32,502 nucleotides of DNA from Candidatus Aminicenantota bacterium (GCA_023133225.1 JAGLWV010000056.1:1-32502), one strand, 5' to 3'. Shown: positions 1 to 32,502, counted from the first letter of the stretch. The notes: a model not told the origin generated them from the letters alone. Made by a program: numbers and translations.

Positions 1-147
1 ATTTAACTTAACATGTAACTTAACTCCTGTTTCAGAGAGATTTAATATCGATGCTCTTTTAACAATTTCAATCTCGCCGTCAGATTTCATGAGTTCTGCA
101 GGCAAGAAACACTTAAATCGTGAATTTTTTCTTTTTTCCTCACTCAT
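1..147 (-). CDS. PilZ-domain protein, N-terminal 49 residues (truncated by window edge)
   Basis: The gene starts at an ATG at 147-145 and runs leftwards off the window, so only 49 residues are visible. The peptide has a charged start followed by an NSRF motif and, about 20 residues later, ASILNLSETGVKL. This matches the PilZ pattern of an N-terminal Arg motif and a D/NxSxxG motif, the c-di-GMP-contacting parts of the fold. An AAGGAG ribosome binding site lies at 160-155, seven bases before the ATG, and a good promoter lies upstream at 241-213, so the start is well supported. PilZ proteins are usually c-di-GMP receptors, though many degenerate members do not bind it. The Arg motif here is short (NSRFK rather than RxxxR), so ligand binding is uncertain. 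Confidence 0.7.
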   Translation of the reverse strand, partial: MSEEKRKNSRFKCFLPAELMKSDGEIEIVKRASILNLSETGVKLHVKLN

Positions 148-464
148 GAGTCTGCTCCTTTTTTTCCCTTTCTTGAATTGAGAAAAGGCAAGACAACATA
201 TTCATCCGGGAAATTATATCATCTGCCTGGATGAGGAGCAACCGTTGAATTTTATTAAAAAAGTTGATTTTTTTGGTGGATTTGCTATAATAAAATAAAG
301 CCTTGCTTTGCTGGCTGGGCAGGGTTTCAGAACCCTCCTTCATTATCCCCTTTTCGCTTATTTTCCCCATACCCAAGACAGCCAGCAGTCTATCACGTCG
401 TACAGGATGTTCTCAGGATATTTCTTCTCTTTCCTCAGGGACAAGCGTCTTTATTAAAGGAGTG
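148..464. other. gene-free stretch between the PilZ-domain gene and the NIF3-like gene
   Basis: I see no convincing gene here. The stretch contains the minus-strand PilZ promoter, a second promoter-like pair on the plus strand (TTGATT at 264-269 and TATAAT at 286-291, 16 bp spacer) with no credible gene downstream, and a small hairpin (AGGGTT, loop TCAG, AACCCT) near 322-338 without a T tract. The short open frames across it have no ribosome binding site and no protein-like composition. Confidence 0.5.
213..241 (-). promoter_or_regulatory. sigma70-like promoter for the PilZ-domain gene
   Basis: Read on the minus strand, TTGCTC (241-236) is followed after 17 bp by a perfect TATAAT (218-213). 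It lies about 65 bp upstream of the PilZ-domain start and points at it. Confidence 0.6.
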
Positions 465-1421
465 CTACCTCCTGAATCGTTCAAAGCCTGATGCGCTGAC
501 AAATTTTAGTTTTTCTTCTTTTTCCACTTCGTCGAACAGAAGGTTTAAACCCAGAACATCGCTTGAGATATGGCCGGCAATGACAATATTCAGTTTGGCT
601 TTCTTTGCATTTTCGAGGTGCTCCTCGCTGATATGCATACAGACGAGGGTGCTGACGCCGCTTGTTGCAAATTTTTCAAAAATCTCTTTTGAACCCTCTG
701 TGCCGCCTGTCATATCGACATAGATTTTGCCGCATTTGTTGTTCTCAGAACCGCTCACAATTTTAGGCGGAGACTGCAATTTTGCCGACTTTTTATACTC
801 AGGGATCTTTTTTAACATTTCCATCACATTCTTCAATTTATAGGGTTTTTCCTTCTCGAATCTTTTCTTAAGGTGATTCGTGACACAGTTATCTGCAGGA
901 GTATGAATACACATCATCGCAATTCCCAGAGCCCTGGCAGCATCAACAGCCCTGGTGTGGTTAACAGGCATGAGCCTTCTTTCTACTTCACCGATTCTTT
1001 TTTCCATGAGTTGTTCGGCCACGCTGATGGTTACTCCATAATCGGCTAATAGATCTGCCTGGAGTTTCATAACCTCTGATATCTGGGCGAGGGCATAGCC
1101 TTCGGGATGGTGGGCAATGATCAGATCGATTTTTTGATTTTTATCCTTGTTTAGCGTATGAGTTAACAGCACCTCTCCGACTTCCATGTCGATTCCAACA
1201 ATCACCTTTTTAATATCGGTGTTCAACTGTCCGTTCAAAACCCTTGTATCTGAAAAGGGATTAAACAAATGATCCTTATCGTAATATTCAGCCTCTTCTT
1301 TTTTAAGGTTTTTGTATTTTTCTTGTTCTTCCTTCAAGATTTTTTTTATCTCTTGTTTTCCTCTCAAGTCATTATCAATTCCTACCTCAATGGCTTTTTT
1401 GTATAATCTTTCAAGTTTCAT
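465..1421 (-). CDS. NIF3-like metal-binding protein
   Basis: A 318-residue protein resembling the NIF3 (NGG1p-interacting factor 3/YbgI) superfamily, toroidal proteins with a di-metal site. The evidence is the ordered set of metal-ligand motifs: IIAHHPEG (His104-His105), CIHTPADNC (His173, Asp177) and AGHISSDVLGLNLL (His284, Asp288). The first 60 residues are a charged, Lys/Glu-rich helical extension not seen in short YbgI-type members. The ATG is preceded by AAAAGGAG and a strong promoter at 1493-1465. It is transcribed alone, ending at a TAG at 467-465. The biochemical role of NIF3 proteins is poorly settled (metal-dependent hydrolase or nucleotide-related roles have been suggested), so I name only the family. 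The last motif differs from the usual GHxxTE, pointing to a divergent subfamily. Confidence 0.75.
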   Translation of the reverse strand: MKLERLYKKAIEVGIDNDLRGKQEIKKILKEEQEKYKNLKKEEAEYYDKDHLFNPFSDTRVLNGQLNTDIKKVIVGIDMEVGEVLLTHTLNKDKNQKIDLIIAHHPEGYALAQISEVMKLQADLLADYGVTISVAEQLMEKRIGEVERRLMPVNHTRAVDAARALGIAMMCIHTPADNCVTNHLKKRFEKEKPYKLKNVMEMLKKIPEYKKSAKLQSPPKIVSGSENNKCGKIYVDMTGGTEGSKEIFEKFATSGVSTLVCMHISEEHLENAKKAKLNIVIAGHISSDVLGLNLLFDEVEKEEKLKFVSASGFERFRR

Positions 1422-1464
1422 TTTTATACTCCTTTTAAACTGGAATACTGTGTATGAGATATCT

Positions 1465-1493
1465 TATATAGTATTCATAAATTAAAAAGTCAA
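1465..1493 (-). promoter_or_regulatory. sigma70-like promoter for the NIF3-like gene
   Basis: On the minus strand TTGACT (1493-1488) is followed after exactly 17 bp by TATATA (1470-1465), about 45 bp before the start codon. Confidence 0.6.
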
Positions 1494-1514
1494 TGACAAG
1501 GAATCACAGGTGCA

Positions 1515-1543
1515 TTGATTTATAAGCCTGGTTTTATTATATA
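1515..1543 (+). promoter_or_regulatory. sigma70-like promoter for the outer-membrane barrel gene cluster
   Basis: TTGATT (1515-1520), a 17-bp spacer and TATATA (1538-1543), about 70 bp before the ATG at 1613. It is divergent from, and only about 22 bp away from, the promoter of the NIF3-like gene. A GGAGG-like tract at 1554-1560 lies in the leader but no start codon follows at a useful distance. Confidence 0.55.
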
Positions 1544-1612
1544 TATATCCAAAAGGAGGTATTTTTTCGAAAATAATTTTTAGACCTATCATCCCTGAGA
1601 GGAGGAATATAA

Positions 1613-2065
1613 ATGAAGAGATCATTCGTTATTCTTATCTTCCTGGCCGTGGTTCTTCCCGGCTGTTTATCAGCTCAAAAAAAGGATTTTGGAGTGGGCG
1701 TGATATTGGGCGAACCGGCAGGTGTTAGCCTCAAGAAATGGTTTGGAGAAAAAATCGCGATAGATGGAGCTCTCGCCTGGTCGTTCGCTAATAATGGCGC
1801 TTTCCATCTACATGCCGATTATCTGGTTCACGATTTCAGCCTTATTCAGGTCAAGAAGGGTAAGCTTCCGGTCTATTTCGGCATAGGAACCAGAATTAAA
1901 AACGATAAAGATATTACAGTAAGTGCACGACTTCCATTCGGAATAAGCTATCTTTTTGAGAAGGCACCCATAGGTATTTTCTTTGAATTTGCTCTTTTGC
2001 TTGATATAATACCCGGCTCGAAAATCTGGTTAAACTCAGGTATTGGTTTCAGATATTATTTCTGA
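1613..2065 (+). CDS. small outer-membrane beta-barrel protein
   Basis: A 150-residue protein with a classic signal peptide (MKRSFVILIFLAVVLPGC, then LSAQ). The rest is short alternating amphipathic strands rich in Gly and aromatics, ending in GFRYYF with the C-terminal Phe typical of outer-membrane barrels. Its length suits a small eight-stranded barrel. Motifs such as GVILGEPAGVSLKKW and HADYLVH recall uncharacterised small barrels common in Bacteroidetes and related phyla. A Cys at residue 18 lies in PGC-LSAQ, so lipoprotein processing is possible, though cleavage after SAQ is more likely. GAGGAGG precedes the ATG. It is followed 65 bp later by a membrane-protein gene on the same strand. 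Function unknown. Confidence 0.7.
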   Translation: MKRSFVILIFLAVVLPGCLSAQKKDFGVGVILGEPAGVSLKKWFGEKIAIDGALAWSFANNGAFHLHADYLVHDFSLIQVKKGKLPVYFGIGTRIKNDKDITVSARLPFGISYLFEKAPIGIFFEFALLLDIIPGSKIWLNSGIGFRYYF

Positions 2066-2130
2066 AAAAATTGGACCGCCATCTTTTTTCAAAAAGGTAA
2101 AGTATCCAGACCGGTAAAAGGAGGAGTCGA

Positions 2131-3030
2131 ATGTTTGGTTCCCTGATACTCGAAGTGGTGATCGGCATCATTTTTGTCTATTTATTGCTGAGCTTGATAT
2201 GCTCTGCAATCAATGAATTTATCTCAATGGTCTTGTCAAGGAGATCCAAGAACCTGGAGGCGGGGATTCAAAACCTTTTGAGTGACCCGGGGAACAAAAG
2301 TCTTGTTAAAGATTTCTATGACCATCCCTTAATCAAGGGACTCCAGCAAAAAGGGAAAAAACCTCCCTATATACCGTCGCGCACTTTTGCCCTTGTCTTG
2401 ATGGATATCATCGCTCCTGCTGATCCATCCACAGGTTCCAGGGCTCTGGAATATGTCCGGGACTCAGTCGCTAAGCTTTCAAACAGTCATATAAAGCAGG
2501 TGCTTCTTCTCTTTATGGACGAGGCAGAGAACAACCTTAACAAAGCACGGGAATTTCTTGAGAATTGGTATGACGATGCGATGGAAAGGGTATCCGGTTG
2601 GTATAAGAGGAAAACACAGGTGATAATACTGTGTCTTTCTATTGCTATAAGCGTGGCTTTTAATGCTGATACTCTTATGATTGCCAACACTCTTTCACGT
2701 GATGCTGCGATACGTGCGTCAGTTGTAGCGGCCGCTGAAAATATCAGGAGGCAACCTCTTTCCTCAGAACAGGAACCGGCATGGAAACAGCTCGAAAAGC
2801 TACAGGGAAAATTACTGGAGCATGAACTTCCCATAGGCTGGTCTCAGGTCTCAGGCGACTCCCGTGAAGTACCCAGGAACTTTCCCGCTTGGGTGAAAAA
2901 GATACTGGGCCTTCTGTTTACAGCCATCGCTGTATCTCTAGGCGCTCCGTTCTGGTTCGATATGCTTAATAAATTTGTTAACCTTCGCTCCTCGGGCATA
3001 CAGCCGAAGACAGCTAAACAGCAGAAATGA
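2131..3030 (+). CDS. integral membrane protein of unknown function
   Basis: A 299-residue protein with a hydrophobic N-terminal segment (about residues 5-32, containing VVIGIIFVYLLLSLICSAIN), a second transmembrane segment at about 163-185 (VIILCLSIAISVAF) and a third at about 253-275 (ILGLLFTAIAVSLGAPFWFD). Between the first two is a soluble, helical, charged region of about 130 residues. The N-terminal pattern (YLLLSLICSAINE, then a basic stretch and NLEAGI) matches a widespread family of uncharacterised membrane proteins I recognise only by pattern. GGAGGAG precedes the ATG. It is followed 37 bp later by a phosphoesterase gene, so the two are probably co-transcribed. Confidence 0.7.
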   Translation: MFGSLILEVVIGIIFVYLLLSLICSAINEFISMVLSRRSKNLEAGIQNLLSDPGNKSLVKDFYDHPLIKGLQQKGKKPPYIPSRTFALVLMDIIAPADPSTGSRALEYVRDSVAKLSNSHIKQVLLLFMDEAENNLNKAREFLENWYDDAMERVSGWYKRKTQVIILCLSIAISVAFNADTLMIANTLSRDAAIRASVVAAAENIRRQPLSSEQEPAWKQLEKLQGKLLEHELPIGWSQVSGDSREVPRNFPAWVKKILGLLFTAIAVSLGAPFWFDMLNKFVNLRSSGIQPKTAKQQK

Positions 3031-3067
3031 TGGATGGTTGAAGATACTTAAAAAGGAGAATTGAGTC

Positions 3068-4123
3068 ATGTCTCAGGATGAAGAGGTCACTTTTCATAAG
3101 CTGTCCGAGCTATGGCGGAATGAGCATGTTCCATTGCTTGATACTAAAAATGAGAAATACTTCATAATAAGCGATATGCACCTGGGAGATGGAAGAGGCG
3201 CAGATAATTTCCGTGAGAATGAGGAAGCGCTGAAGACTGCCCTGGAACATTATCAAGAATATGGCTATAAGCTGATATTGCTTGGGGATATCGAGGAATT
3301 TTGGCAGTTTGAAATGGCCAGTATTGTTGACCGGTATGAAAATAGCATTTATAAAAAGATCCGGGCATTTGGAGATGAAAATATATATCGTGTATTCGGA
3401 AATCACGATATGGAGTGGTGTGCTCTTCCGGATCCAGCCAAAAATAAGCCCACAGGAGATGAAATTGCCGTGGAAGCCATCAAGATGAAAAACATCCAGG
3501 GTAATGCGAGGATTCTTCTTGTCCATGGGCACCAGGGAAGCGCTCAATCTGATAGATATTACTGGTCCAGCCGTTTTTTTGTACGACTGTTCAGACTGGT
3601 GGAGCCGATTATGAGGAAGCTGGGTTTCTTTTCACCACCCCCGTTCTCGATATCCAAGATCAAGAAAGATTATGAGCAGATTCTGTACTCGTGGGCAAAG
3701 CGGTCCAATGTCATATTGATTTGCGGTCACTCTCATCGAGCCATATTTGCAGCCAAGTCTTACATAGAGCGGCTGAAAGAAAAGATACTCGAAATTAAAG
3801 CGGAAATGGAGACCTATCTTGATGATGAGGTTTTGATAAAGAAGAACAGGGTAGAGATTGATAAATTAAGAAAAAGAATCAAAAAAGAGAAAAATAAAGG
3901 AAGGTTTATTGATTCTACAGAGTTAGAAGGTGAACCTGCACCCTGCTATTTTAATACCGGCTGTGCCCTTTATCGGACAGGCATTACCGGGATAGAGATA
4001 GCTGATGATACGATTAAACTGGTCAAATGGCATAATGATCCTCAAAAAAGACCCCGGTTTGAGATATACAAGGAAGGAAATCTAAGCACATACAGCACCA
4101 GAGTAAGTTCATGGGGGATCTAG
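3068..4123 (+). CDS. calcineurin-like metallophosphoesterase
   Basis: A 351-residue protein with the complete metallophosphoesterase motif set: SDMHLGDG (Asp36, His38), LGDIEEFW (Asp74), FGNHDMEW (Asn112, His113), LVHGHQG (His153) and ICGHSHRA (His221, His223). These residues would bind a di-metal centre and hydrolyse phosphoester or pyrophosphate bonds. Residues about 230-285 are a predicted coiled coil (ERLKEKILEIKAEME and following) inserted before the last beta-rich part (CYFNTGCALYRTGITGIEI), which is longer than in simple family members. AAAAGGAG precedes the ATG. It follows the membrane protein by 37 bp and there is no signal peptide, so it probably acts in the cytoplasm. A LpxH-like role in lipid A synthesis is one possibility, but the substrate cannot be read from the sequence. 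Confidence 0.85.
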   Translation: MSQDEEVTFHKLSELWRNEHVPLLDTKNEKYFIISDMHLGDGRGADNFRENEEALKTALEHYQEYGYKLILLGDIEEFWQFEMASIVDRYENSIYKKIRAFGDENIYRVFGNHDMEWCALPDPAKNKPTGDEIAVEAIKMKNIQGNARILLVHGHQGSAQSDRYYWSSRFFVRLFRLVEPIMRKLGFFSPPPFSISKIKKDYEQILYSWAKRSNVILICGHSHRAIFAAKSYIERLKEKILEIKAEMETYLDDEVLIKKNRVEIDKLRKRIKKEKNKGRFIDSTELEGEPAPCYFNTGCALYRTGITGIEIADDTIKLVKWHNDPQKRPRFEIYKEGNLSTYSTRVSSWGI

Positions 4124-4186
4124 CCCTCCGAATTTTCTCTTTGAGCGAATCCGATAGTCGGTTTGATACAGAGTGAATTATTTCAT

Positions 4187-4215
4187 TTGACTATTGTTTT
4201 CTTAAATATTATTTT
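4187..4215 (+). promoter_or_regulatory. probable promoter for the Ser/Thr kinase gene
   Basis: TTGACT (4187-4192), a 17-bp spacer, then TATTTT (4210-4215), about 30 bp before the start codon. The -35 is good and the -10 is weak. Confidence 0.4.
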
Positions 4216-4246
4216 ATAGGTAACTCGAGGGAGGAACCAATAGGAT

Positions 4247-6808
4247 ATGAATTGCTCTAAGTGCTACTTCGACAATCCCGCTGATACACGTTTTTGTGGC
4301 AACTGCGGAACCCAGATAAAACCCTCAGAAAAGACTTCTGATTCTTTCACCGCAACAGCCCAAACTCCCATTAGAGAATTTACCCGGGGAAGCACTCTGG
4401 TAAAAAGATACGAAATCATCGAAAAGTTGGGCAGAGGAGGTATGGGTCAAGTCTTTAGAGTAGTGGATAAGACAATAAATGAAGAGATGGCTTTAAAACT
4501 TATAAATCCTGCGATCGCTTCAAATGAGAAGACAGTTGAGCGCTTCAAAAACGAACTGAAACTTGCCCGCAAGATAACCCATAAGAATGTGTGTAGGATG
4601 TATGACCTCAATGAATCGGAAGGAACTCTTTTCATCACCATGGAGTATGTGCCAGGTGAAGATTTAAAGAGCATGATAAGAATGATGGGACAGTTAAGTG
4701 TGGGCAGAGCCATTTCCGCAGCCAAGCAGGTATGCGAAGGCCTGGCTGAAGCGCACAGACTGGAGGTTGTACACCGTGATCTAAAGCCCCAGAACATCAT
4801 GATAGATAAAGAAGGGAATACCCGGATTATGGATTTTGGAGTTGCCCGCTCTTTGAAAGCAGAAGGGATAACAGGTGCTGGAATGATGGTTGGCACGCCT
4901 GAGTACATGTCTCCGGAGCAGGTGAAAGGGGAAGCAACAGACCAGCGTTCGGATATTTATGCTCTGGGAGTCATCCTTTTTGAAATGTTGTCCGGAAGGC
5001 TGCCTTTTGAAGGGGATACATCTTTAAGTATTGCTTTAAAACATAAGACAGATCCACCTCCGGATCCCAGGGAGTTCAATGCTCAGATTCCTGAAAATCT
5101 CAGCCTCGTTATATTGAAATGTATGGAGAAGGAAAAAGAGAAGAGGTATCAGGGAGCAGAGGAGCTTCTTTCAGAACTGAACAAGATAGAGGAAGAAATT
5201 TCCACCGAAGAGAGAATTCCCCCAGCGAAAAAGCCTGGAGCAGTAACTCCAAGAAAACGGTTGGTTTCTTTTTTATTACCAGGAATTCTTTTCGCTGCCA
5301 TAATAGCAATTCTTGGATATTTGTTCTTGCCAGGAATTCTGCAGAAAGAAAAGCCAGGTAAAGAAATATTCGGTGAAATAAAGTGGAAAAACTCCATTGC
5401 AATACTTCCTTTTAAAGATTTAAGCTCGCAAAAAGACCAGCAGCCACTTTGCGAAGCGATGACGGATGCAATCATTACAAAACTGGCCAGCATTGTTGAA
5501 TTGAAAGTCATTCCCTATTATTCAGTGCAGCGATATAAAGATACGGATAAAAGTCCTAAAGAAATTGGAGAGGAGTTGGATGTTAAAACAATCCTATCGC
5601 TGAATCTTCAGAAAGACGGAAATTTAATCCTTGTCAGAGGACAGTTAAGCGATGTAAAGGAAGATTTTGTCTTAGATTCATACGAATACGAGTCAGAGTT
5701 TGTAGGTATTTTTAAAGTTCAAGATACAATATCCAAAAACATAGCCTCCCGATTGAAGGTCCGGCTTGTCGAAGAGAGATTAAACTCTATCAAAAAAAAA
5801 GAACCGAAAGATTCTGGGGCTTACAAATACTACGTTTGGGGAAAGTATTTTGAGAAAAAATATAAAGATTTTCAGGAACGAAGTGATTTTGAGGAGGCAG
5901 TGAAGAATTATGAAAGAGCAATAGATGTCGATCCCGATTATGCTTTAGCCTTCTGGAGCTTGGGCAACATCTACCAGGCTTTATTTGTTAAAGACGAAAT
6001 ATGGAAATATTTTGATTTAATGGAAAAAAACTACGAGAATGCCTATCAAATAGACCAGGATTTAGCAGAAACGAATGCAGGCCTTGGGTGGGTTTACTAT
6101 TATAAAGGAGAATTGGACGAGGCCTATAACTATTATAAGAGAGCCTTCGAATTAGACCCGAATAGTGCAGAGATTAATTACCATGTTGGCGGTTTTCTAA
6201 AGGATATTGGTTTATACCCCACGGCTATTGAATTTTATTCTAGAGCTATAAAGCTTGACCCATTAGATATAAGCTATCGTCGCCTTTGTGCCCGCTGTTA
6301 TATGTACATTGGAGAATATGAAGAAGCTGTTCATCATCTAAAGGAAGCATTTGAATTTGGACCAGATAATGTCAGACTCCATTTTTTTTATGCTAGAGTC
6401 CTGATAATGATGAAAAAATATGATGAGGCCGGCAGAGAAATTGCCAGGGTAAAGAAACTCGAACTGGACAATCCTAACGTTCGATATTACAAAGCTTGGA
6501 TATTAGCAGTAAAGGGGGAAAAAGAAAAAGCATTAGCGATTATTAGAGAAGTTGAGGATCCCGTTTATCTAACCTATCTTCTGTCTAACATATATGCCAT
6601 TCTGGGAATGAAAGATGAAGCGATTGAAAATATCAAAGAATCCATTGAAAAAGGATTTCATGAAACACAAGGATTTCTTCATTCATATCTCGTATTAATA
6701 AACAATCATTTTTATGACAGCCTCCGTGATGATCCTCGTTTCAAAGAAATAGTAAAAAAAGAAAATAAAAAGTACCGAGAAAGAAAAAAAAAGTATGGAA
6801 TATTTTGA
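4247..6808 (+). CDS. membrane Ser/Thr protein kinase with zinc ribbon and TPR domain
   Basis: An 853-residue protein. Residues 1-24 form a zinc ribbon (Cys3, Cys6, Cys17, Cys20). Residues about 55-320 are a Hanks-type kinase: glycine loop GRGGMGQVF at 62-70, ATP lysine Lys84 in MALKLI, HRDLKPQN from His176, DFG at 196-198, and GTPEYMSPEQ as the activation-loop end. All catalytic residues are present. A basic segment leads to one transmembrane helix at about 341-363. Residues about 384-505 (IAILPFKDLS onwards) look like the TolB/FlgO-like beta-alpha domain found in such kinases, followed by about eight TPR units to the end, probably on the outer side of the inner membrane. GAGGGAGG precedes the ATG. 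Substrates are unknown. This architecture is common in Acidobacteria-like genomes. Confidence 0.9.
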   Translation: MNCSKCYFDNPADTRFCGNCGTQIKPSEKTSDSFTATAQTPIREFTRGSTLVKRYEIIEKLGRGGMGQVFRVVDKTINEEMALKLINPAIASNEKTVERFKNELKLARKITHKNVCRMYDLNESEGTLFITMEYVPGEDLKSMIRMMGQLSVGRAISAAKQVCEGLAEAHRLEVVHRDLKPQNIMIDKEGNTRIMDFGVARSLKAEGITGAGMMVGTPEYMSPEQVKGEATDQRSDIYALGVILFEMLSGRLPFEGDTSLSIALKHKTDPPPDPREFNAQIPENLSLVILKCMEKEKEKRYQGAEELLSELNKIEEEISTEERIPPAKKPGAVTPRKRLVSFLLPGILFAAIIAILGYLFLPGILQKEKPGKEIFGEIKWKNSIAILPFKDLSSQKDQQPLCEAMTDAIITKLASIVELKVIPYYSVQRYKDTDKSPKEIGEELDVKTILSLNLQKDGNLILVRGQLSDVKEDFVLDSYEYESEFVGIFKVQDTISKNIASRLKVRLVEERLNSIKKKEPKDSGAYKYYVWGKYFEKKYKDFQERSDFEEAVKNYERAIDVDPDYALAFWSLGNIYQALFVKDEIWKYFDLMEKNYENAYQIDQDLAETNAGLGWVYYYKGELDEAYNYYKRAFELDPNSAEINYHVGGFLKDIGLYPTAIEFYSRAIKLDPLDISYRRLCARCYMYIGEYEEAVHHLKEAFEFGPDNVRLHFFYARVLIMMKKYDEAGREIARVKKLELDNPNVRYYKAWILAVKGEKEKALAIIREVEDPVYLTYLLSNIYAILGMKDEAIENIKESIEKGFHETQGFLHSYLVLINNHFYDSLRDDPRFKEIVKKENKKYRERKKKYGIF

Positions 6809-6978
6809 GTATTTTCCTTTTTATAATACAAAATGTTAGTATAAATATTAGTATAGAAGAGAGGAATAGGGTGGTTTTGATTCTGTCACTAAAATGGAAT
6901 ATTCAGTCTGTGTTGCTTTCTATAAATAGAGAGTAATGAATAAATGCGCCAAAAAAAAACTTAAGAAAGGAGGGAAAT

Positions 6979-7419
6979 ATGGGAAGAGTGATTTGGATTG
7001 AAGATGTAATAGGAGATTATCAAAGAGGCAAGCTTAAAAAGAAAATTAAAAATAATGATCCTGTACACCTTAAGAAGCACTTTCGTGAAAAGAAGCCTGA
7101 AGAGATGGCAGAAATATTCGGAGAGAAAGCCGTTATCGCTTCACCAGAAGGCAAAAGGTTCAGAGGAAAAACTGAAATACAAACTTTCTGGGAGGGTGAA
7201 ATTGGTCCTAAAAAAAACAGAGAGGTGATATTTGAACCGGTGTGTATCTATGTACGCGAAGTTAAAGACCCAACCCAAGGCCCAGACAAAACTCTTCATG
7301 TTGCTCATGAAGTAGGTGTGTTCCGCTTAATAAGTGAAAATGTAGGATCAAGAACAAATTGTACAGGTAGTTGGACACGAACTCTCCGCCATCCGCAATC
7401 GTGTGAATGGGAGCCGTAA
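6979..7419 (+). CDS. NTF2/SnoaL-like protein
   Basis: A 146-residue soluble protein. The central part (PEEMAEIFGEKAVIASPEG, then KRFRGKTEIQTFWEGEIG) matches the core of the NTF2/SnoaL/DUF4440-like fold: a helix carrying the acidic activity phrase, a strand, and a short F/RGKxEI helix. The C-terminal strands follow in AHEVGVFRL. The end (TLRHPQSCEWEP) has an unusual Cys-Glu-Trp. Proteins of this fold act as small enzymes or ligand binders, and no substrate can be inferred. AAAGGAGGG precedes the ATG at an ideal distance. It lies 170 bp after the kinase gene on the same strand and could have its own promoter there. Confidence 0.55.
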   Translation: MGRVIWIEDVIGDYQRGKLKKKIKNNDPVHLKKHFREKKPEEMAEIFGEKAVIASPEGKRFRGKTEIQTFWEGEIGPKKNREVIFEPVCIYVREVKDPTQGPDKTLHVAHEVGVFRLISENVGSRTNCTGSWTRTLRHPQSCEWEP

Positions 7420-7711
7420 ATCGATCGTCGGACGTGACTAGCGTAATGTAAAATCCTAATTCAGATTTATTTTCTCTCACAACAAAATCAAGGGCGTTCT
7501 AATCAGGGGGGAGGTCTGCTCAGCATAAATTGACGGTCTTTCAATTAAAACAAAACTGATACCTTTTCAGGTTTATACAAAAGAAAAAAAATGAAGGCGC
7601 GAGATTTTTATTTACTAATAAGAATTATATTTATATAGTAATGGTTTAAAATTATCCATCGAGAGTGACAAAAAAAAATGTATCCTATCAGGAAGTAAAC
7701 TTGGTGTAGAA

Positions 7712-8908
7712 ATGAAGATTTTAGAGCCTTTTAACCGGAAAATAATAAGCTGGTTCATAAAGGATTTTGAGAATATTGACAACAAGCAGGTCCGCATCCG
7801 GTATGGCCTGCTGGCAGGCTGGGTTTCCATAATCGCAATACTCATGCTGTTTATCGTAAAGATGTTCCTTGGTCTTAAATCGGGATCCATATCGGTTGTT
7901 GCCAATGCCTTCCATCTCCTCTCGCACCTGGCCAATTCTATTATCCTGGTGGTCAGTTTCTGGGTGACAGCGCGTCCAGCCACAGCAAAGACTCCGTTCG
8001 GGCATGGAAGGATGGAACATGTCGCACCTCTTATCATGGCGGTCTTTCTTTTTGTATCAGGGATACAGATCGCAGAGACTGCGGTTCATCAAGTTCTTAA
8101 ACCGCATGAGGTCCACTACTGGACAGCTCTGCCATGGATTCTCCTGGCAACAATTGTGGTCAAGCAGGGGCTTGGGCAGTTTGTCAAATTCATGGGCAAA
8201 AGGGTACATTCCCATGCCATTTTGACAAATGCCGCTCATCACACTATTGAGGCAGTGATGTCCCTGGCAGTGATAGGAGGTCTGGTCGCAGGCCATCACT
8301 TTCATCGTCCTGAAGTGGATGGGTACATCGGTATTGTGGTAGCGGCATGGCTTTTGTATTTGGGCTATAATCATGGTAAAGATGCTGTCGTGCCGCTTTT
8401 AGGCCAGGCTCCCAGCAAGGATATGATACAAAGAATCAGGGAAACCGCAAAATCCATCGATGGCGTTGAAAATGTCCATGAGATAATTGTTCATGACTAC
8501 GGGTCAATGTATACGATCTCTCTCCATGTGGAAATACCTGAGAAGTTCGGTCCAGCCGAAATGCATGAAATTGCTGAGAGATGTGAAGGAAAGCTAAGAG
8601 AGACATTCGGTGGTGAGGTAATTTGTCATACAGATCCTCTTATGGAGCATAGTCCTGAAGTACAGGCTGTTGAAGATCGATTCAAAGAGCTCTTAAAAGG
8701 TTTTTCACAGGTAACCGAATATCATGACTTCCGTGTTATTGCAGAGTCGCGCCAGAGAATTATCATCATCGCAGATATAGATGTGAGTGATGATGTGCCG
8801 GAGTCTGAGTTCAAACAGATCTCTCGAGATCTGGAAGCCCGTGTAAGTGAAGAAATCCCTAATATAGCCTACTCCCAATTTTACATTACCCCTAAATATG
8901 CTTACTGA
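7712..8908 (+). CDS. CDF-family cation transporter with atypical metal site
   Basis: A 398-residue protein with about six transmembrane helices in residues 35-225, the PFGHGRMEH motif (95-103) after TM2, and a long cytoplasmic C-terminal part. These mark the cation diffusion facilitator family (Zn/Fe/Mn efflux). The transport site is unusual. Where FieF has Asp45/Asp49 in TM2 this protein has Asn65/Leu69, with His68 and His72 nearby. Where FieF has His153/Asp157 in TM5 it has His176/Glu180, plus His177. After the usual dimerisation domain (about 230-310) a second similar beta-alpha-beta stretch (about 315-398) follows, suggesting duplicated C-terminal domains. The Shine-Dalgarno is weak (GGTG, 9 bp before the ATG). 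Metal specificity cannot be stated. Confidence 0.85.
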   Translation: MKILEPFNRKIISWFIKDFENIDNKQVRIRYGLLAGWVSIIAILMLFIVKMFLGLKSGSISVVANAFHLLSHLANSIILVVSFWVTARPATAKTPFGHGRMEHVAPLIMAVFLFVSGIQIAETAVHQVLKPHEVHYWTALPWILLATIVVKQGLGQFVKFMGKRVHSHAILTNAAHHTIEAVMSLAVIGGLVAGHHFHRPEVDGYIGIVVAAWLLYLGYNHGKDAVVPLLGQAPSKDMIQRIRETAKSIDGVENVHEIIVHDYGSMYTISLHVEIPEKFGPAEMHEIAERCEGKLRETFGGEVICHTDPLMEHSPEVQAVEDRFKELLKGFSQVTEYHDFRVIAESRQRIIIIADIDVSDDVPESEFKQISRDLEARVSEEIPNIAYSQFYITPKYAY

Positions 8909-8978
8909 TGGTAAATCATAAAGAGAAAAATGGGGAGCCGTTAGCTATTATTTCAAAATTTCGATAAAAGGAGGAATT

Positions 8979-9356
8979 ATGAAAACAAAATGTAGAGCCC
9001 CTCAAATCTTCGGGCTTGTTTTGCTTTGCCTTTCCATGGCAACTGTTTTGAATGCACAGTCAAAGAAGTACGAGGTTCTCCTTGGGACCTGGGATGTGCA
9101 GACTGAGAATGACACATTTACCTTCACATTTGAGTTTACCATGAAGGATGAGTCTCTTGCGGGAAAATTTACTGGATCTTCAGGGGAGGTTGAGATGGCA
9201 GACCTTTCTTTCGAAGACAACAAACTCAAGTTTTCTGTTGATGTCAATGGGATGGTTATAGATTTTTCAGCCACGATCGAAGGGGAAAATCTTGAAGGCA
9301 TGCTTTCTCTGGAATACGGTGAAGCTAATATCACCGGGACTAAGAGAAAGAAATAA
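8979..9356 (+). CDS. small secreted beta-rich protein
   Basis: A 125-residue protein with an N-terminal signal peptide (hydrophobic core IFGLVLLCLSMATVL, likely cleavage after NAQ). The mature part is almost entirely short alternating strands: GTWDVQ, FTFEFTM, GKFTGSSGEVEM, FSATIEGENLEGML and a final NITGTKRK. This resembles small secreted proteins of unknown function that begin with GTWD and carry repeated G-x-F-x-G/xGTxxG strands, with a lipocalin-like look. AAAGGAGGA precedes the ATG. The Ser/Thr dehydratase gene follows after 7 bp, so the two are probably in one transcript, though their functions have no obvious link. Confidence 0.65.
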   Translation: MKTKCRAPQIFGLVLLCLSMATVLNAQSKKYEVLLGTWDVQTENDTFTFTFEFTMKDESLAGKFTGSSGEVEMADLSFEDNKLKFSVDVNGMVIDFSATIEGENLEGMLSLEYGEANITGTKRKK

Positions 9357-9363
9357 AAATCGT

Positions 9364-10326
9364 GTGAATATTCACAATAAAAAAATTGTTCCCTATCCTG
9401 AAGTTCTTGCGGCACAGAAGGTTATCTCCGGCAAAGTGCACCGCACTCCTGTTGTCAGGTCAGATTATCTTGGCAAACTCACTCACACGAAGCTTTATTT
9501 CAAGCTGGAGCTGTTCCAAAAAACGGGTTCCTTCAAGCCCCGAGGTGTCCTTAATAAGCTGCATCACCTGAGTTCAGAGGACAGGAAAAAAGGTGTGGTC
9601 TCGATTTCCGCTGGTAACCATGCCCAGGCTTTGGCCTGGGTAGCGACACAGTTAGATATTTCATCAACCATTGTCATGCCGGCGGGGAGTTTGCTCAGCA
9701 AAATAGAAGCGACCCGGAGCTATGGCGGTGAAGTGATCCTGACGGAAGACAATCTGCTGGAGACCTGTCTGGCAGTCCAAAAAGAGCGTGATCTCATTTT
9801 AATCCACCCTTTTGACGACCCCAAGATCATAGCCGGACAGGGAACGATCGGGATAGAGATCTTAGAAGATGTCCCTGATGTGGACGTCGTTATTGTTGGT
9901 ATCGGTGGGGGAGGACTGATATCAGGGATTGCGATGGCTCTGAAAGAACAAAAACCAGAGCTTAAGGTTATCGGCGTCGAGCCGGAAGGTGCTTCAGCCA
10001 TGAGTCAGAGTTTACAGCACGGTGAACCGGTGCATTTAGACCGGGTCGACACAATTGCTGATGGTCTGGCAGCACCTTTTGCCGGTCAGTACACGCTGGC
10101 TCATGTGCAGGTTTACGTCGATGACATAGTGATTGTTTCCGATCTGGAGATTGTGGAGGCCATGAAGTTGATCCTGGAGCGGTGCAAGGTTACTGCCGAG
10201 CCTGCTGCCGCCTCCACCCTGGCTGCTTTACTGTCGAGCAACATCAGCATGACTCAGGGGGCCACAGTGCTCTGTGTGTTGAGCGGAGGAAACATCGATC
10301 AAAAGAGCTTGAAGTCCCTTCTGTAG
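9364..10326 (+). CDS. PLP-dependent serine/threonine dehydratase
   Basis: A fold-type II PLP enzyme predicted to deaminate L-threonine or L-serine to the 2-oxo acid. The evidence is KTGSFKPRG with the Schiff-base lysine Lys58, SAGNHAQA for the substrate loop, GIGGGGLISG as the phosphate-binding glycine loop, and VLSGGNID near the end. I chose the GTG at 9364. The open frame extends upstream to 9292, but that part overlaps the preceding gene by 65 bp and reads as its shadow. From 9364 the protein is 320 residues, the usual size of catabolic or single-domain dehydratases. There is no ACT regulatory domain, so isoleucine feedback is not expected. A serine racemase function cannot be excluded. 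The upstream Shine-Dalgarno is weak, consistent with coupling to the gene 7 bp upstream. Confidence 0.85.
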   Translation: MNIHNKKIVPYPEVLAAQKVISGKVHRTPVVRSDYLGKLTHTKLYFKLELFQKTGSFKPRGVLNKLHHLSSEDRKKGVVSISAGNHAQALAWVATQLDISSTIVMPAGSLLSKIEATRSYGGEVILTEDNLLETCLAVQKERDLILIHPFDDPKIIAGQGTIGIEILEDVPDVDVVIVGIGGGGLISGIAMALKEQKPELKVIGVEPEGASAMSQSLQHGEPVHLDRVDTIADGLAAPFAGQYTLAHVQVYVDDIVIVSDLEIVEAMKLILERCKVTAEPAAASTLAALLSSNISMTQGATVLCVLSGGNIDQKSLKSLL

Positions 10327-10403
10327 CAGGTGAGATTATCATAGAGGGAATTATAGAAATTCTTTTTTATGCCAGTTATTTTATAGAAAAGTAGAAAATT
10401 CTT

Positions 10404-11492
10404 TTATTCCATGATTTTGTATTTAACAATCTGCAGGATATCATCTTTATCTCTTTCCATGATAAAGAGGGAATGGTTTTCGACAGCGGCGAGCGATCCG
10501 CGGTAATTGAGGTAAAAATTATCGACAAACCTGCCTTGACGGTCAAAGACATCGATGAGTTGACCTTTATTCTTGTCTCTGGTTGAGGTCAATATCCACA
10601 GGTGATCTTGGTGGAGGAATAATCCTATGGTATCATTTTTATACTTTCTTTTCGGTGCATTAAATCTTTTTATGTTTTCTTTCTCTCTCTTGGTAAGAAC
10701 ATGATTTACCCGTGGATACTTTCTTAAGAAACTTTTGATCACTCGTCCTTTTTGCAGGTCAGCCTGAACAATCTTATATTCGCATGTATGGGAGACAAAG
10801 AGTTCCTGACGGGCGGAATCAAAAACAGCATCAAAAGGAGCCCAATCCATGCCGAATTTCGGAGATTCAAATATTTTCTTTGGAAAAGATAGGATTTTGC
10901 TTTCAGAGAACCCGTCATCTGAAATGACTATGACAGACATCTCTATGTCACGAAACCTTGCCTCCTTTGCACTGCCAGCATAGATGGGTTCTTGCTCGAT
11001 AAAAATGAATTTATCCTCCACAATCCAGTGTAGCTCACTCAGCCTCCTGTTTAATTTAATTTCATCAATCAGGTTCCCATTCATATCGGTATGAATGATT
11101 TTCTGGAGACTTAAGGTCGTAAGATAGATGCCATCTTTTGTCAGACAATAGGAAATATAAGCCCATTTATATTCTCTGCTGGGAATCTCTCCCGGACCCT
11201 GTCCAGCTTTGAAGAGATTCCTGACAAATTGACCTTGCGGCGAAAATTTTAAAAACTGGTTTTCATCGACAACAAAGAAACTTCCGTCCGTCGCAACTTT
11301 TAATTTTCGAGGATACTTGAAATAAAAATTTGCGCCTTCGTCCCTAATCCGAAAAACCTCTTTAAGTTTGAGCACTCTCCCTGCATTCTTGTTCAAAGGT
11401 TTCTCAGGATTGACGATAGGTGTCTGCGAGAAAATAGAACATACAATAAGGAAAAATGTCCAAGCCAGACCTATACATTTTGATTCTTTCAT
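10404..11492 (-). CDS. secreted six-bladed beta-propeller protein
   Basis: A 362-residue protein with a signal peptide (LAWTFFLIVCSIFSQ) and repeated propeller blades: KLKVATDGSFFVVDENQ followed by FLKFSPQGQFVRNL, then GQGPGE, a hallmark of the 6-bladed propeller family seen in many Bacteroidetes and Aminicenantes proteins. Later blades include HTDMNGNLIDEI and IDVFDRQGRFVDNF. It is probably periplasmic or surface-bound. The function is unknown; such propellers usually serve as binding or scaffold modules. GGAGGA precedes the ATG. The gene converges on the dehydratase gene 77 bp away and is followed upstream by the AbiE toxin gene on the same strand, separated by 121 bp. Confidence 0.8.
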   Translation of the reverse strand: MKESKCIGLAWTFFLIVCSIFSQTPIVNPEKPLNKNAGRVLKLKEVFRIRDEGANFYFKYPRKLKVATDGSFFVVDENQFLKFSPQGQFVRNLFKAGQGPGEIPSREYKWAYISYCLTKDGIYLTTLSLQKIIHTDMNGNLIDEIKLNRRLSELHWIVEDKFIFIEQEPIYAGSAKEARFRDIEMSVIVISDDGFSESKILSFPKKIFESPKFGMDWAPFDAVFDSARQELFVSHTCEYKIVQADLQKGRVIKSFLRKYPRVNHVLTKREKENIKRFNAPKRKYKNDTIGLFLHQDHLWILTSTRDKNKGQLIDVFDRQGRFVDNFYLNYRGSLAAVENHSLFIMERDKDDILQIVKYKIME

Positions 11493-11613
11493 ACCGATTC
11501 CTCCAAAAAAAATAGAGCAAAATAAGAGTTTGTTACAATGCTAAGGTTTAATAAGAGTTCATCAGTCAACCCTCTTTACGCATTGAAGATGCATCACGAA
11601 GATCCATTGCCTC

Positions 11614-12642
11614 TTACCTATTATTAATAGTCGATTCCAGCTCAGAAAGGATTGTTATGATTTCCTTAAATGAAGGGGGTTCCTCGAACATCATCATTTG
11701 CATATCCTCATAGTCTTTCTGTAACTCTGGGAGACGAAAATCAGGAGGACTGAGATGCAGCATTCCTGGTCTTGCTTCCTCATATTTCGCCCACCCACAT
11801 CGAAAGAATAGTTTCTTATGCTGCGCTACGGCCTCCAATAAGTCATAGTCCTTTTTAGCTTTATCACCAAAAACACTCTTGGCGAGCATGGCCAAATCAT
11901 AGTAGCGACGAAAATAACGTGGTTTAAACGGCTTATTTATGGGACGATTCGCCTCTTGATGAAGAATAGTGGCTTTCTCCCAGAAGATGCGTTCAGCTGT
12001 TAAAGCGATGACTTTACACTCTTTCTTAATTTTAAAGACATCGGGATAGTATTCAGCGGCATAAGGCTTTACCTTAGCCTTGCAGGTTGGCCACGGATCT
12101 GCTCGGCAGCCGAACTCCAGTTTAACGAGAGGATCCACATAAGAACCGGAGGCGAGCTCCACTGCTCCGGGGTAGAGGAAGAGCAATGTCTGTCCGTCCT
12201 CATCCTGTTTATCAATAACCACATCCCACGGCTCGTTGTTTACTTTCAAATAGGATGCAAATATCTCTTTCAGCTTAGGCTGCAAATAAGAACCAACATA
12301 CTGCCTGCACTCGGCAACCATTCGTTTGATCAATCGATCACGTTTTTTATTGCTTGTTATGTTAGCTGGATCGTTTTCACCTTCAAATCCGAGCAACGCT
12401 CGATTAACAGTCAAATCGATATCTTCGGAAAAACGATGAATGACCTTATAAACCTTCGAAAGCGTTGTTCCGCCTCTGAATATCAAATGCTTTCTCAGAT
12501 CGGGCAAACTGAATAGGCAATGAAGAGTCCAGCAAACCCAGAAATCCTTTTCCACAATAAGAGGATCCACGTTCATCTGGCTGCTCGTCTCTTCGAACAA
12601 CCGTTGCCGAAAGCCGGCATCTCGTGCCGCCACACCGTCCAA
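11614..12642 (-). CDS. abiEii: AbiEii/AbiGii-type nucleotidyltransferase toxin
   Basis: A 342-residue protein of the AbiEii/AbiGii toxin family, the toxin of type IV toxin-antitoxin systems. Visible motifs are VEKDFWV (30-36), FRGGTTLSKVY (55-65) and SEDIDL (72-77), the nucleotidyltransferase G-T-x-L-S and D-x-D elements, and a C-terminal RRYYDLAML helix. The likely start is TTG at 12642-12640, two bases after the antitoxin stop codon, with a strong GGGGGAGGAG inside the end of the antitoxin gene, so translation is coupled. Known AbiEii enzymes transfer nucleotides to RNA (tRNA in studied relatives) to halt growth after phage attack. All key residues look intact. Order and spacing with the partner gene make the assignment firm. 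Confidence 0.9.
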   Translation of the reverse strand: MDGVAARDAGFRQRLFEETSSQMNVDPLIVEKDFWVCWTLHCLFSLPDLRKHLIFRGGTTLSKVYKVIHRFSEDIDLTVNRALLGFEGENDPANITSNKKRDRLIKRMVAECRQYVGSYLQPKLKEIFASYLKVNNEPWDVVIDKQDEDGQTLLFLYPGAVELASGSYVDPLVKLEFGCRADPWPTCKAKVKPYAAEYYPDVFKIKKECKVIALTAERIFWEKATILHQEANRPINKPFKPRYFRRYYDLAMLAKSVFGDKAKKDYDLLEAVAQHKKLFFRCGWAKYEEARPGMLHLSPPDFRLPELQKDYEDMQMMMFEEPPSFKEIITILSELESTINNR

Positions 12643-12644
12643 GC

Positions 12645-13265
12645 TTACTCCTCCCCCGGTTCTCCTTTAGATGTGATTCGTTGGACTACTTCCCAAATCC
12701 AGTCCTCCATATATCTGGCATCTTTTAATAGTTTCTTTCGATCAGCGTCGGAAAGTTGTTGTCGTAGATGGTAGATTATATTTTTCTCAATCCATCCTTT
12801 CCCTAAAAAGCGAAGAGCCTGAGTGACGAGAATGCTGATCTCGTTTCCGGGCCGCATCTCTCGTGGCTTTACTCGCTTGAATATCAGAATTCGGTTGTTG
12901 ATTTTGACTGTCCGCGATTTGCCATTCGTAAGGTAAACAATTTTTGCTGGTACCTGTGTTGATAGTCCAAGAAGGTTTGCTGCTAGAGCGCCAGAGGGTT
13001 GAATGCTAACCCCGTTTTTCCGTGCTATTGCCTGTGCTACCTGTTGTATGTCTGGGCTTAGTCTACCTCCCAACTCCTCATCCTCCCGTGGAAAATCATA
13101 AATTCCGGTCGTTACCCGGCGGATGATACCCTGGGCAAACAATCTAGAAAGGGTTTTATCGACCGGATTCCGGTTGCCAAGATCAAGAAAATCCTTGCTT
13201 GAAAATACGCAACCTCTTCCTTTCCCTCTTACTCGTGCAAGTATTTGATTTCGAAGAGATTGCAT
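12645..13265 (-). CDS. abiEi: AbiEi-type antitoxin (DUF6088-like)
   Basis: A 206-residue protein with an N-terminal winged helix (VFSSKDFLDLG onwards, then LSRLFAQGIIRRVTTGIYDF), the DNA-binding part of AbiEi antitoxins, followed by a C-terminal domain with SGALAANLLGLSTQVP and YLTNGKSRTVKINNR, the pattern of the DUF6088/AbiEi C-terminal family. The ATG at 13265 has a poor Shine-Dalgarno (GACGCA region). A perfect inverted repeat lies 21 bp upstream and a promoter immediately beyond it, matching the known negative autoregulation of AbiE operons by AbiEi. It overlaps the toxin's translational signals, so both are one operon. In this type IV system the antitoxin does not need to bind the toxin directly. 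Confidence 0.88.
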   Translation of the reverse strand: MQSLRNQILARVRGKGRGCVFSSKDFLDLGNRNPVDKTLSRLFAQGIIRRVTTGIYDFPREDEELGGRLSPDIQQVAQAIARKNGVSIQPSGALAANLLGLSTQVPAKIVYLTNGKSRTVKINNRILIFKRVKPREMRPGNEISILVTQALRFLGKGWIEKNIIYHLRQQLSDADRKKLLKDARYMEDWIWEVVQRITSKGEPGEE

Positions 13266-13285
13266 TGCGTCTTAATGAACCTTTT

Positions 13286-13315
13286 TGTCAGAAGTGAGAT
13301 GCCTCACTTCTGACA
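13286..13315. promoter_or_regulatory. perfect inverted-repeat operator of the AbiE operon
   Basis: Two perfect 13-nt arms (TGTCAGAAGTGAG at 13286-13298 and its complement at 13303-13315) are separated by 4 nt. The repeat begins one base downstream of the -10 box and covers the expected transcription start. AbiEi proteins are known to bind inverted repeats in their promoter, so this is the likely autoregulatory site. Confidence 0.75.
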
Positions 13316-13316
13316 G

Positions 13317-13344
13317 AATATATTATTTTGACAGTAAATATCAA
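13317..13344 (-). promoter_or_regulatory. sigma70-like promoter of the AbiE operon
   Basis: On the minus strand TTGATA (13344-13339) is followed after 16 bp by TATATT (13322-13317), with the inverted repeat directly downstream. Confidence 0.6.
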
Positions 13345-13382
13345 CCTTATTTTTATACCGTAGGGATGGTTATTTAGTCAAT

Positions 13383-13430
13383 ATTTTCTTCAATTTCTAC
13401 GCGTTAACACCTTAGTGTGACATTATCACC
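13383..13430 (-). repeat. 48-nt dispersed repeat, copy A
   Basis: This segment aligns without gaps to 18769-18816 with 39 of 48 identical bases. The best conserved block is GACATTATCA with the preceding CTTAGTG and TTAACA. Both copies lie upstream of minus-strand genes in the same orientation. Confidence 0.6.
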
Positions 13431-13678
13431 AGTGAAGCAAAGGGCCTGGATTAAGAACGGCAGGTAGATATGCGGCATTTTTTTAGTAACATTCTTAACA
13501 GGATTCAATATGAGAACAGTCAGAAGCGCAAGGAGCGTTAAGCCAGCGAAGCAGATTTAGAGTTGTCTTTTTCTTCTATAGATTTCTTTTTGGTTCTCGT
13601 ATTCTGAGAGAAGCTTTTCAAAGCAATGAACCTGCAATGACATCAATTCTATGAAAGACTTATTCATTAAAAAAGAAT

Positions 13679-13707
13679 TTGACCTCCCTAATCCTCAATG
13701 ATATAAA
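13679..13707 (+). promoter_or_regulatory. sigma70-like promoter for the TIR-domain gene
   Basis: TTGACC (13679-13684), a 17-bp spacer and TATAAA (13702-13707), about 50 bp before the GTG start. This is one of the best promoter matches in the window. Confidence 0.6.
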
Positions 13708-13755
13708 TCAGTTAGTTTAGAAAGATACTGAATACATGCCCTTAAGGAGCATAGG

Positions 13756-15294
13756 GTGAAGTGGGATTTATTTATTTGTCATGCAAGTGAGGATAAAAAA
13801 GATTTCATCCAGCCTTTTGTTAAAAAACTCGTCTCTTGTGGTCTAAAGGTCTGGCATGACGATGACATTCTTGTGTTAGGAGATAGCTTAAGGCGGTCGA
13901 TTGATGAGGGATTGTCGAAATCGAGATATGGAATTGTAGTTCTCAGCCCTTCTTTCTTTGAAAAAGAGTGGCCACAAAAAGAGCTAGATGGACTTGTCGC
14001 AAGAGAAAGGGAGGGTATAAAAGTAATCTTCCCTATATGGCACAAAGTTGAATTTAATGATGTGGTAAAATATTCACCAACTCTTGCAGATAGAATTGCT
14101 GCAAAAAGTTCTGAGGGGATCGATGAAGTCGTTGATAAAGTAAAAAGATCGATTCGAGACAAGAACGAATCCACTACAATAGATAGCTCGGAATATTACC
14201 GCGATCTTTCGGAAGAAGAAGCTAATGTGCTTCTGTTAGCTCTCCATTTCGGGGGAGAAATAAAAATAATTGAAACAGATCAAATAGGAAGATTCCTTCA
14301 ACTTGGTGACCGAGATTATTATGACATTAATCATCCCGAAATACGAATATCATATCTTGAAGCTTTAAAAAGATTAATTGATAGAAACCTTGTTTTTCAG
14401 GAGACTGAAAGATGGTTTAATCTCACCAAAATCGGTTTCGAATATGCGAGAAGTTTTGAGACAAATGACCTAATGGAAAAAGCTTGGCACTACTATGAGA
14501 ATGAAAAGAATTATACTGAAGCCATTAGACTTTATAGAGAAATAGTTAAGAAATATCCAGAGTCTGGAACATCTAAAGAAGCTCAAAAGATGATAGGGAT
14601 AAATTATTTACATTTAGATGATTCAATAAATGCTGAATTAGAATTAAAGAAATGCATTGATATTGGGAATGATTTTTCCAGTGCATTTTTTTATTATGGA
14701 GAAGCTCTCCTAAAAAATAAGAAATTCCAAGAAGCAAAAACTGCTTTTGAACATTCTTTATCTAAACCTGATACCCCTGATTGGATCAAAACTGAAGCGC
14801 CAGAAATAATTAAATTATGTGATAAAAAGATTATTTCAGAGTTGGCTTCGCTGGCCGATCAAAAATACGAAGTAGAACAAGCCAAAATTAAAGCAGAAAT
14901 TGAGATGGAAGAAAAAGAAATAATAGAACAAAAGGGTACTCAAGGTCTTCGTTGGTCGAGTGTTTTAGCCAGAGAATTGTTGAATATGAACATTGCAGGG
15001 ATTCAAAGGAAAATAGGCTTAAGGCTCGAACTAGATAAAAATATCATATTCTCATGCCAGCCGATAATATCAGAGGAGGAAATTGCATTTTTATATAACA
15101 GATTAAAGGCAATTGCAGATTCTGAAAGAAAGGTTTTAAAAGAGAAAATGATGGTTATTTATAAGGAATGTCATACTGAAAACTTATTGAGCACAGATAC
15201 TTGCAAAATAGATAAAGAAATAGATATGTCATTGCAGGGGTGTTTAACAAATTTAAAAATTGAAAAAGAGCAGGTCTTAATAAAGACTGAATGA
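13756..15294 (+). CDS. TIR-domain protein with winged-helix and TPR-like regions
   Basis: A 512-residue protein starting at GTG with AAGGAG six bases upstream. Residues 1-130 are a TIR domain: LFICHASEDK (5-14), GLKVWHDDDILVLGDSL (29-45), YGIVVLSPSFF (58-68) and the catalytic-type glutamate Glu76 in EWPQKEL. This points to an active NAD-cleaving enzyme. Residues about 150-235 look like a winged helix (ALKRLIDRNLVFQETERWF, then LTKIGFEYA). Residues about 240-360 form TPR-like helical pairs (YYENEKNYTEAIRLYREIV, then FYYGEALLKNKKFQEA). A Lys/Glu-rich helix at about 365-395 and a helical C-terminal domain of about 110 residues follow, which I do not recognise. It lies next to an AbiE pair, so a role in phage defence is likely but inferred. 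No partner gene is visible downstream. Confidence 0.85.
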   Translation: MKWDLFICHASEDKKDFIQPFVKKLVSCGLKVWHDDDILVLGDSLRRSIDEGLSKSRYGIVVLSPSFFEKEWPQKELDGLVAREREGIKVIFPIWHKVEFNDVVKYSPTLADRIAAKSSEGIDEVVDKVKRSIRDKNESTTIDSSEYYRDLSEEEANVLLLALHFGGEIKIIETDQIGRFLQLGDRDYYDINHPEIRISYLEALKRLIDRNLVFQETERWFNLTKIGFEYARSFETNDLMEKAWHYYENEKNYTEAIRLYREIVKKYPESGTSKEAQKMIGINYLHLDDSINAELELKKCIDIGNDFSSAFFYYGEALLKNKKFQEAKTAFEHSLSKPDTPDWIKTEAPEIIKLCDKKIISELASLADQKYEVEQAKIKAEIEMEEKEIIEQKGTQGLRWSSVLARELLNMNIAGIQRKIGLRLELDKNIIFSCQPIISEEEIAFLYNRLKAIADSERKVLKEKMMVIYKECHTENLLSTDTCKIDKEIDMSLQGCLTNLKIEKEQVLIKTE

Positions 15295-15353
15295 TTTTTA
15301 GAATTGAAATTTGTTTAAATTTTATTTTTGAGCTATATTCAAGTATTTTAGAA

Positions 15354-15396
15354 ACGAAATAAGACGACGAAATAAGGGGGACGACGACGAAATAAG
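15354..15396. repeat. three direct copies of ACGAAATAAG
   Basis: The 10-mer occurs at 15354, 15367 and 15387. The last two copies extend to a 14-mer, GACGACGAAATAAG, at a 20-bp offset. They lie just downstream of the TIR gene stop codon. Confidence 0.6.
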
Positions 15397-15573
15397 AGGG
15401 GCAGGTCACAGCAACTTATTGATAACATTGATAATAGCCCAAAAAATGTAGTGATTTTTGGTTCTTCACAATAATGGATACCTGAGTTGACGTAGAGGGA
15501 ATATGGCTCTAAAAAGGAGGCTGGTTCATCAAATGGATGCTCAGTGTTTAATGATTTATAGGTTAAAATCTTT

Positions 15574-15684
15574 TGTCATTCCCGCGAAAGCGGGAATCCA
15601 GGACTATCTACATATACGCCAATACAAATCAATCTAGCGTAAAACATTTTTTATTTCTGGATTCCCGCCTTCGCGGGAATGACA
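15574..15684. repeat. REP-like inverted pair
   Basis: Two REP-type units face each other: TGTCATTCCCGCGAAAGCGG at 15574 (continuing to GGAATCCAG) and its near-complement, CTGGATTCCCGCC... to GAATGACA, at 15657-15684. Each unit has its own small GC-rich hairpin (CCCGCGAAAGCGGG). The same core recurs at 26898-27135. REP pairs are common between convergent genes and can act as transcript ends. Confidence 0.75.
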
Positions 15685-15764
15685 GATAGAACGGAACAGA
15701 CCAAACGAAAGAGATAAACAATAAGGTGAAATTGCCACGCTCCCTCTGGTCGCCTGCAACGACA

Positions 15765-18704
15765 TCAATCAAGCATGGGATCTTTTCGGATCGTTAGGAT
15801 CCGGGTGTATGTTTTTCCGTCGACTACCAGCTTCACCTGGTAAACTCCGGCTCCTGCAGAAGGTCCCTGCAAAGGACGGGCAAAGAAACCTCTTCCTCGA
15901 GCAAAACGGCCAAACTCTTCAGTCAATTGTTGTCTAATAGAGTTAAGTTCATCAGCCGTTGTTGCCTTTTTGAATTTTTTATTAAGCTGATTCAAACTTT
16001 TTTTCTGATCACGTCCCACCTGCTCTTTCAACTGCTTGAATTGGCGCTCCAACCGTTGAACAAAATTCTTGCGTTGCTGCTCACCGGGATTAAAATGTAT
16101 ATCCCAGCGGTATCTATTGATTCCGGTTGAATCATCTACTGTCGTGGTGAACTTCTCTGTTCCATTTAGGCTGCTGATTTCCAGTTCAGGCTTATTTTTG
16201 GGCTTTCCTTTGAGATAGTAATTAATGGTGGCCGTATTCTGAATTTCAGAGGGTGAATTTGATGGCTCTGTCTGAGACATTGAAAGCGGATTCCGGCCGA
16301 TAAACAGTTGATGGCCTCGAGTTGCACCCCGGCTTATTCCCTCCCATTCTGTAGCGATAGGATTTTCAAATAAATAGGCTTCACGGTCGAGTACCTCCTT
16401 GGATAATTGCTGCAGGGGAGTTATGTCATCCAGGATCCAGACTCCACGACCATGTGTTCCCGCGATCAGATCATTGTCCCGGGGATGGATCAATAGGTCA
16501 TGAACCGCAACTGTTGGCATTTCATTCATAAGCCGGGTCCATGTTTTTCCGCCGTTAACCGAGACAAATGCTGCAAATTCGGTACCGACAAATAATAGAT
16601 TCTTGTTTTTCAGATCTTCTTTTATAACGTATGTACTGTGACCATCGGGTAGATTGTTTGTGATATTTTCCCACGTCTGGCCATAATCCGTGGTCTTAAA
16701 GACATAGGGCTTGAATACATCACTCCTATGCCCATCAAAAGTGACATAACATGTTCCTTTATCAAAATGTGATGCCTCAACGCGGCTTACCCAGATCCCA
16801 TCTGGGACTCCTTTGATATTGGGGCGCACATTTGCCCAGGTTTCCCCCTCATCGTTAGTGAACTGGATATTTCCATCATCTGTGCCGGCCCAGATCAATC
16901 CAGGCATAAGAGGAGATTCTGATATGGTCACTATCGTACAATGTGTTTCTGCTCCAGTCACATCCCTGGTCAAGCCACCACTTTCTCTATCGGTTTTTAC
17001 CGGATCATTTGTAGACAGATCAGGGCTGATGATTGTCCAGTGGTCGCCACGATCTACACTCTTAAAAAGGAAGTTGGCGCCATAATAGAGGGTGCGGGGA
17101 TTATAATGGGAGATAAAAAACGGCGTATTCCAGTTCATCCGCACCACGGGCCTCTCCTGGCCAATCTGTTTTGGAACAACCTTATCCCAGTTGATGGTGT
17201 TGTTCCTGTTGGGAGCTATTTCTGTGGCCATCTGGCGGAAAAGGGCATGATTTCTGCGGATCCTGCCTCTCTGTCTTTCAGAATAGACCGTTTTCCAATC
17301 TGTGGGATCGACCGCTGTGTAAAATCCATCACCGCTGTGAAACTTAAACCAATGGTCGTTAAAAATGCCATTGTAATCACGGCTGTTACTCGGACCTCCC
17401 CAGATGCCATTATCCTGGAGTCCAACATAAACGTAATAAGGATCTCGTAGATCCACAGAGACTGCATATATCTGGCTGATAACAAAATTATCAAAGAAGT
17501 TAAAGTGTTTCCCGTGATCGTGTGTTATAGAAATCCCCTTGTCATTCCCGACATAATAGCGGTCTGTGTTATGAGGATCTAGCCACATGACATGAAAGTC
17601 GCCAGCTATACCCGGCATACCGGAACGGAAGGTCTTCCCTTTGTCTTCTGAAACCTGAGCTCTGGTGCCCATGGCATAGACTAACCTGTCATCGCCGGGA
17701 TTAATATAAATCTGGCTATAATAGAAGGGCCTGTTATTGTACCTGTTCATATATTTCCAGGTTTTGCCGCTGTCTTCAGAGCGATACACTCCAGTTCCAA
17801 GTTTTTTCATGTCATCATATTCTTTTGTTCCTGGCCTGGGCTGAAAGCCGTGCTCGACAATCGCCATGACAATTTCCGGATTTTTGCGGCTGATGGAGAG
17901 ACCAATACGTCCGACATCCCCTTTAGGAAGTCCTTTTGTCAATTTCTCCCACGAATTCCCTCCGTCAGTCGATTTAAATATTCCGCCATTGGGACCACCA
18001 CTATCAAACCGGTACGGCTTACGAATCCTTTCCCAGAATGCTGCATAGAGAATATCAGGATTTTTGGGGTGCATCTTGACATCCGTACATCCGGCTTTGC
18101 TATCACCGGGAAGCCCATTCATAAATTTTTGCCATGTTTTCCCGCCATCGATCGTCTTAAACAAACCACGTTCTCCAGCATATCCCCATAAATGTCCCTG
18201 GGATGCAACATAGACGATCTCGGGATCGGTAGGATGTGTAACGATTCTGGCAATATGATGAGAATCCTCCAGGCCTGCTTTGATAAAGGTCTCTCCTCCA
18301 TCTGTGGACTTGTAAATACCATCGCCCCATCCAACACTATTGCGGACGTTTGCTTCACCGGTACCAACCCAGAGGATGTTTGGATTTTTCTGGAAGATAG
18401 CCACGGCTCCTATTGAAGCAGAACCATATGTGTCGAAAATCGGCTTCCAGGTCGTCCCTGCGTTGACAGATTTCCAGACACCTCCTGAGGCTGATGCGGC
18501 TATCACAAACTTGAAATCATCTTCGAGTGCCTGGATATCTGAAATACGTCCACCCATATTTGCGGGTCCAATGCTGCGCCATTTCAGATGTTTGAAGAGA
18601 GTCTGCTCAGACGGCTCCGAGTTTAAATCAACGCTCATAAGCAAAAATAAAAAGATAGTCATCAGTAAAGGACAAATAAAAATATGATGTTTTCTGTAAT
18701 TCAT
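15765..18704 (-). CDS. secreted VPS10/BNR (sortilin-like) repeat protein
   Basis: A 979-residue exported protein. I start it at the ATG at 18704, which has AAAAGGAG upstream and opens directly into a signal peptide (CPLLMTIFLFLLMSV). The open frame extends 25 codons further upstream but without a binding site. At least ten Asp-box motifs (S/T-x-D-x-G-x-T-W) are visible, for example STDGGETF, TIDGGKTW, SEDSGKTW, TNDEGETW and TTDYGQTW, as in VPS10/sortilin-type and BNR propellers (COG4447-like). Two or more propellers fill residues about 30-760. The C-terminal part has a helical stretch (RLERQFKQLKEQVGRD) and a final beta segment (AGAGVYQVKLVVDGKTYTR). It is often annotated as a glycosyl hydrolase, but no catalytic residues can be verified. 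Confidence 0.85.
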   Translation of the reverse strand: MNYRKHHIFICPLLMTIFLFLLMSVDLNSEPSEQTLFKHLKWRSIGPANMGGRISDIQALEDDFKFVIAASASGGVWKSVNAGTTWKPIFDTYGSASIGAVAIFQKNPNILWVGTGEANVRNSVGWGDGIYKSTDGGETFIKAGLEDSHHIARIVTHPTDPEIVYVASQGHLWGYAGERGLFKTIDGGKTWQKFMNGLPGDSKAGCTDVKMHPKNPDILYAAFWERIRKPYRFDSGGPNGGIFKSTDGGNSWEKLTKGLPKGDVGRIGLSISRKNPEIVMAIVEHGFQPRPGTKEYDDMKKLGTGVYRSEDSGKTWKYMNRYNNRPFYYSQIYINPGDDRLVYAMGTRAQVSEDKGKTFRSGMPGIAGDFHVMWLDPHNTDRYYVGNDKGISITHDHGKHFNFFDNFVISQIYAVSVDLRDPYYVYVGLQDNGIWGGPSNSRDYNGIFNDHWFKFHSGDGFYTAVDPTDWKTVYSERQRGRIRRNHALFRQMATEIAPNRNNTINWDKVVPKQIGQERPVVRMNWNTPFFISHYNPRTLYYGANFLFKSVDRGDHWTIISPDLSTNDPVKTDRESGGLTRDVTGAETHCTIVTISESPLMPGLIWAGTDDGNIQFTNDEGETWANVRPNIKGVPDGIWVSRVEASHFDKGTCYVTFDGHRSDVFKPYVFKTTDYGQTWENITNNLPDGHSTYVIKEDLKNKNLLFVGTEFAAFVSVNGGKTWTRLMNEMPTVAVHDLLIHPRDNDLIAGTHGRGVWILDDITPLQQLSKEVLDREAYLFENPIATEWEGISRGATRGHQLFIGRNPLSMSQTEPSNSPSEIQNTATINYYLKGKPKNKPELEISSLNGTEKFTTTVDDSTGINRYRWDIHFNPGEQQRKNFVQRLERQFKQLKEQVGRDQKKSLNQLNKKFKKATTADELNSIRQQLTEEFGRFARGRGFFARPLQGPSAGAGVYQVKLVVDGKTYTRILTIRKDPMLD

Positions 18705-18768
18705 GAGATGAACTCCTTTTCGTTTAGTTTTTTTTAGACAGTGATTCAATCTATTAAAATCCCTCGTA

Positions 18769-18816
18769 ATTTTATGCAATTCCCATGCATTAACATCTTA
18801 GTGAGACATTATCATC
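18769..18816 (-). repeat. 48-nt dispersed repeat, copy B
   Basis: Partner of 13383-13430 (39 of 48 bases identical). Here the element begins in the -10 box of the VPS10/BNR promoter and covers its early leader. Confidence 0.6.
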
Positions 18817-18835
18817 TTCAAAATGACAATGTCAA
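18808..18835 (-). promoter_or_regulatory. sigma70-like promoter for the VPS10/BNR gene
   Basis: On the minus strand TTGACA (18835-18830), a 16-bp spacer and GATAAT (18813-18808), about 100 bp before the chosen ATG. The -35 is a perfect consensus. Confidence 0.6.
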
Positions 18836-18985
18836 TTGCCAACAGGCAGGGCCGAGGGGGTATAAAGCGGGATGCAACGTTATTTTAAGATAAAGGGTTT
18901 AATCCTTTAAGCTGGTTTGTGTTCAGATTGATGAAAAAGGAACAGGAAAAAGCCTGTGACGAACTCGTCTTAAAAGCCGGGGTCA

Positions 18986-19016
18986 AACCATCGACCTATG
19001 AAAAAGAACGATGGTT
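18986..19016. terminator. inverted repeat at the end of the efflux operon
   Basis: AACCATCG (18986-18993) and CGATGGTT (19009-19016) pair perfectly around a 15-nt loop and overlap the stop codon of the RND permease. The T-rich side (ATATTTTTA) is on the plus strand, so it would work better as a terminator for plus-strand transcripts. Its role for the minus-strand operon is uncertain. Confidence 0.3.
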
Positions 19017-22000
19017 ATATTTTTACGGACTTGAATCCGAGAATAGCTTTGAACCCGGTCGTTACTGAATCTAAAATGGAGTAAAAAGTAGGCAGTATGA
19101 TCAGTGTAAAGAAGGTTGAGGTGGTCAGACCCCCGATTATGGCAACGGATATTGGTGCCCACATCTGGGCGCGCCTTCCCGCGGCTTGAAAATATTGAGG
19201 GAGAAGAAAGGGCAGTGCCAGAGGGAGAACGCCAAAAATTGTTGTGATGGCTGTCATGATGATCGGTCTCATCCGGTCTTTTCCCCCTTGAACGATAGCG
19301 GCATTCTTGCTAATCCCTGACTTTCTTAACGTCCGGATGTGGTCGATAAGAATGATCCCATTGTTGACCACGATCCCAAAAAGAACCAGCAGCCCCAGAT
19401 AGGAAGTGGTATTGAGTGTGATATTGGTAAGGGAGAAAAATATGGAGACACCAAACAGTGCCAGGGGCACGGTTAAAAGGATGGTGAAGGGATGGACAAA
19501 AGATTCGAAAAGCGAAGCCATGATGATATAGATGAATACCAGGGCAAGAATGATCGCGAGGCTCGATTCCCCCTGGGATTCCCTGAAACGCCTCCACCCG
19601 CCTCCGAGAGACCACGAGTATCCATCAGGAAATTGAAGGGTGTTCATGGCTGCAGTTATGTCGTCTGAGATTCCTATCATTCCTTGAGATTTTGTGTTAA
19701 TCCTGATATTCAGTTTTGACTTCTTGTTTTCCTTACGGATCGAAGTAGATCCCATCCGGTAGGAGAATGTAGAGACGGCGGAGATCGGGATTCTTTTTGA
19801 CCTGGTTCGCAGGCTTATATTCCTGAGGTCTTCTTCAGTAAAACCCTCATCACCTTGAATCTTCAAGATGATATCGATCTCGCGGTTTTCCGTTTTGAAT
19901 TTCCCGATGGATCTTTCCGATAAAGAAGATGAGATCGTTTGGGCCACCATCCGGCTGTCCACTCCGGAACTCTCCGCCTTCTTCCGGTCTACCTGAACCA
20001 TTAGCTGGGTGTTTCCCCCTTCCAGGTCGCTGCTCACGTCTTCTACATTTTCGACTGTTCTGAGCTTATCCATGACCATTGGGGCCAGTTCGGTCAATTT
20101 GGTGTAGTCCAGCCCGATAAGTTCCACATAAACCCCTCGAGAATGCCCCCCTCTTCCGCGTCGCTCTCCGTATTCGTAGACGATCCCTGCCCGTTTAGGC
20201 AGCAATTCCTTCAATTCTTCTTTAATTTCGGTCACCGAAGGCCCCTCTTCGGTTAAATTGAGCTCGAGGCGGCCTCGAAATCGTCCCTGTCGTGCGTTTC
20301 TCACTCCAAACTCGATGGTTAGGTGATCGATGGCCAGCTCTTTTTTTCTCTCCAGGAGTAATTCTTCATAATGGAAAAACAGTGCTTTCATCTCATCCAG
20401 AGTAAAGCTTCTCGGCATATAAACCGAGAGACTGACCTCTCTCTCATCACTGCTGGCCATGAACTCCCGCTCGATATTTGTGAGAACTTGGTAGGAAATA
20501 AAAAAGATGCCGATGGCCAGCCCGACGATCAGGAGTTTGGTTTTCCAATTTTTTATAGTGAAGCGGATAATGCTCTCGTATAATGAGGTGAGCTTGACAA
20601 GCCATCTGGCCTTTTCCTTGGCTTTCCCGGCTAACAGGCGGCTCCCTGCCAGTGGGATAAAAGTCAGTGATACAATCAGGGAGGCGATCAAGGCTAAGGA
20701 GATCGTCAGTGCAAAATCTGCCATAAAACGGCCAAATCCAGAGCGCGACATGAATCCGATCGAGATGAATACAACCAGGGTTGTCAGCGTAGATGCGGTA
20801 ACGGCCAGGGCAACTTCACTGCTGCCGGCCACGGCCGCTTTTATGGGCAAGAATCCTTTTTCCTGGCGCAGGCGAAATATGTTTTCCAGAACCACGACAC
20901 TGTTATCCACCAGCATGCCCACGGCCATCATCAATCCGCTCAAAGATATGATGTTGATGGTTATAGAGGAACCGAAAATAGTTTTGTAGAGATACATTAA
21001 GCTGAAAGTGAAGACTATCGCCATCGGAATGGCAGTGGCGATAATAATGGTGGATCTGAATTTCCTGAGAAAGAACAGAAGCACAAATACTGCCATGATT
21101 CCACCAAGGATGCCTGATATAGTCAAATCCTTCAGACTCTTTAAAATATCCTTGGATTGATCCCTGTAGAAGATAACGGTCATATTTTTTAGGATAGGCT
21201 CTGTTTCCTTTATTTGAGCCATAGTCGCTTTGACTTTTTTGCAGACATCGACGATATTCGAGTTCGATGCCCGGAAGATTTGAAAGCGTACGGTCTCATT
21301 ACCATTGAGTCGGTTAAACTCCTCCTTCTCCGGGTAATCGTAGGTAACATTAGCCACATCGGCGATGGTTATGCCCTTTTCGTTAAGGGGAAGGGTTTTA
21401 ATCTCGTCCAGGATCTTCAGCTCACCTGGAATCCGAGTGACATAACGAACTTGTTCATCCTCGACGTAACCGGCAGAAATATTGACGTTATTGTTGCGGA
21501 TGGTGTCGATGAGGTCCCTGATCTGAATCGATGAAGAATAAAAAACTTCCGGCCTCAAGTATATGGTCAGGACTTTATTGCGAATTCCCCGGATATCCAC
21601 GTTGGCTACCCCTTCAACCCTCTCCAGCTCTTGAGTGATGAAATGCTCTGACCAGCAATAGAGGTTATCTCGATCCCCGGGTAGAGACACGCTGAAATTG
21701 ATCACCGGGCGGTCAGTCATTCCAAAGCGGCGAATGCGGATATTCTCGACATCGTCCGGGAGCTTGTCACGGACCTGGTCGATCTTGTCGCGAATTTCCA
21801 TGGTCGCCAGATCCATATTGGTTCCCCCTTTGAACTGCATGTGAATATTAGACGAGGAAGCGGAAGAGGTTGAACTGAGGCTTTCCAGGTTGTTGATTGT
21901 AGCCATCATGTCTTCCAAAGGCCGGGTGATGATCCGTTCCACCTCCTCGGGTGAGGATGATGGATAGGGGATTGATATATTAAGCCCGGGGAAAGAGGTA

Positions 22001-22116
22001 TCTGGCATCAGCTCCAGAGGGAGTTTAATAATGGATATTATTCCGATGGTGAAAAAAATCATCATCACAACTATTACAGATACAGGTTTCTTAATAGCAA
22101 ATTGTGGTAAATTCAT
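19015..22116 (-). CDS. RND efflux permease 1 (HAE1-type)
   Basis: A 1033-residue inner-membrane permease of the AcrB/HAE1 RND family, of typical length with the duplicated layout: TM1 at about 10-30, a large periplasmic loop, six TMs at about 333-535, a second loop and a final TM group. The signature GMLVDNSVVVLENI (Asp404-Asn405) in TM4 corresponds to AcrB Asp407-Asp408 with only the first Asp kept, and FGIVVNNGIILIDHI in TM10 has Asn where AcrB has the relay Lys940. These are normal for this subfamily. The ATG overlaps the stop of permease 2 in ATGA, so the genes are translationally coupled. With the adaptor it should export hydrophobic compounds or metals; the substrate is unknown. Confidence 0.9.
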   Translation of the reverse strand: MNLPQFAIKKPVSVIVVMMIFFTIGIISIIKLPLELMPDTSFPGLNISIPYPSSSPEEVERIITRPLEDMMATINNLESLSSTSSASSSNIHMQFKGGTNMDLATMEIRDKIDQVRDKLPDDVENIRIRRFGMTDRPVINFSVSLPGDRDNLYCWSEHFITQELERVEGVANVDIRGIRNKVLTIYLRPEVFYSSSIQIRDLIDTIRNNNVNISAGYVEDEQVRYVTRIPGELKILDEIKTLPLNEKGITIADVANVTYDYPEKEEFNRLNGNETVRFQIFRASNSNIVDVCKKVKATMAQIKETEPILKNMTVIFYRDQSKDILKSLKDLTISGILGGIMAVFVLLFFLRKFRSTIIIATAIPMAIVFTFSLMYLYKTIFGSSITINIISLSGLMMAVGMLVDNSVVVLENIFRLRQEKGFLPIKAAVAGSSEVALAVTASTLTTLVVFISIGFMSRSGFGRFMADFALTISLALIASLIVSLTFIPLAGSRLLAGKAKEKARWLVKLTSLYESIIRFTIKNWKTKLLIVGLAIGIFFISYQVLTNIEREFMASSDEREVSLSVYMPRSFTLDEMKALFFHYEELLLERKKELAIDHLTIEFGVRNARQGRFRGRLELNLTEEGPSVTEIKEELKELLPKRAGIVYEYGERRGRGGHSRGVYVELIGLDYTKLTELAPMVMDKLRTVENVEDVSSDLEGGNTQLMVQVDRKKAESSGVDSRMVAQTISSSLSERSIGKFKTENREIDIILKIQGDEGFTEEDLRNISLRTRSKRIPISAVSTFSYRMGSTSIRKENKKSKLNIRINTKSQGMIGISDDITAAMNTLQFPDGYSWSLGGGWRRFRESQGESSLAIILALVFIYIIMASLFESFVHPFTILLTVPLALFGVSIFFSLTNITLNTTSYLGLLVLFGIVVNNGIILIDHIRTLRKSGISKNAAIVQGGKDRMRPIIMTAITTIFGVLPLALPFLLPQYFQAAGRRAQMWAPISVAIIGGLTTSTFFTLIILPTFYSILDSVTTGFKAILGFKSVKI

Positions 22117-25100
22117 TGTTTTCCCGTTTTTGCTTTTTCAGGAGAAAAAGCTAATTTTTTAAGAAAAGATCCTGTGGATTTTTCCTGTTCACCGGCTGTT
22201 TTTGTTTCCCCGACCACTACACTGTAAACCAGGGGAATAAAGATTAGAGTCAGAAAGGTTCCGAAAATCAAGCCTCCGATCAAAGTCAAAGCCAGGGGGA
22301 TCCGGATTTCGAATCCTTCGTTAAAATCGAGTGCCATGGGCAGAAGCGCCAGCACTGTGGTGATCGTGGTCATCAGGATGGGGCGCCACCTCACTTGTGA
22401 TGCAGTTTTTATGGCCTCTATTTTTTTCATGCCCTCTTTTTGGAGCTGGCCGATGTAGTCCACTAGAACAATGGCGTTGTTCACGATGATCCCTGAAAGG
22501 ATGACCAGGCCGATGAGCACAATGACATTAATAGACATACTGGCAATAAGCCCGACCACGATTACGCCTATTATGCCAAGGGGAATAGTAAACATGATGA
22601 TAAAAGGTTTTTTAAATGATTCAAACTGAGAAGCCATCACCAGATAGACCAGGAATATTGCCAGGAGAATGGCGAAGATCATGGATGAAAAGGCCACCTC
22701 CTGCTCCATCGTCTGGCCGGCCATGTAAATCGCATAGTCAGGAGATCTACTGATGGTTTTTATTTTGTCTTGGATCTTCTCCTTGGCTTCATCCAGAGAG
22801 ATTCCGGAGATATTTCCTGTAAGAACGGCGGATTTCTGTTGGAGGATGCGCCGGATTTCCGCCGGGCCTTCACTGATTCTGATCTCTGCAAGAGCCTTCA
22901 AGGGAACCATAACTCCAAGCCCGTTGCGAATGTTAATCCGGCTGATTTTGTCCACACGGTCGCGAAAATCCTCGGAGAGGCGGACACGGATGTCAATTTC
23001 CCTGTCGCTTTCGATAAAGCGGGTTGCCACTGCACCTTCGATTTTATTTCTGAGCTGAGAGCCCACCGAATTGATGGTCATGTTCTGGGAAGCGAGTATG
23101 GCACGGTTGAAAATAATCTGAATTTCCGGATATCCTTCTTCCATGCTGGATTTCAGGTCGATGATGCCTTCGATGTCCCGCAATTTTTCCAGGAGCTCAT
23201 CGGATACCTGCTTGATCACTTCGATAGTGTTGCCGGAGACGACCACCTCGAGAGGTGCTTTGAAGGAGAATAAACGGGGCTTATAGACTTTGACTTTTGT
23301 GGTGGGAAAATTTTTCAGGTCAGCCCGGACCTTTTCAATGATACGGTCTTCCTTTTTTCCCAGGATGCCGGACTTCAGGCGAATGGTGAATTCCGAAAGG
23401 TTCTCGCGTTCTTCCTGAAAGGAGATACCCCCCATAGACCCTCTTCCTATTAACTCATAAATACTGTCTATCTCGTCATGCTTTTTCAGAGTATCGGAAA
23501 TATCTGTGATGATAGCGGTATTCTCCTTCAGGGAAGTCCCGGGTTTGAACTCGACGTTAATCAGAAATTCTCCCTGGGAAATGACAGGGATAAGCTCCTG
23601 TCCCATGAATCTGGCTAAAAAGATGGAAATAAAAAAGATAACGATCACAGAAGGGATAATGATCTTTTTCCGGGAAAAAGATTTATCCTGGCCTCTTATG
23701 TATGCTCGATGGAATTTTTCATAGATTTTATCCAGAGGTTTGAAGATTATTTTCAGAAAACCTGTCAGTTTTTCCTTGGCGTTTTCTCTCCGCAGCGTTG
23801 AATTCAGCATGGGGACCAGAGTCAGGGATACAAGGAGAGAGGCAAGTAAGGAGTAGGTAACGGTTAATGCCATGTCCTTAAACAATTGTCCGGCAATCCC
23901 TTCCACAAAAACGATTGGGAAGAATACAGCCACCGTGGTGAATGTGGAGGCGGTTACAGCACCGGCGACCTCAGATGTTCCTTTGAGGGCGGATTTGTAG
24001 AGATCCAATCCCTTATCCTTATGGCGCTGGATAGACTCCAACACAACGATAGAGTTGTCCACCAGCATTCCTATCCCCAGCGCCAGACCTCCGAGGGAAA
24101 TGATATTCAGAGAAATGTTGGAAGAATACATAAGAAAAAAAGTGATGACAATGGAAATGGGAATGGCGGCACCGATTATCAAAGTGCTCCGCAGGTTTTT
24201 TAAAAAATAAAGAAGGACCATTATCGCCAGGATTCCCCCGATGATGGCGGTCCGCTTTACTTCATTTATTGTGCTTTTGATGAACTTTGCCTGGTTTGTG
24301 ATAACCAGATAGTCCATATTTCTTGGCCTCAACGTATTCTTCTGGACCAGAGCGAGCCTTTCTGTCACCGTATCGGATACCGAAACGGTATTGGCATCTG
24401 CAGCCCGGTAGATTGCGGCTTCGATGCATTCCAGCCCATTGATGCGTGAGATGACTTTCCGCTCCTTATAACCTCTATAGACGTTAGCGATACTCCCGAG
24501 GGTTATTTGGACATCGCCCCGCCTATCTATAATGATGTCTTTGATCTCATCGACTTCTTTGAACTCATTGACTGTCCGGACAAGGAACTGGCTGTCTTTT
24601 TGCTTCAAAATCCCGGCAGAAAGGTTGACATTTTCCTGGGATAATCTGTTGACTACTGTTGTTATCGGAATATTGAGCAAGCTGAGCTTTTGTTCGTCGA
24701 CATCAATATGGATTTCATCCTCCAGCCCTCCGGAAATCGAGCAGGCGGCTACTCCCTCGATACTTTCCAGGGCTTGTTTGAGCTCTCTCTCCGCTATATA
24801 TCGTATTCGCGATAACGCTGTGTCACCGGTAATCCCCAGTTTCATAATGGGTTCTGTATTGGGATCATATCTGAGGATTATGGGTTTCTGTGCCCCCATG
24901 GGGAGGCGAATTAAATCCAGTTTTTCCCTGATTTTCAGGGTGGCAAAATCCATGTTGGTATGCCATGCAAATTCGACTGTGACCTCGGACAACTCCGCTC
25001 TTGAAACAGATGAAATGCGGACAACATTGTCCACGACGCCGCAGGATTCTTCAATAGGCTTCGAGACAATATTTTCAATTTCCGAAGGGGCGGTACCCGG

Positions 25101-25253
25101 GTATTCTGTTTTGATGGTCAGAGTTGGATAGGAAATCTTAGGCAGGAGGTTCAGGCTCAATTTAGAATAAGAGATGGATCCAAAGATGATCGCGGCAACA
25201 GTAAACATAAAGACTGTTACCGGACGGTTGATAGAAAACTTAACTATCTTCAC
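22113..25253 (-). CDS. RND efflux permease 2 (HAE1-type)
   Basis: A 1046-residue RND permease, a diverged paralogue of permease 1. TM4 carries GMLVDNSIVVLESI (Asp399-Asn400) and TM10 carries SGIIVNNAIVLVDYI, the same relay variants as permease 1. The C-terminus ends in a hydrophilic Lys-rich tail. The ATG overlaps the adaptor stop and its own stop overlaps the permease 1 start, both as ATGA. Two permeases in one operon behind one adaptor recall MdtB-MdtC, where two different permeases form one heterotrimer. That is an inference here. No outer-membrane factor (TolC-like) gene lies in the operon, so one must be supplied elsewhere. Confidence 0.9.
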   Translation of the reverse strand: MKIVKFSINRPVTVFMFTVAAIIFGSISYSKLSLNLLPKISYPTLTIKTEYPGTAPSEIENIVSKPIEESCGVVDNVVRISSVSRAELSEVTVEFAWHTNMDFATLKIREKLDLIRLPMGAQKPIILRYDPNTEPIMKLGITGDTALSRIRYIAERELKQALESIEGVAACSISGGLEDEIHIDVDEQKLSLLNIPITTVVNRLSQENVNLSAGILKQKDSQFLVRTVNEFKEVDEIKDIIIDRRGDVQITLGSIANVYRGYKERKVISRINGLECIEAAIYRAADANTVSVSDTVTERLALVQKNTLRPRNMDYLVITNQAKFIKSTINEVKRTAIIGGILAIMVLLYFLKNLRSTLIIGAAIPISIVITFFLMYSSNISLNIISLGGLALGIGMLVDNSIVVLESIQRHKDKGLDLYKSALKGTSEVAGAVTASTFTTVAVFFPIVFVEGIAGQLFKDMALTVTYSLLASLLVSLTLVPMLNSTLRRENAKEKLTGFLKIIFKPLDKIYEKFHRAYIRGQDKSFSRKKIIIPSVIVIFFISIFLARFMGQELIPVISQGEFLINVEFKPGTSLKENTAIITDISDTLKKHDEIDSIYELIGRGSMGGISFQEERENLSEFTIRLKSGILGKKEDRIIEKVRADLKNFPTTKVKVYKPRLFSFKAPLEVVVSGNTIEVIKQVSDELLEKLRDIEGIIDLKSSMEEGYPEIQIIFNRAILASQNMTINSVGSQLRNKIEGAVATRFIESDREIDIRVRLSEDFRDRVDKISRINIRNGLGVMVPLKALAEIRISEGPAEIRRILQQKSAVLTGNISGISLDEAKEKIQDKIKTISRSPDYAIYMAGQTMEQEVAFSSMIFAILLAIFLVYLVMASQFESFKKPFIIMFTIPLGIIGVIVVGLIASMSINVIVLIGLVILSGIIVNNAIVLVDYIGQLQKEGMKKIEAIKTASQVRWRPILMTTITTVLALLPMALDFNEGFEIRIPLALTLIGGLIFGTFLTLIFIPLVYSVVVGETKTAGEQEKSTGSFLKKLAFSPEKAKTGKQ

Positions 25254-26572
25254 TGGACGACTTCGACTCTCTGTCCGTCTTTAAGAGATTCGACGCCAAC
25301 CACAACGATGACGTTGCCCTCTTCAAGACCACTTGTAATTTCAACCAGGTCTTCCTCCATAAGCCCAAGGGTGACCTCTTGCTGAGCCACCTGGCTCCTC
25401 CGGTCCATTACGAATACAAATGTTTTGTTCTGTTTGAAAAGAATGGCCTTTCTCGGGATGACCAGTACGTCTTGCTTCACGCCGATGACGATCCTGACTT
25501 CCACAAACATCCCAGGTTTCAACTTCAAACTTTCGTCATAGACCTCGACCGTCACCTTGACCGTTCCTGTTTCCACGTCTATGCGGGGATTGATCAATTT
25601 GACTTTTCCATGGAAACTGCTGCCTTTTAAGATCTCTGTGTTGACTTCAGTCTGCATCCCGGTCCTTAATTTGATGGAGTCGGAGGTGGGGACAAAAACA
25701 CGGATCAACAGCGGAGAAAAATCTTCGATAGTGTAGACCTGCTGGTTTGAATTGACTCTGTCTCCGGTTTCGATCAGCCGCTCGGTTATGTAGCCTTCCG
25801 ATAGGGCGCGTATCTTTGTCCAATTCAGCTGGAGCTGCAGGTTCTTGAAGTTTTCCTTCCGGTTATCATAATCAAGTTTCCTTTGTTTAAAGAGCGCTTC
25901 TGTGGCTTGATATTCTTGTTCGGAGATCAGATCTTTCTTGACAAGCTCCTGACTGCGAATGAAGTTGTTTTCTGCTTCCTCAAAAATGAGTTTAGCCTGT
26001 TCAAGTTGAATTGAGGCTTGTTGATAAGTGATTTTTATTTCTGTATCATCGAGGAGAGCCAGTACATCATTTTCTTTTACATAAGCTCCCTCTTCCTTTA
26101 CGATCTGTTTAATGTAGGCAGAAAGCCGGGAGAAGATCTCGATTTTGCGCTCCGGCTCAACGATTCCATTTAAAACAAGATAAGAGTTTAGATCTTTTCT
26201 GCTAACAGGTCCCACGTTTACAAGGGGTGCTGTACCTCCTTCATCTCGTCCCTTACTCCCTTGAGCTGCCGCTATCATTTCCTTGACCTGCTCTTTGGGA
26301 ATACGTCCGGACTTGATCGCCTCTTTCATGCGATCGGGTATATCGAGTTTATCGACATCAATGTCCTGCTCGCCGGATTTGGTTTGAGATTTGGATCCGG
26401 GTTTCTGTCTGGGGCTCCTTTGCGAATTGTCCTGTCCCTGACTTTTTTTATCTCGTGGCCGCTCATTTTGGGTTCGATCCGCACTTCCCTCAGAGCCGGC
26501 CTGATCAGATTTTCCGCAGCCATATGTTAGTGCCACTAACACCATTAGCATTGCAATGAATATTTTTTGCAT
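25250..26572 (-). CDS. periplasmic adaptor (membrane fusion protein) of RND efflux pump
   Basis: A 440-residue adaptor. The N-terminus is a signal sequence (FIAMLMVLVALTYGC) with Cys19, so lipoprotein processing is likely although the lipobox (TYGC) is not ideal. Residues about 20-75 are a low-complexity hydrophilic linker rich in Ser, Lys, Gln and Arg, followed by a short helical piece (IPDRMKEAIKSGRIPKEQV) unusual for adaptors. Then come a biotinyl-lipoyl half (about 125-160), a coiled-coil hairpin (about 160-225, ASIQLEQAKLIFEEAEN), the second lipoyl half, a beta-barrel (VRVFVP region) and a membrane-proximal domain ending in VESLKDGQRVEVV. GATGGAG precedes the ATG. It is first in the operon and should link the permeases to an outer-membrane channel. 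Confidence 0.88.
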   Translation of the reverse strand: MQKIFIAMLMVLVALTYGCGKSDQAGSEGSADRTQNERPRDKKSQGQDNSQRSPRQKPGSKSQTKSGEQDIDVDKLDIPDRMKEAIKSGRIPKEQVKEMIAAAQGSKGRDEGGTAPLVNVGPVSRKDLNSYLVLNGIVEPERKIEIFSRLSAYIKQIVKEEGAYVKENDVLALLDDTEIKITYQQASIQLEQAKLIFEEAENNFIRSQELVKKDLISEQEYQATEALFKQRKLDYDNRKENFKNLQLQLNWTKIRALSEGYITERLIETGDRVNSNQQVYTIEDFSPLLIRVFVPTSDSIKLRTGMQTEVNTEILKGSSFHGKVKLINPRIDVETGTVKVTVEVYDESLKLKPGMFVEVRIVIGVKQDVLVIPRKAILFKQNKTFVFVMDRRSQVAQQEVTLGLMEEDLVEITSGLEEGNVIVVVGVESLKDGQRVEVVQ

Positions 26573-26897
26573 TATTACTCCATCAAGATAGATCGCAGGT
26601 CATTCGAACCGATTGGTTTGATTTTTCATCACCAATCCATTGAAACAGCCTGGATTCGAATTGCTCATGATAATCATTAATTGATTGCGATCTCTTTCGC
26701 TATTATTATTAATTTATGTGTTTAACATACTTTTAGACGCATAAAAATCCATTTTCTTCCATTCATGTTGTGGTTCTCTATTACTATAGCATATTAGAGG
26801 TAAGAACTCACCCTTAAATACGCCTTGAGTACTCCTTGAATTCGCCTTAAATACGCCAGTATCAGCCTCATACTGAGTGCGCCAGTATCAGCTTCAT
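26573..26897. other. gene-free leader region of the efflux operon
   Basis: About 325 bp with no gene. The part next to the operon (26573-26800) is AT-rich and probably holds its promoter, but I cannot pick a convincing -35/-10 pair. The right part contains short tandem repeats (26810-26897), and the REP-like cluster follows. Confidence 0.4.
26810..26897. repeat. short tandem repeats (11-bp and 18-nt)
   Basis: Four degenerate 11-bp units lie head to tail at 26810-26853 (acccttaaata, cgccttgagta, ctccttgaatt, cgccttaaata). Directly after them an 18-mer, CGCCAGTATCAGCYTCAT, occurs at 26854-26871 and 26880-26897 with one mismatch. Confidence 0.65.
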
Positions 26898-27190
26898 CTG
26901 TCATTCCCGCGGAGCCTGTGCCCGCGCAGGCGGGGTAGCGGGAATCCAGGCTTGTTCCCGCGGAAGCGGGAAACCAGAAATACAAAAGACTCTTATCCAG
27001 ATATCTCTGGATTCCCGCCTGCGCGGGAATGACAAAAAAGCAGGAATGACATTCTTAAAAATGCTACTCCGCCTGCGCGGGAATGACAAAAAAGCAGGAA
27101 TGACATTCTTAAAAATGCTACTCCGCCTGCGCGGGCACAGGTTCCGCAGGAATGACATTTTGTGAAACAGGAATGACATTTTGTAAAACA
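26898..27190. repeat. REP-like cluster with nested inverted and tandem repeats
   Basis: The cluster contains several copies of the REP core (TCATTCCCGCG...GCGGGAATCCAG and its inverse). Within it a 54-bp unit, starting CGCCTGCGCGGGAATGAC, is repeated exactly in tandem at 27016-27069 and 27070-27123 with a 12-nt third start. A GC-rich block at about 26908-26936 recurs inverted at about 27122-27150. Two 21-bp units (CAGGAATGACATTTTGTRAAA) at 27147-27188 close it. Open frames through it, reading FPRRRESR, are artefacts of the repeat. Confidence 0.8.
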
Positions 27191-27224
27191 GGTATTAATA
27201 TTTACAACTTAATGGGAGATGAAC

Positions 27225-27740
27225 CTAAAATTTTAAAGTTAATCTGTATCTGTAACCCAGATCCTTTAATTTAAATTTCAGCGATTGGATGACTTTTATT
27301 TCCGGGATGTTCCATTTCGCAATACAGGCATAGACTTCTTTGTATCCCTGTTTTCTTGCATATTCTATGATCTCTCTGTGAAGTTTCTTTGAGATTCCCT
27401 GGTTCCTGAAGGATTTGGAAACAAAAGTGATCTGCAGAAAAAACTCAGGAGGAGTCCAGTTGGAAGAAACAGGCAAAATATCATACATATTGTCCACTTC
27501 AGGGGCACCGAGCGATGGAAACCCCATGAGATACCCCACCACCTTACCCTCAACAAGAGCAACAAAAGTTTTGTACTTGTTTTCAGGCATGAGATAGCGG
27601 TTCCGGTAGTTATCTAATCCTGATTTGATCTTAACGTCCTTGAATTTCTCTGCTAGTTCAGCCTCCAACTCCATGACCAACTTGAGGAACTGCTCCAAAT
27701 CCTTAGGTCGATATTCTCTGATTTTCACATTTAAATCCAT
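27225..27740 (-). CDS. GNAT-family acetyltransferase
   Basis: A 171-residue protein of the GNAT fold. Motif A is visible as ITFVSKSFRNQGISKKL (Arg/Gln-x-x-Gly, acetyl-CoA pyrophosphate loop), preceded by a strand carrying KVVGYLMGF and followed by a helix and the strand EVYACIAKWN, with a C-terminal YRYRLTLKF strand. It would transfer an acetyl group from acetyl-CoA to an unidentified amine; the substrate is not inferable. AAGGGAG precedes the ATG. It lies 24 bp after the outer-membrane barrel gene and is probably the last gene of that operon. It ends at the edge of the REP-like cluster. Confidence 0.8.
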   Translation of the reverse strand: MDLNVKIREYRPKDLEQFLKLVMELEAELAEKFKDVKIKSGLDNYRNRYLMPENKYKTFVALVEGKVVGYLMGFPSLGAPEVDNMYDILPVSSNWTPPEFFLQITFVSKSFRNQGISKKLHREIIEYARKQGYKEVYACIAKWNIPEIKVIQSLKFKLKDLGYRYRLTLKF

Positions 27741-27764
27741 TTTTGTCTCCCTTCACATCCTAAA

Positions 27765-28955
27765 TTAAAAATAGACCCGAGCGCGCACTAATCCTCCAGA
27801 CCCCATGTTTTTAGCGAATGCCTTTCCTTCCTTGCCGAAGTTAACATTCAGATAAACAAAGATCTCAACATTATCTGAGAGGCTGTAATTAAGAGTAGGG
27901 ACTAGAGCAAAACTGTTATCTGAGAGGCTGTAAATTGTTGAGAATCCAACATTCAGTAAATCGGTAGCCGGATGCTGGATGAAAACATAAACCTGGTCAC
28001 GCGATATGGCCTTTTGTTCCGTTGTCATAAGCCGCATCCAATCATTGAGGTTGTACTGCTCATGGTCGGTCTTGCCCAGTGTATTCCGGTAGTATTCGAC
28101 CATCAAGTAGGTCTGAAAATCAAAAGTGTAATCCGTGCCAACAACAAGCTCATAGAAATCTGTCGAATGTTCCATCCAGTTGTAGGCATATTCTGCCCAG
28201 ACGCCTAATCCTAAAAGCTCCCCGGCTGTGTTCGCTCCCAGAAGCTGCCGTTTCTCAGGCAGTTCCACAAAATTCATGTTTTCATCATCAAAGCGAGTAT
28301 AATCGTGAAAACGCCAGACTTTTTCGATGCCGATAAGAGAATAATCGAAATGAGATATTCGCCCCTTAAGCTGGATCATTTTTGCCGAATTTTTCCATGT
28401 ATCATCCGGTGAATAGAGGGCTGTGAGTGTGTATGAGGACCCGATTGGGACATCCAAACGCACGGCATTGTATCCGGGTTGCTCATAAGTAGGATCGAGC
28501 AGGTCTTTTATGTTAAAAACATCTGTCGGATTCCAGATATTGCCTGTACCCAATGAGATTTGTTGTTTCCCCACGGTTAGGTCGCAATATTTAAAGGACA
28601 GCTTTATATAGGCATTATCGAGAAAAGTTCGATTTGAAAACGGAAGCACATAAAAAGACTCCATTCCAGGAGTAACTTCAGAAGTGACATCGGAAGACAA
28701 AAAGTCCAGAATATTCCATCTGGTTTTGCCATGAAAAGTGATGTAATCAAAGTTTGCAGCGAATGTTATATTATCAGAAGGATTTGATTTTATGTCCAAC
28801 CGGAGCTTATTGGAATAAAGCTGGAGAAAATCGTTCTTTGTGACAGCTCCCATTATCTGGGATTCGAAATAGCCAAAAATGTCAACTTTCTCCTGAGCGG
28901 TTAAGGGTGAGAGGAAAAAAGAGAAAGTGATGAGTACAAGGATTCCTTTTCTCAT
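27765..28955 (-). CDS. outer-membrane beta-barrel protein (porin-like)
   Basis: A 396-residue protein with a signal peptide (GILVLITFSFFLSPLTAQ) and a mature part of regularly spaced amphipathic strands: KVDIFGYFESQIMGA, NKLRLDI, LTVGKQQISLGTGNIWNPTDVF, and a final GGLVRARVYF ending in Phe, the outer-membrane targeting signal. The phrase GKQQISLGTGNIWNPTD resembles porin-like families with a conserved R/KQ-x-x-x-GxGxxxNPxD motif. About 16-18 strands are likely. Its ATG overlaps the stop of the lipoprotein-sorting-like gene in ATGA, so the two are coupled and may work together at the outer membrane. Confidence 0.78.
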   Translation of the reverse strand: MRKGILVLITFSFFLSPLTAQEKVDIFGYFESQIMGAVTKNDFLQLYSNKLRLDIKSNPSDNITFAANFDYITFHGKTRWNILDFLSSDVTSEVTPGMESFYVLPFSNRTFLDNAYIKLSFKYCDLTVGKQQISLGTGNIWNPTDVFNIKDLLDPTYEQPGYNAVRLDVPIGSSYTLTALYSPDDTWKNSAKMIQLKGRISHFDYSLIGIEKVWRFHDYTRFDDENMNFVELPEKRQLLGANTAGELLGLGVWAEYAYNWMEHSTDFYELVVGTDYTFDFQTYLMVEYYRNTLGKTDHEQYNLNDWMRLMTTEQKAISRDQVYVFIQHPATDLLNVGFSTIYSLSDNSFALVPTLNYSLSDNVEIFVYLNVNFGKEGKAFAKNMGSGGLVRARVYF

Positions 28956-29713
28956 TTTTTTAGACCCCTTTCCGTAAACATGCTGTCGTCTAATTTGACG
29001 TTGTATTTCACTTCGAGAAGCTCCATTTCTGTCTGTGTATTGTCCTGTTTGTTGTACATGACCACCTTCATCGCCGTGGGAATGTTATCGATAACGCGGA
29101 TATCACTCTGGACCAGTCTCTTCAGCAAAAAAGTTGTGTCATCTTCGTCATAATAATCAATAACTAATGGATAAAAATTTTCTTTGAGGACCCATAAGAT
29201 CAGTCTCGAATAAGAAGTATCGCTGTCCGGTTTGCGGATTAGCTCTAATGTGTAACAATCGTGCCCCTCCATTTTTTCATCTTTAAGCCTCTTGGAGCTA
29301 AATTCCTTGATAAAGGCATCTCCGCTTCCCATATCTTCGTAAGAAAAGTCACTTCCCTGCATTTTCTGCTTTTTTGCATGTGAAGCAAGTTTCCGGACAC
29401 GTTGGGTTCGTGCATTGAACATCCAGATATCGTCGGCATGATTCAGCATCAATGTCGCCAGCCCTTTGATACGCCTTGGTTCCAGATATCGCACAAGGTT
29501 TTTCTCTCCTTTATCCTTGCTCCACGATTCATAGATAAAGGTTCGTTTCTTACCCGACGTGGTCAAGATTGTCATTTTTGCTTTTGCCTGAACCGAATCG
29601 ACATTCATCAATTCATTGACTTTCTCGATGATGTCTTCTCCTGTGAGCTCCTGGCTGAATAAACCCGGAGCCATAAGTAAAACAGTCAATGCTGAAATCA
29701 TTATTATTTTCAT
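28952..29713 (-). CDS. outer membrane lipoprotein-sorting protein-like (LolA/COG2834 family)
   Basis: A 253-residue exported protein. I start it at the ATG at 29713, which has AGAGGAAA upstream and opens into a signal peptide (MKIIMISALTVLLMAPGLFS); the frame continues 16 codons upstream with no signal sequence. The mature part fits the COG2834 family, LolA/LolB-like half-barrels: SKDKGEKNLVRYLEPRRIKG, LATLMLNHADDIWMFNARTQ, then RVRKLAS and the family hallmark GSDFSYEDM. Such proteins are periplasmic and are often encoded beside outer-membrane barrels and RND/MMPL exporters, as here, where a barrel follows by ATGA overlap. The cargo is unknown. It is the first gene of the operon and has a palindrome upstream. 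Confidence 0.82.
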   Translation of the reverse strand: MKIIMISALTVLLMAPGLFSQELTGEDIIEKVNELMNVDSVQAKAKMTILTTSGKKRTFIYESWSKDKGEKNLVRYLEPRRIKGLATLMLNHADDIWMFNARTQRVRKLASHAKKQKMQGSDFSYEDMGSGDAFIKEFSSKRLKDEKMEGHDCYTLELIRKPDSDTSYSRLILWVLKENFYPLVIDYYDEDDTTFLLKRLVQSDIRVIDNIPTAMKVVMYNKQDNTQTEMELLEVKYNVKLDDSMFTERGLKK

Positions 29714-29888
29714 GCGATTTCCTCTGTTTGTTCTTGTTTTTAAATCCCTGTTGATACTCATTGTTGGCTTCTGTGAGATTCAAGCTGTCATGAGTCAATC
29801 CTCCTCTTCATTTTATGAATTTCTGCCTCAACTTCAAAGCTTTTTTTGCTATTTATCATTTTCCATAACGATTTCATGGTGGTGCTTC

Positions 29889-29902
29889 AGGGAACGTTCC
29901 CT
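29889..29902. promoter_or_regulatory. perfect palindrome, candidate operator
   Basis: AGGGAACGTTCCCT is a perfect 14-bp palindrome in the divergent region, about 175 bp upstream of the lipoprotein-sorting-like gene and about 25 bp before the -35 of the ThiF-like gene. It has the size and symmetry of a dimeric repressor site. No regulator gene is present in the window. Confidence 0.45.
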
Positions 29903-29926
29903 AAGAGCAAAAATTTAGTGGAGTTT

Positions 29927-29956
29927 TTGCAAGAGGAATGTGGTAATCTTTAATAT
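29927..29956 (+). promoter_or_regulatory. possible promoter for the ThiF-like gene
   Basis: TTGCAA (29927-29932), an 18-bp spacer and TAATAT (29951-29956), about 55 bp before the ATG at 30012. Confidence 0.4.
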
Positions 29957-30011
29957 ACAGGAGACTCGAATTTTTGTTAAAATCTTTCTAGTAAGATTGA
30001 GGGGATAAATT

Positions 30012-30860
30012 ATGACCAAACGTAAGATCTCTATTTTTCTAAACGAACAAAATCGGTCTGTTCCAGAGGAAATAACCGCAGGTGAGCTACGTGATAAAGA
30101 AAAACCAGGGGCTGATATCCTGGTGATCAATGGTTTTCCAGCCCGAGAGGATTCCATTCTAAGGGAGGGTGATCAAGTGGTCTTTATTCGCCGCGGTGAA
30201 ACTCCAAAAAAAGAAGAGCTCGAAGCCCTTATGGTTGCCAGACATACTCCAGGTGTTCATAAGCGTATGAAGAAGGCCACGGTAGGGATTGCAGGATTGG
30301 GAGGATTGGGGTCTGCTGTTGCCATTGCCCTGGCCAGAATAGGCGTTGGAACACTGGTCCTTGTGGATTTTGATATTGTCGATCCAAGCAACCTTAATCG
30401 CCAGCATTTCTTTATTGATCAAATTGGCAAGGCAAAGACAGAGGCGATGAAAGAAATTTTGGCTAGTATCAATCCCTATGTTAAAGTCATTACTCACAAG
30501 GTTGAGCTGAACAGGATGAATATTCCTCAGCTGTTTAAGATGGCGGATGTTATAATCGAGTGCTTCGATCGTGCAGAAGAAAAAGCAATGATACTGGAGA
30601 CTGCTGCTGAATTATTGCCTGACACCTTTATTATTGGAGCATCCGGGCTAGCAGGTTATGGCGACAGCAACAGTATAAAGACCTGGAGAATAACGGGAAA
30701 AATGTATTTAATCGGAGACCTGGAGAAAGCAGCGGAGCCTGGACGAGGACTGATGGCTCCCCGGGTTGGTATCGCTGCCCATCATCAAGCCAATCTAGCG
30801 GTCAGTTTATTGATAGATCCTGAAAAAACACAGGCCCGCACCCCAGATATTCTGGAATAG
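30012..30860 (+). CDS. ThiF-like adenylyltransferase with fused ThiS-like N-terminus
   Basis: A 282-residue protein. Residues about 1-62 read as a ThiS-like ubiquitin fold (ISIFLNEQNRSVP, then ILVINGFPAREDSILREGDQ, VVFIRRGE), without a terminal Gly-Gly. Residues about 85-282 are an E1/ThiF domain: the ATP loop GIAGLGGLGSAVAIALARIG, the acidic strand VLVDFDIVDPSNLNRQHFF, KTEAM, and IIECFDRAEEKAM. The RHTPGVHKR linker marks the ThiF clade known from clostridia (TIGR02354-like). Such proteins adenylate a sulfur-carrier C-terminus in thiamine synthesis. The usual CxxC zinc pairs are absent, as in that clade. No other thi gene is nearby, so the pathway is an inference. AGGGGA precedes the ATG. Confidence 0.8.
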   Translation: MTKRKISIFLNEQNRSVPEEITAGELRDKEKPGADILVINGFPAREDSILREGDQVVFIRRGETPKKEELEALMVARHTPGVHKRMKKATVGIAGLGGLGSAVAIALARIGVGTLVLVDFDIVDPSNLNRQHFFIDQIGKAKTEAMKEILASINPYVKVITHKVELNRMNIPQLFKMADVIIECFDRAEEKAMILETAAELLPDTFIIGASGLAGYGDSNSIKTWRITGKMYLIGDLEKAAEPGRGLMAPRVGIAAHHQANLAVSLLIDPEKTQARTPDILE

Positions 30861-30882
30861 ATTGCTCAGACTGCGTCAAAAG

Positions 30883-30940
30883 AAAAAAGGGGACGGTCCT
30901 ATTTTTTCTAATAAGAAAAAATAGGACCGTCCCCTTTTTT
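30883..30940. terminator. perfect 26-bp inverted repeat (REP-like or bidirectional terminator)
   Basis: Arms at 30883-30908 and 30915-30940 are exactly complementary around the 6-nt loop TAATAA. The stem has a GGGGACGGTCCTA core flanked by A6 and T6 tracts. It begins 22 bp after the ThiF-like stop. With T tracts on both sides it can end transcripts in either direction. From memory, the GGGGACGGTCC core is a recurrent dispersed element in many genomes. Confidence 0.65.
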
Positions 30941-31085
30941 CCGCCCCCTTTTATCTATCAACTCGTGAATCATTCAGGTTGAAACACCGAGAAAAAAAAG
31001 ATGGAGATATAAAGTTGGAATGAATATAATGAGCCTAGATTATTCATGTTTTATGAAGAGTCCGGGTTAATGTTTAGAGGTAAAA

Positions 31086-32502
31086 ATGGAAATTAATTTT
31101 AAAGACAGAGATATCATCTCAATAACTGATTTTAGAAGAGAAGAAATTCTTTATTTGTGTGAACAAGCACAGATGATGTTTGATTTAGAAAAAAACAAAA
31201 AAAGAGATGGTTTGTCAAATGAGCTGAAGAACAAGGCTTTAGCGTATATGTTTTATGAGCCGAGCACAAGGACTAAGACAAGTTTCATTACTGCAATGCG
31301 CCAGTTGGGAGGCAATAGTGATGGTTTTTCAGGCATTGAAAGTACAGCTGTGATGAAAAAGGAAACAATTAGAGACACTGTAATGATGATGGAAGCAAAT
31401 CATTTTGATGTCATTGTTATGAGACATCCTCTGGGAGGTTCATTACAGTGGGCTGCTGATGTTGCATCCATTCCTGTGATCAATGGAGGTGACGGGAAAA
31501 ATGAGCATCCTACTCAATCAATGCTTGATATTTTTACATTATATCTCTTAAACGAAAAAAACCTGGATGGAATAAGCATTGGTTTTGGAGGAGACTTATC
31601 TCACGGAAGAACAATACGGTCCTTAAGTCTTGCGTTATCCTGTTTCAAAGATATTACGGTAAGATGGGCTGCCGAAGAGCTTCTGGGAATGCCTGAAGAT
31701 CTGGTTGAGCTTCTTAAATCAAGAGGAGTCGTTGTTATTAGGGAAAAAAGTGTTGAGGATGTCATGTCTAAAGTCCAATTTTATTATATGACAAGGCCGC
31801 AGTTAGAACGAATGGGAGGTATCACTAAAAATGAGGTCATGAATATGATGAAAAAGTACAGGATTGACCTCGATAAAGTGAAAGGATCTCAAGTGAAATT
31901 GATGCATCCTCTTCCTGTAAACAGCGAAGTTGCAGAAATTGACTATGAAGTATATTTTGATGAATCCCAGGCATTTTTCCAGCAAGCTGAAAATGGTATT
32001 TTCCTCAGAAAGGCATTGCTCTATGAAATGTTAAAGGATAAGGAAAGCGTTCAATTCAGCGGGAAGTTAAATCCTCTTCTTGAACATGGCAATAACAGAT
32101 TAAAAAGAATAATAAAAGAGAGGGATAAAGAAAAAAGAAGATTTATTGATAATTTAACGAATGGGACGGTTGTCGATCATTTGCTGCCTGGAACAGAGCA
32201 AAAGATCGTTGCTGAATTGGACTTAACGAATAGAGGCAGTATCTCTATTCCTGCACATCTCCCTAAAGCTGGGAAATCTTTTTTAAAAACAGATTTATCC
32301 GGGCTGAGTGAGAAAGAATTAAAGAAGATAGCTTTAGCCTCTCCAGAGGCTACGATCAATTATATAAAAGATGGAAAAATCGTAGAAAAATTTGTTTATT
32401 TTTTGTGTAAGGATACTAACTGTGTCACAAGAGTCATCAATGAGGATGTTCCTCCAAAATTCTATAAAGATGATGGGACAATAAGATGCAGATACTGCAG
32501 AA
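31086..32502 (+). CDS. pyrBI: fused aspartate carbamoyltransferase PyrB-PyrI (truncated at right edge)
   Basis: An uninterrupted frame of 472 codons from the ATG at 31086 to the window end. The first 320 residues are the catalytic chain: EPSTRTKTSF (carbamoyl-phosphate site), MKKETIRDT (80s-type loop), VMRHP, EHPTQSMLD, GDLSHGRTIRSL, YYMTRPQLERMGG and MHPLPVNSEV. After a charged linker (KRIIKERDKEKRRF) comes the regulatory chain: NGTVVDHLLPG, LDLTNRGS and the zinc cysteines C-KDTN-C and, at the edge, C-RY-C. It makes carbamoyl-aspartate in pyrimidine synthesis, and the regulatory part suggests nucleotide allostery. Fused PyrB-PyrI chains are known from Thermotoga and Treponema. GAGGT precedes the ATG by 4-5 bases. 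The remaining few residues lie outside the window. Confidence 0.93.
   Translation, partial: MEINFKDRDIISITDFRREEILYLCEQAQMMFDLEKNKKRDGLSNELKNKALAYMFYEPSTRTKTSFITAMRQLGGNSDGFSGIESTAVMKKETIRDTVMMMEANHFDVIVMRHPLGGSLQWAADVASIPVINGGDGKNEHPTQSMLDIFTLYLLNEKNLDGISIGFGGDLSHGRTIRSLSLALSCFKDITVRWAAEELLGMPEDLVELLKSRGVVVIREKSVEDVMSKVQFYYMTRPQLERMGGITKNEVMNMMKKYRIDLDKVKGSQVKLMHPLPVNSEVAEIDYEVYFDESQAFFQQAENGIFLRKALLYEMLKDKESVQFSGKLNPLLEHGNNRLKRIIKERDKEKRRFIDNLTNGTVVDHLLPGTEQKIVAELDLTNRGSISIPAHLPKAGKSFLKTDLSGLSEKELKKIALASPEATINYIKDGKIVEKFVYFLCKDTNCVTRVINEDVPPKFYKDDGTIRCRYCR

Follow-up and report, generated by a model that had tools for sequence, protein, structure and literature searches.

In the window (the whole 32,502-nt stretch of DNA analysed, which is an entire contig of a metagenome-assembled genome of a Candidatus Aminicenantota bacterium, 3.08 Mb in 406 contigs and ~80% complete), a TIR gene probably encodes an independent single-gene TIR NADase that would be activated by clustering in the manner of SpbK and Swarozyc, next to what appears to be a separate, ordinary, autoregulated AbiE pair; we put the probability of this reading, which leans on analogy with those proteins, at roughly 60%. 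The gene lies on the plus strand (13756..15294) with a GTG start preceded by AAGGAG at 13742-13747, and its product of 512 aa carries a TIR domain, a winged-helix-like segment, TPR repeats and a C-terminal helical domain. The original prediction had let the gene end at 15297, and the stop codon actually ends at 15294. The domain content of the protein, its catalytic residues, the sharing of its C-terminal domain with other proteins, the intactness of the AbiE pair and a candidate operator upstream of that pair were all seen directly.

The TIR domain occupies residues 1-135 (13756..14160, plus strand) and matches Pfam TIR_2 (E=6e-17). In phmmer searches against the PDB it groups with AbTIR, TcpB and PdTIR at E values of ~1e-36 to 1e-41, the best matches being 7uwg (E=5e-41) and 8g83 (E=8e-41), and it is identical to AbTIR at 66 of 118 positions (~56%). 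The WxxxE motif with the catalytic glutamate is present as W72 and E76, which correspond to AbTIR W204 and E208; the catalytic-type Glu76 of the original prediction was thus correctly numbered and is kept in the AbTIR alignment. Mutation of eight AbTIR positions inhibits NADase activity, and W204 is required to form 2'cADPR (PMC11374754). Because six of these eight residues are kept here (D35, V61, W72, E76, R83 and Y106), the domain is likely to be enzymatically active; S140 and R151 are replaced by Cys8 and Gln19, which leaves some doubt. Among 142 genomes of the class, an AbTIR-type TIR was present in few.

No PADLOC TIR system model matches the protein over its full length, in line with the earlier statement that it fits no named TIR system. 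The best PADLOC match, PDC-S66 (4e-56), covers only profile positions 148-279 of 282, and ThsB models (1.4e-33) match the TIR part only. Full-length homologues that include the non-TIR part were found neither in genome contigs and viral contigs nor in the phylum and class genomes, and in plasmids and phages the TIR part alone was matched. Keyword searches of a literature library turned up no account of a bacterial protein with this sort of TIR-TPR make-up. Other TIR architectures were also seen: two proteins of viral contigs (L103:1376-2683 and L107:2887-4305) have a TIR domain followed by what appears, by eye, to be a DnaB/RecA-like ATPase, and a locus in genome G380 (L082:4886-9325) holds three paralogues in tandem whose N-termini are alike, two of which have a TIR match, and the one that was scanned matches CHAT and TIR_2.

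The middle of the protein begins with the winged-helix-like segment (residues 139-240; 14170..14475, plus strand), assigned from weak profile matches and a low-confidence AF2 model. Its one weak homologue is in L038 (34% identity, E=2e-5), a profile built from two sequences weakly matches the winged helix of eS10 (E=0.02), and hhalign against the wing of the zinc-ribbon family described below gave P=0.001 with a probability of just 21%. Searched with the profile, viral contigs gave no match and plasmids a best E of 0.2. In a single-sequence AF2 model of the isolated segment (mean pLDDT 55), helices are followed by a C-terminal beta hairpin. At this pLDDT the winged helix that had been proposed is plausible, although the fold itself is unproven. 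Foldseek searches with this model and that of the C-terminal region returned nothing at E<=0.001, as expected because the models are of low confidence. The TPR repeats that follow (residues 241-355; 14476..14820, plus strand) are borne out by Pfam TPR_6 (7e-8) and TPR_2 (1.6e-7), both above the curated cut-offs, at residues 246-270 and 310-336.

The C-terminal helical domain (14821..15291, plus strand) was delimited by genome search, phmmer and AF2, and what had been described as an unrecognised C-terminus of 110 residues is really ~140-150 residues long and has relatives. It spans residues ~360-505 with a shared core at 364-502, has a long helix that starts at residue 342, and contains the motif RWSSVLAREL at 399-408. 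By sequence it had no Pfam match, no PADLOC match and no convincing PDB match. When the whole protein was searched against the 142 class genomes, a protein of L034 matched residues 364-502 with 34% identity over 139 aa (E=7.1e-19), and a second protein with the domain, in L003, is 24-26% identical; pairwise phmmer gave 2e-22 and 2e-11 for the two relatives. With the three sequences, AF2 predicted a bundle of long helices (342-393, 402-433, 440-472 and 476-511) with a pLDDT of ~80-90 over most of 371-500. A region that is helical, highly charged and opened by a long helix could owe such matches to coiled-coil composition alone, without common descent, yet we consider this scarcely credible: composition is ruled out as the cause of the match because shuffling gave z-scores of 29 and 15 and reversal of the sequence brought the score down to background level, 27 positions are invariant, RxSSxxAR among them, and in the genome searches no match due to TPRs or coils came anywhere near it. 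A profile of the domain found no match in viral contigs, and in 396 genomes of the phylum its matches below E=1e-4 were confined to the three members already known.

The relatives differ from the window protein in the effector and in the order of parts. Both come from Aminicenantes, begin with a zinc-ribbon-like segment and carry a different effector at the C-terminal end, SLFN_AlbA_2 in L034 and a CAP12/Pycsar-type TIR (CAP12-PCTIR) in L003, which also matches the PADLOC candidate PDC-S35. Their order is zinc ribbon, winged-helix-like segment, C-terminal domain and effector, and that of the window protein is effector, winged-helix-like segment, TPR and C-terminal domain. A third copy with the L034 architecture (genome G323, L064:6001-7469) is split by a frameshift and may be a pseudogene or reflect a sequencing error. 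The idea that the C-terminal domain might be linked to the N-terminal part of PDC-S35 was given up, because isolated C-terminal domains were not matched and the examined plasmid relatives of the L003 protein begin at the TIR. In proteins without the C-terminal domain, the zinc-ribbon segment precedes still other effectors, among them a ThsB-like TIR (L053) and a DUF4062/deoxyribosyltransferase-like domain (L058). As an observation of its own, the N-terminal module of zinc ribbon and winged-helix-like segment stands before varied effectors or alone (L053:1129-2145, L058:1126-2034, L060:1501-2025, L034 and L003), and it had no Pfam match where scanned.

Bacterial immune proteins typically exchange their effectors while another domain stays constant. 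The recurrence of the C-terminal domain with three different effectors is suggestive, from three architectures in one class, of a sensor or assembly module, and it supports the earlier idea that the non-TIR part could be the TIR protein's own sensor. We tentatively propose, as a possibility that falls somewhat short of even odds, that residues ~360-505 are an undescribed sensor or assembly module of bacterial immunity, joined in Aminicenantes to at least three effectors (AbTIR-type TIR, CAP12/Pycsar-type TIR and SLFN_AlbA_2), with the window protein as its single-gene TIR version. Most bacterial TIR proteins are named after their effector, and their trigger is usually unknown. A domain that is retained while the effector is swapped points to the trigger side, and this one offers a handle for finding more such proteins, here in a phylum that has been little studied.

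The AbiE pair lies divergently from the TIR gene, on the minus strand, across a 490-bp divergent promoter region, and all three reading frames are intact. The AbiEi antitoxin (12645..13265, 206 aa) is of the DUF6088 type (Pfam E=4e-41, PADLOC 3.5e-66), and the AbiEii toxin, a nucleotidyltransferase (11614..12642, 342 aa; Pfam AbiEii E=2e-33, PADLOC 1.6e-96), starts at a TTG 2 bases beyond the AbiEi stop and preceded by GGGAGGAG. Motifs I and II of AbiEii toxins are defined as hG[G/S]x15DhD (PMC3985639), and here they are intact as GG-x15-DID at residues 57-76 (G57, G58, R70, D74 and D76); motif IV (+DxxD) reads RRYYD, with the final Asp kept and the first replaced. The claim of an intact AbiEi/AbiEii operon therefore holds on reading frames, Pfam, PADLOC and motifs I and II. 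A palindrome of 36 nt with 16-nt arms (13283..13318) lies directly behind the -10-like TATATT of the abiE promoter, and an AbiEi in L076 that is 74% identical has the same palindrome upstream, where changes in one arm are matched in the other, the pattern expected of a repressor operator. The palindrome is thus a probable AbiEi operator, and from its sequence the pair looks like an ordinary AbiE-type system, probably autoregulated and unrelated to the TIR protein; as such it contributes nothing new. Elsewhere, an AbiEi in genome G326 (L078:6131-7476) stands beside an AbiEii broken into two fragments.

The surroundings give little encouragement to the defence island that had been suggested. The other Pfam-matched proteins of the window (NIF3-like, phosphoesterase, Ser/Thr kinase-TPR, CDF transporter, threonine dehydratase-like enzyme, TolB-like propeller, sortilin/BNR protein, RND efflux genes, LolA-like protein and ThiF) look like ordinary chromosomal functions. 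The kinase at 4247-6808 was tried as a defence gene through its PADLOC match PD-T4-6 and rejected, the match being confined to the kinase domain. In a synteny comparison for an empty site, the counterparts of the flanking genes were ~260 kb apart in G299. Just 3' of the TIR gene, a REP/dRS3-like repeat, TCATTCCCGCGAAAGCGGGAATCCA, forms an inverted pair (15576-15600, plus; 15658-15682, minus) and recurs at 27008-27032; the genome holds 54 sites within 2 mismatches, and the reversed control gave 0. Adjacency and divergent orientation would fit a single composite defence locus in which the TIR protein and AbiE share the promoter region, a reading we hold to be very improbable: six related AbiEi loci that were examined in the class (one of them covered by a short search locus only) all lack an adjoining TIR gene, GC content is 34% in the TIR gene vs 45% in AbiE (a gap of ~11 points, with 42% for the window), and AbiE has its own operator-like palindrome near its start, ~440 bp from the TIR start. 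Joint action of the two, raised in the original prediction, is accordingly unsupported, and the TIR gene and the AbiE pair probably arrived separately.

If the TIR gene is a single-gene system, it would be a self-contained immune-type effector that was acquired sporadically. NADase activity, clustering, sensing and phage defence are what we infer for its product. The AbTIR-like domain would cleave NAD+ to ADP-ribose once TIR domains meet head to tail, with a cyclic ADP-ribose isomer as a probable second product because the ring-closing tryptophan, W72, is kept. The rest of the protein, that is the winged-helix-like segment, the TPRs and the C-terminal helical domain, would by analogy be the switch: at rest it would keep the TIR domains separate, and on binding an invader protein or assembly it would bring them together, much as happens when the sensing domains of SpbK and Swarozyc bind phage portals. 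The C-terminal domain would be a module reused with other effectors. In SpbK and Swarozyc, both one-gene TIR proteins, the non-TIR part binds the phage portal, whereupon the TIR domains cluster into active sites. The sensing domain of Swarozyc has an HTH/winged fold joined via helical stalks, and the winged helix of its AUX domain can bind the phage portal instead of DNA; a winged helix in a TIR protein therefore need not bind DNA. The likeness of the TIR to AbTIR with its Trp and Glu kept, the sharing of the C-terminal domain with the L034 and L003 proteins, the PDC-S35 match of the latter, the one-gene precedents SpbK and Swarozyc, the restriction of the AbTIR-type TIR to few class genomes, the low GC and the fact that no second gene forms an operon with the TIR gene, which stands alone, were counted in favour of the single-gene reading. 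Counted against it were the Cys8 and Gln19 changes, the still putative immune role of the L034 and L003 proteins, and the failure to find a homologue over the full length in the collections searched (phages, plasmids, viral contigs and genomes).

The kept W72, whose AbTIR counterpart is needed for 2'cADPR, and the ThsB matches of the TIR domain would also suit a signal maker, whose cyclic ADP-ribose isomer activates an effector encoded elsewhere, as in ThsB-ThsA, instead of killing by loss of NAD+. We think this unlikely, since no ThsA-like or other candidate effector is found among the neighbouring genes and the ThsB and PDC-S66 models reach no further than the TIR part. It is more doubtful still that the protein works outside defence, as a regulator of transcription or of stress responses, using the TIR for NAD sensing or scaffolding and the winged helix on DNA. 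Such a role would account for the winged-helix-like segment, and the SLFN_AlbA_2 relatives of the C-terminal domain could be regulators, but sporadic occurrence, low GC and an active-type TIR site speak against it, and the winged helices of TIR-like defence proteins can bind a phage portal instead.

Compared with known systems, the single-gene TIR NADase proposed here shares with AbTIR, TcpB and PdTIR the TIR sequence, the Trp and Glu of WxxxE and most NADase residues, and differs in that its TIR stands at the N-terminus, is fused to a winged-helix-like segment, TPRs and the C-terminal helical domain, and has Cys and Gln for S140 and R151. Like SpbK of Bacillus subtilis, whose published mechanism is portal clustering, it would be a single-gene TIR NADase with its own non-TIR part; the TIR of SpbK is C-terminal, however, no relationship can be recognised between the two sensor regions, and the PADLOC spbK model did not match the window protein at E<=0.01. 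The likeness to Swarozyc is one of plan only, with a TIR-like domain first, then a helical stalk and then a sensing domain of HTH/winged fold, whereas DUF4062 is a different TIR-like family, which had no Pfam match in the window protein (TIR_2 did instead), and no TPR is reported for Swarozyc. PDC-S66, which we take to be probably a DUF1883-TIR protein, resembles the window protein in its TIR half and has an N-terminal half that is absent here. With the PDC-S35/PF10137 CAP12-Pycsar TIR proteins the connection runs through the L003 relative, which joins such an effector to the shared C-terminal domain, whereas the window protein has an AbTIR-type TIR; unlike in Thoeris (ThsA/ThsB), a ThsA effector gene was not found next to the TIR gene. 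The neighbouring pair has the gene order and motifs I and II of AbiE type IV toxin-antitoxin systems, with its one promoter palindrome as a candidate for the inverted repeats that AbiEi binds in them, and departs from them in its DUF6088-type antitoxin and in motif IV. Neither the domain combination of the TIR protein nor its C-terminal domain was found in the libraries searched; as a TIR NADase with a fused sensor, the protein would belong to a kind that is already known.
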